DNA of 64,000 bases from Allocoleopsis franciscana PCC 7113. GTDB taxonomy: Bacteria > Cyanobacteriota > Cyanobacteriia > Cyanobacteriales > Coleofasciculaceae. The translations under genes were made by a program, and so were the position numbers. Shown here piece after piece: positions 1 through 64,000 of this stretch (its first letter is position 1; every line of letters starts with the position of its first letter). The DNA is taken from contig NC_019738.1 of assembly GCF_000317515.1 (NCBI RefSeq), forward strand, positions 5,916,001 to 5,980,000, given 5' to 3'. The notes under the pieces are model-generated. The model searched no databases. It was not told the DNA's origin and saw nothing but the letters and a program-made list of their open reading frames with translations.

Positions 1-1
1 G

Positions 2-3000
2 TACGGGATTTATTTCCGCAATCCCCCAGTCGAGACCAATGGTACTCCCAAAAGAGCACGCACCCCGGTAGAAGCGAGAGCACTCCCACAGGCGACTGGA
101 ACGGGTGGTACTTGCGCTGCCAATAGTGGGGGTGCAGCGAGTGGCACAAGTGGTTGGTATGACACTGATGGTCAGTTGAAAAAAGCCTTTTTTGTCTATG
201 TTGCTAATGTGCCTATTGCTCAAGCCGACATTAATCTAATCCCGGCAGCAGGACAAACCAAGTATGAACCTTATAAAGGGAATAAAGGCTTCTCTGCCTT
301 AGAAATGCAGGAAGACCAGGCGAGAATTTCCCTGGATAACAATGCGGTGTGGTACGACGATGACTTGGTGATATCCAACGTTCCAACCTTTAGGGTGAAT
401 GGTCGGATACATACCAACAGCAACTTGATGACAGTTAACCCATCGAATGCAATTATTTTCTACCAAGTCAGTGCTCTTGCCTCATGCTATTACACCAAAG
501 AAAACGGTTTAATAACTGTAGGAGGTAACGTGCTTGCTGGCGATATCGCCAGTAGTACGAATAGTACTAATGAACAAGTTAACGTTCATCTGTATCAGGG
601 GGAAGATGGTCCAAATCCCAATACAAATCCCGCCTTCATTGATGACTCACCTGCAAACGCAACTACTACCACGATTCCGAAAGAAGCAGCCTCTAATAGT
701 GGAGCTTATGATAAGCGGTTAAATCTGTTAGTCCAAGGTGCGTTGTATTTGTACGACCAGAGCTACACAGAGGTAAATGACACCAATGTCAATGCTTTCG
801 GTCGCTTCCCTCCTGAGGTGAGAAGCGATTTCAGTAGTAAATATGACACTACCAGTCCGGCATCCGGGAGAAGTATCTTAACTCAGGTTTTAACCTCCTA
901 CTTTGCGAAGCGTATTCGTCGAGTCTCCTATAAAGAAGTGCCGTTTGGAGGCAATCCCTACGTTCCGTTGGCGGCTACTACAAAACCTGCGGATGCTAAC
1001 AGCTTTTTAACCAACCCGATAGACCCGCCAGTGCAGTGGATGTCTCAGATCCCTCCACTTCCACCTGACGCGAACGTGCCTCCGGTTCTTTCTAATTTAC
1101 CGACAAGCAATCCCCAGGAAGAGGAGGAACAGGAAATAGGCGATCGCATCTCAGTGGGAAATGCACTACCCACGGAGTGGTTGAAGTCAGCGCCACCCAC
1201 CGCCACCTATGCCAAGGAAGGAGAACCACAGGACATTACGGGCGCTACTGGACAGGGACCGACAAAGCGCGAGAGCCAAGTTCAACAGCTCGATGACTTA
1301 GGCGACACCTCTCGCGGCGGGTTCTGGGAAGAAGCCGCAGCCTACAGTGGTAACGCCGCGAAAAATTATCAAGAACTGGCTGGTGGCTTACGGATAGTCA
1401 CAGGAGCTGGGATTTATATTGACGGCGAGGCGATGAGCAATGGGGTAGGGACTGGTAAGCGTGGGGTGAATTCCTTCTTGCCAGCACCACCCACAGTGGC
1501 TCAACTCAAACAGATAGCAGCAAGCGATACAAACGGTGTCAAGCTCCCACCGGAAATTCAGAACGCAACTGCTCCAACTAATTTAGTGGTATGGCCGGAC
1601 ACGATGCCCATGTTCAGGTGGGATAAACAGCCCACTAACAACACAGGTCTTTATGATTGGGCGGCCGGAGAAGTTAAACGAGGCGATCTGCAAATGAGAG
1701 CTACAGTGGTTTACCACCATGCCAAGCATCAAGGAACTGACCAAGAACCTATTGCTTGTGTCGCCACTTTTTACGACCCGACTAACGCGGACACCGCACA
1801 GAACGCGATTATATTCGGTGCCGACAAGCAATTGCCTGACCTAAAGACCACACAATATGGGACATCTGTCAATGGAATCACCTTTGACGCATCCACTCTA
1901 AAGGGCTTAAGAGCAGGATCGAATAATGATGTCCTCAAAAGACAGGCGAATATGATCTTCCCCAACGGGCGGTGGGTGAACAAACCGCTCAAAGATGCTC
2001 TGGAACACTTAGCCAGTGATGGCGTTAGCAAACTGTCTCTAGACGAAATTGCCTCGATTGATGCGGCAAACTGCGCTCTCCTCATTTTGTATACTCCGAC
2101 CCCAGTCGCTAATTCTCTGGTACCGCTTGGTGCAATTCAAGAACGCACCTTCCTGGATGCCAGACAAATTAAAGCAATTCATAAACGGGATACCGATACA
2201 GCAGGACTAGCCCTCAAACGCTTGGCGGGTACTGATATTGACCGTCAAACCTTACTGGAAGACATTACCGACCCAGCCAAACTGAAGATTGCGGAACTCG
2301 GCTCATTGACCTCGGAATATTCACTTCCCATTGAGCAGCGTCAGCCATTGGAAGTTCGTGTAACGCAAATCGACTTGGATAAACTCAGAACCACCGTAGT
2401 AGCATCGGGCACAGGGACGGGGATTACCGACAATACAGAATATATGTTGCCCAACACTGGCATTATCTACGCGACGCGGGATGATGCCTTGCTGGATGTT
2501 AGTGACCCTGAGGGAGGTTCAGCCACAGACTTTAAGCTAGACCCAACTCGTCGCCCCAATGGTATCCGACTCGTCAATGGTCAAACACTATCGCGGGGTA
2601 CTACCAATGTAAACCGATTGGCAGAAAAGGGCTTGATTCTGGCTTCAGACTTGCCAGTTTATATCAAAGGGTCTTTCAATCTCCACGCCGCTCCAGGAAC
2701 TGTATCGGGAACCCCCACATTCAAGGAAGAGTTCACCGAGGAGTTGGCGACCAACTATTCCAATTTTTATACCCGAACTGGGCTAGACAACAGCTTTGCT
2801 TGTCGTGAAGGTTCTGGTTGTCTTGGTACTGGAGATCAGTGGCGACCGGCCAGAATTTTGGCTGATGCAGTCACTCTGTTGTCCGGTAATTTCCGGGATG
2901 GCTATCGGCAGGAAGGAGATTTCGACCTCAACAACAATATCGGCAACTTAGCTGTAGAAGAGCGTCTGAAGAATGGCTTCTGGTGGAACAATTTTGTGAC

Positions 3001-5296
3001 CACTAATGCCTGGTATGGTGCAGATGGATTTCCTACAGATTTAGACCCAGCAACAGGAACTCAAAACCGCAGCTCCTATCTAACCAACGGTGTAACGCCC
3101 ATCCAACGCCGGGTGAACTTCCCAGAGTACAAGATGGAAATTTGCCGGAAATTCCCTGTATCGGAATGTACACCGACCGATTGGGTACTAGAGGGTGCTG
3201 GAACAACAGCAACAGCACCATCACCACCAGGAACTACTCCCCCAACCACACCACCAATCGAGAAAGCTCGCTTTGTTGATGCTAGGGATAGTCTCTTTCC
3301 CCGTCGCGTTGCCTTTCAACGGCAGGGTGGATTGCTGCAACCAGACGCAAACGGTCAACCTATACCTTTGGGAGTAGACCCAGACGCTACTAACCTCACA
3401 GGAATCAAACCATATCCTTACGGCAGCGCTCCGCCTCCCGCTCAAAACAATGCACTTTGGTTTGCGACAACAGCAACTAATCTCATTACGAATAACAATA
3501 CTGATCCCTCAAACGGTCTCAGTTACAACAACACCGATCAACTGTTCTACCGCAATCCTTACGAAGCAGAAACTGTATCCGAAAAGCAGCTCCTATTACC
3601 AGGACTAGACAAAGCATTTGAGTCTATAGTCCCAACGGGATTAAATGGTACACCGGGAGCGGGAACAGCAACGGAGGCATCGGATTATGCGGTATATACC
3701 GTAGACTTCCGTGACTCAACGGGAGCTACTTGTGTATTGTCACAAGCCTATGCTGCCTTAAATCTAGCGACGACTGCAAATAATCCCGCGACAGGTTTAA
3801 CAGGCGCTCCCTGCACCACCCCAACAACGGCTGCGATTGGTCAATTATGGACAGGATTGCGTGCTCCGACTGCGAGTGCCCCAGGATTATCACTCAACTC
3901 TCCCCCTCTTACACTCTCGGACGTAAGAGCCACATCCAAAGCACCAGCCGATCAGATCAAGCTAACTCTCAAGGCACAGGCAAAAGTTAATGTTTACGAC
4001 TTACCTCTCAATCCAGATACTAAAAACTCTGAATTATCTAACGTAGAAATTACGTTAGATCGGAATTACCAGACCGATGCACCGATCTTTGTTTTCCGCG
4101 CTCCGATTTACCAATGCACGACTCCGACAGACTACAGTAAATGTAATATCGACTTTCAGTACGCTGTCAAAATGAGGCTCAAGGGGGTCGATCCCAATAA
4201 TGTTTTCTGGGCTACCGAGCAAGATCACATTGTCCGAATCTATGTCAACACCCCCAGCTCAGCTGACCCTAACAACCCTAATGTAGGCACCGAGCATGAG
4301 CTGACAGGTAACTTCATCGGGGGCGGAACAAAGGGGATTCTCGTATTTGACGGAGCTGTGCCACCAGAAGGCAGTAACCCACCGTTACCCGTAGCCCCAG
4401 TGATATATCCAACTACGTTGGCTAAACCAGTTATCTATGGAGGCCGAATCCTAGGATTTAATGGTACTTATCCAAATTTCCCATTTCCCCCAAATGCGAT
4501 GACAGCGATGAGCGTGGTGGATCAACCGGCACTCATCCCTATCTTGCAGCTACACTCCGCACAGGGATTGCCGGCGGCAACGGTTACTGCCGCTCAGCCA
4601 TTTGGTACCACAACAATCAACGCTAACCATTGGGTACAGCGCATACCGAGTACCACAGCTAAAAAAGACACGATTTATAATGCTGTCTTCATCATGGGTG
4701 ACTCACCTTCTAGGCCATTTGACAATACGGCGAACCCTGGTGAGAGCGGTGGTGGATTAGGGAACTTCCCTCGCTTTCTGGAAGCTTGGGAAGATGCAGC
4801 AGCTCCAAACGCAACGAACGACGTGACGCCAAAAGGCATCAATGATATTAAGGGCAGCTTCATTCAGTTCAAAAAGAGCGCTTTTGCCACAGCTCCGTTT
4901 GAGGCGGTAGACGACCCGACAAAGGATAATTCCCTGTTCTTCGATGGTGCAAGTCCTGCTTACATGACAGGGTTCAATGAGGCGAACGGAAGACCTTATA
5001 TATACAAAGGTGGTGCAGCTCGTCGTTTAGCCCCCTACTATCGACCCCCTCAGCGACAATGGGGTTATGATGTCGGACTTTTGACACAGACACCCGACTT
5101 GTTCTCCAGACGGTTTGCTAATCCAACAGCCGGTACTCCTAACCAATACTTCCGGCAAGTAAATCGCAATGACCCCTGGATTGAAACCTTATTGTGTGCC
5201 GCTCAGCCAGCAACGGGTGGAGCCGGATATGACTGGGCGATCGCAGATCCTAAACAACGTCCAAGCAACTGTCCAACTCTAGCTGACTTCAACTAA
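2..5296 (+). CDS. hpsA: Hormogonium polysaccharide secretion pseudopilin HpsA (5' end outside window)
   Basis: The reading frame is open from the first complete codon of the window to the stop at 5294-5296, about 1,764 residues, so the N-terminus with any prepilin peptide lies upstream; the TTG at 176 is internal, not a start. The visible part is a very large, low-lysine, Asn/Thr/Pro-rich extracellular-type protein with few cysteines and no membrane segment. Assignment to HpsA rests on size, composition and on the two genes directly downstream, which look like hpsB and hpsC. In Nostoc the Hps pseudopilins are needed for secretion of the polysaccharide used in hormogonium gliding. It is followed after 30 bases by hpsB, so one operon is likely. 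The family call is confident from context; the molecular role of this giant pilin is not known. Confidence 0.85.
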   Translation, partial: YGIYFRNPPVETNGTPKRARTPVEARALPQATGTGGTCAANSGGAASGTSGWYDTDGQLKKAFFVYVANVPIAQADINLIPAAGQTKYEPYKGNKGFSALEMQEDQARISLDNNAVWYDDDLVISNVPTFRVNGRIHTNSNLMTVNPSNAIIFYQVSALASCYYTKENGLITVGGNVLAGDIASSTNSTNEQVNVHLYQGEDGPNPNTNPAFIDDSPANATTTTIPKEAASNSGAYDKRLNLLVQGALYLYDQSYTEVNDTNVNAFGRFPPEVRSDFSSKYDTTSPASGRSILTQVLTSYFAKRIRRVSYKEVPFGGNPYVPLAATTKPADANSFLTNPIDPPVQWMSQIPPLPPDANVPPVLSNLPTSNPQEEEEQEIGDRISVGNALPTEWLKSAPPTATYAKEGEPQDITGATGQGPTKRESQVQQLDDLGDTSRGGFWEEAAAYSGNAAKNYQELAGGLRIVTGAGIYIDGEAMSNGVGTGKRGVNSFLPAPPTVAQLKQIAASDTNGVKLPPEIQNATAPTNLVVWPDTMPMFRWDKQPTNNTGLYDWAAGEVKRGDLQMRATVVYHHAKHQGTDQEPIACVATFYDPTNADTAQNAIIFGADKQLPDLKTTQYGTSVNGITFDASTLKGLRAGSNNDVLKRQANMIFPNGRWVNKPLKDALEHLASDGVSKLSLDEIASIDAANCALLILYTPTPVANSLVPLGAIQERTFLDARQIKAIHKRDTDTAGLALKRLAGTDIDRQTLLEDITDPAKLKIAELGSLTSEYSLPIEQRQPLEVRVTQIDLDKLRTTVVASGTGTGITDNTEYMLPNTGIIYATRDDALLDVSDPEGGSATDFKLDPTRRPNGIRLVNGQTLSRGTTNVNRLAEKGLILASDLPVYIKGSFNLHAAPGTVSGTPTFKEEFTEELATNYSNFYTRTGLDNSFACREGSGCLGTGDQWRPARILADAVTLLSGNFRDGYRQEGDFDLNNNIGNLAVEERLKNGFWWNNFVTTNAWYGADGFPTDLDPATGTQNRSSYLTNGVTPIQRRVNFPEYKMEICRKFPVSECTPTDWVLEGAGTTATAPSPPGTTPPTTPPIEKARFVDARDSLFPRRVAFQRQGGLLQPDANGQPIPLGVDPDATNLTGIKPYPYGSAPPPAQNNALWFATTATNLITNNNTDPSNGLSYNNTDQLFYRNPYEAETVSEKQLLLPGLDKAFESIVPTGLNGTPGAGTATEASDYAVYTVDFRDSTGATCVLSQAYAALNLATTANNPATGLTGAPCTTPTTAAIGQLWTGLRAPTASAPGLSLNSPPLTLSDVRATSKAPADQIKLTLKAQAKVNVYDLPLNPDTKNSELSNVEITLDRNYQTDAPIFVFRAPIYQCTTPTDYSKCNIDFQYAVKMRLKGVDPNNVFWATEQDHIVRIYVNTPSSADPNNPNVGTEHELTGNFIGGGTKGILVFDGAVPPEGSNPPLPVAPVIYPTTLAKPVIYGGRILGFNGTYPNFPFPPNAMTAMSVVDQPALIPILQLHSAQGLPAATVTAAQPFGTTTINANHWVQRIPSTTAKKDTIYNAVFIMGDSPSRPFDNTANPGESGGGLGNFPRFLEAWEDAAAPNATNDVTPKGINDIKGSFIQFKKSAFATAPFEAVDDPTKDNSLFFDGASPAYMTGFNEANGRPYIYKGGAARRLAPYYRPPQRQWGYDVGLLTQTPDLFSRRFANPTAGTPNQYFRQVNRNDPWIETLLCAAQPATGGAGYDWAIADPKQRPSNCPTLADFN

Positions 5297-5326
5297 CCGT
5301 CTCCATCTGCATCTGGTAGTTAACCC

Positions 5327-6145
5327 ATGAACACGCTCAAACAAACGCAACCCCCAACCCCATCAACCCAATCAGGGTTCACACTCATTGAGTGCTTACT
5401 CGCGATCATTATTGTCAGCGTGTTAATGGTCGCGATCGCACCAGCGGTTGTCATTTCTACTGCCACCCGACTCCAAGCGCGTCGGGTAGAACTAGCAACC
5501 CAATCCGCTAGGGCCTATGTAGATGGCGTTCGTTCCGGGAGTATTCCACCACCCCCGAATGTGATCTATTTCCAATACCAGAGTAAGGATGATTTGTCAA
5601 ATCAAAGCTTGTTCACTAACGCTGGAGTTCCCACGGGTGCAGCAAGCTGGAGTTGTACGCCCGGTTATGTCACTGCGACTCAACCCGTCGCGCCAACGCT
5701 AGCGAATGCTGCCCAGTATTATTGCCCAGATGGGAATAGCACCTGGCAGCTATATTGTGTCGATCTAGATGGTGGCGGCTGTAGTAGTACCTCTCCTAAA
5801 GATTTAGTCATTCAGTCATTCCGTAGCATCACTGTTCCCCCTCCCCCTGCTACCCCCAATTACACCCAACTTCCTGGATCTCAAGCAGAGGCGGACAAGG
5901 GCTATTTTTTAGGCATTCGAGTTTACAGGGCTGATGGGTTAAAAGACAGTGGAGCTTTGAGGAAGACTGCGGTTGATGCACAGGGTACAAGCAAAAGGCA
6001 ATTGACTCATACCGCTGGGGTTGGTGATAGCAAATCTCCCCTAGTGGAATTGACAACAGAGATTGGACCTGAAGCTCAAAAAGACCCCAGTGGGAGATGG
6101 AAGGAGCTTTGTAAGCGACTTGGGGGTGCGGGTTGCCCTCAGTAA
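5327..6145 (+). CDS. hpsB: Hormogonium polysaccharide secretion pseudopilin HpsB
   Basis: A 272-residue type IV prepilin-like protein starting at ATG 5327. It has a hydrophilic 17-residue leader ending in Gly17, then FTLIE with the glutamate at +5 of the mature protein, then a hydrophobic helix (residues about 20-45): the classic PilD cleavage and assembly signature. The C-terminal domain carries scattered cysteines, as minor pilins do. It lies 30 bases after hpsA and 65 bases before the ATG of hpsC. Role by family: a minor pseudopilin of the hormogonium polysaccharide export machinery, working at the inner membrane and periplasm. The symbol is inferred from synteny with hpsA and hpsC. Confidence 0.82.
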   Translation: MNTLKQTQPPTPSTQSGFTLIECLLAIIIVSVLMVAIAPAVVISTATRLQARRVELATQSARAYVDGVRSGSIPPPPNVIYFQYQSKDDLSNQSLFTNAGVPTGAASWSCTPGYVTATQPVAPTLANAAQYYCPDGNSTWQLYCVDLDGGGCSSTSPKDLVIQSFRSITVPPPPATPNYTQLPGSQAEADKGYFLGIRVYRADGLKDSGALRKTAVDAQGTSKRQLTHTAGVGDSKSPLVELTTEIGPEAQKDPSGRWKELCKRLGGAGCPQ

Positions 6146-6210
6146 TCAATCAAATTGTTCATTAGATTTTGCTTACGCAGGTATTGGTTAGCCCAAGGGT
6201 AAAGCACATT

Positions 6211-7224
6211 ATGGTTAAACTACTTCAACTACTCCTAACCTACAAGTTCAGAACGACTCAGCCAGCTCAAAAAAATGGTGGCTTTACCCTGATCGAGCTG
6301 CTAGTGGGTATAATCCTGGCATTTTTGGTGATTATACCCTTGTTAGGATTCATGGTTAATCTCTTACAAACCGATCGGCAAGAACAAGCAAAAGCAAATT
6401 CCGAACAAGAGCTTCAAGCCGCAGCTGACTATATAGCTAGAGATGTAGAGCAGGCTATTCATATCTATGACGGCTATGGACTCAGTAAAATACAGAGTCA
6501 ACTTCCCCCCCACCCTGATGCTAACAGCACTCCTGTGCTTGCCTTTTGGAAGCGGCAAATTATTCAAGACGTTATAGATACACCCAAGGGCAACGATGAT
6601 GCCTTTGTTTATTCCCTGGTAGTCTACTACCTAACCAAGAGTGCCGGCGTTACAGGTTGCGTTCAAGAGCCTTGGTCATGTACGGCTCGAATTAGCAGAA
6701 TTCAACTCAACGATGCGGTAAAGGTTAAGGATCCAACTAATGCAAATACGGTAAACATTATCAAAGCGGCAGACCCAGGCTTTGTGTTATTCAATCCCGA
6801 ATCAGTCCCTAATTCTGAAGAAGATAGTATGAACGCATGGCCTTATGGGTCTACGCCTTCTTATAATCTCACCCAAACTCCGCCTCAAGTCCTGATTGAT
6901 TATATTGACCAAACCCCCCTTCCCGCCAATACTCCGTGGTGTCCATCCATACCACGCACTCGCCTTGATTTACCTGCTGATTATGTTCTAACTACAGCCG
7001 CACAAGTCCCAGTAACACCGGCATCAGCTGGCTTTTTGGCTTGTGTTGACGTTGAAAACACCTCAGCACAAATCTCCATTCGAGGAAACAGCCTAGCTCG
7101 TATTCAACCTAAAACACCAAACCCACCTGGATATAGTAATGCTCAATCTGCATTAACCTATTTCCCTACAGTCCGTATCCAAGTACAAGGGCGCGGTGTA
7201 TTCGAAATCAATCAGAAAAGTTAA
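6211..7224 (+). CDS. hpsC: Hormogonium polysaccharide secretion pseudopilin HpsC
   Basis: A 337-residue PulJ/PilW-like pseudopilin. I chose ATG 6211 over the in-frame TTG at 6169 because the leader then has a normal length and an AAGGG-type ribosome site lies just upstream (about 6195-6199). Cleavage is expected after Gly24, giving FTLIE with Glu at +5, followed by a helix ending around residue 50. The C-terminal domain is Pro/Ser/Thr rich with several cysteines. Third gene of the hps pseudopilin operon. PilW/PulJ-type minor pilins are typically larger than GspH types, matching the size difference from the two genes that follow. Confidence 0.8.
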   Translation: MVKLLQLLLTYKFRTTQPAQKNGGFTLIELLVGIILAFLVIIPLLGFMVNLLQTDRQEQAKANSEQELQAAADYIARDVEQAIHIYDGYGLSKIQSQLPPHPDANSTPVLAFWKRQIIQDVIDTPKGNDDAFVYSLVVYYLTKSAGVTGCVQEPWSCTARISRIQLNDAVKVKDPTNANTVNIIKAADPGFVLFNPESVPNSEEDSMNAWPYGSTPSYNLTQTPPQVLIDYIDQTPLPANTPWCPSIPRTRLDLPADYVLTTAAQVPVTPASAGFLACVDVENTSAQISIRGNSLARIQPKTPNPPGYSNAQSALTYFPTVRIQVQGRGVFEINQKS

Positions 7225-7284
7225 AGCATTTTTTATTGGTTAACATCACAGCGACTATTGGCAAATATCCAACGGCAGGGCATT

Positions 7285-7953
7285 ATGAAAAAACTAGCTT
7301 TCTTATTAAAACTTAGAACCCACCTTGCACAAAACAAGCCCACAATTAATAACTCTTCCTACCCAAAAGATTCGGGCTACACATTAATAGAATTGCTGGT
7401 CGTAATTATTATAATCGGTATTCTTGCTGGAATCGCTGCTCCGGGTTGGCTTGGCTTTATGAATCAGCGTCGGGTCACTGCCGCTAATGAAGTTATCTTG
7501 AGAGCACTGCAAGAAGCACAGAATCTAGCGAAAAGCAGAAAACTCAGCTACAGCGTTGCTTTTGGTACAAAAGATGGTGTTCCGGCGGTTGCTGTTTATC
7601 AACGTGGCACTATTCCTAGCGGCGCTGAATGGAGAAGTTTAGGACAAGATTTATCCATCGAAGAAGGGCAAATTACGGTGGGTACCAACCTCGATGATGA
7701 AAATAATAAAACAGGCAATTTTGACTATACATTAAGTACAATAACCTCTAATTTTGATCCGACCAAGAAGATTACCTTCGACTATTTGGGATCTATTTCA
7801 CCGATTGGCACTGACCCTACCCCATTAATAATTAAAGTAGGAGTTCCCCCGAAAGGTAGCTTACAGCCATTTCCATCAACGGTGCGATGTGTTAAAGTTA
7901 CAACCCTCTTAGGAGCAATTCAAACCGGTCGTGGGGAAAACAATTGTCAATAG
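7285..7953 (+). CDS. GspH/FimT-family pseudopilin (first copy)
   Basis: A 222-residue prepilin. ATG 7285 is preferred over TTG 7258 because a purine-rich GGCAGGG sits about 5-12 bases upstream. The leader ends at Gly31, followed by YTLIE and a hydrophobic helix, then a GspH-like beta domain with the short conserved element GAAPGW-like after the helix and a C-terminal TLLGA segment flanked by two cysteines. The same C-terminal layout occurs in the next gene, so the two are paralogues. It closes the pseudopilin operon: a strong terminator-like hairpin follows. It may correspond to the fourth hps pseudopilin (hpsD), but I cannot show that from sequence alone. Confidence 0.78.
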   Translation: MKKLAFLLKLRTHLAQNKPTINNSSYPKDSGYTLIELLVVIIIIGILAGIAAPGWLGFMNQRRVTAANEVILRALQEAQNLAKSRKLSYSVAFGTKDGVPAVAVYQRGTIPSGAEWRSLGQDLSIEEGQITVGTNLDDENNKTGNFDYTLSTITSNFDPTKKITFDYLGSISPIGTDPTPLIIKVGVPPKGSLQPFPSTVRCVKVTTLLGAIQTGRGENNCQ

Positions 7954-8059
7954 CCATCATCATAAGAGACAATGCCTTTGTCCCTATACTCATTGCTCAT
8001 CAGTAGTAGGGAGCATGGGGACGAACTCTACAGGTTAGAAATTTTATCTTTACAGCTAG

Positions 8060-8080
8060 GGGCACGACATAGTCGTGCCC
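8060..8080. repeat. Perfect short palindrome (dispersed cyanobacterial repeat type)
   Basis: GGGCACGAC (8060-8068), a three-base loop, then GTCGTGCCC (8072-8080): a perfect 9-bp hairpin followed by TCAATTTT. The same motif is common in spacers of filamentous cyanobacterial genomes. It could act as a weak terminator for the upstream pseudopilin gene. Confidence 0.6.
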
Positions 8081-8139
8081 TCAATTTTGTATTCTATTTT
8101 GATTTATAGACTGAATCCGTATAAATACCTCCGAGAAAA

Positions 8140-8168
8140 CCCTGATTTTTGCAAATCGGGGCTTTTTA
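8140..8168 (+). terminator. Rho-independent terminator after the pseudopilin operon
   Basis: CCCTGATTT (8140-8148), loop TTGC, AAATCGGGG (8153-8161) form a 9-bp stem with one G-U pair, followed directly by CTTTTTATT. This is a textbook intrinsic terminator reading rightward; it separates the hpsA-C plus first GspH gene from the second GspH gene at 8261, implying the latter has its own promoter in 8170-8240. Confidence 0.8.
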
Positions 8169-8260
8169 TTATTCCGAGTTTTTACGCTGTTTTGTTTCCC
8201 AAGAATCTAATTCAATCTGAATAAAGGAAATTCACAAAAATTGGTTCAGGGGTAATCTAC

Positions 8261-8854
8261 ATGGGACTCAATCATAGTGTCAATCGTCAACCGCTTTCTT
8301 CATCAACAGCCGGATTTACGCTACTCGAAACCATCATTGTCGTATCAATAATAGGGATTTTATCTGGGATCGCAGCCCCAAATTGGTTTAACTTTATTAA
8401 CCGCCAGCGCCTCAACACAGGACAGAACCAAGTTTACCAAGCCATGCAGCAAGCCAGAAGCCAAGCCATGCTCCAAAAAGTAACTTGGCAAGTCAGCTTT
8501 CGGCAAGCGCCAGTGGGTAGTCAGCAAGTCGTTCAGTGGTCACTCCACCAAGCCAATATTACGCCTGCCGCTAACAGTTGGCAGAATCTTGACAGTAACA
8601 TTCGTTTAGATGATGAAACCACCTTACCCAACTCAAAGGGCGTGCGGCGAGTCCGGTTTAACTATTATGGTTGTCCGGTTTATCAGATCAATGATGAGTG
8701 TGGGCAAACCTCAATCTTATCTAAAGGACGGCTCACCCTATCAGCTCAAAAGGGTGGAAAAATCAAGCGATGTGTAATCGTTTCCACCCTATTAGGAGCT
8801 GTACGAACTGCCAAAGAAAATCCTAAAAAGAAGGATGGCAAGTACTGCTATTAA
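8261..8854 (+). CDS. GspH/FimT-family pseudopilin (second copy)
   Basis: A 197-residue prepilin starting at ATG 8261 with AGGGG about 8 bases upstream. Leader ends at Gly18, then FTLLE (Glu at +5) and a hydrophobic helix to about residue 40. The C-terminal region repeats the Cys - TLLGA - Cys arrangement of the preceding pseudopilin, and the mature N-terminal third is closely similar to it (IIGIL.GIAAP.W..F.N), which points to a gene duplication. Unlike the first copy it is separated from the hps operon by a terminator, so it may be expressed separately. Likely a minor pilin of a type IV pilus or of the Hps system. Confidence 0.78.
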   Translation: MGLNHSVNRQPLSSSTAGFTLLETIIVVSIIGILSGIAAPNWFNFINRQRLNTGQNQVYQAMQQARSQAMLQKVTWQVSFRQAPVGSQQVVQWSLHQANITPAANSWQNLDSNIRLDDETTLPNSKGVRRVRFNYYGCPVYQINDECGQTSILSKGRLTLSAQKGGKIKRCVIVSTLLGAVRTAKENPKKKDGKYCY

Positions 8855-8926
8855 GTTATGAAGGATTACTTGGTAGGGTGCTCACTTCGCCGCGTAACGC
8901 ATCGCGCTCGATAGGAAAAAGATAAC

Positions 8927-8955
8927 GGGTGGGTATGACTACGCCTAACCCACCC
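8927..8955. terminator. Hairpin between convergent pseudopilin and glgB
   Basis: GGGTGGGT (8927-8934) and ACCCACCC (8948-8955) form an 8-bp perfect stem with a 13-base loop in the short space between the convergent ends at 8854 (+) and 8966 (-). Neither side has a long T-run, so its efficiency as a bidirectional terminator is uncertain. Confidence 0.45.
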
Positions 8956-8965
8956 TAACTAACTC

Positions 8966-11269
8966 CTACTCGTTCCAATTGTGCTGTAGCGCCGCCTGAG
9001 TCTTCTCATGATTGATCTTGAGAATCAATACCCCCAACGGTGGTAAACACAAATCCAAGGAGTAAGGCTGATTGTGGTACGACCACTCATCCGTCCACTT
9101 ACCCCCAAGATTCCCCATATTGCTACCGCCGTACTCACGAGCATCACTATTAAACAGTTCCGTGTAAAATCCCATTTCTGGGACACCCACACGATAGTGG
9201 CTATGAGGCTGAGGCGTAAAATTGCACACGGCAACCACAAACTCCCCAGAATCTTTGGAACGACGGATGAATGCCACTACACTATGGCGATTATCACTGC
9301 AATCAATCCATTGAAATCCCTCTTGGGCAAAATCTTGCGAATAAAGAGACGGTTCGCTGCGATAAAGCTGATTCAGGTCGGTGATAAACTGCTTCAACTT
9401 TTGATGCGGTTCATATTGCAACAAATGCCACTCTAAATCAGCCCAGACATTCCACTCACTCCACTGACCAAACTCCATGCTCATAAAGAGCGTTTTCTTA
9501 CCCGGATGAGTGAACATATAGGTAAACAAACAACGCACATTGGCAAACTTCTGCCACTCATCCCCCGGCATCTTACCGATTATATTGCTCTTCCCGTGAA
9601 CAACTTCGTCGTGGGAAAGCGCCAACATATAGTTCTCGCTGTGGTGATACCACATACTGAACGTAATATTGTTCTGGTGGAACTGACGGAACCATGGGTC
9701 CATGTGGAAGTAGTCCAACATGTCGTGCATCCAGCCCATGTTCCACTTTAAATTAAAGCCCAAACCTCCTACATAGGTGGGCCAAGACACCATCGGCCAG
9801 TCTGTGGATTCCTCTGCAATCGAGAGGACACCGGGGAAATAACTAAAAATCACATGATTCGTCTGGCGCAGGAAATCCGCTGCCTCAATATTCTCCCGAC
9901 CCCCATACTGGTTCGTTACCCATTCCCCGTCCTTGCGGCAATAGTCAAGGTAGAGCATGGACGCAACAGCATCCACCCGCATTCCATCGATGTGGTACTT
10001 ATCGAACCAGAATAGAGCGTTGGCAACCAAGAAGTTTCGGACTTCGTTGCGGTTGTAGTTGAACACCAACGTGCCCCACTCCTTATGCTCACCCTTACGA
10101 GGGTCAGCATGTTCATAAAGATGGGTACCATCAAAGAATGCCAAACCGTGACCATCTTTGGGGAAGTGACCGGGCACCCAGTCCACAATCACCCCAATCC
10201 CGTTGCGGTGGCATTCATCAACGAAGTACATAAAGTCTTCTGGCGTGCCGAAGCGGGAGGTACAGGCAAAATAACCTGTCACCTGATACCCCCAGGAACC
10301 ATCAAAAGGATGTTCTGCGATGGGTAACAGCTCAACATGAGTGAATCCCAACTCTTTCACGTAGGGAATCAGCCGATGTGCCAGTTCGCGGTAAGTGAGG
10401 AAACGTGCTCCGGGTCTTAGTTCCGAAACCAAAACTACAGGTTCAGTTTCACCATTGGGTAACTGGGCCGGTTCTGCGGCGGAGGCATTCAGCCAGGAAC
10501 CCAAGTGAACTTCATAGACCGAAATGGGATGAGCCAGAGGATCAGTGTGACGCCGTTGTTCCATCCACTCCGCATCATTCCACTTATAAGCATCCAGGTC
10601 TGTAACGATCGACGCGGTTTTGGGTCGAACTTCTTGCTGGAAGCCATAGGGGTCAGATTTTTCGTAGATATGACCGTCGTAGTTTTTGATTTCGTATTTA
10701 TAGTGTTCCCCAACACCGATTCCGGGAATAAACAAGTCCCAAACACCCGTAGAACCTTTTCGCATCTGGTGTTTACGCCCATCCCAGTAGTTAAAATCGC
10801 CTAAAACCGAGACGTTGCGAGCATTGGGTGCCCATACGGCAAAGTAGACACCTTTAACACCCTCTATTTCTACTGAGTGCGCCCCCAGTTTTTCGTAGAT
10901 GCGGTGATGATTGCCTTCACCAAATAGATACAAGTCGAAATCTGTTAACAGGGGAGAGCGGAAGGCGTAAGGGTCGTAGAGTACCCGCTCATGCTCTCCT
11001 TCCTTCGTCCGTAGCTGATAGTTCGCGAGTTCTTTTGCCTCAATCTTGGCCTCGAAGAAGTGAGGATGATGCACCGAATGCATTGGGTATTCCGTCCGCT
11101 GTTCTGGACAAACGACCCACGCGGCTTCTGCATTTGGTAGATAAGCCCGTACTATCCAGCCGGTCTTACCATCCTGCTCAAATCGGTGGGGACCTAGGAC
11201 TTCAAATGGATCGTGATGTTGGTTCCAAACAATACGGTCAATTTGTTCGGGGGCGATCGTTAGGGACAT
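8966..11269 (-). CDS. glgB: 1,4-alpha-glucan branching enzyme (glycogen branching)
   Basis: Creates alpha-1,6 branches in glycogen. From ATG 11269 the protein has 767 residues, normal for GlgB; an upstream TTG at 11290 is less likely because GAGGT at 11279-11283 is a good ribosome site for the ATG. Order: N-terminal beta domain, CBM48 domain (about 110-220), GH13 barrel, C-terminal beta domain. The GH13 motifs are visible: [17 protein letters not shown] (nucleophile Asp), the SIAEES segment (acid/base Glu) and LSHDEVVHG (third Asp). No other glycogen gene is adjacent, so it appears to be a single-gene transcript, with an AT-rich upstream stretch. Confidence 0.97.
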
Positions 11270-11375
11270 CAAGTTATCTACCTCAATCAACAGGGAGCCA
11301 GAGCGTTATAATAACTTTAATATTTATATATATTTTTGTTTTTTTCTACACATTTTTCCTCAAGTTGATAAAATA

Positions 11376-11392
11376 AATCGCTTTAAGCGATT
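11376..11392. promoter_or_regulatory. Palindrome upstream of glgB
   Basis: AATCGCTT, one central T, AAGCGATT: an 8+1+8 perfect dyad about 105 bases before the glgB start. It could be an operator or simply a chance HIP-like palindrome; nothing identifies a regulator. The rest of 11270-11567 shows an AT-rich promoter-like stretch next to glgB and no gene. Confidence 0.25.
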
Positions 11393-11567
11393 AGCCGCAC
11401 CGACTAGAGGGAAATTTCTCGCCATGAAGCCGCTCCAGAAAACCAGAGCCAAGCTAGTATATACCATTCCGCTTTAGGTCGCTCGTGCCTCACACCGGGA
11501 GGTGGATGATGCGGAGAACAGGCTAGTACATCTCTACCCCACCCACTAGGCTTGCTATGGGTATTTG

Positions 11568-11858
11568 TCAAAAAGGAGTAACTGTTCGGAATAGCTGGCG
11601 CAGGCGGAGCAGGAAAATCAACTGTCGAATATTTGGGCTGACTTGCGGGGGAGACGAACGTTCTGCCAACTGAGCTTTTAGTTGGGCATATTCGGCTGCG
11701 GTTAAGGGTTTGCCATCAAGTGGCGATCGCGCTTCAGTGATAATCTCGGTTCTCAATACCTCTTCGGGGACCTCTTCCGGTGGGGGTAAACATACCGCCG
11801 GCACAGCCGTAACTAAAATAATTCCCCACAAAAAAGATAGGAATCTCAATGGAGTCAT
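11568..11858 (-). CDS. Small exported protein of unknown function
   Basis: A 96-residue protein beginning at ATG 11858 with an N-terminal hydrophobic signal-like segment (residues about 4-23) ending near a possible lipobox-free cleavage site, followed by an acidic-proline stretch (PPPEEVPEEV) and the recognisable motif ARSPLDGKPLTAAEYAQL. The last 25 residues are basic and hydrophobic, possibly a second amphipathic helix. The central motif looks like one conserved among cyanobacterial small hypothetical proteins. No function can be inferred. It is followed by 280 bases without a gene before glgB. Confidence 0.6.
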   Translation of the reverse strand: MTPLRFLSFLWGIILVTAVPAVCLPPPEEVPEEVLRTEIITEARSPLDGKPLTAAEYAQLKAQLAERSSPPQVSPNIRQLIFLLRLRQLFRTVTPF

Positions 11859-12022
11859 GGGTGATCGAACATAGCATTGCTAAGTTAAAGCTTAGCTAAG
11901 GCTTACAGCTTACAATTTTTAACTCTTGTTGCTGGTTGGGATTAAAGTCCCATTTTAAAGATAGGGCTTGATCCCTGAATGTACTCTTAACAAAGTGATC
12001 TTCTGGATATCCAAACAAAATA

Positions 12023-12050
12023 CGACACCCGACAGGCTGTCTGGATGTCG
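12023..12050 (-). terminator. Hairpin downstream of the small lipoprotein gene
   Basis: CGACA-CC-GACAG pairs with CTGTC-GG-TGTCG (12023-12050; one mismatch and one bulge). Read leftward it is followed by TATTTTGTTTGG, as expected of an intrinsic terminator for the minus-strand gene ending at 12201. The remaining bases of 11859-12200 hold no convincing gene. Confidence 0.5.
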
Positions 12051-12200
12051 CAACAGTTTAAGGAGCAATTTTGTTCCTTGACTAAGCCATCGCGATTCTC
12101 TCAATAGATATGTTGCTGACGTACCAAGCTTGACCAACGCTTTTTGCGAGGGTGTTGCTAAGCACGTACAGCCAAATCTATCCCACTAAAACGCGTCTAT

Positions 12201-12338
12201 TTAGGTAGCCGCAGGCGATGGACTCTCAGTCGTGCCTGGTGTAGCACCTCCTTCAGGGGTTTCACTCGTCTGATTGCAGGCTCCCAAAGTGGTTGCCAAG
12301 GTGAGTAAGAGAACCAAGCCAATTAATTTTTTATTCAT
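12201..12338 (-). CDS. Tiny lipoprotein (45 residues)
   Basis: A short minus-strand gene, ATG at 12338, stop at 12201-12203, preceded by GAGGAG four bases before the start. Translation gives a Lys-rich n-region, a leucine-rich hydrophobic core and a lipobox LGAC with the modifiable Cys at position 21, then only about 24 residues rich in Thr, Ser, Pro and Gly. By established rules this is a substrate for Lgt and LspA, yielding a very short membrane-anchored peptide. No known family was recognised. The good ribosome site, clean lipobox and downstream terminator all support a real gene. Confidence 0.7.
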   Translation of the reverse strand: MNKKLIGLVLLLTLATTLGACNQTSETPEGGATPGTTESPSPAAT

Positions 12339-12665
12339 ACACTCCTCTTTTTTTCACGGGCTACGTTAAAAGAATGTTACGAAGACCCATTACAATTCTA
12401 CTGTTTTAGCATGAAGAATTGTTTTTTCTGCTATTCCTTCGTCAATGACCCGCTTACGGTAAGGGTCAGATTGGCTGAAACCTTAGCACAGCAAAATTTA
12501 GAGCAACTTGCCAAAAGTTTTGCGGGATCGTAAATGTAAATACAGTTCTGTTCAAACAAGCCTAATAGATTACACAAAAGACAGCCGATTGCAAAGGGAT
12601 TTTTAGGATGATTTTAACCTTCTGCTTCTGATATTGGCCTAAGATCTGCCTAGAATTTAGAGGTA

Positions 12666-12863
12666 AAGCTCCCTCGGCCGAAAAGGCATGAGAGACTAAA
12701 GGTAAAAAGGACGAGAAATCCAAAGACTTTCCGCAGGGAGTCTTAAACGAATACTCTCCATCACCTTCTCTCTCACTGACACCTTATTCTGGTGTGGCGT
12801 TTCCTCCCAGAATAAGGGGGTAAGCTCTACGGCTACCCTCTTGAGTGAGATGGGTGTGGAGTA
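12666..12863 (+). promoter_or_regulatory. Structured leader / candidate RNA element before the GAF kinase
   Basis: Two structured blocks lie between the divergent genes. Block 1: CTCCCT (from 12670) closes with AGGGAG (12735-12740), enclosing small hairpins GCC-GAAAA-GGC and GGA-CGAGAAA-TCC. Block 2: CCTTATTCTGG (12782-12792) pairs perfectly with CCAGAATAAGG (12807-12817), and flanking arms near 12755-12777 and 12843-12862 (CTCCA...TCTCACT versus AGTGAGA...TGGAG) can pair around it. It ends about 20 bases before the GTG at 12882. I matched it to no riboswitch class I know. 12339-12660 shows no gene. Confidence 0.4.
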
Positions 12864-12881
12864 TCGATCAAGCGAGGCACT

Positions 12882-15131
12882 GTGTTCCCTACTGTTAATC
12901 AGGCTTTTCAATTGCTGCAAACCTTGAGCCAGTCCCCTGGACGACAAGCCGCGCTCTTAAGGAAAATCGTTGATCGCATCCGCAATTCACTGGAATTGCA
13001 GGTTGTCCTCCAAACCGCTGTGGATGAAGTCGCAGCTTTGCTCAAATTAGATAGCTGTATTTTTTTATGGTATCTCAAGGATACGCAGCAGATCAGAGTC
13101 GTCTGTGAACGCACCCACGACTCGCACTCATACTCTCTTTTGGGATATTATCCCCTAGAAAGCTTTGGATCTGTCGCCTCTGCTGTCGCTACAGGCCAGC
13201 TAATGATGGAGAACGGAAGGGCATCCCCCCAGGAGAGATTGTTACCTTGGTTAATAGGAAAGCCTCTCTGGTTAAAACAGTTATTAAGACAGCCCGGGCA
13301 GAATAGGCAGAGTCGGGGAAATCAGTTGCCTGATAATTTCCCCGAAAATTTCTCTCAAGCGGATCGACAAGTTTTAGGCTATCAGGCAAACCTACTGATT
13401 CCCGTCACAGGAAAAGAAGATGGGATTGGGTTCATGGCCTGTCTTTCCAAGCAACCTCGCCGTTGGTCGGCATCAGAAATAGAGTTTTTAGAGTCGATTG
13501 CCGAATCGTTAGAAGTGGCAATCCGTCAAGCCCAGCTCTATGAACAGACCCAGAAACAAGCGATTCGTGAACGCTTGCTCAATCATATTATCAACCAAAC
13601 CCGTCAGAGTTTCGATATCGAAACCATCTTAACGGAAGCGATCGCCCAGCTATTAGAAGCATTGCAAATTGATCGGTGTCTGGTTCATCTCGTCGAGAAC
13701 CCGCACCACCTAGACATGGGGAAATATCCACCCGAATGCCTTGCCACCAGCCAAAAGGGTGATGCTTTCCAACGCAAACATCTGTACGAAGTTGCCCGTC
13801 CGCCCTTTTCCCCCTCCATTGATGACTTTGACCTAACAGGACCGATCACGCAGTGGGTGATCCAGCATCGGCAACAGGTGATGATTCCCGACATTACCCA
13901 AGATGAACGGATTGGTGCCAACAACATCGAATACCGAAAAGCACAGATCAAATCCTCTTTGGTCATACCCGTCCAAGCGAACGGTACACTCCAAGCTCTG
14001 CTGTATCTCAATCAATGTTCTCATATCCGGGATTGGTCAAAGAATGACCAAGAACTCGCCCAATCCGTAGCGGATCAACTCGCCATTTCCTTGCAACAAG
14101 CCTATCTGTATGCCTGTACCCAGCAACAAGCTAGAGAAAGCGCACTGCAAGCCCAAAAAATGTCGGAAATGCTGGAAGAACTCCGATTAGCACAAACCCA
14201 GCTCATTCAAAGTGAAAAAATGTCGAGTTTAGGTCGGATGGTCGCTGGGGTGGCTCATGAAATCAATAATCCAGTTAACTTTATCTACGGCAACATCCCC
14301 TATGTAGAAAATTACGTTCGTGACCTGATTCGATTAGTACAAGCTTACCAATCCAACTATCCTCAGCCGACCGCCGACATCCAAAACCTGGCAGAGGAAA
14401 CCGATATGGATTTTTTACTCAGAGATTTGCCCAAGATTCTCAAATCTATGGAATGTGGAGCGGAGCGAATTCATGAGATTGTTCAGGTTTTACAAAAATT
14501 TGCAGGTAGCCAAGTTGCCCCTCTGAAAGTCATCGATCTCAATGCAGCGTTAGAGAGTACGCTATTAATTCTGCATAGTCAGATGAATAGCGAGATCGAG
14601 GTCGAGCGTTCCTATGACCACTTACCACCCGTGGAGTGTTACCCAAAGCCGATCAATCAAGCTTTCCTGTGCATTCTCACTAACGCAATGGAAGCGCTCA
14701 AGCGTTCGCCTAACTCCCACAAAGTCATCACCGTACAGACGAAATGGTTACCCAGCATAGAAATCGGGGATATGGGAAGAGTGCAGATTGCGATCCGAGA
14801 CAACGGGTTAGGAATTCAACCAGAAATTCAGCCCAGGATTTTTGAGCCATTTTTCACCACCAAAGAAGTGGGTCAAGGTCGAGGATTAGGTCTAACGGTC
14901 ACTTATCAAACCATTGTCAACCAACACCATGGTCGATTAGATGTCAGATCTGAACTCAATCAAGGCACAGAGTTCCTGTTGGAAATTCCGGTTAGACATC
15001 CCAAACCCATGAAATCTGACCCAGTAAGAGATCAGGGATTAGGAAAAATGGATTGGAGAATAGATAGGGGAAAGAATTCTAGCCCTCAGCCTTCATTCTC
15101 CAGTCTCCAGACCTCGATACCCAACCTATAA
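12882..15131 (+). CDS. GAF-GAF sensor histidine kinase
   Basis: A 749-residue soluble kinase starting at GTG 12882 (GAGG just upstream). Two GAF domains (about 28-220 and 230-412) are followed by a coiled-coil linker and a HisKA-type DHp with phosphoacceptor His459 in VAGVAHEINNPVNF, then a HATPase_c domain with the N box (LTNAMEAL), G1 (DNGLGI), F box (PFFTTK) and G2 (GRGLGLT). No membrane segment and no receiver domain, so phosphate must go to a separate regulator that is not adjacent. The GAF domains lack the SPCH/DXCF bilin motifs, so light sensing is not indicated. Its catalytic core is closely similar to that of the photoreceptor kinase at 24.7-28.3 kb, suggesting shared ancestry. Input signal unknown. 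Confidence 0.9.
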   Translation: MFPTVNQAFQLLQTLSQSPGRQAALLRKIVDRIRNSLELQVVLQTAVDEVAALLKLDSCIFLWYLKDTQQIRVVCERTHDSHSYSLLGYYPLESFGSVASAVATGQLMMENGRASPQERLLPWLIGKPLWLKQLLRQPGQNRQSRGNQLPDNFPENFSQADRQVLGYQANLLIPVTGKEDGIGFMACLSKQPRRWSASEIEFLESIAESLEVAIRQAQLYEQTQKQAIRERLLNHIINQTRQSFDIETILTEAIAQLLEALQIDRCLVHLVENPHHLDMGKYPPECLATSQKGDAFQRKHLYEVARPPFSPSIDDFDLTGPITQWVIQHRQQVMIPDITQDERIGANNIEYRKAQIKSSLVIPVQANGTLQALLYLNQCSHIRDWSKNDQELAQSVADQLAISLQQAYLYACTQQQARESALQAQKMSEMLEELRLAQTQLIQSEKMSSLGRMVAGVAHEINNPVNFIYGNIPYVENYVRDLIRLVQAYQSNYPQPTADIQNLAEETDMDFLLRDLPKILKSMECGAERIHEIVQVLQKFAGSQVAPLKVIDLNAALESTLLILHSQMNSEIEVERSYDHLPPVECYPKPINQAFLCILTNAMEALKRSPNSHKVITVQTKWLPSIEIGDMGRVQIAIRDNGLGIQPEIQPRIFEPFFTTKEVGQGRGLGLTVTYQTIVNQHHGRLDVRSELNQGTEFLLEIPVRHPKPMKSDPVRDQGLGKMDWRIDRGKNSSPQPSFSSLQTSIPNL

Positions 15132-15256
15132 TCATCAGCAACTACGACCAACGGCTGATGCTACGATGGGTTCCATTATTAAGTCATTAGCCAATCACTG
15201 GTTAGCAAATATATTGTTATTTGCTCTCATCCCAACGAAAAATTGCGAAACGTGTT

Positions 15257-15781
15257 ATGAATGCTGCCCAACGCTCAGTTTTACCTCAACCCCGTCGGTC
15301 TAAACGATCAGCGACTCACTCCAGACCCACGCAACCGAAAGTAAGCCTCTGTGCCAGCGTGACCCGTATGCCGTCGAAAACGGCTGCACCGAAGGTAGAA
15401 AAGCTTAATGTATCCCAACAGCCAAAACCCATTTGGCTCTCCTCGTTACTCGTTTTACAGCGTGGTTCCGACGTGATGGCCTTCTTCCTGGTTGCCACAA
15501 CTCTGACGATTTATTCCTGGACGGTTTATACCCAGCAGCAGTGGACGCAAGAGTATCGTAAACTAGAAGCTCTGCAACGCCAAGAGCGGCAACTGACAAC
15601 AGCGAACGCCGTGATGAAAGATCAGTTGGCTCAGCAAGCGGAAAGACCCGCTACAGGTCTAGTGACTCCCAGCCAAGCCAATACAATTTATCTACCCTCA
15701 GCACCCCAACGCCCCTTCAATGCATCTTCCGCGAGAAGTGCTGACTCAGAACCCGCAGGCAAGACGCCTTTGGGCTACTAG
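15257..15781 (+). CDS. FtsL-like single-pass membrane protein upstream of ftsI
   Basis: From ATG 15257 the protein has 174 residues (a TTG at 15221 is in frame). A basic N-terminal tail (Arg/Pro rich, about 75 residues) precedes one membrane helix (about 78-96) and then a short coiled-coil segment rich in Gln, Leu and Glu, and a Pro/Ser tail. That is the topology of FtsL/FtsB divisome proteins, and the gene sits 78 bases before the division transpeptidase ftsI, the usual ftsL position. Sequence similarity to bacterial FtsL is too weak to see by eye, so the call is inferred from topology and neighbourhood. Confidence 0.6.
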   Translation: MNAAQRSVLPQPRRSKRSATHSRPTQPKVSLCASVTRMPSKTAAPKVEKLNVSQQPKPIWLSSLLVLQRGSDVMAFFLVATTLTIYSWTVYTQQQWTQEYRKLEALQRQERQLTTANAVMKDQLAQQAERPATGLVTPSQANTIYLPSAPQRPFNASSARSADSEPAGKTPLGY

Positions 15782-15859
15782 GAGTTCCAGAAGCGATCGC
15801 TTAGGATATTTGAGTTCCATGAGCTATCCAGCTCAAACATCAAGACGGCTCAGCGGGAG

Positions 15860-17602
15860 GTGACCCCCATCACTCAAAACTCATCTCAACTACCACGTTT
15901 CAGACTGCTGCTGGTCTGGGGATTGATGATGGTATCCGGTATTGGCATCTTAGTCAATTTGTATCGATTGCAAGTCACCCAGGCACCTGTGCTGGAGGGA
16001 CGAGCACGTCGGCAGCAGATGGTGTATCTACGTCCCTTTGTCCCCCGACGTTCGATTGTTGACCGAAATGGCAATGTGCTTGCCACAGATCGCCCTGCAT
16101 ACACGCTATATGCCCACCCTAAGCTGTTCAAAATGTCTAAAGGGGAAATGGCGGCATTACTCGCTCCGATTCTGGGCAAGTCCTCAACTGACTTAGAGAA
16201 GCGGTTCAATCAAAAACAGAGTGGGATTCGGATTAGTTATGCCTTAACTGAAGAAGTAGCCGATCAGGTGGCACGGCTTCAAGCCAATGGTCTAGAACTG
16301 ATTCAACAATACTCTCGGCTTTATCCCCAGCAAGATTTAGCGGCAGATGTCGTAGGCTACGTTAATGTCGATCATCGGGGGCAGGCTGGAGTGGAGTACT
16401 CTCAGGAGGATGTACTCGAACGGGCGGTTCGCACGCTCCGACTCAGCCGCGCCGGGAATGGCGCACTGATGCCAGACCATGTTCCAGAAGGATTTCTGCA
16501 CTTTGATGACTTACGATTACAGTTGACCCTCGACAGTCGCCTGCAAAGGGCTGCCCGTTTTGCTTTGAAGCAAAAAATGGATCAGTTTGGTGCAGAGCGG
16601 GGTAGTGTGATTGTGATGGATGTCCGAGATGGTTCTCTGTTAGCCATGGCGACAGAGCCAACCTATAATCCCAACCAGTACTCGAAATTTGATGTGGCTC
16701 GGTTTAAGAACTGGGCGCTTTCAGATCTGTACGAACCGGGTTCGACGTTCAAACCGTTAAATGTCGCGATCGCTTTAGAGTCCGGTGCGATTCAACCCGA
16801 CAACATGTTTAACGATACCGGTCAAATTCAGCTTGGACAGTGGCAAATTGCCAACTTTGACTTTGAATCCAAAGGGGGCCATGGCCTAATCAGCGTTAGC
16901 AAGATTCTGGAATATTCCAGCAATATTGGTATGGTTCGGATCATCCAACAGATGAAGTCGAAGGTTTACTATAGCTGGTTAGAAAGGCTCGGCTTGGGGC
17001 AAAAAGTGGCGATTGACTTGCCCTTTGAGGCCGCAGGACAGCTCAAAAGTGAGCGGCGGTTTACGGCAGGGTCGGTTAATGCGGCAACGGCTTCATTTGG
17101 TCAAGGCTTTTCGTTAACGCCCATTCAACTCACTCAGATGCACGCCGCTTTAGCGAATGGGGGCAAACTCGTGACTCCCCATGTTGTTCAGGGACTATTT
17201 GATAGTAAGGGACAAATCCACTGGCAACCTCGCCGCCCAGCACCACGATCTATCTTCTCCCCAAAAACCACCCAGGCGGTGATTGAGATGATGGAAAATG
17301 TCGTCCGTCAGGGCACTGGAAAAAATGCCCAAATTCCAGGTTACCGAATTGCTGGAAAAACAGGTACGGCTCAAAAAGCCAGTCCTACAGGTGGCTATTA
17401 CTCGAATGCCAAAATCACCAGCTTTGTTGGTATTTTTCCCGTGGAGTCTCCCCGCTACGTTGTATTAGCTGTGGTTGATGACCCCAAAGGGAAAGACGCT
17501 TTTGGTTCAACCGTAACAGCCCCTATCGTCAAGTCTGTCGTCGAAGCCCTGATTTCCATTGAACGTATCCCGCCCAGTCAGCCTATAGAGCCGACGAACT
17601 AA
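15860..17602 (+). CDS. ftsI: Septal peptidoglycan transpeptidase FtsI (PBP3, class B)
   Basis: Cross-links septal peptidoglycan in the divisome. 580 residues from GTG 15860; no upstream alternative exists and GGGAG directly abuts the GTG, so a slightly later start is possible. One N-terminal membrane anchor (about 15-35), a PBP dimerisation domain (about 55-210) with the RGSI-like segment RRSIVDRNG, then the transpeptidase domain. All three catalytic motifs are present: STFK with nucleophile Ser295, SSN at 353-355 and KTG at 500-502. There is no PASTA domain. It follows the FtsL-like gene closely and ends 17 bases from a convergent gene. Confidence 0.95.
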   Translation: MTPITQNSSQLPRFRLLLVWGLMMVSGIGILVNLYRLQVTQAPVLEGRARRQQMVYLRPFVPRRSIVDRNGNVLATDRPAYTLYAHPKLFKMSKGEMAALLAPILGKSSTDLEKRFNQKQSGIRISYALTEEVADQVARLQANGLELIQQYSRLYPQQDLAADVVGYVNVDHRGQAGVEYSQEDVLERAVRTLRLSRAGNGALMPDHVPEGFLHFDDLRLQLTLDSRLQRAARFALKQKMDQFGAERGSVIVMDVRDGSLLAMATEPTYNPNQYSKFDVARFKNWALSDLYEPGSTFKPLNVAIALESGAIQPDNMFNDTGQIQLGQWQIANFDFESKGGHGLISVSKILEYSSNIGMVRIIQQMKSKVYYSWLERLGLGQKVAIDLPFEAAGQLKSERRFTAGSVNAATASFGQGFSLTPIQLTQMHAALANGGKLVTPHVVQGLFDSKGQIHWQPRRPAPRSIFSPKTTQAVIEMMENVVRQGTGKNAQIPGYRIAGKTGTAQKASPTGGYYSNAKITSFVGIFPVESPRYVVLAVVDDPKGKDAFGSTVTAPIVKSVVEALISIERIPPSQPIEPTN

Positions 17603-17619
17603 ATGCCGATTAGCTTAGC

Positions 17620-19728
17620 TTAGTCCACCTCCGAGGCTCTGGTTTGGCTTTGCTGCAATTGCTCCAACAACTGCTCAATCGTATAGGCGGGTTCTTTGCA
17701 GCTAAGTCCCTGGCAGACTAAACCCACGACATCTTGAGGTAATTGGGTTTCTAATTGCCAGATACTGGTTGGCCAGTAGTGATTACTTAGGGAAGTCAGG
17801 AAGTCATCGCTAGAGCGAATTAGTGTACAGTGGCAATACCAATCCAAGGCTGTAAATAAGCTGGGGCATACTTGGGGTGACTGGTTCATTACCCGACTAA
17901 AGGCTTGCAGGGCTTGCTCCGCCTGATCGAGGTACTGGAGGTCTTCAGTGAGCAAAGCCAGACGCACCAGATTGGCGATCGCAATTCCATTGGCTGAGGG
18001 GGTGGCATTATCAGCATAGCTACGCTCCCGCACTAACAACTCACCACTGCCATCACTAGCGGCATTGTAGTATCCGCCTAATTCCACACTCCAGAGGAAT
18101 TCATCAAACTCTTCCTGCACCCGAATGGCTTTCTCTAGCCAGTCAGAAGGTTGAAGGTTAGAAGGTGGGTTTGAACTTTCCAGGTGCATCTTGCTAAATG
18201 ACCAACTCGCTTGATGCAAATCCAACAGCGCTTTGATGAACAGGGCATAATCTTCAGACTGCGCCAACACGGAAGGTTGACCGTCATAATTGAGTCGGTG
18301 GAAACGGCCCTGTACCCATTGGGAATTTAAAATGAACTGAGCTGCATCTGCGGCTAATTGCCAATATTCTGGCTGATGGAATACACTGTATGATCGCGCT
18401 AGACCAGAAATCATCAAGCTATTCCAGGCCACAATCATTTTTGTATCAGTTACCGCCGGAATCCGACCCTGCCAGTTATTCCCTTTCGCTTCCTGATTAT
18501 TGCGGGCGGGTGGGAAGGTATCTAAGACATCGGGCTTTGAACCATAACGCACGGCAAACAGTTTAGCTAAAGCCGCTTCAACCGTATCGCTTAACTCCTC
18601 AGAGTGACGGCGCTGCAAAACGTTTGTTCCTTCAAAGTTGCCCTCGGCTGTAATGGTAAATTGCTCCTTCAGTTCCGTTAACTCTTCAGGGGTTAACAGT
18701 TGTTCCAATTCCCCATAACTCCAGACATAAAACGCCCCTTCCTCTGGCTCAGCCGCATTGGGTTCACTGAAGCTATCAGCATCTTGAGCAGCATAGAAGA
18801 ACCCCTGAGGTGAGGTCATTTCCCGCTTGAGCCATTGGACAGTACCCGCGATCGCTCGTTTAAACGCAGGTTCGGTAATGCCTGCACTCCATAAATTCGC
18901 CAAATACTCGACAATTTGCCCATTATCATAGAGCATTTTCTCAAAGTGAGGCACCGTCCAGGTGGCGTCAACCGTGTAACGGTGAAACCCACCCGCCACA
19001 TGATCGTAAATGCCACCTTTTGCCAGGTCTAATCCACGCAATCGCACCGCTTGGAAAGAATCATATTTAGACTCAAACTTGAAGCGAGAGCCTCTGAGTA
19101 CCAGTTCCGCATAAGGCATCATCGGGAAGCTGGGGCCATAGTTGCCGGCACTGACAACACCCGTATTCGTCTCGATTCCACGCTCTAGCAAGTCTTCACT
19201 CAGCGGTTCGGTTCCAGGAGGGACACTCGCCTGTTGGAGGTTGGTGAGAATCTCTTCTTTGAAGGTTTGGAGCTTGGTTTTTTCTAGATCGTAGAAGCGA
19301 CGAACCGCTTGCAGCACTTGCAAAAATCCAGGACGTCCGTAGCGGGGTGTAACAGGAAAGTAGGTGCCACCATAAAACGGCACCCGGTCATCAGGAGTGA
19401 GAAAAACGTTAAGAGGCCAACCGCCTTGACCCGTCATCATTTGCAACGCCTGCATGTAAATGCTATCAATATCGGGTCGCTCTTCCCGGTCTACCTTAAT
19501 CGGCAGGAAATTGGCATTCATGTACTCGGCAATCGCGGAATTGGAAAATGCCTCTCCTTCCATCACCGTACACCAGTGGCAGCTAGAGTACCCAATGGAA
19601 AGAAAAATTGGCTTATTTGCCACCTTTGCTGTTTCCAAGGCTTCATCACACCAAGGCCACCAATCAATGGGGTTTTCAGCGTGTTTACGGAGATAAAGGC
19701 TTTGGGAGTGGGCCAGACGATTGCTCAT
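17620..19728 (-). CDS. DUF255 thioredoxin-fold / six-hairpin protein (YyaL family)
   Basis: A 702-residue protein starting at ATG 19728. The N-terminal domain (about 1-170) is the DUF255 thioredoxin-like fold with the family signature HSQSLYL.KH..NP and a CxxC at Cys50-His-Trp-Cys53. The rest resembles the alpha/alpha six-hairpin barrel of the AGE/glycosidase superfamily, with GGFHRYTVD and HFEKMLYDN visible. Members occur from bacteria to mammals (SPATA20); their reaction is not established, although redox or sugar-related roles have been suggested. Full length for the family, cytoplasmic, and convergent with ftsI, so no functional link to division is implied. Confidence 0.9.
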   Translation of the reverse strand: MSNRLAHSQSLYLRKHAENPIDWWPWCDEALETAKVANKPIFLSIGYSSCHWCTVMEGEAFSNSAIAEYMNANFLPIKVDREERPDIDSIYMQALQMMTGQGGWPLNVFLTPDDRVPFYGGTYFPVTPRYGRPGFLQVLQAVRRFYDLEKTKLQTFKEEILTNLQQASVPPGTEPLSEDLLERGIETNTGVVSAGNYGPSFPMMPYAELVLRGSRFKFESKYDSFQAVRLRGLDLAKGGIYDHVAGGFHRYTVDATWTVPHFEKMLYDNGQIVEYLANLWSAGITEPAFKRAIAGTVQWLKREMTSPQGFFYAAQDADSFSEPNAAEPEEGAFYVWSYGELEQLLTPEELTELKEQFTITAEGNFEGTNVLQRRHSEELSDTVEAALAKLFAVRYGSKPDVLDTFPPARNNQEAKGNNWQGRIPAVTDTKMIVAWNSLMISGLARSYSVFHQPEYWQLAADAAQFILNSQWVQGRFHRLNYDGQPSVLAQSEDYALFIKALLDLHQASWSFSKMHLESSNPPSNLQPSDWLEKAIRVQEEFDEFLWSVELGGYYNAASDGSGELLVRERSYADNATPSANGIAIANLVRLALLTEDLQYLDQAEQALQAFSRVMNQSPQVCPSLFTALDWYCHCTLIRSSDDFLTSLSNHYWPTSIWQLETQLPQDVVGLVCQGLSCKEPAYTIEQLLEQLQQSQTRASEVD

Positions 19729-19946
19729 GACTACTGCTCGGTACTAGGAAAGAGATGCACGTCGAGAATATCTGTTGTCAGTCTATCGTGGTGGGTTCAG
19801 CCGCCCTCTGGTGGAAGGTAGAGAAGTTACAATCAACAGTTTTTTGAGTAACGAAGACCTAACAGCCTGTGACACCATTAGCTTATCGGATGCCTCCGCT
19901 CAGTCCTGGCAGAATCTCAGCCTTTCTTAACCTCTTGGAGCTATTC

Positions 19947-20531
19947 ATGAAGCTATCAGAACGCTTTACAGATGCCCTAACTTATGCCACCCAACTGCAC
20001 GCCAATCAAACCCGCAAAGGTGGAGAAGTTCCCTATATTTCTCACCTGCTGGGTGTTGCCAGTATTGCCCTAGAATATGGGGCGAATGAAGACGAAGCGA
20101 TCGCCGCACTGCTCCACGATGCCATTGAAGACCAAGGCGGAAAAGCCACCCGTGAAGAAATTCGTTGCCGCTTTGGCGATACCGTAACCCAAATTGTGGA
20201 TGGTTGCACCGACGCTGACACGACACCCAAGCCACCTTGGCGTCAACGCAAAGAAGCCTATATTGCTCATATTCCCCAAGCTTCGGCTTCAGTTCGTTTA
20301 GTCTCTGCGGCTGATAAGCTACACAATGCGCGCTCAATTCTCAAAGACTATCGTTTAATCCAAGAGGCTGTCTGGGAGCGCTTTCAAGGCGGTAAAAAAG
20401 GTACTCTTTGGTATTACCGTACTTTAGCGGATACCTTTCGTGCTATTGAGTCAACCCCTCTAATTGATGAATTAGAGCGGGTTGTCATTGAACTTGAAGA
20501 GTTGGTTCACACGGTAACCAACAACCAATGA
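19947..20531 (+). CDS. Small HD-domain phosphohydrolase, MESH1/SpoT-hydrolase-like
   Basis: ATG 19947 with GGAG seven bases upstream gives 194 residues; upstream GTG 19869 and ATG 19890 starts lack a ribosome site. Visible HD signatures: R.RKGGEVPYISH with His33, LLHDAIEDQ with His57-Asp58 and Glu61-Asp62, and AADKLHN. These match the single-domain HD hydrolases related to MESH1 and the SpoT hydrolase domain, which remove pyrophosphate from (p)ppGpp in a Mn-dependent reaction. There is no synthetase, TGS or ACT domain. Substrate is inferred, not shown; other nucleotides are possible. Confidence 0.8.
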   Translation: MKLSERFTDALTYATQLHANQTRKGGEVPYISHLLGVASIALEYGANEDEAIAALLHDAIEDQGGKATREEIRCRFGDTVTQIVDGCTDADTTPKPPWRQRKEAYIAHIPQASASVRLVSAADKLHNARSILKDYRLIQEAVWERFQGGKKGTLWYYRTLADTFRAIESTPLIDELERVVIELEELVHTVTNNQ

Positions 20532-20543
20532 GGCTACTGAAAT

Positions 20544-20571
20544 CCCCGTCCTCAGTGTAACCAGGGCGGGG
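20544..20571. terminator. Bidirectional hairpin between convergent genes
   Basis: CCCCGTCC (20544-20551) pairs with GGGCGGGG (20564-20571), 8 bp with one G-U, in the 50-base space between the HD-domain gene and the sulfite-oxidase-like gene. T-runs on either side are short, so termination strength is uncertain. Confidence 0.5.
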
Positions 20572-20581
20572 AAGTTTAACA

Positions 20582-21175
20582 CTAAAAACTATAGCGCTCT
20601 TCTGCCCAAGGCTCTCCTCGACGGTGGTAGCCATTACGCTCCCAGAACCCTAACTCCTCGTGGTCGAGGAATTCTAAACCATTGAGCCATTTAGCACTTT
20701 TCCAAGCGTAGAGATGAGGAACCACTAAGCGCAGGGGGCCACCATGTTCTGCGGGCAGTGGTTCTCCAAACAAAGTGTGAGCAAAAAAGTTTTCTTCCCG
20801 CACAAAATCTTCGAGCGGGATATTCGTGGTGTAGTCACCGTAACAGTGTTCCATGACGTGAGTGGCATTGGGAGCGACCTCTACTAGGTTCATAAAATCG
20901 GTCACCTTGATGCCTGTCCATTTGACATCCAGTTTTGACCAACGAGTCACGCAGTGAAAATCAGCGGTGAAATCGTGTTGGGGCAACGCCATAAAGTCAG
21001 ACCAGCTAAAGGTCTTGGGTTGGGCTAAGCCCCAGACGCGAAATTCCCAGCTTTGGAAGTCGATTTGGGGGGTCTGACCATAAGTCAGCACGGGGAAACC
21101 TTTGGTGAGGTATTGACCGGGAGGAACGCGATCGCTCTGATCTGATTCTGGTTTACGGAAAAATTTCCCTATCAT
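20582..21175 (-). CDS. Sulfite oxidase-like molybdopterin oxidoreductase, cytoplasmic
   Basis: From ATG 21175 the protein has 197 residues, the usual size of this compact family; an upstream GTG at 21211 would add 12 residues. It consists of one oxidoreductase molybdopterin-binding domain (PF00174 type) with the invariant molybdenum-ligand cysteine in FHCVTRWS, the DVKWTG segment, and the C-terminal GGPLRLVVPHLY and YAWKSAKW motifs. No Tat signal, dimerisation domain or haem domain, so it differs from MsrP/YedY and from true sulfite oxidase. Substrate unknown. Downstream of it a hairpin ends transcription. Confidence 0.88.
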   Translation of the reverse strand: MIGKFFRKPESDQSDRVPPGQYLTKGFPVLTYGQTPQIDFQSWEFRVWGLAQPKTFSWSDFMALPQHDFTADFHCVTRWSKLDVKWTGIKVTDFMNLVEVAPNATHVMEHCYGDYTTNIPLEDFVREENFFAHTLFGEPLPAEHGGPLRLVVPHLYAWKSAKWLNGLEFLDHEELGFWERNGYHRRGEPWAEERYSF

Positions 21176-21253
21176 GATGCCAGTAGAGATAGTGATATGG
21201 GTACTAATCACACCGTAGCGTCGAATTTTGCCATCAGGGTAAAATTTAGCTCA

Positions 21254-21297
21254 ACAAAAAGACCCCCCAAGCCTGTGCCGACTTTCCATGGCTTAGT
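21254..21297 (-). terminator. Putative terminator of rpmF
   Basis: Just after the rpmF stop, read leftward, GAC-AAGCC pairs imperfectly with GGCTT-GGTC and is followed by TTTTTGTTG. The stem is interrupted, so this is a moderate prediction. Confidence 0.4.
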
Positions 21298-21298
21298 C

Positions 21299-21472
21299 TT
21301 AGCTTTCTTCCTCTTCTTCCTCTTCGGTGGGATAAACAAAGGAAGAGCGCCCACTTAAAACGGCCTTGCCCAGAGACAGGGCTTTTTGAGCTTGCAGTGC
21401 CGCCTTGCGCTTCCAAGTTGCTTTGCGTTTGTCTCGTTTCGATTTTGAGGTTTTCTTCTTAGGAACAGCCAT
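21299..21472 (-). CDS. rpmF: 50S ribosomal protein L32
   Basis: A 57-residue gene, ATG 21472, stop 21299-21301. The protein begins [20 protein letters not shown], the standard bacterial and plastid L32 N-terminus, continues with a basic helix ([18 protein letters not shown]) and ends in FVYP followed by an acidic Glu-rich tail typical of cyanobacterial L32. The zinc-binding cysteines of some bacterial L32 versions are absent, as usual in cyanobacteria. The Glu tail is a run of seven glutamates. It stands alone, not next to plsX or fabH as in many other bacteria. Confidence 0.95.
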
Positions 21473-21674
21473 GTCAGTTCAGAATTTTTGACAACCTTTC
21501 CATTTTAGGCGATTGCCTCCAGAACTTTGACCAAAAAAGGCAGACCGGAACTCATACGAGGACAGAAGGCATTCATATAGCGGTTCTCGATTGAGTGGAG
21601 TACATCTAAACTTCTGCCCTTTGCCTTCTGCCTTCTGGAACGGCTTTAAGCGACTAGTTTGTTACGCTAGTTTG

Positions 21675-22469
21675 CTAACGTCCAGAAGGAGGTGGTGGTA
21701 GGGGTACTCGCTGGATGGGTGCGCCGGGAATATCAGGAATCTGGTTATTAGCAGGGGCGGCTGGCGTAGCAGGTGAAGCTGGAGTAGCGGGTTGATTAGG
21801 GGTGGCGGGTTGATTGGGGGTGGCAGGTGGTGCTGTGTTAGCCGGGGGAGAGGCTGGGATAATCCGGCGGTTTCCACCTGGGAGTTCGATGACTCTGGGG
21901 CCAGTCGGAGTCTGTGGAGTTGGGGTAGCGCTTGGCGATGGCGTTGTCACGGGCTGAGGGGTTCCCCCTGGTTGAGTGTCAGGTTCCTCAGAAGTCTGGT
22001 CAAATCCCAGTAGCGTGTCGGTATTAGGGAAGTAGGTAATCCAACGCTGGGGATCGGGGCTGCTTCTCCAAGATGGGCGGCTGACGTCTAAGGACAACAG
22101 AGGGACGATCGCACCATTATTTTGCCCCATCAGCGTCACCGCCACATCTGTCACCAAGATGTCTCGGTCAAAGCTGCGCTGAGCGGCAGCTCTAGCCACA
22201 GCCTCGGCACGGCGCAGGAAGCTTTGGAACGATTCGCCCATTTCACGGGTGAGGACAACGTTCAGACGTGCGGTGTAAGCTTGGGCACTGGGCGGCGCGA
22301 CGACAGAGGCCGTCAGCCAACTGACACTGACCAGGCCTAATATTGCCATTAAACTGAACGGTGCAATTTGTTTGTGAGCGATCGCCTGGAAAAACTCGTC
22401 AGAAGCCTTGTTCAGCGGCTCAGAAATGCCTGACAAAGGGTTGACAAACCGCCGTTTAGATTTCGACAT
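21675..22469 (-). CDS. Proline-rich membrane-anchored protein of unknown function
   Basis: 264 residues from ATG 22469 (AGGAA upstream; GTG 22478 is an alternative). A basic N-terminus and a stretch to about residue 38 precede one hydrophobic segment (about 39-62) ending in AQA-like signal peptidase context. Then comes a compact domain of about 95 residues (RLNVVLTREMGESF...LVTDVAVTLMG) and a disordered C-terminal tail dominated by Pro, Thr and Ala with tandem ATPNQP units. The domain looks like a conserved cyanobacterial one but I assign no function. It is divergent from the caspase-fold gene at 22714, sharing a 240-base intergenic region. Confidence 0.65.
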   Translation of the reverse strand: MSKSKRRFVNPLSGISEPLNKASDEFFQAIAHKQIAPFSLMAILGLVSVSWLTASVVAPPSAQAYTARLNVVLTREMGESFQSFLRRAEAVARAAAQRSFDRDILVTDVAVTLMGQNNGAIVPLLSLDVSRPSWRSSPDPQRWITYFPNTDTLLGFDQTSEEPDTQPGGTPQPVTTPSPSATPTPQTPTGPRVIELPGGNRRIIPASPPANTAPPATPNQPATPNQPATPASPATPAAPANNQIPDIPGAPIQRVPLPPPPSGR

Positions 22470-22713
22470 AGGCCGCACTTCCTGGTTAGTCTTGAATGTT
22501 AGCGTCTTGCGTGAGTATTTTTGAGAATAAATACCCTAATGAATAAATTCCATCTATTCCATTCCATCTAATCTATAAGATGAAGGAAAAATTATAGACT
22601 ATACACGGATTCGCTGTTTGGAGTTGGCATTCGCTATAAACTTAGGGCATCTTAATTAAATGCCAAACCTAACCAATCTAATCACCCCATCAGATAGCTG
22701 AAACCAAGAGCAC

Positions 22714-24567
22714 ATGGCAAATCACGCTTGTATCGCAATCGGCATCAATCACTATCAGTTTTTACCCCCTCTGAACTATGGGGAAGACGATGCCCAGGCG
22801 CTATGGCAATTTTGGCTCAATCAAGCTGACTTACCATCCAACCAGTGTTTGTTGTTAAGCGACACAGCACCTTTGATGGGGAACCAGTCCAGCTATCCTA
22901 CGCGGGACAATATTTTGTACGCTTTGGAGAACAATCGCCTGACTTCAGGGAATTCCTCGAATTGGCGCTGGTTCTTTTTCAGTGGCTATGGTGTTCGATG
23001 GGAACAAGTTGATTATTTCTTACCCATTGACGCTAACCCTAAGGATATTCCCGGAACCGCCATTTCCGCGCGATCGCTTTTAGGCTCCCTCAAGGCTCAA
23101 GGGGATGAAAATCTCCTCGTCTTCTTAGACATCAACCGCTCACCCGGACTGCAAGCTGGTGCGCCTGTTGGGTCGGAACTGGTGGAATTAGCACACCAAA
23201 TGGGAATTGTCCTTGTGCTCTCCAGCCAACTCGACCAATTTTCCCACGAAGCGGCAGGACTGGGTCATGGCTTATTTACGACGACACTTTTAGAAGCCTT
23301 GACCTACTATCACACGGACACGACCTTGGAGAAGCTCGAACAGTATCTAGGCGATCGCCTGCCGGAGTTGAGCCAACACCACTGGCGACCGATTCAAACG
23401 CCGTTGTTCGTGATTCCACCCCAAACCAATCAACAACAGCGGATTTGGCCTACAGCCGTTTATTCACCAGGGATTGAGCCGCATCCGGCTAGCCCTTCTA
23501 TGGCGTTTCAGTCTGGAACAAGATGGAATACTGAAGACGCTGCTGAAGATCATTCCTACAACGGAATTGGAACCCCCAAGCCAACCAGTGGGGTTTCGGT
23601 TTTAGAGTCACCCACTTATCCCTCTTCAATCCCAGGAACCACCATCCATCAGACGGAATCAGTGCCTATGGCGATGGTTCCCTATATAACTCATGGCTCT
23701 AAATCGGCTAGTCGTAAAACACCCTTGTGGCAACAAATTTTGCTTTGGGGAGGCGGTGCTGTCCTGGTTTTATTGCTGATGATTGCTGCGGTGCTATTCC
23801 GTAACCGAGATGGGTTTACCAATGAGCCGCTCGTCAATCCATCCCCGGTGAACCCTTCACCGATCACCTCACCTGTGGCAACAGAGCCACGCTCTCCGCA
23901 GACAGGCTCAGACGGCACCCTGAATCCACCAACCTCATTACCCCAGACAGGGGAGCCAAGTCGCCTTCAAGTTAATCAGGAAACATTAGATCAGGCAAGA
24001 CGCTTACTCCGACCGAATCAAGCCTCTTTATTTAATAAAGCGATTGTTCAAGCACGTCAGGTGAAACCGGGCGATCCTTTATATGCAAAGGCACGGCGAG
24101 ATATTACGCGCTGGAGTGGAGTAATTCTGGATTTAGCAGAGGGACGAGCCAAAGCTGGGAATTTTGGGGGAGCGATCGCGGCGGCTCAACTGGTTCCCAA
24201 AGATGACTGGTCTGTTTATGGCAAAGCGCAGCAGACCATTAACCAATGGAAAATACTTGCCACTCAGCAGCAGAAAAACAAAACCCTGATCCAAGAAGCT
24301 AAACAACAAATTCAACCCAATCAAGCCTCGTCTTATAGCCGTGCGATTACCACCTTACGTCCAATTTTGCCCGATCAGCCGGGGTATGACGAAGCCCAAC
24401 AGTTAACCGCTCAATGGAGCCGTACCATTTATTTAATCGCTCAGTCACGAGCGTCGCGAGGGAAATTGCAAGAGGCGATTCAGTCAGCCTCATTGGTTCC
24501 AGCCGGTACCCCTTCTGCGGAGGCGGCGAAAGTGGCGATCGCCAAGTGGCAGCAAGGCAAGCGTTAA
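22714..24567 (+). CDS. Caspase-fold (orthocaspase-like) membrane protein lacking the catalytic dyad
   Basis: 617 residues from ATG 22714. Residues 1-235 have the caspase p20-like fold: start ACIAIGINHYQ, then the strand ending FFFSGYG and LVFLDINRS. In active orthocaspases the first reads SGHG and the second D-x-C-R-S; here the His is Tyr92 and the Cys position is Asn141, so proteolysis is not expected. A disordered linker leads to one membrane helix (about 340-362), then a Pro-rich linker and two repeats of about 90 residues, each starting with LLRPNQAS/QIQPNQAS and containing an AI.AA.LVP helix pair, TPR-like. The caspase domain is probably cytoplasmic and the repeats on the other side. Likely a scaffold or pseudo-protease. 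Confidence 0.8.
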   Translation: MANHACIAIGINHYQFLPPLNYGEDDAQALWQFWLNQADLPSNQCLLLSDTAPLMGNQSSYPTRDNILYALENNRLTSGNSSNWRWFFFSGYGVRWEQVDYFLPIDANPKDIPGTAISARSLLGSLKAQGDENLLVFLDINRSPGLQAGAPVGSELVELAHQMGIVLVLSSQLDQFSHEAAGLGHGLFTTTLLEALTYYHTDTTLEKLEQYLGDRLPELSQHHWRPIQTPLFVIPPQTNQQQRIWPTAVYSPGIEPHPASPSMAFQSGTRWNTEDAAEDHSYNGIGTPKPTSGVSVLESPTYPSSIPGTTIHQTESVPMAMVPYITHGSKSASRKTPLWQQILLWGGGAVLVLLLMIAAVLFRNRDGFTNEPLVNPSPVNPSPITSPVATEPRSPQTGSDGTLNPPTSLPQTGEPSRLQVNQETLDQARRLLRPNQASLFNKAIVQARQVKPGDPLYAKARRDITRWSGVILDLAEGRAKAGNFGGAIAAAQLVPKDDWSVYGKAQQTINQWKILATQQQKNKTLIQEAKQQIQPNQASSYSRAITTLRPILPDQPGYDEAQQLTAQWSRTIYLIAQSRASRGKLQEAIQSASLVPAGTPSAEAAKVAIAKWQQGKR

Positions 24568-24570
24568 TGG

Positions 24571-24640
24571 GGTGCGGGGGTGCTGAGGTGCTGAGGTGCT
24601 GAGGTGCTGAGGTGCGGGGGTGCTGAGGTGCGGGGGTGCA
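24571..24640. repeat. Octamer tandem repeat GGTGCTGA / GGTGCGGG
   Basis: Eight complete copies plus a partial copy of an 8-base unit, GGTGCTGA or GGTGCGGG, begin four bases after the caspase-fold gene stop codon. The same octamer (four copies) occurs at 38031-38062. These are short tandemly repeated repetitive sequences of the type frequent in filamentous cyanobacteria. Confidence 0.9.
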
Positions 24641-24723
24641 TTTAGAGATAAACTCTCTTTACCTTGCTTGAATTTTGCAGATTCGGGATGCTCCCACCCA
24701 AAATCCTGGCATCCAAAATGCAT

Positions 24724-27700
24724 CTATCCCCGGACTGGTTCGCTAGCCAACAAAGGGCGTTCTGGGGTGGGTTTCGGCTGCTGTATCGGAATCTCAATCC
24801 GGAACTGGGTTCCTTGTCCGATTTGGGAGTCACATCTAAAGCTGCCCCCATGTTTTTCCACCACAATTTGATAACTAATAGAAAGTCCTAAACCCGTACC
24901 TTTCCCAATCGGTTTCGTGGTAAAGAAGGGGTTAAAGACTTTCGACAGTAGCGCTGGACTGATCCCAGGACCATTGTCAGCAATTTCAATCACAACATGA
25001 GGAGAGGTTGGCAAGGAGGATGGCGAATTTTCTCCATTCCTGTCTCCGATTCTCTCTAAGTCCACTGGCTTGACACGAGTCGAGATCGTAATCTGACTCT
25101 GATGAACCTTCATGCCCTCGGCTGTGCGACTGATATGATAGTCCTCTAGGGCATCAATAGCATTACTAAGAACATTCATGAATACCTGATTGAGCTGACT
25201 CGCATAGCACTCAACCAGTGGCAATTCACTATAAGTTTTAACCACTGTAATACCCGGATAATTGGGCTTTCCTTTGAGGCGATGTTGCAAAATCAATAGT
25301 GTACTGTCGATGCCTTCATGAATATCAACGGGCTTCATCTCTGCTTGATCCAGTCGAGAGAAATTACGCAAAGAAAGCACGAGGTTGCGGATACGTTCCG
25401 AGCCAATTTTCATCGAAGCCAAGATTTTGGGTAAATCTTCTTTGAGAAAGTCTAAATCGATGGCTTTGGCATACTCATCAACTTCTAAGTCTGGCTCAGG
25501 ATAATACTTCTGATACAGATGCAGCAGATTGAGCAAATCATGAGCATACTGATTGGTGTAGGTTAGGTTGCCGTAGATAAAGTTAACGGGGTTGTTGATT
25601 TCGTGAGCTACACCCGCCACCAATTGACCCAAACTGGACATTTTTTCCGTTTGAATCAGTTGAGTCTGAGCTTGCTTGAGATTCTCAAGAGTGAACGCAA
25701 TTTCTGCTGCTTGCTGCTCTTTGTCTTCCAATAATCCTGCTTGTTGTAAGGCAATACCCAAGTGAACGGCAACCTGTCGAACAAAGTCAATTTCCGAGGT
25801 GTCCCAATAACGTAATCCTGTGCATTGATAGATACAAAGTAATCCCCAAAGTGTATCCCCTTTGGGTAGTGGTACCATCAGCGTCGAGCGGACGTGTAAC
25901 TGCTCCAAAATTTTGATGTGACAGTCGTTCAAACCTGCATTGTAAATGTCAGGAATGGCCTGAATCCAACCGGAACGATACTTCTCCCCAAAGCAGTAAT
26001 CTTGAATGTTACGGTTCGCCTCAGGCAATCCGGGTTGAATGTCTTCAGACACAACTTCTCCGTGATCGTAGCCAAACTCAGGCGCAAAGCGGAACACAGC
26101 GACCCGGTCAGCCGCAAGTAGCCGCCGAACTTCTGTGGTTGTCGCTTTAAAAATGGCTTTGACATCTAGGGATTCTCTAATTTTGGTAATCACACCAAAT
26201 AACGCTTGTTGTTGTTGAGCAACAATCGCCAGTTGTTTGGCTTGAGCGGTTGCTGTCGCGGCAGCAGTGCGGCTTTTGTCATAAAGTTCAGCTTGCTGAA
26301 TCGCCACAGCCGCTTGATCAGCCAATTGTTGGAGTAGATCGATCTCAAAGGCTTGCCAGCTACGGGGCGCATGACATTCTTGGGCAATCAGAAATCCCCA
26401 CAGAGGCTGTTCCTCTTGATTTTTGTGGAGGCTTGTAGGAGTACAGCCACAGCTAAAAATATCTTGGGAATGGTAAGCCCCCATTCCAATTGGGACAATT
26501 AAGGTGGCTTGGATGTGGAAACGCTGCAAAAACTCTCGCTGAGCCGGTGCAAGGGGGGCACGAGCGACATCGCTAATCACGCGCACTCTGCCGCGTTTGT
26601 ACGGTTGACTCTGTGTTTCGAGAAAGTAGCCGTGAGGGTCACTTGCCCCTAAAGTCGAGAACCAGTCGCCGTTAATCGATTCGACAATCACTTTACCCTG
26701 AGCGTTATCAGCAAACTGGTAAATGACGACTCGGTCTGTATCGAGCAGGGAGCGAACTTCTCGGACAATGGTTTGCAGAATCGTGTTTAGATCGAGGGTG
26801 CTGCGGATTTGGCTGGTGACTCGCTCCAAGGCACGCCCCTGTTCCAGCGCTTGTTGTAATTTGGCGGTGCGCTCTTCGACTTGGCGTTCTAGGTTGGCGT
26901 TGAGGGACTGCACCAGAGAATAGAGTTCATACTGCTCAATGGCCATGGCAAATTGATGACCTAAGGCGACTGCCAATTCAATGTCCTGGCGTGTCCATTC
27001 CTTGGCCTGACCCCGTTTTAACTCTCGCCAAACTTCAAACGACTGCCTGGGAAGCCGTTGTTTTTCACTCGGATCGAAGCGTCCCGCCCACAAGGTTTCC
27101 GTATCGATTTCGGGACGAAAGATGCTGAGATAGCCGAGAAACGAAGAGCGATAATACAAGGGCATCACGAGGATTCCTCGAATCGTCGTGAACTGGAAGG
27201 CTGGGGTGAGGGTACGCCAGTCTGGAAGGCTATACAAGTTGGTCACCGTTAGGGGCGAACAACTGGGGAAGAAGGGTACTCCCTTGGGAGTGGGAGTGGG
27301 TGATGAATCGATGGGGGGGTTTCCAGGTTGGGATGAGGAATTCTCTTCCGGTTCTCTTCGTTCTCTAAGAAAGAGGGTGTTCTCTTCCAGGCAGGATGTC
27401 CAAGCGGTAAAGACAGGATGCTGTTCGATTAAACTCTCGGTTTCTCCAATCAGAGGTGCCAGTTGAGTTCCACAGGTCAACACTTCCGCCCGATCATCGG
27501 TGGTGTAAGGGGCGATGTAGAGTCTGCCGCCACAACCTTGGAGGGCGGTGACTGTTTCTTCGAGTGCAGCAGAAAGCTCAATCGTTGGTAGAGAATGCAA
27601 CAGCGTAGCAACTCGGTTGGTTGTCGCTTCGACAAAGTGCTGTTGTCTGGTTTTTGCTAAGAGATGGGACTGAGCGATCGCAATTGAAACCTGATCAATC

Positions 27701-28338
27701 GCCCACTGCATCACTTGCAGTTCCCGTCGGGATATCACACGCAATTGGATGCTGTGACAGACCAAGAGTCCCCACAATTGTTCCTTAGCGTGTTCAGACT
27801 GGATATTGTTATGCACAATCGGCAAAACCACTGTAGATTGAACCCCCATCGCCGTCAGATAGGCGGCATGACAAGAATCTACAGGGTGATATTCAACGAG
27901 TTCCTCTAGGGGTATTGTCTCTTCGCTGGTAATACAGCAATCAATGGGTAACCAACCAATCCGCCCCAATCCCACATCGACGAAAGAACATAGACGCTTT
28001 TCCATATACTTCTGGCGGGCTGTTTCCGGAATGTCATCGGCTGGGAAGTTTAGCCCTTTGAGGGAGGGAAGACAATTGTCTTGAATCGACTCCGCCATCA
28101 CTTCTCCACTGCCAGATGCATGAAACTGATAAACGATGACCCGGTCAGTTCCCAACAATGAACGAAGCTCAGCAACAGTCGCTGTTAAAATCTCTTCCAA
28201 TTCCAGAGATTGACGAATCCGATTGGTAATTCGGCGTAGCAAATCTTCCTGGCTTAGTTCTGGCTGTGACACTGTCCTAATCTCTATAAAAATTTTTTCT
28301 GTCGTTATGCACCCAACGTATCGATTAAAGATGTACAA
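24724..28338 (-). CDS. Phytochrome/cyanobacteriochrome hybrid histidine kinase (Cph2-like GAF-PHY plus DXCF GAF)
   Basis: 1204 residues from TTG 28338; GTG 28272 (residue 23) is a likely alternative start. GAF1 (about 45-225) has the phytochrome PADDIP motif and the bilin-binding Cys156 in DSCHAAYL. The next domain (about 240-470) has the PHY tongue: LWAGRF at 416-421 and PRQSFEVW at 430-437, so GAF1-PHY form a knotless, Cph2-like photosensory module. GAF3 (515-685) resembles a cyanobacteriochrome but has Ala-Gln (599-600) where Cys-His belong. GAF4 (715-865) has DYCF (780-783) and Cys806-His807, a complete DXCF cyanobacteriochrome. Then DHp with His912 (GVAHEINNPVNF) and HATPase (DNGPGI, GKGTGLGLS). 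No receiver domain or adjacent regulator. Confidence 0.9.
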   Translation of the reverse strand: MYIFNRYVGCITTEKIFIEIRTVSQPELSQEDLLRRITNRIRQSLELEEILTATVAELRSLLGTDRVIVYQFHASGSGEVMAESIQDNCLPSLKGLNFPADDIPETARQKYMEKRLCSFVDVGLGRIGWLPIDCCITSEETIPLEELVEYHPVDSCHAAYLTAMGVQSTVVLPIVHNNIQSEHAKEQLWGLLVCHSIQLRVISRRELQVMQWAIDQVSIAIAQSHLLAKTRQQHFVEATTNRVATLLHSLPTIELSAALEETVTALQGCGGRLYIAPYTTDDRAEVLTCGTQLAPLIGETESLIEQHPVFTAWTSCLEENTLFLRERREPEENSSSQPGNPPIDSSPTPTPKGVPFFPSCSPLTVTNLYSLPDWRTLTPAFQFTTIRGILVMPLYYRSSFLGYLSIFRPEIDTETLWAGRFDPSEKQRLPRQSFEVWRELKRGQAKEWTRQDIELAVALGHQFAMAIEQYELYSLVQSLNANLERQVEERTAKLQQALEQGRALERVTSQIRSTLDLNTILQTIVREVRSLLDTDRVVIYQFADNAQGKVIVESINGDWFSTLGASDPHGYFLETQSQPYKRGRVRVISDVARAPLAPAQREFLQRFHIQATLIVPIGMGAYHSQDIFSCGCTPTSLHKNQEEQPLWGFLIAQECHAPRSWQAFEIDLLQQLADQAAVAIQQAELYDKSRTAAATATAQAKQLAIVAQQQQALFGVITKIRESLDVKAIFKATTTEVRRLLAADRVAVFRFAPEFGYDHGEVVSEDIQPGLPEANRNIQDYCFGEKYRSGWIQAIPDIYNAGLNDCHIKILEQLHVRSTLMVPLPKGDTLWGLLCIYQCTGLRYWDTSEIDFVRQVAVHLGIALQQAGLLEDKEQQAAEIAFTLENLKQAQTQLIQTEKMSSLGQLVAGVAHEINNPVNFIYGNLTYTNQYAHDLLNLLHLYQKYYPEPDLEVDEYAKAIDLDFLKEDLPKILASMKIGSERIRNLVLSLRNFSRLDQAEMKPVDIHEGIDSTLLILQHRLKGKPNYPGITVVKTYSELPLVECYASQLNQVFMNVLSNAIDALEDYHISRTAEGMKVHQSQITISTRVKPVDLERIGDRNGENSPSSLPTSPHVVIEIADNGPGISPALLSKVFNPFFTTKPIGKGTGLGLSISYQIVVEKHGGSFRCDSQIGQGTQFRIEIPIQQPKPTPERPLLASEPVRG

Positions 28339-28763
28339 GTATTACTGCTTATCCGCATTGGGTCACTTCAAAGCAGGCAAAGAGGTTTGTAAAACAGAGA
28401 ATCTTATCCAATTTAAGACGATGTGAGCGCTCTTTGAGATTTCTTCAAAAATCCCCAAGAGTTAGGTTCACCTTTAATCCCTCGGATTTATGGCTATGGG
28501 ATAGCACCCTGAAGAACATATAAGCGAGTGTCTCATTGGTTAGAGAAAGTGCAGGTATCCTATATGGAATCGCGTTGAGTGTCATTCAACTATTCATGCA
28601 TCAGTCATGATCCCTAAGAAGGTTTCAGTCGGATAACCGACGGTAATAATACCTATTTTAGACGTGAAAACTTCTATTTACCGAATCCTGAAAAAGGCTC
28701 AGAACCTGAAATTTACCTAAACTCGCGTCTCCTGATTCCGTCTCACTCCCTTTTGGGAAAAAT
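28339..28763. other. 425-base spacer between photoreceptor and NADAR gene
   Basis: No gene seen. It should carry the promoter of the photoreceptor kinase (read leftward). Around 28627-28652 two small hairpins stand side by side: GTCGG-ATAA-CCGAC and GGTA-ATAA-TACC, which could serve termination of the NADAR gene or regulation; neither has a T-run. Confidence 0.4.
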
Positions 28764-29222
28764 TTAGTTTTTGGGCAGACGCCGCCGAATTTCTTGACGA
28801 ACATTCATGAGAATCTGACCGAGTTGGTTCTGACCTGTTTTTTCCTGGCCGCAGCCCCAGTAGTAATCGGTGGGAGAGTCTTCGACAATTAGTTCTTCAC
28901 CCGTATTAAGTAGAATAACCTGAATATCGGTATGGGTGAGAAACTTAGTCAGAACCCCTTGCCACATCACTTGGCATTTAACCTCTTCCCAGTCACAACG
29001 CAGTTTGAGGGTGCGATCTCGCCCTATTTGAGCCGCTTCCATTGGTGTTTTGGCGTCTCGAATCACTTGGATCAATCGTTCATTCTCAGTACGGACAAAT
29101 TTTTGAGCTTGATAGTAATGCTCCACCGTTTGCCAATATAATCCCTCCACCTCAATCGGGTGAACAGAGAAGTTGGAAAAGCAGCCGTAGGGGTCACTCA
29201 CTTTATAAAAATAAATTGTCAT
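28764..29222 (-). CDS. NADAR family protein (YbiA-like N-glycosidase fold)
   Basis: 152 residues from ATG 29222, full length for the family. Signature residues are all visible: an N-terminal YFYKVSDPYGCFSNFS, the W.TVEHYYQAQKF motif and the C-terminal DYYWGCG followed by G.N.LG. YbiA/NADAR proteins cleave N-glycosidic bonds, e.g. in riboflavin intermediates, and some members reverse ADP-ribosylation of guanine in DNA. No toxin partner (such as a DarT-like gene) lies next to it, so a housekeeping detoxifying role is as likely as a defence role. Confidence 0.9.
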   Translation of the reverse strand: MTIYFYKVSDPYGCFSNFSVHPIEVEGLYWQTVEHYYQAQKFVRTENERLIQVIRDAKTPMEAAQIGRDRTLKLRCDWEEVKCQVMWQGVLTKFLTHTDIQVILLNTGEELIVEDSPTDYYWGCGQEKTGQNQLGQILMNVRQEIRRRLPKN

Positions 29223-29798
29223 GGCAAAATATACAGCTATCCAGAAGGGCGCTCTAATTCTACCGACCTCTCAAAGGATTTGAGGGTTGTGAGTCGGTGT
29301 GGCATGAAGGTTGAGATCAGTTTCCTGTTACTTAAATATTGAGTGATGGCAGGGGTTCCCGCCCAAGCAATGACCAACCAGAGGCTTGGGGATGAGGAGT
29401 TGTTATAAGTAAGCTGGATTAATTGGATACTACTTTATAGGGATTGTCAACTCCAGTCAGGGGCGTTTTACAAGAAGAGGCCAACATGGAGGAACTAGAC
29501 AATTAATTAGGGCTTGTGCAAGAAGGCAGTTCGCGTAGCGTTCTCCGTAGGAGTAGTTAGGAGGCAATTCGCGCAGCGTTCTGGGCAGGAGTAGGCAGAA
29601 GGGTTTCAAGTTTGGATCGTTTGTCCCTAGAAGAAAGATCAAAGATGAGGGCATAAAAAAGATTGTTTTTATTTATGCTTTCCATAAATTGCAGCTATCT
29701 TTACAACTGAGACATGATCACTACCGTCTACGTTTTGGGATTGAAAGCAGCTACCGGATAAAAAAATTAATGTCGAATTAACACCCTGCTCAAAGATT
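29223..29798. other. Gene-free spacer with two copies of a dispersed repeat
   Basis: No convincing coding region. Two near-copies of a repeat (TTCGCGTAGCGTTCTCCGTA and TTCGCGCAGCGTTCTGGGCA, each followed by GGAGTA) lie at about 29526-29556 and 29571-29601. Related sequences occur at 49126-49197. A 65-codon minus-strand reading frame over this repeat is not credible as a gene. Confidence 0.6.
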
Positions 29799-31037
29799 CT
29801 ACTGAGAACTTTGTCTGCTCACCCGCTCAATCTGCTCAGCAAAATAATTTTCCTGATACTGCAAAGACTTGGCTAATTGCATACCTCTTTGGAAGACATC
29901 AAGAGCTTGAGAATACTTTTTCTGCTCTAAATAAATTTGCCCCATCTTGTCGTAAGTATTCATCAAACCATAGAAATTATAAGACTGCTGCTGTGTCTTG
30001 AGCAGCACATCATAAACTTGTAAAGCGGAATCCGATTGATTATGAGAATGGTATAAAGCCGCGAGTTTTTGTAATGCCTCACTCGCATAAGCCCACTGAC
30101 GCAATGCCCAAGCTAACTTATAGGCATCTTGATAGTTTTGACTTGCTGGATCGGGTTGATTAAGTGCTTCGTAGTCAGTTGCGATCGCAATTTTCAGAGC
30201 AGGTACACGCGGATCAGTGGGAGGGTACGTGACAGCCAATTTTTGCTTCATCCGTAAGGCATTTTCCGGCTGCTGGGATTTGTTGTAGATGTAAACAAGC
30301 TGTTCCAAGTAAGCCAGTTCATTAACGCGATCGCCCCGTGATTGAGCTTGAGTCAGCAATTCTTCATAAATAGCTGCCGCTTGCGGATAGTTGAACCAAT
30401 CCATATTTAGCTGAGCCAGGGTTTTGAGCGTCGTCTCTTGCGCTTGAGTATCCCCTTGCTGACGCTCCTGAGCCAAAATTTGCTGATACACTTTAACCGC
30501 AGGTTCTGGAAATCTCACTTGCTGGTAAGCCTGTCCCAAGGTTCGCAGAAGTTCTAGATTCAGCGCCTTTTGATCTTCAGCCTCTTTCTGAATCTCCTGC
30601 AAACGCCTCGTAATCACCTGTGTATCAAACTTGCGCGTGTTCTGCCAAGCAATCTCCCCGACTCGTCCCAGTGCTTGCACTTCCTCCACTCGCCCTAACG
30701 CCCGCCGCAGTCGTAATCCTCGATACCAGACATCAAACGCCTCATCTACCTTTTTTTCTTGGTATAAAGCGACGGCTTGGGCATCTAACTCATCAATCGC
30801 AGTCCTCAATCTCGACTGTGCTTCCGGGCTGAGAGTACCCCGCTTGGGCAATCGAGGCAACAGTGGATCAGGTTTCGTTATCTCCAGGGGGTTAACTTTA
30901 AATTCCTCTGGCTTCGGCTTCTCCTGGGCTGCCAATGTCACTGAACTAAAGCACAGCAGGAATGTGGCAATCCATAACCCTGCTTTGCCCCAGTTGAGAA
31001 GTTTAAGTTGTAAAGAATTTAATATCACTTTAGTCAT
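29799..31037 (-). CDS. Exported TPR-repeat protein
   Basis: 412 residues from ATG 31037. A signal peptide (basic start, hydrophobic core about 17-35, cleavage near TLAAQ) precedes a Pro-rich linker and then at least six tetratricopeptide-like helical repeats from about residue 85 to the end, with recognisable TPR positions such as LGQAYQQVRFPEPAVKVYQQ and YDKMGQIYLEQKKYSQALDV. No enzymatic domain. A periplasmic protein-protein interaction role is likely. Divergent from the phytase-like lipoprotein gene at 31138, so they share the 100-base regulatory region. Confidence 0.8.
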   Translation of the reverse strand: MTKVILNSLQLKLLNWGKAGLWIATFLLCFSSVTLAAQEKPKPEEFKVNPLEITKPDPLLPRLPKRGTLSPEAQSRLRTAIDELDAQAVALYQEKKVDEAFDVWYRGLRLRRALGRVEEVQALGRVGEIAWQNTRKFDTQVITRRLQEIQKEAEDQKALNLELLRTLGQAYQQVRFPEPAVKVYQQILAQERQQGDTQAQETTLKTLAQLNMDWFNYPQAAAIYEELLTQAQSRGDRVNELAYLEQLVYIYNKSQQPENALRMKQKLAVTYPPTDPRVPALKIAIATDYEALNQPDPASQNYQDAYKLAWALRQWAYASEALQKLAALYHSHNQSDSALQVYDVLLKTQQQSYNFYGLMNTYDKMGQIYLEQKKYSQALDVFQRGMQLAKSLQYQENYFAEQIERVSRQSSQ

Positions 31038-31093
31038 AACGAATTTACACCCCCATTGACGCTTAAATTAAAGCGAGAGTTTCTATTGAGCGC

Positions 31094-31137
31094 TTGACAA
31101 ACGGTACCCACTTTTTGCCCTGATATAATAACCACTC
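31094..31137 (+). promoter_or_regulatory. Extended -10 promoter predicting a leaderless transcript
   Basis: TGATATAAT (31121-31129) is a perfect extended -10 (TGnTATAAT). Transcription would start about 7 bases later, at 31136-31138, on or next to the ATG at 31138. No ribosome binding site precedes that ATG. A TTGACA at 31094-31099 is 24 bases from the -10, too far for a normal -35. Confidence 0.6.
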
Positions 31138-32373
31138 ATGACTCAGCTAGTAAACCGTAACCGGATAAAGTTACAGGCATCTCGCCAGTTGTTTTCCCTA
31201 ATCTTCGCTCTGGTGCTAACACTGCTGAGTTTCCTAACAACAGCTTGTGCTCCATCCCAAGCTAGGACAGCAGAACAACGGACATTTCGCGACATTTCCC
31301 TCGATTTCTTAGGCGAGTACCAACTCCCCAAAACGAAGTTTAAGGATACCCCCGTTGGAGGGTTATCGGCTTTAACCTACGATCGCCAGCGCAATAAATT
31401 TTACGCCCTTTCCGATGACCGCTCTCAATTTGCCCCCGCTCGGTTTTACACCCTAGCACTCAGTGTCAAGCGCACTGACAAGGGGGAGATTGGCATTGAA
31501 AAAGTAGATATTGAAGATGTTACCTTCATCACCGATGAGAACGGTAAAAATTATGCCCAAGGGAGTATTGACCCTGAAGGCATGTCTCTTTCTCCCAGAG
31601 GAACGGTGTTTATTTCCAGCGAAGGCGTTCCCTCCGCAGGAATTACTCCTTTTATTCGGGAGTTCGATGTCAAAACCGGACAGCAGCGCAGTAGCTTAAT
31701 CATTCCAGAACGCTATCTTGCCCCTGAGGAGACTAAAGATAAAGAGCAAGAAGAGCAAGCGCCTCGCGGGATTCAAGATAACTTAGGGTTTGAGGCGTTG
31801 ACATTGGAACTAGGCAGCTTAGCTGGAGGAAATGGTGACCCATTTCGGCTATTTACCGGAACTGAGTCTGCACTATGGCAAGACGCATTACCCCCGAAGT
31901 CACCAGAATCCGCTCGGATTCGGCTGATGCATTATTTAATTGGCCCGATTAGTCGCCCGATGGTGGTAGCTGAACATCTCTACTTGCTCGACCCAACTCC
32001 GGCAGGCGCGATCGATAATGGTCTAACAGAGTTAGTCACTGTAGATATGGGAGGTCACTTTCTCACGCTGGAACGGACTTATGGTGTATTGGGAGCCAAT
32101 GCCAAAATTTATCAGATGGCGATGAGTGCGGCAACCGATACCTCAACCATTGAAACGCTCAAGGGTGATGTTTCCAGAATCGATCCTGTGAAGAAAAAGT
32201 TGGTGTTGGACTTGAGTGAATTAGGGATTTATCTAGATAATTTGGAGGCAATGACACTGGGGCCACGTTTACCCGATGGTAGCCAAAGTTTACTTTTGGT
32301 CAGCGATGATAATTTTAGGGATGCTCAGATTACGCAGTTCCTTTTATTCCGCCTGAAAGGTCTCCAGCACTGA
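31138..32373 (+). CDS. Esterase-like activity of phytase family protein, exported
   Basis: 411 residues from ATG 31138. N-terminal signal with a hydrophobic core (about 18-36) and a possible lipoprotein Cys37 (LTTAC, an imperfect lipobox). The body is the phytase-like beta-propeller domain (PF13449 type), with GGLSALTYDRQRNKFYALSDDR near the start, IDPEGMSLSPRG and NLEAMTLGPRLPDGSQSLLLVSDDN near the end. Such proteins are periplasmic or secreted; phosphoesterase activity is assumed from the fold, substrate unknown. The stop codon lies in the loop of a perfect hairpin. Confidence 0.88.
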   Translation: MTQLVNRNRIKLQASRQLFSLIFALVLTLLSFLTTACAPSQARTAEQRTFRDISLDFLGEYQLPKTKFKDTPVGGLSALTYDRQRNKFYALSDDRSQFAPARFYTLALSVKRTDKGEIGIEKVDIEDVTFITDENGKNYAQGSIDPEGMSLSPRGTVFISSEGVPSAGITPFIREFDVKTGQQRSSLIIPERYLAPEETKDKEQEEQAPRGIQDNLGFEALTLELGSLAGGNGDPFRLFTGTESALWQDALPPKSPESARIRLMHYLIGPISRPMVVAEHLYLLDPTPAGAIDNGLTELVTVDMGGHFLTLERTYGVLGANAKIYQMAMSAATDTSTIETLKGDVSRIDPVKKKLVLDLSELGIYLDNLEAMTLGPRLPDGSQSLLLVSDDNFRDAQITQFLLFRLKGLQH

Positions 32374-32380
32374 AGTGCTG
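32365..32380. terminator. Palindrome spanning the stop codon between convergent genes
   Basis: CAGCACT (32365-32371), GA, AGTGCTG (32374-32380): perfect 7-bp stem whose tip holds the TGA stop of the phytase-like gene. It lies 19 bases from the convergent end of the CheA gene. It resembles a dispersed palindrome of cyanobacteria; possible bidirectional terminator, without a clear T-run. Confidence 0.45.
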
Positions 32381-32398
32381 ACTACGAAACCATTCCAG

Positions 32399-35300
32399 TT
32401 AAGTTGCTGTGATCAACACTCGGACTTTTTCAATTAAACCGATGCTAGAGAATCCTTTGGTTAAATAATCGGTTGCACCTAAGCGTCTTGCCTCATCAAA
32501 CCATTCCTCCGATAAGCGTGACGAAATCACCAGAATGGGAACTGTGATTCCCGCTTTTCGGCATCGGTCAATCAATGTAAAGCCATCCATATTCGGCATT
32601 TCAATATCCGTAATCACTAGATTCGGATGGGGATGCGCTTGCAACCAATTCCAGGCTTCTAGTCCATCTACACAGCTATGAGTCGGATAGCCATAAGTAT
32701 TCAGCGTCGCCTCCAGTCGTCGCCGCATCAAGGCGGCATCATCCACAATCAGGATGGATGGAGTTAGATGATTTGCTTGTTCAACTTCAGAAGTTGATGA
32801 TGCTGTGCTTGCAGTTCCCAAAACATGAGTGGAAAAGGTTAGCAGTCGTTTTGCCAAGGTGGGAGCGTCTAGAACAGGGAGTAAAGCCCCATTAGTTTGT
32901 AAGCTCACACCAATTAACCCATCGGGTGCAACCATTGGCTTGGGTAGAGGATTAATGATGACTTCAGCCTGTTCTAATAGTTCGTCAGCCAGTAACCAAA
33001 CACCTTGCGTGGCTTCCTCGCCATATATAGAGAGGCAAATGGTTGTATCGGTTAATGGGCGCGTGGAAGAATGAGGCTGCCAGTACTTGAGCAAGTCTAA
33101 GGCAGCCAAGCGTCCAGTTTCATCCTCAATCATGCCTAACAAGGCAGGGTTAGAATCTTTGACTGGGGACAGATTCAAGTTGCACAATAAATTGATGGTC
33201 TTAATGTCATCGACAGGTAGAGCAAAGGTAGAATCCCCGGAGCGCAGCATGACACAGGAAACCAACAGGCGAGGGACTGGAAATTTGAGATGAAACGTTG
33301 TCCCAGAACCTTGAACGGTGTGGAGCGTCATCCGTCCCCCTAATCGAGCGACTTGAGCGGCAATCACATCCATGCCAATCCCACGTCCAGAAATCTCACT
33401 CACTTGCGTGCGAGAACTAAAGCCCGGTTGGCAAATGACTGCCAGGAGTTCAGCCGGTGTTTGGGTGTTTGACAGAGGTAATCCCAAGGCTTCCGCTCTG
33501 GCTTGAACGGCTTTAGCATCAATTCCTCGACCATCATCCCTCAGTTCCAACTGGAATAGATTCCCCAGCCGCTGGAGGGATAGAGTCAGGGTGCCTTGCT
33601 CTGGTTTCCCTTGGGCAACTCGCTCTGCGGAGGATTCTAATCCATGGTCGTAGGCATTGCGAATTAAGTGGAGTAACAAGGGTTCCAAGTTTCGGGCTGT
33701 GTTGACATCGAGTTCAGTTTGTTCCCCTTGAACTACCAGTTTGGCCGGTTTACTATAGCGAGTTGTAAGGTCGCGAATAATCGCTCTGGCTCGGAAGCCC
33801 AAATTTTGGAAGGGGACAAGCCGACTATCCTCAATTGTGTTTTGCAGCTTCAAAACATTATTGTCAACATTCCGCAGGTATTCGGCGACTTGCTGTGATG
33901 TTTTTCCTGTCTCCGCCCCCATTTCAGATAAGCGCAGACTAGTCTCTAGCAAGCGATTGATGATGGTATATCCCTGGCGATAGCGTTCACGGACAAGCCC
34001 TTGTGAGCCTGTCTGCGTACTCTTACTTAATTCATCTAAGAGGACATAGTCATCCTGAATCTGGCGGAGATGGGCGATCGCCTGAGCACTTTCCTGGGCG
34101 AGAGTCACAAGCTGCGCGATCTGGTGTTGCAGCGCTTGATAAAATCCTTGCGTGCTGCGGAGTGACAGTAGGGTGTCTACCAAGTATTTTGCTGATTGGT
34201 CGAGTTTCTCTAGGGGCACTGGAATCTGAACCATCTCCAGTGCTTTGTTCGATCGTTCTGCCTTGGCGGTTGCTATATCAATAACGACTGGGGGCAGTTC
34301 AGCAGGGGAGGAGGATGGAGCAGGTGGAGAAGGTGGGGAAGAAATTTCTCCCTTATCCTCCCATTGCCACTCATCGCCCTCATCGCTTTCATAACCCCAA
34401 TTGACCCAATCGACTCCAACTTCTAAAGATGCTTGTACCTGATCAACAACAGAATCTTGCTCCTGAGTTGGAGTGGGGGGATGAGCAACAAAATCGTCAA
34501 GGCTCGTTTCATCCAGCCATTCCTGAACTTGACTGAAGTCTAGAGGGAGATCTGCTGAATCATCTTGGTTTAAGAATGCCTCAACCTCCTCAGGATCGGT
34601 GAGAGCATCAACTGGGTTGGGTTGAGCAAGGGGTGGCTCAACCTCAGTCAGATTTGCCCAATCTTCCAGGGGGAAAGCATCCAGAAAGTTTGTGATTTCA
34701 GGAATCGTTGAATTTTCCCCTAAATTTAGCGCATCGAGGAATGCTCCAACGTCATCTAGGGTATCTGTTTGACTGGAGTCATCTAGAAACGCATCAGACG
34801 GGTTCGGTTCAAGGGATAAGAGGTTGGATTGTGACAATAAGTCAGCCTCTAATTGAGCAGAGTCATCCTCTGGTGTCGTTTCTAGGTAGAATTGCGGCTC
34901 TGCAACCCGCCCATCATCCACACTTGCTTCAAAACTAGCGAACTCAAAGAAAACAGGATTGCCACTTTGCTTGGCACAAGTCTTGAGTGCCTGAAACAGA
35001 AGCGACCACTGCGATTGACCATGCCTTTGTTCCTTGGACAATCGCCAAATGGCATTGTCTGGATGATTCAATAATGTCTGCGCCTGAGTGAGCAGATCTG
35101 TCCAGCCTGGAGCAAATTGCAACTCCTGACCAATTTGCTCCAGTTGTTCTAGAGTTTGCTGTGCCGTGTGGAGTGTGCGAGCGGGCACTGTTCCCTGAGC
35201 GGGTAGTTGCTCCAAGGCAATTTCCAACTCCAGCACCACCAGGTCTAATCCTTGTTCAGCAAAGTCTTGATGAAGTTGTCTAAGCTCATTCCACTGAGAT

Positions 35301-35740
35301 AGGTAGCGTTTCCGAATCTCCTCGTGAAGCACCTGAATCCGGTTTAGGAGGGGGTCGTTTTCCTTGGATTGTTGAAATTCAACGGTTACCGTCAGTAACT
35401 CTCCTGCCTCCAGCAAGGCTTGGCTCAGATGACCATCACCCAGAAGTGGAGCCAGTTCTAGATAGCGTAAATCGGATAGCACATCTTCTAAAGCGGTTGC
35501 CACGTCCAGAACCGCTAAGGCTCCGACCGTTACGGCTCCACCTTTGATGGTGTGAATACAACGGTAGAGTTCCTGAATATCCGCTCGCCAGGATTGGGGT
35601 TGGAGAGACTGGGCAATCTGGCTATATTTTTGCAGATACTCTTGAGTATCAATAATGAAAAGACTATAGAGCTCTTGTTGTAATTGAGCGTCAGCGAGGG
35701 CTTCAATACCTTGGGAAGAATCAATCTCTGGAATCGACAT
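32399..35740 (-). CDS. Hybrid CheA-type kinase (Hpt-kinase-CheW-REC), PilL-like
   Basis: 1113 residues from ATG 35740. Order: N-terminal Hpt with phosphoacceptor His63 (CIHTIKGGA), helical region, a long acidic linker (about 280-470, rich in Asp, Glu, Pro), dimerisation helices, CheA HATPase (LIRNAYDHGLES, DDGRGID, GRGIGMDV), a CheW-like domain, and a C-terminal receiver with Asp1045 (TDIEMPNMDG) and Lys1095. This is the architecture of PilL/TaxAY kinases that control type IV pilus-driven phototaxis or hormogonium motility in cyanobacteria. It is the last gene of a six-gene operon and receives input from the two MCPs through the CheW protein. The receiver probably acts as a phosphate sink or output. 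Confidence 0.93.
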   Translation of the reverse strand: MSIPEIDSSQGIEALADAQLQQELYSLFIIDTQEYLQKYSQIAQSLQPQSWRADIQELYRCIHTIKGGAVTVGALAVLDVATALEDVLSDLRYLELAPLLGDGHLSQALLEAGELLTVTVEFQQSKENDPLLNRIQVLHEEIRKRYLSQWNELRQLHQDFAEQGLDLVVLELEIALEQLPAQGTVPARTLHTAQQTLEQLEQIGQELQFAPGWTDLLTQAQTLLNHPDNAIWRLSKEQRHGQSQWSLLFQALKTCAKQSGNPVFFEFASFEASVDDGRVAEPQFYLETTPEDDSAQLEADLLSQSNLLSLEPNPSDAFLDDSSQTDTLDDVGAFLDALNLGENSTIPEITNFLDAFPLEDWANLTEVEPPLAQPNPVDALTDPEEVEAFLNQDDSADLPLDFSQVQEWLDETSLDDFVAHPPTPTQEQDSVVDQVQASLEVGVDWVNWGYESDEGDEWQWEDKGEISSPPSPPAPSSSPAELPPVVIDIATAKAERSNKALEMVQIPVPLEKLDQSAKYLVDTLLSLRSTQGFYQALQHQIAQLVTLAQESAQAIAHLRQIQDDYVLLDELSKSTQTGSQGLVRERYRQGYTIINRLLETSLRLSEMGAETGKTSQQVAEYLRNVDNNVLKLQNTIEDSRLVPFQNLGFRARAIIRDLTTRYSKPAKLVVQGEQTELDVNTARNLEPLLLHLIRNAYDHGLESSAERVAQGKPEQGTLTLSLQRLGNLFQLELRDDGRGIDAKAVQARAEALGLPLSNTQTPAELLAVICQPGFSSRTQVSEISGRGIGMDVIAAQVARLGGRMTLHTVQGSGTTFHLKFPVPRLLVSCVMLRSGDSTFALPVDDIKTINLLCNLNLSPVKDSNPALLGMIEDETGRLAALDLLKYWQPHSSTRPLTDTTICLSIYGEEATQGVWLLADELLEQAEVIINPLPKPMVAPDGLIGVSLQTNGALLPVLDAPTLAKRLLTFSTHVLGTASTASSTSEVEQANHLTPSILIVDDAALMRRRLEATLNTYGYPTHSCVDGLEAWNWLQAHPHPNLVITDIEMPNMDGFTLIDRCRKAGITVPILVISSRLSEEWFDEARRLGATDYLTKGFSSIGLIEKVRVLITAT

Positions 35741-35770
35741 AATTAAAATAAAGAGATTCAGAGAAACTAT

Positions 35771-38017
35771 TTAGATATCTGAATGGTTCTCGGACACTGG
35801 AGCGATTGTGCAAGCCAGAGGCGATAGCTCAGCCACTTCCGATACGAGATGCGGTTCGGAGTGCAGTTGGAAAAATTCAACCGTTTGCAGCAACGTTCGA
35901 GCTAAGTGTTCCATATGCTGAGCCTGTTCTCTCGTCACTCCCGCTCGATTGAAGGTTTCAGTAGAGATGTCAGAGATATAGTGAACCAATTCCAAGGTCG
36001 TTTGAGCCGCATCGGCGATCGCTTGACTCGATTGCGTCGCTTGCTGACCCATGTGAGCCACTTGCTCACTCACGGACAAAATGGTGTTGAATGCCTGCTG
36101 GGACTGCTCTACACCCGTGGTGAAGTTGCCAACCTGCTGACTAATTTCTTGGACATCGGAGTTGAGTCCAGATACAACGGTTTGAATTTGGTCTGTTCGT
36201 TGTTGGAGCAGAATCAAGCTTTGTTTGGTTTGGGTTGCCAACTGATTCACCTGCCCTGAAATCACCTCAAATTCACGAGTGATCACTGCCATTTGTTCTG
36301 GATCTTCCTGTACCTTGGCTCGGTTCGACAGCATGGAAGCATTCACTGCGAGTATTTGGGACATGGCGGTAATGCGTTGCTGATCTTTTACGAACTGAGT
36401 GGCGAGTTCAACGTAATTGGTTAGGGTTTCAGTTCGTTGAACAATGTTTGAACTCTCTCGCTGTAGCCCTTGAATCCCTTGGCTCATAGCCATAATTTCT
36501 TGTTGTCCCCGGTCAATAGCAGCCTGTGTTAATTGAACGGCTTCATCGGTGGCAACCGCCTGCAACGCTGTATCCTGAGCTTGGTCGTTGACTTGTTGCA
36601 TCAAGGTTTGTACTTGAGCCACCGATTGCATTTGCTCTTTAACACTGTCTGCCACCGCAACTGCCAACTGTTCTAAATCTTCCGTGCCCTGAGTCACTCG
36701 AAAAGCGGCACGTAAAACCATCGCCATCACCTGTCCCAGTCGTTCAACGAGGCGATTCAAGGTATCGCCGACCAATCCTGTCACACGAGGACTCACCTTG
36801 GCTTCTACAGTCAAGTCTCCACCCTCAACAGCGGAAATCACATCGAGTAGGTGTTCGACTTCTTGCTGCAATGCTTGACTTTCCTCATTTAGGGTTGCTG
36901 TTCGTTCTGCAACTCGCTCCTCTAAACCCTTGCGTATCTCCTCCACCGCCGCAAACGACTCTCGCAATTGTTGCGCCATCTGGTTAAAGGATTGTTCTAA
37001 GACGCCCAACTCTCCAAAACCCTTTACCTCCAGAGTTTGGTTCAGATTTCCAGCGGCAATGGCTTGAGAGGCTTGGCTTAATCGAATGGCAGCACTGATC
37101 AGTTCGTCAGAACTATTTTCTGCTTGCAGTCGTTGGGGCTTCCCACTAATGATGGTATAGGGTTGCGATTTTCCTGAATTGGCAACAATAAAACCGTTTT
37201 TTTCGACAATAAAAAGCTTTGCTGAAGGACTCACATTCAGCGTATTGAGATAACCACTAATTTGCGAAAGGATTAGGTCAATTCCAATTACGCCCAGAAA
37301 GGTTTTGTTACTGTTATATACGGGATAGCTGGATGAAATTGACAAAACTTCTGGCTTATCTTCCCATTGATAAACCTCAGTCCAAAGCGGATGACCGACT
37401 CGCGCTGCCTCCGCATACCAGGCTTCTGTTCTCGGATCGTAGGACTTCGTTTCTTTTAACTTTGTTCGATTGCCACGCTCATCCGTTTGGTAAACGTACA
37501 ACTTGCCTCCGGTGGATGAACTAGACACTTCATTAATCAGCAAATTTCCATCATCCAAACGCTCCACTCCAATAAACTCACCTTTGGTATTGGCATAGTT
37601 GTTATAGCCAATATTAAAGACTTTCATTTGCCTCCAAAAATATTTTCCTAGCCTTCTGAAGTTTTCCAGGTCTAAGGCTTCTAATTCAAGCGCATCTAGG
37701 TTAATTTGATTGAGCTGATGAGGGATCTTTAAGTAAGAGTCAAGGTGAGTTGAGACGCGCTCGCTCACTTCTGTTTGCAACCGTCCAGCCATTTCATTTA
37801 CGGCCTGCTGACCATGGCGAATGGAAAGCCATCCGGTGAGTCCTACAGCAGTAACCATTGGCACCACAAACGATGTGACAACTAAGACACGGATGCTGAC
37901 CTGACGCCGAATCCCAAAGTTGCGATTGTGGGGGGTGGGCGGTGGTGCTGAAGCCCTGTTCAGCTGAGTTTCTTGAAGTGGAGAAACGACAGTGGGTTGA
38001 GTTTGGAGGGTTGCCAT
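35771..38017 (-). CDS. Methyl-accepting chemotaxis protein, PilJ-like, apparently missing its second membrane helix
   Basis: 748 residues from ATG 38017. One membrane helix (about 43-65), then a dCache-type sensor: WTEVYQWEDKPEVLSISSSYPVY and LGVIGIDLIL are visible. After about residue 305 the sensor stops and the sequence passes at once into a HAMP (RLSQASQAIAAGNLNQ, about 312-360), without the distal sensor part or a second membrane helix. A second HAMP-like segment (385-435) and a cyanobacterial MCP signalling domain (440-720) with tip sequence REFEVISGQVNQLA follow. The protein would not span the membrane twice as required. It is 30 bases upstream of the CheA gene. Confidence 0.88.
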   Translation of the reverse strand: MATLQTQPTVVSPLQETQLNRASAPPPTPHNRNFGIRRQVSIRVLVVTSFVVPMVTAVGLTGWLSIRHGQQAVNEMAGRLQTEVSERVSTHLDSYLKIPHQLNQINLDALELEALDLENFRRLGKYFWRQMKVFNIGYNNYANTKGEFIGVERLDDGNLLINEVSSSSTGGKLYVYQTDERGNRTKLKETKSYDPRTEAWYAEAARVGHPLWTEVYQWEDKPEVLSISSSYPVYNSNKTFLGVIGIDLILSQISGYLNTLNVSPSAKLFIVEKNGFIVANSGKSQPYTIISGKPQRLQAENSSDELISAAIRLSQASQAIAAGNLNQTLEVKGFGELGVLEQSFNQMAQQLRESFAAVEEIRKGLEERVAERTATLNEESQALQQEVEHLLDVISAVEGGDLTVEAKVSPRVTGLVGDTLNRLVERLGQVMAMVLRAAFRVTQGTEDLEQLAVAVADSVKEQMQSVAQVQTLMQQVNDQAQDTALQAVATDEAVQLTQAAIDRGQQEIMAMSQGIQGLQRESSNIVQRTETLTNYVELATQFVKDQQRITAMSQILAVNASMLSNRAKVQEDPEQMAVITREFEVISGQVNQLATQTKQSLILLQQRTDQIQTVVSGLNSDVQEISQQVGNFTTGVEQSQQAFNTILSVSEQVAHMGQQATQSSQAIADAAQTTLELVHYISDISTETFNRAGVTREQAQHMEHLARTLLQTVEFFQLHSEPHLVSEVAELSPLACTIAPVSENHSDI

Positions 38018-38030
38018 AGAGTATGTCCAG

Positions 38031-38062
38031 GGTGCGGGGGTGCGGGGGTGCGGGGGTGCAGG
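38031..38062. repeat. Octamer tandem repeat GGTGCGGG
   Basis: Four copies of GGTGCGGG (the last one base different) lie 14 bases upstream of the MCP start at 38017, in the short space between the two MCP genes. Same unit as at 24571-24640. Confidence 0.9.
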
Positions 38063-38147
38063 GGAGATGTTACCTGGTCAGTTATTTCCACTGCACTGCA
38101 CTACGAGGGACTTTTGGAGCAGAAACGATCCAGGTGATTTCCGTGGG

Positions 38148-40817
38148 TTAAGTGCGATCGGCTGCCAGCAGTAGCGATTCACTATCACTTTCTGTTGGGA
38201 CATGGCTGTCTGTTTCTGAAGCAGAGGGTAGCTGGAAGAATTGAACCGTCTGAAGTAATTGAGCAGACAGGAGATCCATTTGATCGGAGCGTTCTCTAGC
38301 GATCTGAGTGAGTTCTGCGGTTTTGTTGGCGAGTCCAGCAATATCTCGCATCACCATGGCAGTGGTTTGAGCAGCTCCCACAATGTCCTCACTGAAATGA
38401 GCGACCGCTTCACCCGCTTGCACAGCCTCACCCGTGACCTTCTGAACCCGATCAAAAACTTGATTTGATTGCTCAACACCTGTAGTAAACTGCCTGACGA
38501 GGTCACCCAAACCCTGCACATCACTATCGACGGCTGATACAACACTGTGAATTTGGGCACTCTGTTGTTCGAGGGCGGTCAGTCCTTCACTGGTTTGTTG
38601 AGCCAACTTGCTCACCTGATCGGCAATCGAGTCAAATTCACGGGCAACCACCACAAATTGTCTGGGGTCACGCTGTTCAGATGCTCTGGCTGCCACAAGG
38701 GATGCATTCAAGGATAGGGTTTGGGTGATAAAGGCAATCTGGTTTTGGTTTTGTACAAATTGATCCGCTAAACCCACAAATTCGCTCAGCGTTTTCATCC
38801 GCTGCACAATCCGGTCAGTGCCTTCCTGCAAAATTGTGATGCCTTGAGTTAATGCCGCGATCGCTTCTTGCCCCTGGATCAATGTCGTAGACACTGTTTG
38901 TAGGGATTCATTCGATGCGGTTGCTCGTTCAGCAGAACCTTGGGCGGCGTTTTCGACTTGTTCCGTCAAACTCAACACTTGTCCCACGGCTTGAGCTTGT
39001 TGGTCGGCATTGGTGGCGACCGTTTCAGCGAGTTCAGTTTGCTGGTTGGCTCCCTGCGATACCTGACGTGCCGCCGTCCAAACCTCGTCTAGGACTTCAG
39101 CTAGTCGTTCAATGAAGCGGTTAAAGGTATCGGCAACGACTCCGGTAATGTGATCACTTACTGTCACCTGAGCAGTCAAGTTACCCTCTGCTGCCAGCAA
39201 GACCACATCGAGCAGATGTTTCACTTCATCTTGGAGAATGCTGCTTTGCAATGTGAGAGCCAGCAGACTGCCAATCGAGTAAACAAAAGTCTGCTCCTCC
39301 ATTTGCCACCGCCGTCGAGTTCCCACCTGTTCGCAGCGGATAATCCCTGCCGGATAGCCGCTAATCTGGATAGGCAGATCCAGCAGCGATACAATATGGC
39401 TCGGTGTCAGATAGGACTCGACTAATTCTAGAGTACGGGGGTCGCTATGCACATCATTGACGATGATGGATTTATTCTGACTCAGCGCCTCAAAATATTG
39501 GGGGAAATCTGCTTGATGCTGAGTCATTCCTGTGAAATACCGCTCCAAGGTGTGATCGTATAGTTCGAGGCAGGTAAGCTGGGAGCGATCGGAGTTATAG
39601 AGCCAAATGCTCACACGGTCAACCCCTAATGTTTCAGCCGTTGCTTTAATAAATAGTCTGGCGGCTTGCTCTAAGTTTCCCTGCGCCAGTGATTCATCGC
39701 GAGACAGTGAAGCCAGGACGGTATTCTGCCGTTGTACTCCTTCCGCGTAAGCCTGCAATCGCCCCTGAGATTGCTCTAGTCGATCGAAGACTGAGTTGAA
39801 TGTCGCCGCTAGATGGGATAGTTCATCGTTACCGGATAAAAATACTCTTTCCGCCAAAATACCATTGGTACCAATTTGGCTCACGGTGTTACTGAGGCGG
39901 CTCAGTCGTGACAAAATAGATTTTTCTAAAAACCAAATGATTGCAATACTAAACATTGAACCCAGCAACAGGATTCCGATCACAAGGTAATTTAAACTCG
40001 CTTGCCCTCGTGCAAACACTGTTCTGGGTTCAGTTACTCGTAATAGAAATGCAGGTTTTCCGGAAATGTCTTTGAGTAAGGCATAGCCAGCAATTGAGTC
40101 CTGGTTGAGGGGTTTAGCAAAGGACTGTTTGCCCTGCATAAAAGCCTTTCGTGCCTGCTGAAAATCAGGAGCAAGCTGTTTGGCTTCAAACGGCTCCAGT
40201 TTAATATCCGGCAGCTTGGTTAGGTCTTTCAATTGCTGAATAAACGGTTGATCGAGATAACGACCCATAATTAACGTTCCTCGAATGGGTCCGGTTCCTT
40301 CACTGGTGATAATCGGTTGTGAAGTCAGCATCATTGGGCCTTCGGGAAGTTGAATAAACCCTAAATGCTCGCTTTTGGGGTCGGGATGTTTCAGTAAAGG
40401 GCTTGAGGGTGAAAGCTGAGCGAGAAAGGCTTGAGAAACAGGGACTTCTTTGTTTTGATTGAAGTCTACGCCTTGGGAAAAAACAATCTTCCCTGATTTA
40501 TTGATATATATCGCAGCACTGAGTCTTAAATTAGCGAGGTGATCGTTCGTAAAATTACTGTCAATATAAACAGGATCTCTGTTAATGATGAACTGATAAG
40601 AGTCATCCCAGCGAGAATAATCACGAGTCTGACGCGAGATATTATCTAGAGTAGTGGTTAAGATATCTAAGACCCGTTGGACATCTTTATTAACCTGTTG
40701 ATTTTCTAGGGCAATATAACTTTTAGTTAATAAAGTTCTCGAAATTAAATAAAAGCCTATTGATAAACCAACAAGTCCCACTCCCAGACTCAACAAAACT
40801 TTATTTTGTAGCTTCAT
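38148..40817 (-). CDS. Methyl-accepting chemotaxis protein with CHASE4 and GAF domains, PilJ-like
   Basis: 889 residues from ATG 40817. Membrane helix 1 (about 7-28), periplasmic CHASE4-type sensor (about 45-270, with the SRWDDSYQF motif), membrane helix 2 (about 276-298), HAMP (299-352), a GAF domain (375-528) without bilin-binding motifs, a second HAMP-like segment (530-585) and the signalling domain (590-850) with REFDSIADQVSKLAQQT at the tip. It contains both extracytoplasmic and cytoplasmic sensors. In the operon it sits after CheW and before the second MCP, the PilJ position of Pil-Chp-like systems. Confidence 0.92.
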   Translation of the reverse strand: MKLQNKVLLSLGVGLVGLSIGFYLISRTLLTKSYIALENQQVNKDVQRVLDILTTTLDNISRQTRDYSRWDDSYQFIINRDPVYIDSNFTNDHLANLRLSAAIYINKSGKIVFSQGVDFNQNKEVPVSQAFLAQLSPSSPLLKHPDPKSEHLGFIQLPEGPMMLTSQPIITSEGTGPIRGTLIMGRYLDQPFIQQLKDLTKLPDIKLEPFEAKQLAPDFQQARKAFMQGKQSFAKPLNQDSIAGYALLKDISGKPAFLLRVTEPRTVFARGQASLNYLVIGILLLGSMFSIAIIWFLEKSILSRLSRLSNTVSQIGTNGILAERVFLSGNDELSHLAATFNSVFDRLEQSQGRLQAYAEGVQRQNTVLASLSRDESLAQGNLEQAARLFIKATAETLGVDRVSIWLYNSDRSQLTCLELYDHTLERYFTGMTQHQADFPQYFEALSQNKSIIVNDVHSDPRTLELVESYLTPSHIVSLLDLPIQISGYPAGIIRCEQVGTRRRWQMEEQTFVYSIGSLLALTLQSSILQDEVKHLLDVVLLAAEGNLTAQVTVSDHITGVVADTFNRFIERLAEVLDEVWTAARQVSQGANQQTELAETVATNADQQAQAVGQVLSLTEQVENAAQGSAERATASNESLQTVSTTLIQGQEAIAALTQGITILQEGTDRIVQRMKTLSEFVGLADQFVQNQNQIAFITQTLSLNASLVAARASEQRDPRQFVVVAREFDSIADQVSKLAQQTSEGLTALEQQSAQIHSVVSAVDSDVQGLGDLVRQFTTGVEQSNQVFDRVQKVTGEAVQAGEAVAHFSEDIVGAAQTTAMVMRDIAGLANKTAELTQIARERSDQMDLLSAQLLQTVQFFQLPSASETDSHVPTESDSESLLLAADRT

Positions 40818-40885
40818 AGGATACCTTTAAAACACATGCTTATATCAAACATTTTGATTCAACCAAGTTATAGCTTGCGAATGCA

Positions 40886-41377
40886 TCATCGAGGTTGCCA
40901 AATTGATTGCGGAATCTTTTCGGGTTGAAACATCTCTATAGAGAGATTGAATGATTCTGTCGCTTGTTGCTGATTCAGCCCTAGTTGTTCCTGGGAAATA
41001 CTGCCAATCACTCGATCAACGATTAGCCCCACACCAAAAAGTTCACTAACTGATGAACTCAAACGGATCGCTGTCAACTTTTCCTGAATTCTTTGCCGTT
41101 GGATCAGGTGTTCCTGAGTTACTGGATTGCTCAATTGGGGGGTAATCAGAGAGATAATATTGCCCTGATGGTGAACAATTCCCTCCAACCTAGAATCATA
41201 GAAGGGTAACTTGAGGATTTGTGAGCGCTCAATGAGCATAATTTCAGTAACCCACTGTGATGGAAAACTAATTTTTTGCTCTCCGATTTGTGTCAGAATA
41301 TAGCGACGCTGAAAGGACTGTAAAGAGAATGAATGAGTTTCGATATCAACAGGAATATTCATCAGATTTGACAGCAT
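40886..41377 (-). CDS. CheW-like coupling protein, PilI-like
   Basis: About 163 residues from ATG 41377 (in-frame TTG 41398 and ATG 41362 are alternatives; none has a strong ribosome site). It is one CheW domain: an N-terminal RRYILTQIGEQKISFPSQWVTEI segment split across the first strands, the LEGIVHHQGNIISLI motif typical of CheW, and GVGLIVDRVIG. It would bridge the MCPs and the CheA kinase encoded downstream. Position between the CheY and the first MCP matches the pilG-H-I-J-L order. Confidence 0.85.
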   Translation of the reverse strand: MLSNLMNIPVDIETHSFSLQSFQRRYILTQIGEQKISFPSQWVTEIMLIERSQILKLPFYDSRLEGIVHHQGNIISLITPQLSNPVTQEHLIQRQRIQEKLTAIRLSSSVSELFGVGLIVDRVIGSISQEQLGLNQQQATESFNLSIEMFQPEKIPQSIWQPR

Positions 41378-41485
41378 TTTCCAGGACTTAACGTTCAAAT
41401 TAATAAGCTAAAAGTCTGATTTATTAATTCTTTTAGCTCAATCGTGAATTGATCAAAATGTATAATAAAAGAAGTGATATGAGTC

Positions 41486-41854
41486 TTAGAGTTCTTGTAA
41501 GGTTTGTTCAAGACGCTCACGGGTAATGGGCTTAGTCAAATAATCATTTGCACCAGCTCGCCTAATTCCATAACTGACTTCTACAGGTGTTTTTTTGCTG
41601 GAATAGAAAATTACATGCTGATTGACAGTGCGTTGGTTCAATCGCAACTCTCTTAAAAATTTGTAGCCATCTTTTTCTGGCATAACAATGTCCAAAAATA
41701 CGGAGTCATATTCGCCAGTTATGAGCTTTTCAATGATGCCGGTTGTACTGTCATATGCCTCAACTTGATGACCCATTTCTTCCAAGATGGACGCCAGAAA
41801 ACGCCGATCTACAGCACTATCATCGACAATAATGAATCGCAAGTGTTCTTTCAT
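41486..41854 (-). CDS. CheY-like single-domain response regulator, PilH-like
   Basis: 122 residues from ATG 41854. A stand-alone receiver with the acidic pair Asp11-Asp12, phosphoacceptor Asp55 (FLDIVMPEKDG), Ser85/Ser86 and Lys108 (DYLTKPI). Second gene of the chemotaxis-like operon, 62 bases after the PatA-type regulator. By analogy to PilH/TaxY it takes phosphate from the CheA protein of the same operon and tunes pilus motor activity. Confidence 0.92.
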   Translation of the reverse strand: MKEHLRFIIVDDSAVDRRFLASILEEMGHQVEAYDSTTGIIEKLITGEYDSVFLDIVMPEKDGYKFLRELRLNQRTVNQHVIFYSSKKTPVEVSYGIRRAGANDYLTKPITRERLEQTLQEL

Positions 41855-41915
41855 CGATTAAACTCTCTCAAAGAAATAACTGTTTTCATGTTTAAACACC
41901 TAAACGATGGTTAAT

Positions 41916-43130
41916 TTAGCTGGATTGATGGATAAGGAGCAGTTGTGAGAGTAATAGACGAAGTCCCTGTTTGAATCTTGAGACATCATTAGGTGCAAGG
42001 GGTTTGCTTAAGAATTGACAACCACTCCATCGCGCTCGCCAGTTATTGGTCAGGGTTTGTTCCGCCGTTAACATAATGATGGGCACTGAAGCTAATTGAG
42101 GTTGGCGGCGAATTTGTTTAACCAAATCAAAACCCGTTATTCCCGGCATGTTGATATCTAGGAAGAAAACGGCAGGGTTTGAATGGGGTATGGATTGTAG
42201 GAGGGTTGTAGGGTCGTTAAATGCTCGAACGGAATATCCCCAAGTTGTCACCAAAGTTTCAAACTGTTTCAGGATTAAAGGGGAGTCATCAACAACAAAT
42301 ATTTCAGGTGTAGAGGTAACAGGAGGCGATTGGATTTTTATGAAGCGTTTATCAATCAAGCTAGCAAAGACTTTAGCAATTTCTAACGAATCTTGAGCCA
42401 GAGATGAGGCAATATCATTCAAGGTTTGACCCTTTGACACTAATGTCTTCAACCACAGCTTCTGCTGGTTCGTTAAATTAGCAGAATTGACGACTTCAGA
42501 GTTAATAAGTGGCACACTTTCCATCGATGGAATGGTAGTTCGTAGCTTCTTCCACCAAACTTGTCGCTCTTTGGCTTGGGACAGTAAATCCTCGATATCA
42601 AATCCTGACAGTGAAGTTTGGAGTTCAAGCGGAGTAGAGGGTATAAACTTAGCCTGTCCTGGATACTTGAAGAGATAGGTATCAAAGTCTGATAAAATTC
42701 CCAATCGTAAGGCTCCTCTCAATTCCTCCATTGTGAACAAGCCCAGTTGCTGTAATTCATGCATCAGTTCCAGGAATAAGACTGATTGTCCTTTCTGTTT
42801 TTCTTGCATGAATCGTTTTTCTAATTCCACAAGGGCGTATCTAACATCCGCATTTTGTAAACGAGATATATAACGCTGAAATATCTTGAGAAATACTTGC
42901 CATGAGAGCTTTTGATTTCCAGAAAATACAACCTGCCCTTGAGAGACTCCGAGGCACCACCGATTCATGCTATCTGTTCCACCCAAAATCGGAAATTCAA
43001 ATAGTAAATACCCTGTCAGTGCCTCTTGAGATACTTGGCATAGTTTCTGGGGCAACTCTTGTGCTTGAAACTTAAAAGTGTAGGGTTGTAGTATTTTCAT
43101 TGGTACATCTAGATCAGTATGGAAGCTCAT
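41916..43130 (-). CDS. PatA-type regulator (PATAN/DUF4388 plus receiver), PilG-like
   Basis: 404 residues from ATG 43130. The N-terminal half contains a DUF4388/PATAN-like module (LTGYLLFEFPILG, WCLGVSQGQVVFS) and a helical region ending in a winged-helix-like segment (KTLVSKGQTLNDIASSL); the C-terminal 120 residues are a receiver with Asp325 (FLDINMPGITG) and Lys371. Proteins of this layout are the first gene (pilG/taxP position) of cyanobacterial Tax/Hmp/Ptx operons. It leads the six-gene operon; the long 1.2-kb upstream region suggests complex control. Confidence 0.9.
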   Translation of the reverse strand: MSFHTDLDVPMKILQPYTFKFQAQELPQKLCQVSQEALTGYLLFEFPILGGTDSMNRWCLGVSQGQVVFSGNQKLSWQVFLKIFQRYISRLQNADVRYALVELEKRFMQEKQKGQSVLFLELMHELQQLGLFTMEELRGALRLGILSDFDTYLFKYPGQAKFIPSTPLELQTSLSGFDIEDLLSQAKERQVWWKKLRTTIPSMESVPLINSEVVNSANLTNQQKLWLKTLVSKGQTLNDIASSLAQDSLEIAKVFASLIDKRFIKIQSPPVTSTPEIFVVDDSPLILKQFETLVTTWGYSVRAFNDPTTLLQSIPHSNPAVFFLDINMPGITGFDLVKQIRRQPQLASVPIIMLTAEQTLTNNWRARWSGCQFLSKPLAPNDVSRFKQGLRLLLSQLLLIHQSS

Positions 43131-44372
43131 AGGAACTATCAGTGTTCAGTATGCAAGTTTCGTCAAATAGAAAAATCAAACACTTGCCCCATGGAGACTT
43201 AGGGCTTTACCATATTGTTATGCACCCATTGCATAGAGAATACCTGCAAGCCTTACTGGAAAAGATAAGCTGAGTTGCCTTAACATGGCATAATCTCCTC
43301 CCTCAACTTTCCCATCTTCTTACTGTGCAACTTGAATGCGGGTTGGCTGATTTTTTCCCCACATCTTCTATCAGGATTATGTGGAGTCAGTATGCCCTAG
43401 ATCATAGTGAAGAAATGTAAAAAAATGGTGAAGAATCCATATATTAATTAGTTCTAAATAAATAAAAAAGAAACTCCCCAAAATTTTGGCTCAATGTTTC
43501 AAGAACGAAAAGTCTGAAAGTTAGTATTTTCCCTGTTGATTGAAAGTCAAAATAGGGAGCATGTCAAGTTTGCACTTAGCACTTATGGAGGTTGAGTAGA
43601 GCGTAAGCGTTACCCAACAAACCAACCTTGAGTTGGGTTTCGTTCTTTAACCCAACCTACAAAGTTAACAGGCTCCCTCAATAGAGGACTTCGTAATGTA
43701 CGCTACAACTGTAACATCCCTCTTAAGGAGGATGTCAAGAAAACGAAAGCCGCCGTAAGTAAAGCTTGGATGAATTATTCTTTTTCTAAAGAAAATTAAA
43801 TCAATGAAACGGAGAAAGGAGAGCTGCCTTGTTAAGGAACATTCTAATCCATTGATCGGCAAAATTTATCCCCAGCAGCAGATCTTCGACATTTGACGAA
43901 CTTTTTTCTGATCAAAATCCCACAATAACTAGGAACTTCAAAATAACCTCAGTTGGGAATAGTCTTTTCCTACAAGCGTTTCAGATTTTACTTTGACAAG
44001 AGCAAGAAGATAGGGTTAATTAAGGAGTTGCCAATCAGCCGTTACTAAGAGTTATATTAATTTCTATATTCATCCGCCCAACGAAAAGTAATCTGTCTAA
44101 AGTTGAATCTGTAGGTTGCATCTACAACAAGAAATTCCTGGTCTACTTATTGAATGCAATAGCATCTACAGAAAATGCAAAAATTCGCAGTACCCAGTGA
44201 AATGATAGAGATGAAGATGGCGTGGGGAATGCAGACGTTACAAATTTGCTAGGTTGAATTGTCTTTTTTTTGCTTGAGTATACAGATAAAACAGAATGAG
44301 CGATCGCCTCTTCATTTCCAGAACAAGCGATTGCTCACGGCACCAGCAAAGCTGATCGTATTTTTTACTTCA
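43131..44372. other. 1.24-kb region without a convincing gene, upstream of the chemotaxis operon
   Basis: Only short unsupported reading frames. Contents: a hairpin TTGGGTT...AACCCAA inside a dispersed repeat at about 43633-43662, an 11+11 near-perfect dyad ACATCCCTCTT/AAGGAGGATGT at 43714-43735, and AT-rich stretches at 43420-43480 suited to promoters. The operon promoter should lie toward its left end (minus strand). A non-coding RNA or a long 5' leader is possible but not shown. Confidence 0.5.
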
Positions 44373-44783
44373 TCACTCTGATTGTTGAGGTTGGGCGATA
44401 CGGGTTTCAATATCCTCTAACGTTTGCAGCAGCAGACGCTTTGCCTGTAATTCCCAGCCCCATTTCTGAATACGGTACGCGGCAACAGCTCCAGCAACAG
44501 CGACGATATAGCCTACCCATTGCACCAGGGAAATGGCTCCCAGTAAACCCAATCCGGCAATTCCCCAAAAGGGTAAGGCAACGGTTTGACGTTGTTCTTC
44601 AACGAGTTTGGGTAAACCGCCAGATGACATTTGTGCCGCTAATGCTTCACGGCAACGACGTTGCTGTTCTAGGGGCACAGATAGACCTATCTTACGGCGG
44701 AGTTTCTCCATTTTGCGGGCATCCGTGCTGTATTCGGTTAGCTCATCTTCTGCCATTTTGATTAGGCGATCGAGTTGATCCAT
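44373..44783 (-). CDS. Small membrane protein of unknown function with N-terminal coiled coil
   Basis: 136 residues from ATG 44783. Residues 1-60 are charged and helical, probably a coiled coil; then two close hydrophobic segments (about 70-88 and 90-104) form a hairpin, followed by a basic-amphipathic tail rich in Gln. No known domain recognised. It lies downstream of the lpx cluster in the same direction but beyond a degenerate gene remnant, so co-transcription is doubtful. Confidence 0.6.
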   Translation of the reverse strand: MDQLDRLIKMAEDELTEYSTDARKMEKLRRKIGLSVPLEQQRRCREALAAQMSSGGLPKLVEEQRQTVALPFWGIAGLGLLGAISLVQWVGYIVAVAGAVAAYRIQKWGWELQAKRLLLQTLEDIETRIAQPQQSE

Positions 44784-44855
44784 GATGTGACTCCTGCGGC
44801 TGTAAATCTTAGTTATGGGCTAGGAGTAAGTTTAAAGCACTTCACATCGCTTCAC

Positions 44856-44933
44856 TTAGATACTATCTGGATCGATATTCAATTCGCGCAATTTCGCCGC
44901 TAATTGTTCGGCACGTTGGGCGGCTAATTCCCG
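44856..44933 (-). pseudogene. Remnant of the C-terminus of a Uma2-type (DUF820) endonuclease gene
   Basis: On the minus strand 25 codons ending at 44856 read RELAAQRAEQLAAKLRELNI plus DPDSI and a stop. This is the characteristic C-terminal tail of cyanobacterial Uma2/DUF820 proteins. An in-frame stop (44934-44936) lies directly upstream and the catalytic domain is absent, so only the tail survives. Identification relies on remembered family tails; low-complexity helical similarity is a caveat. Confidence 0.5.
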
Positions 44934-44997
44934 TTACAGATGATCAATGATTCCAATGATGGTGAAATCGCACTCGGAGCATGTCAGTACAAGCAAC

Positions 44998-46248
44998 CTA
45001 CAAAGGGGACATACTCCCCATCGCCTTCTGTTTTTCCGGCGACTCACCGACTAATTTCAAAATCTCAGAGGCCGCGCGATCGCAAACTCCAACTTCCCCT
45101 AATAATTGGCGCATTTCTTGATAATCAGCCTGGGTTTGTTCACGCCTTTCCGGATTAAACAGAAGCTCTAACGATTCATTAACAATATTTTCTGCTGTGG
45201 CTTCCTCTTGTAATAACTCTGGTACAATCGAACGCATCACTACCAAGTTAGGCGGCGACATAAAAGGAATCGAAAACTTCAAAAGACGGGCGATCGAGTA
45301 AGTAAAAGGACTGACCCGATAAAAAACCACCTGTGGCACATTTAACAACGCCAGTTCCAAGTTCACCGTCCCTGACTTCGTAATCGCTAAATCAGCGGCA
45401 GATAAAACTTCCTGCGTTTGACCAGAGACCAGAGTTGCCTTTAGACCATAACGCTCAATCGCCGCTTCAATTGCAGGGCGATAAGCTTCCAAAGACAAAG
45501 GAATCCAAAAAAGTGGGGATTGGGAATTGGACTTGTGACGTTCTGCTGTCTCCGATAATTTCGCCTGGAGTTGTCTTGCTGCCTCAAAGGCTATCGGCAT
45601 CATATACTTAAGTTCTTGCCGTCTAGAAGCCGGGACAAGCGCGATCGCAATTTGATCCGGTTCAATTCCGAGTGCTGCCCTTGACTCCTCTCGCGTCGGT
45701 GTCAATCGCATCCGATCCACCAAGGGATGACCCACCCAAGTGACAGACGCTCCCTTTTTTTCAAAATAACGGGCTTCCTCTGGAAAAACCGCCAAAAGTT
45801 GGTCAGTCATCTTGACAATCGTCATCGTATCGCGAGGGAGAATCGACCGAGCCGACCAAACCCAATCTTGTGGGGCAATATAATAAGCAATCGGCACCTG
45901 GGGTAAGTGACGCCGCATAAAACGACCTAGGCTGAGATTTGGCCCCATGTAATCAATCAGTACCACCAAATCAGGGGGGTGCTGCCGCAAGTACTGTTTA
46001 GCACGCTGCTGAATTTGCAGAGTCGGCACGACAAAAGGCAAAGATTCCAGAATTCCCACCGAACCAATGCCAGTGGTATTCTCCAACAGCGTGGCACCCG
46101 ATGCTGCCATTTTCTCGCCGCCTAGCGCCACAATCTCTAAATCTAGCCCTATGGACTCTGCCTGACGTTTTAAGCCCTCAATTAGGAGTGCCCCTTGTAA
46201 ATCACCAGAAACTTCTCCAGTGCTGATAAAAATGGTTTTGCGTGTCAT
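44998..46248 (-). CDS. lpxB: Lipid-A-disaccharide synthase
   Basis: Condenses UDP-2,3-diacylglucosamine with lipid X to give the lipid A disaccharide at the inner membrane. 416 residues from ATG 46248, GT-B fold of family GT19. Diagnostic motifs: STGEVSGDLQGALL at the N-terminus, LVVLIDYMGPN, VPIAYYIAPQDWVWS, WVGHPLVDRM and SGTVNLELAL. Last gene of the bamA-lpxC-fabZ-lpxA-lpxB cluster, 104 bases after lpxA. Cyanobacterial lipid A genes of this order are standard; lpxD is not in the window. Confidence 0.96.
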   Translation of the reverse strand: MTRKTIFISTGEVSGDLQGALLIEGLKRQAESIGLDLEIVALGGEKMAASGATLLENTTGIGSVGILESLPFVVPTLQIQQRAKQYLRQHPPDLVVLIDYMGPNLSLGRFMRRHLPQVPIAYYIAPQDWVWSARSILPRDTMTIVKMTDQLLAVFPEEARYFEKKGASVTWVGHPLVDRMRLTPTREESRAALGIEPDQIAIALVPASRRQELKYMMPIAFEAARQLQAKLSETAERHKSNSQSPLFWIPLSLEAYRPAIEAAIERYGLKATLVSGQTQEVLSAADLAITKSGTVNLELALLNVPQVVFYRVSPFTYSIARLLKFSIPFMSPPNLVVMRSIVPELLQEEATAENIVNESLELLFNPERREQTQADYQEMRQLLGEVGVCDRAASEILKLVGESPEKQKAMGSMSPL

Positions 46249-46320
46249 TGGTCATTGGTAAAGAAGAGTCGAAAGTCGAGCAAGTTAAAAGGCGAACCAG
46301 TTGAATGTTGAATATTAAAA

Positions 46321-46351
46321 CTTTCAACTTTCAACCTTCCAACCTTCAACT
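46321..46351. repeat. Short heptamer-like repeats in the lpxA-lpxB spacer
   Basis: Direct repeats of CTTTCAA / CTTCCAA / CTTCAAC units fill much of the 104-base lpxA-lpxB spacer. Related CTTTCAAC/CTTCAACC units occur in the lpxC-fabZ and bamA-lpxC spacers. Confidence 0.7.
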
Positions 46352-46352
46352 C

Positions 46353-47174
46353 TTAAAAACCTTCAACATGCAACCCTTTGGTGCGACGTCCAGGAATTAA
46401 ACCCCGCCGTCCCTCCATCTGAGATAACTGCAAAAATCGGCGTAGGTGCTGTAAGTGTTCACTATCGGAGAGTAAATCTAGATGTTCTAAGGATTGAGTC
46501 AGCGTGTATCCAGAACGATACAGAGTTCGGAATGCCTTTTTGAGCTGTCCGAGTTCCGTCGCCGTCATTCCAGCACGCTTAAGCCCCACTAAATTGAGCG
46601 ATCGCACTCTAGAAGGATTTCCCTCAATTAACATGTAAGGTGGCACATCGCGGTCAATCCGGCTCATGCCACCCACCATTGCTAAGCGCCCAATGTGGAC
46701 AAATTGATGAATCCCTAAAACACCACCAATCGTTGCCCTAGACTCAATGTGAACATGTCCTGCCAAAGCTACGGCGTTGGCAATGACAACCGAGTCGCCG
46801 AGGACGCAGTTATGGGCGACATGAACATAAGCCATTAACAAATTGTTGCTGCCAACCACCGTTGCCTCACCCGCACCCGTGGCTCGGTTAATGGTGACAT
46901 ACTCCCGAATTCGGTTGTCATCACCAATTTTAACCCCAGTGGTGGTTCCGTCATATTTGAGGTCTTGGGGTTCCGAGCCAATCACAGCACCAGGAAAAAT
47001 TTGATTCCTGGCTCCAATCTCTGTTGGCCCTTCTAGCACGACATGAGCACCAATCGTCGTGCCAGGACCAACCTTGACATTATCCCCAATCACAGCATAG
47101 GGGCCAATCTGAACCGTGGGGTGGAGTTCAGCACCGGGATGGATAACAGCAGTTGGATGAATCAGTGTTGCCAT
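46353..47174 (-). CDS. lpxA: Acyl-ACP-UDP-N-acetylglucosamine O-acyltransferase
   Basis: First step of lipid A synthesis: 3-O-acylation of UDP-GlcNAc. 273 residues from ATG 47174, normal length. Left-handed beta-helix with hexapeptide repeats from residue 3 to about 185 (IHPTAVIHPGAELHP, QIGPYAVIGDNV), catalytic His in YVHVAHNCVLG, the glycine loop IGGVLGIHQFVHIG, and a helical C-terminus starting NLVGLKRAGM. Located between fabZ (107-base gap) and lpxB (104-base gap). Confidence 0.97.
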   Translation of the reverse strand: MATLIHPTAVIHPGAELHPTVQIGPYAVIGDNVKVGPGTTIGAHVVLEGPTEIGARNQIFPGAVIGSEPQDLKYDGTTTGVKIGDDNRIREYVTINRATGAGEATVVGSNNLLMAYVHVAHNCVLGDSVVIANAVALAGHVHIESRATIGGVLGIHQFVHIGRLAMVGGMSRIDRDVPPYMLIEGNPSRVRSLNLVGLKRAGMTATELGQLKKAFRTLYRSGYTLTQSLEHLDLLSDSEHLQHLRRFLQLSQMEGRRGLIPGRRTKGLHVEGF

Positions 47175-47281
47175 AGAAGTGTTGAGTTGGATAGGAGCTC
47201 CTGCTCCTGTGCTGTGAGCTTGAGGGAGTGAGTTATGAATTTAAAACTTTACACTCAACACCGTCGTACTCAAAGCGACAT

Positions 47282-47791
47282 TTAGTCTACGAGAGAAAAC
47301 AGTAATTCGCCTTCTGCGACTCGTTGACCATCGACAACCGCACGAGAGAGCATCTTTCCAAAACGACGCCGCTTGATCGATATCAGTTCCGTGGTCATGA
47401 TCAGTTGATCTCCAGGGACGACGGGACGGCGAAAACGAACTTTGTCAATGCCAGCAAAAACAAATAATCCCCCCTCCAAATCGGGCAACTGAGTCAAGAC
47501 AATACCGCCAACTTGAGCCATGGCTTCTACAATCATCACCCCAGGCATCATCGGGCGTCCGGGAAAATGTCCTTGAAAATGGGGTTCGTTGAAGGTGACG
47601 TTCTTGATGCCAACGGCGCGTTTACCAGGAACATATTCAATAATCCGATCCACTAAAGCAAAGGGATAGCGGTGGGGTAGAAGCCTCTGAATATCTTCAA
47701 AGGTCAGAGCTTGGCTTGATGGTTGAGTGATAGGCTTCTCAACAGTTTCTGTGGAATTCGCGTGGGTGTTAACGTCGGTCAGTATAGACAT
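47282..47791 (-). CDS. fabZ: 3-hydroxyacyl-ACP dehydratase
   Basis: Dehydrates 3-hydroxyacyl-ACP in type II fatty acid synthesis, balancing the 3-hydroxyacyl pool between lipid A and membrane lipids. 169 residues from ATG 47791, with a 25-residue N-terminal extension (Thr/Ser/Gln rich) before the hot-dog domain. Catalytic His in [12 protein letters not shown] and Glu in [12 protein letters not shown] are present. Between lpxC and lpxA, the usual context for FabZ rather than FabA. Confidence 0.97.
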
Positions 47792-47849
47792 TTTGGTGCT
47801 TCGGAGGGTTGCAGGTTGCAGGGCGAGTCGGATGCCAGGTTAATAGGTT

Positions 47850-47955
47850 GTCCGGTTAGTAGGTTAGCAGGTTACAGGTTACAGGTTACAGGTTATAACG
47901 TTTAACCTTCCAACTTTCCCGCCTTCCCGCTTTCAACGTTCTAACTTTCAACCCA
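47850..47955. repeat. CAGGTTA heptamer tandem repeat in the lpxC-fabZ spacer
   Basis: Four perfect CAGGTTA units at 47868-47895, preceded by degenerate AGGTTAG-type units and followed by CTTTCAACGTT-type units up to the lpxC stop. Together they occupy most of the 156-base spacer. Confidence 0.85.
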
Positions 47956-48982
47956 TTTGTTGTGCTAGCTCTTGAGCCAGTTGGACATGCAAATGGTGGC
48001 TAGCTTTGTAGGCAAGGAAATGAGCTACAGGAAAAGTTCCCAGTAGACTTAAATCCCCTACTAAATCTAAAAGTTTATGACGCGCTGGCTCATTTGAAAA
48101 TCTTAAGGGAGGATTAAGCCACCCAGTCTCGTCACAAACCAGGGCATTTTCTAAGCTACCGCCTTTAATTAAACCGGCTTGTCGCAATTGCTCCACTTGG
48201 TGCGCTAAACCAAAGGTTCGAGCCGGTGCGATGCTTGTCGCAAAACTCTCCTGCATCGGTGTCCAGCTATGCCATTGATTTCCGATCGCAGGTGACTCAA
48301 AATCAATTCCATAAGTAAATCGGATGGTGGGTGCTGGCAAGGCGGCAACAAAGGCATCTCCTTGATGTACCCAGATGGGTTGCTCTAAGGCAAACGAGGT
48401 GGAAAGTGTTCTTGAGGAATTCCCTACCTCTGTGTGTCTTTTCACAATATCTCCGGGTGTTTTTGTGTCCTCTTTCCCCTCTTTACTCTGAACGCTATCT
48501 TGCTGGAACGCTACTGCCAGCACTAAAGCATCGGTTTTCCAGTCCTCCTCTGTTGCCACAACACCGACTTCCTGAATCGCCTCCACCCAAACCTGAGCTG
48601 AACCATCCAACAGCGGAACTTCGGGGCCATCAATTTCAATCCGGGCATCATCAACCCCACTACACGCTAACGCCGCTAATAGGTGTTCCACGGTTCGCAC
48701 TCGTGCTTCTGTGTGGGTAGACTGAGGCAAAATGCTGCTGTGTTTCGCTGCCTTGTCTACTGTTGAGTCACTGGTGATCAGTGCTTGGAGTTCAGTAGAC
48801 AATCGGGTTTCATAGACAGCCTCGACTCGCGCTGGGATGATGGGTGATCCAGGCAAATCCACTCGCACGAAATAGCGTCCCTCCCCAGGAACCGCAGGCA
48901 GCACTCGCACATTTGTCAAGATACCGCTATGCAGTCCAACGCCGGAGCGATCAAAAATACCACCCAAGGTGTATTGAGCCAT
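47948..48982 (-). CDS. lpxC: UDP-3-O-acyl-N-acetylglucosamine deacetylase
   Basis: Zinc enzyme catalysing the committed step of lipid A synthesis. 344 residues from ATG 48982, longer than the usual 280-305. Core motifs are intact: [18 protein letters not shown] (zinc His100), [11 protein letters not shown] (His302, Asp306) and AYKASHH (catalytic His329). The extra length comes from two hydrophilic stretches, about residues 70-92 and 161-198, the latter Lys/Glu/Thr rich and lying on DNA that looks like inserted spacer sequence. They sit outside the catalytic motifs, so activity is likely kept. 234 bases downstream of bamA. Confidence 0.95.
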
Positions 48983-49088
48983 CTGTTATTCGTCACGACT
49001 GATTAGTTGAAAGATGGGTTGGGGGTTGATCGGTTGAAAGTGAAGTTCAAAAGCGTCGCGATCGCTTTTCTAGAGTCGTTGAACATGG

Positions 49089-49199
49089 GTAGGCTGAACA
49101 ATTGTTCAAGCTTTCAACCTACCCCTACCCTACTCCTTCGGGGAACGCGAGAGCGTTCGGGTTCTCTGTGGGAGTACGGGGAACGCTCTCGCGAACAAC
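49089..49199. repeat. Inverted and dispersed repeats in the bamA-lpxC spacer
   Basis: GGGTAGG (49087-49093) can pair with CCTACCC around an internal TGAACAATTGTTCA palindrome; next to it GAACGCGAGAGCGTTC (49143-49158) is nearly inverted by GAACGCTCTCGCGAAC (49180-49195). The latter belongs to the TTCGCG-AGCGTTC repeat family also at 29.5 kb. CTTTCAACC units follow at 49199-49211. Confidence 0.75.
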
Positions 49200-49216
49200 T
49201 TTCAACCTTCAACCGT

Positions 49217-51559
49217 TTAGAATCGCTCTCCAATGCCAAAGTGCAACTGAGATTCACCTTGGTCATTAAAACCGTAGTCCACGCGAATCGGACCTAGCGG
49301 CGACTGTACCCGGACACCTAGGCCGTACCCAAAACCATTGCCCGGTTTGCCCCGCACGCCGGCTGGGTTACCCGGAACGTTGTCACCGGAACCAAGATCG
49401 CTGGCATAGTCTAAGAACAAAGCACCACCTATCACAGAGAAAACAGGGAAGCGATATTCAGCCGTAGCCTGAATATAACTACGTCCTGCTCCCACATCTC
49501 CCTCACCGAAACCTCGTACTGAGTTAACGCCACCCAAGGAAAACGCTTCATAAGGCGGCAAATCGCCCAACACGGTTCCTCCTTGAACATTAAAGGCAAG
49601 AGCTTGAGGGCCTTTGGTGAAGTTGGTAAAGCTCACAGGGATGTAGTAGCTGTAGCTGCCTCTCAGGCGGGTCATAAGGATGGAGCCTAGTGGAATCGAT
49701 TGCTCCGCCCCCAGTCGCAGCAGAGAGCCGCTGGTGGGTCGTATGGGGTCATTCCGCCGATCGCGCACAGCACCCAACTGAAGGGTCAACAGGTCGTCTT
49801 TTCCACTGTCATTAAAGCTTAAGAGGTTGCCCCGCTCATCCCTGGGAGTAACGTCACCCTCGCTATTGGTAACTGAAATCCTTTGATACTGTAAGCCTAA
49901 GGAAGCCGTCCAATCTGCTCGGGTGAAAACGTCTCTGGACAATGGACGGGTGAAGGTAATACCGCCTCCTGTTCGCCGGATACGGGGGCGATCGCGGTCT
50001 CCGTCATCGTCGGGTGGGAGGAACACTTCTGGGTCACCGCCCTCAAAAATTAGGGAAATCGAGCGGCGTCTGAAGGCGTTTACTGTATAAGATGTACGGT
50101 ACGGGTCGCCTGCAATCCAAGGGTCTGTAAACCTTGCGTCAAATAGGAACTCCCGTACACCTACCTGCACTTCGGCACCTAAGGTCTGATTGTTACCCCC
50201 TAGGTTTTGCTGTTGATAGCTCACAGAACCAAACAGACCACTCGCGGAACTAATCCCGCCCCCTAGCGCCAGAGAACCGGTGTTTTTCTCAATCACGTCC
50301 ACGACTACAACGACTCGGCGGGGGTCAGTACCGGGGGCAAAGGAAAGCCGCACATCATCAAAAATCCCTAGGCCAAATACCCGTCGCAGGTCTCTTTGAG
50401 CCGTTTCCCGATTAAAGACATCGCCGGGTTTAAGTTGCACTTCTCGCGTAATGATGAAGTCACGGGTACGACCCCGGATCGTTTCACCCTGCTCATTCGT
50501 CGCCTCTCCCTCTTTATTCAGGAAACGCACCTGAATATCTTCAATGACCCCTTCTGCCACAATTAACTTGACTTGCCCATCGGCGGTCACTTGCTGAGCA
50601 TCAATTACCTGAGCGAGGTCATAACCGTTATCTTTGTACCACTGATTGACCTTCTTGATGCCCTCTTGCAGGTCACGCAGGTTCAGGATTTTGCCATACT
50701 GCTCGTTGAAGATATTATCGACAACTTGAGCCGGCAGGACACCCATAGCGGCTCCTTCTGGAACAGTTTGAACTGACACATTTCGCAGCACGGGGTTAGG
50801 TTCTACCACAAAGGTTACACGAACCCCCAAAGGTGTATCTTCGGGCTGTACATTCACATTGGAGAAGTAGCCTGTGGCAAAGATGGCATTCACATCTTCC
50901 TGCAATTGGGAGCGTGTGGTTGCCTGTCCGGGTCGAGTTTTAATCACGCGGAAAATTTCCTCTTCCAGTTCCCCTTGTGCGCCACTGATGTCTACTTCCG
51001 CAACGAGAACTCTTGGTTCTGGCTGAGTCGGTTGCGATTGAGTGTCTGGAGGGGTTGAAAATTCTGGCGCTGGGGTTGGCGTGGGTGAAAATTCCTGCGT
51101 CGGGATTGGTGAGGGACTCGGTGACGGTGAGGGACTGGGGGATGGTGAAGGACTGGGGGACGGTGAGGGACTAGGCACCGGACTGGGTTCTGTGGAACCT
51201 CCGGACTCAGCATCCTGTGCTATCAGGGGTTGCAGACTAGAGGCGTCTGGCACAGCTAGAGTCTCGACAACCACGTTGTTGACCCTTTCCGCTTGGCGTT
51301 CCGTTGACGCCACAGGTTCCGAATCTATGGGAACAGCATCTTGATTAACATAGACTGGCTTTGAAATAGATTCTAAATGACGCTCAGTGGTCGGCTCAGC
51401 TTTAGCTGTAGGCACTCCTCCACTGCTGTTGGTCGCGTCTGGTTCTGTTGCTTTTGACTGGGGAGTGGGCAAGTCTAGGGTTTGCCCCTTCACCGGGTTG
51501 GATACACAGAAAGTGGCTGAAGCAGCCAGCATTGCTGCTAAAAAGGGAGATAAGCGCAT
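49217..51559 (-). CDS. bamA: Outer membrane assembly factor BamA / Omp85 (Toc75 homologue)
   Basis: 780 residues from ATG 51559 (GTG 51586 is in frame but extends before the signal peptide). Signal peptide (about 1-26), a disordered Ser/Thr/Pro/Glu region with a run of about a dozen Ser-Pro dipeptides (residues about 125-150), three POTRA domains (about 190-430) and the 16-stranded Omp85 barrel to the C-terminal Phe (GIGERF). The VRGF motif (SVRGFGEGD) of the substrate-critical loop is present. Cyanobacterial Omp85 proteins have three POTRAs and a Pro-rich N-terminus as here. First gene of the lipid A cluster, linking outer membrane protein and lipid assembly. Confidence 0.96.
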   Translation of the reverse strand: MRLSPFLAAMLAASATFCVSNPVKGQTLDLPTPQSKATEPDATNSSGGVPTAKAEPTTERHLESISKPVYVNQDAVPIDSEPVASTERQAERVNNVVVETLAVPDASSLQPLIAQDAESGGSTEPSPVPSPSPSPSPSPSPSPSPSPSPSPIPTQEFSPTPTPAPEFSTPPDTQSQPTQPEPRVLVAEVDISGAQGELEEEIFRVIKTRPGQATTRSQLQEDVNAIFATGYFSNVNVQPEDTPLGVRVTFVVEPNPVLRNVSVQTVPEGAAMGVLPAQVVDNIFNEQYGKILNLRDLQEGIKKVNQWYKDNGYDLAQVIDAQQVTADGQVKLIVAEGVIEDIQVRFLNKEGEATNEQGETIRGRTRDFIITREVQLKPGDVFNRETAQRDLRRVFGLGIFDDVRLSFAPGTDPRRVVVVVDVIEKNTGSLALGGGISSASGLFGSVSYQQQNLGGNNQTLGAEVQVGVREFLFDARFTDPWIAGDPYRTSYTVNAFRRRSISLIFEGGDPEVFLPPDDDGDRDRPRIRRTGGGITFTRPLSRDVFTRADWTASLGLQYQRISVTNSEGDVTPRDERGNLLSFNDSGKDDLLTLQLGAVRDRRNDPIRPTSGSLLRLGAEQSIPLGSILMTRLRGSYSYYIPVSFTNFTKGPQALAFNVQGGTVLGDLPPYEAFSLGGVNSVRGFGEGDVGAGRSYIQATAEYRFPVFSVIGGALFLDYASDLGSGDNVPGNPAGVRGKPGNGFGYGLGVRVQSPLGPIRVDYGFNDQGESQLHFGIGERF

Positions 51560-51595
51560 GTCTTTGAGCTCTTTTGACACTTCCACACACCACGT

Positions 51596-51802
51596 TTATT
51601 GCAAATCAGCGAAACACGCTAGCGAGTCTGACTTCGCTATCCGTTTCTTATTTTTTGTCCATTGTCCATTGTCTGTGAAGAGTTTTAACGATTTGCCAAT
51701 CGCTAATCTGAAAAAAGCGATGGGGATTGGGCCGGTAACCAGTGTATAGGTCTCTCGCTTGCCGTCAACCTTAGTAATACCGCAACGGTTGAAAAAGGTC
51801 AT
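51596..51802 (-). CDS. Doubtful short reading frame upstream of bamA (possible gene remnant)
   Basis: A 68-codon frame from ATG 51802. The same frame is open back to a stop at 51857-51859, giving LVLVPDVNFLSPEI before the ATG, and a perfect AGGAGGTGA lies at 51860-51868, but no ATG, GTG or TTG is placed correctly behind it. The last 20 codons run into spacer-type repeats (GGACAATGG). Either a non-canonical start or, more likely, a decayed gene. No family recognised. Confidence 0.25.
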   Translation of the reverse strand: MTFFNRCGITKVDGKRETYTLVTGPIPIAFFRLAIGKSLKLFTDNGQWTKNKKRIAKSDSLACFADLQ

Positions 51803-52089
51803 GAGAATTTCGGGACTGAGGAAGTTGACATCGGGTACCAGTACTAATGTTCCTGCCTATCACCTCCTAATGAACAAATTCACACTCGTTTAATACCATT
51901 TCACTTAAAGTTGCTTAGCGTTCAAACTACGGGCAGCAGAGGAACTGAGGGGCATAATGGAAATAATTTGTATCAGGAATTGTGTGACTTGGTATAACAA
52001 ACCTCAATAGAGTCATGAACGACTTTAGTCTGTCAGGAGTAAAATAGGATTTTATACATCATTTTCATACTGGAGAATTATAGAGCGAT

Positions 52090-52287
52090 TTGTTGTCTTT
52101 GGTAGGCAAGGCTTACACTCACATCTGTAAAGATGACCTAGATGGAGAGCCGTTATCCGAGACAGGCATTTCTGGCATCCGAAAACTCACTGGAAAAATG
52201 CTGTTGCTGGGGTTGCTCTATAAAAATAAATACCGTAAAAGTACTATTGATTTAGATAGATTTATCCAGCATATATATAAAGAGTAG
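52090..52287 (+). CDS. Doubtful short reading frame, unknown
   Basis: A 65-codon frame beginning at TTG 52090 or shortly after, without a ribosome site, following an in-frame stop at 52080-52082. Composition is plausible for a protein (mixed charged and hydrophobic, GISGIRKLTGKMLLLGLL) but no family was recognised. It may be the C-terminal remnant of an older gene. The surrounding stretch 51870-52380 contains nothing else I can support. Confidence 0.2.
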   Translation: MLSLVGKAYTHICKDDLDGEPLSETGISGIRKLTGKMLLLGLLYKNKYRKSTIDLDRFIQHIYKE

Positions 52288-52381
52288 AAAATAGATTTTT
52301 AAGCTACTGTGCTGAAGTAAAAGGTTCCAATTCCTCTAAGGCTGGCTAAAATTATTGAAATGTGAAAATGTCTTGGGTTAT

Positions 52382-52419
52382 GCCGATTAGGAAATTGAGA
52401 GAGTTTCACCTCAATCGGC
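52382..52419 (+). promoter_or_regulatory. Leader hairpin before the small conserved gene
   Basis: GCCGATT (52382-52388) pairs with AATCGGC (52413-52419), with further internal pairing AGGAAA/TTTCACC, and is followed by AATTTTAAAC and then AAGGAG at 52433-52438. It could be an attenuator-like or protective 5' hairpin for the gene at 52445. Confidence 0.4.
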
Positions 52420-52444
52420 GAATTTTAAACATAAGGAGATAGCT

Positions 52445-52711
52445 ATGGCTGATAAATTTGATTTTTTATACCCTCGCAGTCGCTATTACGGTCAGGTCAA
52501 ACCCGAAAATCTGGTTTTTAATGCCAACCTACAGGAGTTTACGCAACGGGTAAATTATATCTGTAATCTAGAAACCGGTGGTAAACTTTCGCCAGAAGAG
52601 GCTTACTCCCAAATTAAAGAACTTTGGAAACAGTTAAAGCGCACTAAAAAGCAACTCTCGATTGGTCAGCACCCATTCCAAGGTGATGCAGGGGAAAACG
52701 AGGAAGGATGA
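52445..52711 (+). CDS. Small conserved cyanobacterial protein of unknown function
   Basis: 88 residues from ATG 52445 with AAGGAG seven bases upstream. Starts MADKFDFLYPRSRYYGQVKP and continues with NLVFNANLQEFTQRVNYI and a helical Lys-rich segment (AYSQIKELWKQLKRTKKQL), ending in an acidic tail. Soluble, probably helical. It resembles a small protein found widely in cyanobacteria (I believe a DUF7219-type family, not certain). Monocistronic: leader hairpin in front and terminator behind. No function known. Confidence 0.75.
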   Translation: MADKFDFLYPRSRYYGQVKPENLVFNANLQEFTQRVNYICNLETGGKLSPEEAYSQIKELWKQLKRTKKQLSIGQHPFQGDAGENEEG

Positions 52712-52724
52712 ATGATTAAGCACC

Positions 52725-52772
52725 AAGGATGAAAAAAGGAAAGGTTGTTGAGATTTCATCCTTTCTATTTTG
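52725..52772 (+). terminator. Terminator of the small conserved gene
   Basis: AAGGATGAAA (52725-52734) pairs perfectly with TTTCATCCTT (52754-52763), followed by TCTATTTTGTT. It overlaps the end of the convergent cyclase gene (stop at 52765-52767). Confidence 0.65.
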
Positions 52773-55428
52773 TTGTCAGCGTGTGAACGCCATCCCACCA
52801 CTCTGGGGGGGGATTGTTACGATAGTAGGCTGCTCGGTCTAGATGGATTGAGACGGCTTGGTCAGTGAGTGGCTTTAAGGGGTAAGCTTGCTCAAAATAG
52901 GTGAGAGCTTTTTCAAAGTCTCTGTTGAGGTAAGCTTGGCGTCCTGCGGCGTAAAAATCTAAAAACCGTTTCGTGCTGTCGTTAAGGGGTACATCGGATT
53001 CACCAATTAACTCATAAATACTAACGGCTTGGTTTTTGCCCTTAACCCGGATTCGATCTAACTCGCGTACCCAGATGCGCTCGTGGCACAAGGCATAAGT
53101 ATATTCACTTAAAATAATATCGCAGCCATACTCTTTGGTGGCGCTTTCCAGCCGTGCGCTCAGATTCACTCCATCCCCAATCACGGTATAATCCATCCGT
53201 TTTTGGGAACCAATATTACCAGCAACCACCTCTCCCGAACTAATCCCAATCCCAATCCGGATTAAAGGTTGGTTGGTCAACATGCGTGACTGGTTAAACG
53301 CCGCTAAGCGCCAGCGCATATCCAAGGCTGACTTCACCGCCATCCAAGCATGATTTTCTTGTAAGGGTAGGGGGGCACCAAACACCGCCATCAAAGCATC
53401 CCCGATAAACTTATCTAAGGTTCCCTCGTGGTTAAATACCGCCTCCACCATCGTTTCAAAATACTGGTTCAGCAGCGACACCACCTCAGCCGCTCCCAGA
53501 TTCTCTGTCAGTGTTGTATAGCCTCGGATGTCAGAAAATAGAATTGTGACATCCTTGCGCTCACCCACCATCAGGCTATCTTCACCCCGCGCCATCACTT
53601 GCTCGGCAACTCTTGGGGTCATGTAGCGATACATGGTGGTTTTCATCCGCTTTTCCCGTGTCATATCTTCCAACACCACCAGTCCCCCCCGCACCGTTCC
53701 CTCTAGATTTGTCAAGGGGTTAACGGTTAGGTTAATACTGCGTTCAATTTCCCGGACTTGCTCATTCGACAAGTAGGTTGAGGCGTTGGAATCCCAAGGG
53801 GTTTCATTCCAAGGAATAAACACATTGGGGTCATCACTTTTCGGGAGTGCCAGGATGTACACATCGCCTTCAGGACTTCCGTAAGGAGTCGTAAACTCTG
53901 CTCGACTCCCCATTCCCTTTTCCCAATTTAAAACCGCACTATTCCCCAACGTCCCATGACCATTGAGGCTTGAGCGTCCCGGACTTTTATACAAACCAAG
54001 GGTCAAATTTTGCTCTGGCACATAATGTTTAGTCCCGGTTGTCAGGCTGCCCTGGAGGCGCTCCTTGAGATTGTCGATGGGTACCACGTCCCAAACGTAG
54101 CGACCCATCAGTTTATATTCCCACAACTTCTGGATTTTACTGTCCTTGCTCGTGTGGGGACAACCTAGTAACGCCAGAGCCGCGTCATTAATAGTGACAA
54201 TCCGCCCCTGCATATCGGTGGAGATCACAGCATCGGAGAGGCTTTGCAGAATGTCTTTCTGGTATTGTTTTTCGATCAGAACATTTTCAAACAGCTTGGC
54301 GTTTTCCAAGGCAATCCCCGCCTGAATATTAAACGCTCGCATGAACTCTTCATCCGAACTGCTAAAGCTGCCTTGCTGCTTATTGATGAGCTGAGTTACC
54401 CCAATCAATTCGTTCTTAGAGTTATAGACCGGCATACAGAGAATGTTGCGAGTCACATAACCCGTTCGTTTGTCGGTGGTGGGATCGAAGCGAGGGTCTT
54501 TGTAGGCATCGGGGATATTCAGGGTTTGACCTGTGGAGGCTACATAACCTGCAATGCCACGATTAGCCGGGATGCGAATTTCGACAAAGTCTGACCCATC
54601 TGCTGTTGCCACCTTGCTCCAAAGTTCGCCCGTCTCCTTGCTCAGCATAAACAAGGTACTGCGGTCTGCCTGCATTAAATCACGAGCCTGATCCATCACC
54701 AGACGGAGGGTAGCTTCTAAATCGAGGCTTTGACCCAAAGAAGCTGTGGCTTTGAGCAGTGCCGCCGCACCCCGTTGGTTGCGAGCCGCCATGTAAAAGG
54801 ATTGACAGGTTTCCAGAATTATGCCTATCGAGGCGGCAAAGTCCCGGAATCGCTGTTCGTCGTCGGCATCAAAGGGCATACCCCCTGCTTTGTTTAACAA
54901 CTGCACCACCGCAACCACTTGTTTGCTGCTGCTGAGAATGGGCATACACAAGAGGGTGTGGGTATGATAGCCGGGGCGTTCGTCTACTTCTTTATTAAAT
55001 AAGGGATGATTGTAGGCATCGGGTATATTAAGACAATCTCCTGTTGTTGCCACATGACCCGCTAGACCCACATTCAGAGGAATTCGGATTTCTAGGGGTT
55101 TGCTGGTTTCGGCTTGGGGAATTTTTGCCCAGAGTTGACCTTTGTCAGCGTCAACCAGGAAAATAGTTGTGCGATCCGCTTGTAGGATTTGACCAATTTT
55201 TAGGGTGAAGGCATCCATCACCTGCTCTAACATGGTTTCCAGGGCTTCGTTGTTGATCATTTCGATCGCCCGGAGAAATTGCTGAAATTCAGCGGTGATA
55301 AAGTCCAACAAGCAGATGAATTCCGGAACGGATAAGTCTTTGACGCGGTGAGTCAGGGCACTTGTCCGGTTGAGTTGGGTTAACTGGGTCAAGCTAGCCA
55401 GAATGCTACCAACGTTAGAGAGTGTCAT
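52765..55428 (-). CDS. GAF-GAF-PAS class III adenylate cyclase (CyaB-type)
   Basis: Makes cAMP from ATP, probably regulated by cyclic nucleotide binding. 887 residues from ATG 55428: GAF1 (about 65-205), GAF2 (235-380), PAS (390-590) and a class III cyclase domain (622-800). Both GAFs carry the NKFDE cyclic-nucleotide motif (Asn179-Lys180...Phe186...Asp190-Glu191; Asn349-Lys350...Phe355...Asp359-Glu360). Metal aspartates are Asp633 (FSDIRG) and Asp677; the base-selecting pair is Lys673 and Thr748, the bacterial adenylyl type; Asn755 and Arg759 complete the site. The architecture equals Anabaena CyaB1. The PAS domain has an unusual insert of about 120 residues (425-545). Confidence 0.92.
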   Translation of the reverse strand: MTLSNVGSILASLTQLTQLNRTSALTHRVKDLSVPEFICLLDFITAEFQQFLRAIEMINNEALETMLEQVMDAFTLKIGQILQADRTTIFLVDADKGQLWAKIPQAETSKPLEIRIPLNVGLAGHVATTGDCLNIPDAYNHPLFNKEVDERPGYHTHTLLCMPILSSSKQVVAVVQLLNKAGGMPFDADDEQRFRDFAASIGIILETCQSFYMAARNQRGAAALLKATASLGQSLDLEATLRLVMDQARDLMQADRSTLFMLSKETGELWSKVATADGSDFVEIRIPANRGIAGYVASTGQTLNIPDAYKDPRFDPTTDKRTGYVTRNILCMPVYNSKNELIGVTQLINKQQGSFSSSDEEFMRAFNIQAGIALENAKLFENVLIEKQYQKDILQSLSDAVISTDMQGRIVTINDAALALLGCPHTSKDSKIQKLWEYKLMGRYVWDVVPIDNLKERLQGSLTTGTKHYVPEQNLTLGLYKSPGRSSLNGHGTLGNSAVLNWEKGMGSRAEFTTPYGSPEGDVYILALPKSDDPNVFIPWNETPWDSNASTYLSNEQVREIERSINLTVNPLTNLEGTVRGGLVVLEDMTREKRMKTTMYRYMTPRVAEQVMARGEDSLMVGERKDVTILFSDIRGYTTLTENLGAAEVVSLLNQYFETMVEAVFNHEGTLDKFIGDALMAVFGAPLPLQENHAWMAVKSALDMRWRLAAFNQSRMLTNQPLIRIGIGISSGEVVAGNIGSQKRMDYTVIGDGVNLSARLESATKEYGCDIILSEYTYALCHERIWVRELDRIRVKGKNQAVSIYELIGESDVPLNDSTKRFLDFYAAGRQAYLNRDFEKALTYFEQAYPLKPLTDQAVSIHLDRAAYYRNNPPPEWWDGVHTLTTK

Positions 55429-55901
55429 AGTAATGGCTGTTTAACAACTGTCGTGTAATCCAGCGTGCACAGATGGATGGGGGTGACTTTCTAGGGGAGA
55501 TGAGGCAAATTTTGAGAGCCGTAAAACAAGGTGACTCAGACCGAAAGATGCGCGCCCGTAGTCAAAAGATGGTATGACACCTAAAAGATTAAATGATAAC
55601 ATTTGTGAACTAGAACTCCTGAATATCAGTAGTCCTACCTACGAATGTATCCACTCCTTGAAAGTAAAACAAGGGTTGATACACCCAATTGTGGGGAACG
55701 GGGGAGCTGGGGAGCGGAGCCGGAGCTAAGCGTGAGGACGGAGAAGCAAGCTTTTCTTTAATTCTATTGACTATTGAAGTGGTGGAAAATTTTTGCAGCG
55801 TTGCACTAGGGTACGTCGAGACGCACCCTACATCGTTAGTTTAGTGGGCTATAACAACTCTCTCCAGACCATCAGCCAAGTGTATTAGCCCTGAGCAAAG
55901 A
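55429..55901. other. 473-base spacer between sqdX and cyclase genes
   Basis: No gene seen. GGGTACGTC-GA-GACGCACCC at 55809-55828 is an 8-of-9 hairpin of the dispersed cyanobacterial TAGGGTGCGT type. A Pu-rich GGGGAGCTGGGGAGCGGAG stretch lies at 55702-55720. The cyclase promoter should be at the left end. Confidence 0.5.
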
Positions 55902-57035
55902 TCATGCGGCTGATGACATGGACTGGGATAAAACTACAGCTCTGTAATAATTTTGCAACTGGCGTGTCGCTGCCGCCCAGCCCCAACGTTCGGCTTCCGC
56001 CCTTGCATTTTGCCGCAGGGTTTCCCGTTCTTCTTGCCGTTCTAACAAACGTTGAGTGGCGGTGATGGCACCCTGTTCATCAGCCGGGTCAAACAGGTAT
56101 CCATTCACCCCATCAGTGACAATATCAGGGATACCCCCAGAACGTGCAGCGACTACAGGGCAACCCGCTGCCATGGCTTCGAGTAATACTAATCCTAGGG
56201 TTTCTGTGCGCGAGGGGAAGACAAAGGCATCAGAGGAGGCAAAGGCAGCACCCAGTTCTTTTCCGGTGAGATAGCCCACAAAATGGGTGGGTGTGCCTGC
56301 AAAGTGTTTTTCCAGGGCGCTACGATGGGGGCCATCTCCCACTAAGGCGAGACGGGCGTTGGGAATGGCTTCTAAAACGGGCTTGATCCGCTCAATCTCT
56401 TTTTCTGCCGAAAGACGCCCGACATAGAGGAGGATAGGGCTTTCGGGGTGTCCTTGAGAGAGGTGCGAGCGCATTTCCTGGGACACTAAGCTGGGATGAA
56501 AGGTTTCTGTATCAACGCCTCGTTGCCACAAGTCCAAGTTGAGGATACCATGCTTTCTCAACTGCTCAATCATTGCCGTCGAGGTACACAAATTGAGCTG
56601 GGCTTGATTGTGGCTGGCTTTAATTAACTCCCACATCACCGGTTCAAGCATCCCTAGTCCGTAATGTTGGAGGTACTGAGGGAGATGGGTGTGGTAAGAC
56701 GCTACCAAGGGAATTTGCAGGGTTTTGGCATAATACAGCCCACCTAACCCTAAAACAGCCGGGTTGACCACATGAATCAAATCCGGTCGAAACTGCTCTA
56801 AAGCGACCCCAATGGACGGGCGTGGTAGGGCTAGCTTCAATTCTGGATATAAAGGCAGTGGAAAGCCAGAGACGCCGTAAATTTTAGCGCCTTTGTATTC
56901 TGTGAGTCCGCCATCTGGGGAGATAACCAGGACTTGGTCACCGTTACGTTGTAGATGTTCGACGGTGTGACAAAGTCGAGTTACAATGCCATCAACCTTG
57001 GGTAAAAAGGTCTCGGTAAATAGAGCAATTCTCAT
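55902..57035 (-). CDS. sqdX: Sulfoquinovosyl transferase (sulfolipid synthase)
   Basis: Transfers sulfoquinovose from UDP-sulfoquinovose to diacylglycerol, giving the thylakoid lipid SQDG. 377 residues from ATG 57035, GT-B fold of family GT4. Visible: FTETFLPKVDGIVTRL at the N-terminus, SYHTHLPQYLQHYGLG, the VGRLSAEKEI motif opening the C-terminal domain, and the EX7E region PSRTETLGLVLLEAMAAGCPVVA. Same strand as, and 411 bases after, sqdB, with a small membrane protein gene between them, which fits a sqdB-sqdX operon. Confidence 0.95.
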   Translation of the reverse strand: MRIALFTETFLPKVDGIVTRLCHTVEHLQRNGDQVLVISPDGGLTEYKGAKIYGVSGFPLPLYPELKLALPRPSIGVALEQFRPDLIHVVNPAVLGLGGLYYAKTLQIPLVASYHTHLPQYLQHYGLGMLEPVMWELIKASHNQAQLNLCTSTAMIEQLRKHGILNLDLWQRGVDTETFHPSLVSQEMRSHLSQGHPESPILLYVGRLSAEKEIERIKPVLEAIPNARLALVGDGPHRSALEKHFAGTPTHFVGYLTGKELGAAFASSDAFVFPSRTETLGLVLLEAMAAGCPVVAARSGGIPDIVTDGVNGYLFDPADEQGAITATQRLLERQEERETLRQNARAEAERWGWAAATRQLQNYYRAVVLSQSMSSAA

Positions 57036-57074
57036 GAGGATTAGGGGCTATCTGTAGTTAAAATTGATTTCATT

Positions 57075-57377
57075 TCAAGATGTCTTTTCTTGATTAGGGA
57101 GGGTACACAGGCCATGAATTCCAATCGCCATGATTACCCCACCGAGAAGGACTCCTATGCCTTCAGCAAAGCAATTCATTCTGTGTCGGTTCTCCGCTGC
57201 TTGAGCCATCAATAAGTCGCGTTCGCGAGACGTTGGAGATTGAGCGATTTTCTGATAATTTCTATGACTCTTGTCGAGTTCTGTCCAATCTGGAAATAGG
57301 TAGTAGGCACTCACCGCCGACGCACTCAATCCTGGCAGCACGACAAATAGTAAGAGGACAACCTGTTTTATATTCAC
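57075..57377 (-). CDS. Small two-helix membrane protein between sqdB and sqdX
   Basis: 100 residues from GTG 57377 (GAGGATGGA upstream); a TTG at 57398 is less likely. Two membrane helices (about 4-26 and 72-92) flank a charged loop with DWTELDKSHRNYQKIAQSPTSR. No family recognised. It is 69 bases after sqdB and 39 before sqdX on the same strand, so it is probably co-transcribed with the sulfolipid genes. Whether it takes part in SQDG synthesis is unknown. Confidence 0.65.
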   Translation of the reverse strand: MNIKQVVLLLFVVLPGLSASAVSAYYLFPDWTELDKSHRNYQKIAQSPTSRERDLLMAQAAENRHRMNCFAEGIGVLLGGVIMAIGIHGLCTLPNQEKTS

Positions 57378-57446
57378 GTCAATTCCATCCTCAAACAACA
57401 GAGGTAATCGCCAAAACGATTACCCCTTTAGTGTCGGCGTTTTCAC

Positions 57447-58604
<1,158 letters not shown>

Positions 58605-58778
58605 TCAAAAAACTTTACTTACCGCTACTTCGGTAATTTACCAGGTTTGGGTACCGTCTCAACCATCTTGGGGATGTAAATTCTGCTACGGAAATAACGT
58701 GTTTTAACACATTTAAGACTAAGTTATTCTTCTTTCCGGCGTGACTTTTAACTTTTGACTGTCAAGACAGAGGTGAGT

Positions 58779-61727
58779 CTACAAACCATTGCCAATCAAA
58801 ATAAAGGGTGCCCAGTAGTAGGGATGGGAAAACCCTGAAGCGTTGCTAGTAGTCGATTGTCTTCCTGGAATGGGTTGTGCACCTAGACCTCGAAAATCAG
58901 TATTCGCTGTAGAGGTAGGATTATTAACGGTACCTCCCTTGGGGTGATCGCTCCGGATTAGGCTCAGTTGTGCCTGACGCAGTGCCTGAGCTTTGGTGAT
59001 GGGAGATTGTGCTGTACCCTTGGCTAAGGTGCTGTAGAATTGCTCCATCAACAGACGCGTACTCTTGTCGTTCACTTGCCACAGAGAAGCCATCACGGCT
59101 TTAGCTCCCTTTTCGAGAAAGTAGTAGCTAAGTCCAGTAATCTCGGTGCCGTCTTGTCCAGTTTCTCCTAATGCCGTTTCACAGGCAGAGAGTACCACCA
59201 AATGAATTTGGTTCAAATCCCGCATATTTTGAATCTCAGGAATGGGGAGTTCTTCGCCATCACCCAGCAACAGATAGGAAGCGTAGGCATTGTTGGGCAC
59301 AAATTTTCCATGAGTGGCGATATGTAGAATTAAATGATCGGCTAAATTATCCCGTAAGGCTTTACGATTAAACCCTTGATTGAGTAACTGTAATCCTGGA
59401 TAAATACCTTGAGTATCTGTAGGGGATTGGCGAATGATCGCATTCAGTTCGGCAGGTACATTGGGCAGAGGATTGAATCCCTTTTTGGCTTCGGATAGTC
59501 CTGCTGCTAAAACTGAGGTATTTTGAGTTCCGGGAGGTAGGCGCTCACCCATTTGGGTCAAATTAGCTGAGATAATAGTGGAGATATTGTAGTTTTCGGT
59601 TAAATATTTTTCTCCATCAAACACAGCATTCATGGGAATGTAGCGAGTAACGCGATCGAGGGAAAAGACGAGATTTTGTATTTGGTTTTTCTTGAGTTCT
59701 TTTTGCAGAGATGGGGGAAGCAGCCAGTCATAGAGTTGTTTCCCTGTTGCTTTGAGTTCAGCAATATCAGAGTTGGGGTTTTGTAGAAGTTGGCGAAATT
59801 GTACAACTTTCTCGCTAAGTTGCTTTAATCCGACTTGAGGAACTTCTATACTTTTAGTAATGCCACCTTTAGATGCCCATAAAATCCAGAGTTTGTTTTC
59901 GAGTACCAAAGGATAAATTAGTACTGTTCCGGGTTCGGAAACAATAGCTTCGGCATTGCCTCCAAGAGTGCTGGGGTCAAGAAATGCTTTATCTTTTTCA
60001 CGACGACGGCTAATTTCTTGTTCAAGCGATCGCACGTTATCTTCAAATTCTTTGGCGACAGCCTCACGTTGGTCTAACAGTTTACTACGTTCTGCACATT
60101 GCTTGCATTCTTCAATCTTACGTCCCAAGGCAATTAGAGTTCCGTGAGTTTTCAGGATTTCCGATTCGGTGAAGTTGGTGATAATGCCAAGAGTTTCTTT
60201 ACCTCCAGTGCGAGTATCTTTGGTGAAGTTGCGTAACTCTTGAACTTTGAGGAGTTCTAATACCTGCTGTGCTTCGAGGATTCGTCCTTGGGAGAGTAAT
60301 AAGTTGGCTAAAGAGCGATAATTATCTGCAACAGTTTCGGTATATACCTTCTGTTCCTCAATAGTTAATTTTTGCAAGTCTTGTCGGATGGCTTCGGTGA
60401 TGTTGACAGCTTCTTTGTAGAAGACGATCGCTAGTTCTGGCTGATTTTGTTTTTCTAGTAGGGAACCGATATTGCTGAGGGTGGTTCTTTCTCCTGGGCG
60501 ATCATTGAATTCTCTGAAAAGTGCGAGGGCTTTGCGGTAAGCTTCCAAAGCTTGAGTATAGTCTCCCGTTTGGGCATAAACTAAGCCGATGCTATTAAGA
60601 ATGAATCCTGATGCACTAAGATCACCTGAATTTCCGTATTCTTGAGACTTTTGATAGGCTTCTAAAGCTTGAGTATATTGACCTTTTTCAAAATAAATTA
60701 ATCCAATGTTGTTATAAATATGATGTCTCTCGAAGCTTTCTTTTGATAAGGCTTGTTGAAAGAACTGTAGTGCCCGATCAACCTGTCCTAACTTTTTGTA
60801 AATTAATCCAATTTGATTGAGCGCAAAAGGTTCTAGATAACTAATTGGTACTACTAATTCCTCGCTTACTTTTACGGAGGGTAGAATAGATAGTGCTTGA
60901 TCGAGAACTTCTAAAGCTCGCTCATATTGAGCTAAATCATTATAAATTAATCCAGTTTCAATGAGTAAAAATAATTCGTGATCTTTAACTTTACGTTCTC
61001 TAGCGATCGCTAATGATTGTTGATACGACCCTAGTGCCTGAGAGTACTGACCCAAATTGCGATAAACCCATCCCATACTGTGGAGACTATGCTGTTGAGC
61101 CTTGCGATCACCAATTTCTTGACTGATAAATAAATTTAGCTGGCTTATTGATAACTGCTCTTGCCAAGATAGTTTTCTACGACGCAAAGAGATATCCCTA
61201 GCTACGCCAAAGGCTGCCTGAAATTGCCATTTTTGTTTTAGGTGACGGCGCATTACATCAAGAATTAGTTGTTCGCCTTCACCATCACCAATTTTTCTAA
61301 AACTCTCTAGCTTTTGACGAAATAATTCCTCTATCTGGCGATATTTACCTGCTTTAAAATAAGCATTACCAATGTATCCAAGTGTTTTTGCTATCTTGTT
61401 GAGGGTGTCTACCTCACCAGCGCGATCGCCATTTTTTCTTTGAATAACTAAAGTTGTTTGAAGTTCTTCGAGTCGCTGTTGTAATTCATCGGAAGAAGTT
61501 TCTTTCTCGACAGCACTAGGACTACTAGCAGTTTGAAACGTTCCCCTATTCACCCTTGGAAAAGTCTTTACAGAAAACTTATCTTTCTCAATCTCAGAGT
61601 CTTGAGTTGACTTTGCGGCTATAGCCGTTGAGATGCTTAGATGAATTCCACTCAGTTGTAAGGGAAAAGTCAGGGACAGTAGCAGGGTGGCAGCAATGAA
61701 ACTGAGATGCTTGGGACGCGATCGCAT
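58779..61727 (-). CDS. TPR-CHAT protein, exported or membrane-anchored
   Basis: 982 residues from ATG 61727. A signal peptide-like N-terminus (hydrophobic about 9-36), then about eight TPR repeats (210-500), a coiled-coil segment (525-580), and a C-terminal CHAT domain (about 600-980). The caspase-like dyad is intact: His806 (HIATHGKF) and Cys849 (LSACETALG), followed by the GLSYYFLEKGAKAVMASLW motif. A Gly/Ser/Thr-rich insert (930-965) precedes the terminal HPYYWAPFILIGNG. CHAT domains are related to separase and caspases; function in cyanobacteria is unknown. If cleaved and exported, the protease would act outside the cytoplasm. Confidence 0.9.
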   Translation of the reverse strand: MRSRPKHLSFIAATLLLSLTFPLQLSGIHLSISTAIAAKSTQDSEIEKDKFSVKTFPRVNRGTFQTASSPSAVEKETSSDELQQRLEELQTTLVIQRKNGDRAGEVDTLNKIAKTLGYIGNAYFKAGKYRQIEELFRQKLESFRKIGDGEGEQLILDVMRRHLKQKWQFQAAFGVARDISLRRRKLSWQEQLSISQLNLFISQEIGDRKAQQHSLHSMGWVYRNLGQYSQALGSYQQSLAIARERKVKDHELFLLIETGLIYNDLAQYERALEVLDQALSILPSVKVSEELVVPISYLEPFALNQIGLIYKKLGQVDRALQFFQQALSKESFERHHIYNNIGLIYFEKGQYTQALEAYQKSQEYGNSGDLSASGFILNSIGLVYAQTGDYTQALEAYRKALALFREFNDRPGERTTLSNIGSLLEKQNQPELAIVFYKEAVNITEAIRQDLQKLTIEEQKVYTETVADNYRSLANLLLSQGRILEAQQVLELLKVQELRNFTKDTRTGGKETLGIITNFTESEILKTHGTLIALGRKIEECKQCAERSKLLDQREAVAKEFEDNVRSLEQEISRRREKDKAFLDPSTLGGNAEAIVSEPGTVLIYPLVLENKLWILWASKGGITKSIEVPQVGLKQLSEKVVQFRQLLQNPNSDIAELKATGKQLYDWLLPPSLQKELKKNQIQNLVFSLDRVTRYIPMNAVFDGEKYLTENYNISTIISANLTQMGERLPPGTQNTSVLAAGLSEAKKGFNPLPNVPAELNAIIRQSPTDTQGIYPGLQLLNQGFNRKALRDNLADHLILHIATHGKFVPNNAYASYLLLGDGEELPIPEIQNMRDLNQIHLVVLSACETALGETGQDGTEITGLSYYFLEKGAKAVMASLWQVNDKSTRLLMEQFYSTLAKGTAQSPITKAQALRQAQLSLIRSDHPKGGTVNNPTSTANTDFRGLGAQPIPGRQSTTSNASGFSHPYYWAPFILIGNGL

Positions 61728-61984
61728 ACAAACAATCCTCTATCAGCAGCTTGGCAAAATACTTGCACAATCATCTATATCTCTGAACTCATCAGAAGAT
61801 ATGCAAAAATGAGAGCCAGTTGCAGAACACAGTCTCGCTGACTTGAGTCTCAAAAAGCGATCGCTCATTGCCGCAAATCATCGCTGTTCTCAGTTCCATA
61901 AACCACACCGCAGGGGCAATTCTACCTTGCCCCTACAGAAAACCTGTATTCATTAACTAACGCATCACTGAGGCAAAAAGCCTT

Positions 61985-62575
61985 TTAAACCTTTACCTCA
62001 TCCGCAAAACTCGCCCAACGGGCAAATTGAAATTCCCCAGCGATCGAACCCCAAATATGTTCATCGGTTTGGGGGTGGCGTCCGCGATCGCGACTGATAA
62101 ATTTATTCTCATCAATCTCGAACATGCTGTCGAGATAGGTTTCCTCACCCTTCCACAACACCATACAACCCTTACCCGGTTCAACCTCACCTTTGAAACT
62201 GTTACCCGTCCATTCAACTTGGAACGTACATCCGGGGAGTTTCTCCAACTGTTCGGCTTGTAGGGTTTGCAAGCGTGCCAGGTCACGAGAGGCACCGTAG
62301 AATGGTTTTTCGTCCTTAACTTTGTAATTTTCAATTTCGATGCGATCGCCTACCTCCATTAACTTTAATACTCGCAACCGATAAGGCTGATTCAGCGCAT
62401 AGTCGTAGGCTTGTTCCAGAAAAAAACTGACTCCATCCAGCAGCGTCAGAGGCAGGGGACGCATACAAACACGAATATGGGCGAAAAACGGGGGATTAGC
62501 ATACGCTTGCTCTTGATTGCTAAAATCAGCAGCCATCCAACGGGCTAAGGTGGCAATATCGGTAGAATGCGTCAT
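61985..62575 (-). CDS. cpcT: Chromophore lyase CpcT/CpeT
   Basis: Attaches phycocyanobilin to the Cys-153 region of phycocyanin or phycoerythrocyanin beta subunits. 196 residues from ATG 62575, full length. Recognisable CpeT/CpcT elements: LARWMAADFSNQEQA near the start, RPLPLTLLDGVSFFLEQAYDYALNQPYR, YGASRD and GCMVLWKGEETYLDS. Which of the CpcT and CpeT subfamilies it belongs to cannot be settled by eye; CpcT is more general. No phycobilisome structural gene is in the window. Confidence 0.92.
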   Translation of the reverse strand: MTHSTDIATLARWMAADFSNQEQAYANPPFFAHIRVCMRPLPLTLLDGVSFFLEQAYDYALNQPYRLRVLKLMEVGDRIEIENYKVKDEKPFYGASRDLARLQTLQAEQLEKLPGCTFQVEWTGNSFKGEVEPGKGCMVLWKGEETYLDSMFEIDENKFISRDRGRHPQTDEHIWGSIAGEFQFARWASFADEVKV

Positions 62576-62702
62576 TAATTATTTCTCAGAATTCTCATCA
62601 AACTTTATCAATAATTGTAAAACTCAGACTGGCTAAGGGAGGAGCAAGAGAATAGGAGAAGATTGTGATCGCCCAAAAGACACCGACAAAACGTACACTA
62701 CA

Positions 62703-64000
62703 TTACGACAACTTCGTCAACAACCCCAAAAACCGCTTAGTATTCGGCGTGAGCAACGTGCGACGATAAGCATCCGCCGCCTTCTTAATCCCTTCCGCCT
62801 GAGTAGGATAAGGATGAATCACACCACTTAACCGGCTCAAACCCACCTTACCCACAATTGCCGTCGTCACTTCCGAAATCATCTCACCCGCATGACGAGC
62901 TACAATCGTCGCCCCCAAAATCTGATCCGAACCCTTCCGGTGCAGGATTTTAACAAACCCTTCCTCCTCACCATCTGCGATCGCTCGATCCACCTGACTT
63001 AAAGGAATGGCGATTGCCTCTACCGCAATCCCCTTTTCCCTCGCTTCCCATTCATACAATCCCACATGGGCAACCTCTGGGTCAGTATACGTGACCCAAG
63101 GCATCACCAAACTACTCAGTTTAGAACGTCCTAAACCAAACGGTGAAAACAAAGTATTTTTAATCACAATCCGTGCCGCCGCATCCGCCGCATGAGTAAA
63201 CTTCCAGTTCATGCAGATGTCGCCTGCGGCATAAATTCGGGGGTTCGTCGTTTGCAGGTAATCATTCACCTTCACCCCTTGCTTCTGGTCGTACTCTACC
63301 CCAACTGCATCTAAATTCAGCCCTTCCACATTAGGAGCACGTCCGACACCCACCAAAATTTCATCAACCGTAATCGACTCCTCCTGACCCTGATGGGTAA
63401 AATAGACTGTCTTACCTTCACTCGACTTGACTACCCGCTTCACTTCAGAACCCAGCACCAAGCGAATTCCTTCCCGAATAAACACCTTCTGAACAACTTC
63501 CGCCGCGTCGGCATCCTCTTTATTCAAGATATGAGAACTGCGATGGAACAATACCACCTCACTCCCCAAACGCCGAAACGCCTGAGCTAATTCGCAATCA
63601 AGGGGGCCACCCCCAATCAATGCTATACAGCTTGGTCGTTCGGTAAGGGAAAAAACACTTTCATTCGTCAGATACCCCGCCTCTTCCATCCCCTCAATCG
63701 ATAATCGTGCTGCCCTAGCCCCCGTCGCAATCACCGCTTTCTTAAACCGGAGAGTCTCACTCCCCACTTCAATCGTGTTGTCACTCAAAAAACGACCACT
63801 ACCCAAAAAGACATCAACCCCAAGCTGTTGGAAACGTTCCGCCGAATCATGAGGACTAATACTTGCCCGGATTCTACGCATCCGTTGCATTACGGCAGGA
63901 AAATCAACTTGAATCTCTTCTGGGACATGCACCCCGTAGTTTTTTGCTTCTCGCATCTCGGCAACCACACGAGAAGATCGAATCATGCACTTGGAAGGCA
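62703..64000 (-). CDS. FAD-dependent pyridine nucleotide-disulfide oxidoreductase, mercuric reductase-like (N-terminus outside window)
   Basis: The frame is open to the window edge; the codons before 63986 read PSKC, so the redox motif C-x4-C-x-PSK lies just beyond, and roughly 45 N-terminal residues with the first FAD-binding loop are missing. Visible: AVIATGARA, NAD-binding IALIGGGPLDCELAQAFRRLGSEV, the second FAD motif YAAGDIC, and the dimerisation domain with VMPWVTYTDPEVAHVG and HPYPTQAEGIKK (catalytic His-Glu region). The MerA C-terminal vicinal cysteines are absent (ends LLTKLS), so despite similarity to MerA-type proteins mercury is not the evident substrate. Dihydrolipoamide dehydrogenase-like reductases of unknown substrate are the best class. 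Confidence 0.88.
   Translation of the reverse strand, partial: PSKCMIRSSRVVAEMREAKNYGVHVPEEIQVDFPAVMQRMRRIRASISPHDSAERFQQLGVDVFLGSGRFLSDNTIEVGSETLRFKKAVIATGARAARLSIEGMEEAGYLTNESVFSLTERPSCIALIGGGPLDCELAQAFRRLGSEVVLFHRSSHILNKEDADAAEVVQKVFIREGIRLVLGSEVKRVVKSSEGKTVYFTHQGQEESITVDEILVGVGRAPNVEGLNLDAVGVEYDQKQGVKVNDYLQTTNPRIYAAGDICMNWKFTHAADAAARIVIKNTLFSPFGLGRSKLSSLVMPWVTYTDPEVAHVGLYEWEAREKGIAVEAIAIPLSQVDRAIADGEEEGFVKILHRKGSDQILGATIVARHAGEMISEVTTAIVGKVGLSRLSGVIHPYPTQAEGIKKAADAYRRTLLTPNTKRFLGLLTKLS

Follow-up and report, generated by a model that had tools for sequence, protein, structure and literature searches.

Gene locus and domain architecture

The window analysed here, a stretch of 64,000 nucleotides from the genome of Allocoleopsis franciscana PCC 7113 (NC_019738.1, positions 5,916,001 to 5,980,000), harbours on its minus strand an ORF (24724–28338; 1204 aa from a TTG start codon) coding for a sensor histidine kinase with the domain order GAF1-PHY-GAF3-GAF4-histidine kinase. 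Pfam models matched three GAF stretches (3.5e-57), PHY (residues 385–469, 4e-11) and HATPase_c (2e-21). The span given for this ORF by a preceding sequence-only reading would be about 22 codons too long at the 5′ end if translation starts at the GTG of residue 23 (window position 28272; protein of 1182 aa). This start is the more likely one, since the TTG is replaced by TCG in the congener (locus L087) and the GTG is conserved there. The congener's protein is 94% identical and served as reference for the start comparison and for dN/dS; all residue numbers are counted from the TTG, and all domains and motifs of the kinase described below locate on the minus strand.

The dN/dS values of GAF1 (0.088), PHY core (0.054), GAF3 (0.118), GAF4 (0.053) and kinase (0.114) indicate that sensor domains and kinase alike are under purifying selection. 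Against this range of 0.05–0.12, residues 318–360 reach 0.60. Because of this fast evolution and the low AlphaFold confidence around residues 319–358 (model segment 300–339), the latter stretch looks like a disordered linker. The motifs listed by the sequence-only reading were all found at the residues it gave, and the Pfam matches, the structure alignments and the invariance among orthologues argue against chance occurrence.

Directly upstream of the kinase gene, a NADAR/riboflavin-intermediate N-glycosidase-like gene was detected (28764–29222; TIGR02464, 173.8 bits), which precedes the kinase gene also in six more loci (L087, L017, L006, L088, L091 and L092). Convergent with the kinase gene, a gene at 22714–24567 codes for a protein with a caspase domain (Peptidase_C14) and, probably, a membrane segment. 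No response regulator is encoded next to the kinase gene; the nearest ones belong to a taxis-like operon on the same strand (32399–43130), which codes for a CheA-type hybrid kinase with Hpt and receiver domains, a dCache-HAMP protein, a CHASE4-HAMP-GAF chemoreceptor, a receiver-only protein and a protein with C-terminal receiver. This operon was considered as a second photoreceptor system and discarded, since its one GAF chemoreceptor lacks a bilin-binding cysteine.

Knotless phytochrome module and kinase output

The N-terminal part of the protein comprises a bilin-type phytochrome GAF domain (GAF1, residues 24–230; 27649–28269) and a PHY domain (GAF2, residues 236–475; 26914–27633). GAF1 matches the All2699 structures 6oza/6ozb at about 2e-61 (phmmer; 55% identity to 6oza) and contains the motifs RIT (36–38) and PADDIP (99–104) as well as the predicted bilin attachment site Cys156-His157 (27868–27873), which aligns with the bilin Cys-His of 6oza and 8w26; Cys156 falls on the bilin cysteine of both 6oza and 6ozb. 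The PHY tongue (residues 408–447; 26998–27117) carries WAG (417–419), PRQSF (430–434, within PRQSFEVW 430–437) and WRE (437–439), which correspond to the hairpin motifs W(G/A)G, PRXSF and WX(D/E) described for All2699 and Cph2 (PMC6696110). Residues 24–470 align with Synechocystis Cph2 (4bwi) at an E-value of 6.5e-45 (phmmer). In all 20 orthologous GAF-PHY modules compared, Cys156, His157, Asp102, Trp417, Arg431, Ser433 and Phe434 are invariant. In the AlphaFold model of GAF1-PHY (pLDDT 79.6; input alignment of 20 rows), the tongue is folded as a long beta hairpin. The best fold match of this model is Cph2 4bwi (E 8.3e-31), followed by SyB-Cph1. No PAS domain was detected by Pfam, and GAF1 starts within about 30 residues of the protein start.

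With a GAF-PHY pair devoid of an N-terminal PAS domain and knot, the bilin Cys-His, the DIP-type Asp102 and the hairpin motifs, GAF1-PHY is predicted to be a knotless phytochrome module of the Cph2/All2699 type. The corresponding part of the sequence-only reading is thereby borne out, including its assignment of the tongue. From its motifs, the module would be expected to bind phycocyanobilin (PCB) covalently and to undergo a red/far-red photocycle. Bilin synthesis should be possible in the host, since three matches each to haem oxygenase and to ferredoxin-dependent bilin reductase are present in its genome.

The histidine kinase output (residues 880–1190; 24769–25701) possesses all boxes of this class, which are also retained in the orthologues: the phospho-acceptor His912 (H box), the N box (1055), G1 (DNGPGI, 1121), the F box (1136) and G2 (GTGLGL, 1147). 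HisKA scored below the Pfam cut-off (21.5 versus 26.9 bits), with an intact H box.

Cysteine-less GAF3

GAF3 (residues 500–700; 26239–26841) is a degenerate GAF of the two-cysteine cyanobacteriochrome type, a loss that the sequence-only reading had overlooked. APAQ replaces the canonical xxCH, and the DXCF position also lacks a cysteine; both bilin cysteines are likewise gone in all sampled close orthologues. A tree of 78 GAF domains, inferred by a quick search without bootstraps and supported by SH-aLRT values, places GAF3 within a clade of GAFs that occupy position 3 and carry two cysteines (SH-aLRT 93), where it belongs to a fully cysteine-less subclade (SH-aLRT 100) composed of the query, the congener, Symplocastrum and three family members. 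As this subclade is nested among dual-cysteine domains, GAF3 is a former two-cysteine GAF that lost both. In the Nostocales orthologues, a red/green-type GAF with Cys-His takes its place.

GAF4 of the DXCF lineage with a shortened segment

GAF4 (residues 705–880; 25699–26226) precedes the kinase directly and falls into a clade of 25 rows, most of them DXCF domains (SH-aLRT 95, same tree). The structure 6oap was matched by sequence at 1.2e-39. The DYCF motif (780–783; 25990–26001) contains the putative second cysteine, Cys782, aligned with the DXC cysteine of relatives, and Cys806-His807 (25918–25923), the predicted canonical bilin site, aligns with the bilin Cys-His of 6oap, 6bhn and 3w2z. Since the alignments place both Cys156 and Cys806 on the bilin position, the misplacement that would have contradicted the sequence-only reading was not observed. 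Comparison of the AlphaFold model (pLDDT 84) by Foldseek and VIA-align yielded Z 24.6 and an rmsd of 1.7 A over 166 residues for 6oap and Z 20.7 for TePixJ (3vv4), values which support the fold and do not bear on bilin chemistry. The AlphaFold models contain no bilin.

GAF4 deviates from its relatives directly behind the DYCF motif. Between Glu785 and Lys786 (25983–25984), four residues are deleted that correspond to His498-Trp499-Val500-Glu501 of TePixJ, so that the two cysteines are spaced by 24 residues, versus 28 in 39 of the 46 domains (44 distinct) with a cysteine at the DXC position. The alignment with TePixJ, reached via an orthologue, also shows a spacing of 28 for the latter. Among the 46 domains, a spacing of 24 is confined to the query, the congener and Coleofasciculus S288 (L006 and L090, from one genome). 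Codon-pattern scans across one order of cyanobacteria detected the short spacing in 3 of 389 genomes and the normal one in 340, with patterns that require exact D-x-C-F, Tyr, Gly and Asp and therefore undercount both classes equally; in the source genome itself, 11 copies with normal spacing were found. A fourth short-spacing candidate, genome G041, was dismissed as a chance match with an in-frame stop. The deletion removes a helical turn, on which in TePixJ two residues, His498 and Trp499, form hydrogen bonds to the B-ring propionate of the bilin (PMC6955287). As the deletion covers both, these contacts should be missing in GAF4. Furthermore, Trp791 and Thr819 of GAF4 replace Arg507 and Asn535 of TePixJ, respectively.

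GAF4 thus combines D-x-C-F, the canonical cysteine and descent from the DXCF lineage with a lack of the 28-residue spacing and of the propionate contacts, features that are typical of DXCF domains, not formally defining. The sequence-only reading had regarded GAF4 as a DXCF two-cysteine colour sensor; lineage and both cysteines agree with that, but the spacing of 24 instead of 28 leaves an ordinary blue/green sensor unestablished. GAF4 may rather be retuned, and blue/green colours are not to be assumed. GAF4 and the PHY core have the lowest dN/dS of the protein, and GAF4 is 96.5% identical to that of the congener; this strong purifying selection indicates that GAF4 is probably functional. GAF4 could even, although this is less likely than not, be a functional cyanobacteriochrome that represents a new sub-type, in which the turn and the propionate contacts were lost and Cys782 would act in an altered geometry, and which is joined via the dead GAF3 to a knotless phytochrome. 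Such a geometry could, for example, result in a fixed adduct, in an adduct at another carbon or in a shifted colour pair without any C10 adduct.

That GAF4 operates as an ordinary DXCF domain, with Cys782 attacking C10 in the dark, PCB being converted to PVB and a blue/green switch like that of TePixJ, would require the missing turn to be harmless and appears rather unlikely. Asp780, Cys782, Phe783, Cys806 and His807 are all retained, and in TePixJ the B-ring propionate contact differs between the two crystal subunits and the photocycle is not blocked (PMC6955287). Yet the gap lies right behind the motif and removes both propionate contacts, the equivalents of Arg507 and Asn535 are altered as well, and a spacing of 28 is otherwise nearly universal.

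Unlikely, too, is a gradual loss of the photosensor role of GAF4, which would leave a kinase that in practice senses red/far-red light, with GAF3 and GAF4 as structural couplers. GAF3 of the same protein has already gone that way, the deletion is limited to this lineage, and in the sister protein from the draft genome of Coleofasciculus S288 (L006:3521-7144) the canonical GAF4 cysteine is replaced by His, the DXCF cysteine being retained. Loss of the canonical cysteine next to the same deletion suggests a relaxed need for normal bilin binding in that lineage. Decay is difficult to reconcile, however, with the constraint on GAF4, which like that on the PHY core is the strongest in the protein, and with both cysteines being present in the congener. 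A third sensor, formed by non-covalent binding of bilin to GAF3, would conform to the purifying selection on this domain (dN/dS 0.118) and its ancestry among bilin-binding GAFs but is highly improbable in view of the loss of both cysteines, which the query shares with every close orthologue sampled, and of a lineage-specific insertion near residues 620–640.

Related photoreceptors

A kinase uniting a knotless module, a separate bilin-type GAF and a histidine kinase output in one chain, as encoded here, belongs to a known layout of multi-photosensor kinases. IflA of Fremyella diplosiphon, the subject of a 2013 study by Bussell and Kehoe, reportedly senses four colours by two bilin domains, for blue/green and red/far-red, with mutual cross-talk in one kinase; the present protein resembles it in combining one kinase with two bilin-type domains. 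Synechocystis Cph2 (4bwi) has the PAS-less GAF-PHY with hairpin in common with the present protein, and full-length Cph2 contains a C-terminal DXCF GAF, too; its output is GGDEF/EAL, not a kinase. PPHK of Leptolyngbya JSC-1 (6oap), the top match of GAF4 by sequence and by fold, is a two-sensor kinase with phosphorylation rather than light as second input. On this ground it was abandoned as a precedent with two light sensors and is regarded as a structural neighbour only. At the DXC position, PPHK has a Tyr (DQYF in the GAF4 alignment) where GAF4 has Cys782. One state of the PPHK bilin GAF absorbs green light at 562 nm (PMC11480761).

All2699 (AphC) of Nostoc PCC 7120 (6oza/6ozb) shares the knotless GAF1-GAF2, the hairpin motifs, a further bilin-type GAF and the histidine kinase. 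In this one kinase, PCB is bound both by g1, with bands at 638/685 nm and a photoproduct at 705 nm when g2 is included, and by g3 (645/595 nm; PMC6696110). All2699 possesses three GAFs, the third of the red/orange type (645/595 nm), whereas four GAF-like domains are present here, with a cysteine-less GAF3 and, as second sensor, a DXCF-lineage GAF4 with deletion. SyB-Cph1, a PAS-less phytochrome (8w26), has GAF-PHY and an N-terminal RIT motif in common, but its described architecture includes no additional photosensor GAF (PMC11264168). The GAF of TePixJ (3vv4/4glq/6pru) shares DXCF, canonical cysteine and fold with GAF4, and differs in the His498-Trp499 turn and the spacing of 28, the turn being deleted and the spacing 24 in GAF4.

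Named relatives of the kinase were found in Coleofasciculus S288, Symplocastrum torsivum and Nostocales. Among 42 tongue-bearing ORFs from the sampled loci, 25 contain a two-cysteine GAF further towards the C-terminus. As two of them represent the query itself, the layout recurs in 23 other genomes, one of which (L092) was read short of its kinase. Fischerella muscicola possesses, immediately upstream of the orthologue, another knotless-phytochrome ORF, which includes a red/green-type GAF (L007:5107-7098). The orthologues of Nostoc and Komarekiella (L018–L023 and L040; about 1290 aa) contain four cysteine-bearing sensor units in one kinase, in the order knotless, red/green-type, DXCF and red/green-type.

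Proposed signalling and significance

On balance, the gene product is probably a soluble sensor kinase, likely dimeric, with two bilin photosensors in series. We infer bilin binding, the colours, the direction of kinase control and signal integration from the features described above. PCB would be held by GAF1 via Cys156, with the PHY hairpin closing over the bilin; red light would cause a D-ring flip and refolding of the hairpin, and the signal of this red/far-red switch would be relayed along the long helices. GAF4, directly ahead of the kinase, may bind a bilin via Cys806, and Cys782 together with the shortened following segment may give rise to a retuned, probably short-wavelength photocycle. 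GAF3, devoid of covalent bilin, could couple the two photosensors through its helices, and the states of both photosensors would converge on the autophosphorylation of His912.

The proposal that two photosensors feed one kinase is in line with both modules residing on one chain with a complete-looking kinase and with the bilin cysteines in place. An output that compares two colour ranges is likewise reasonable but has already been demonstrated for such a design, reportedly in IflA, and with All2699 as a kinase carrying bilin on two GAFs. The design of a two-photosensor kinase is already known from other cyanobacteria, as evident from the All2699 precedent, from IflA as reported and from the 23 further genomes that share this layout. 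New in the present protein are the shortening of GAF4 behind its second cysteine and the pairing of this domain with a dead GAF3.

The shortened GAF4 represents a natural test of how much the chemistry of this domain needs the segment after the second cysteine, and a clean one, because none of the other genomes sampled in the order has the shortened form. If the turn matters, restoring the four residues to GAF4, or removing them from TePixJ, should shift the colours. With the layout being known, it is this natural variation that gives the protein its value: within one family, bilin GAFs have been acquired, exchanged and inactivated, while the knotless module and the kinase stayed the same.
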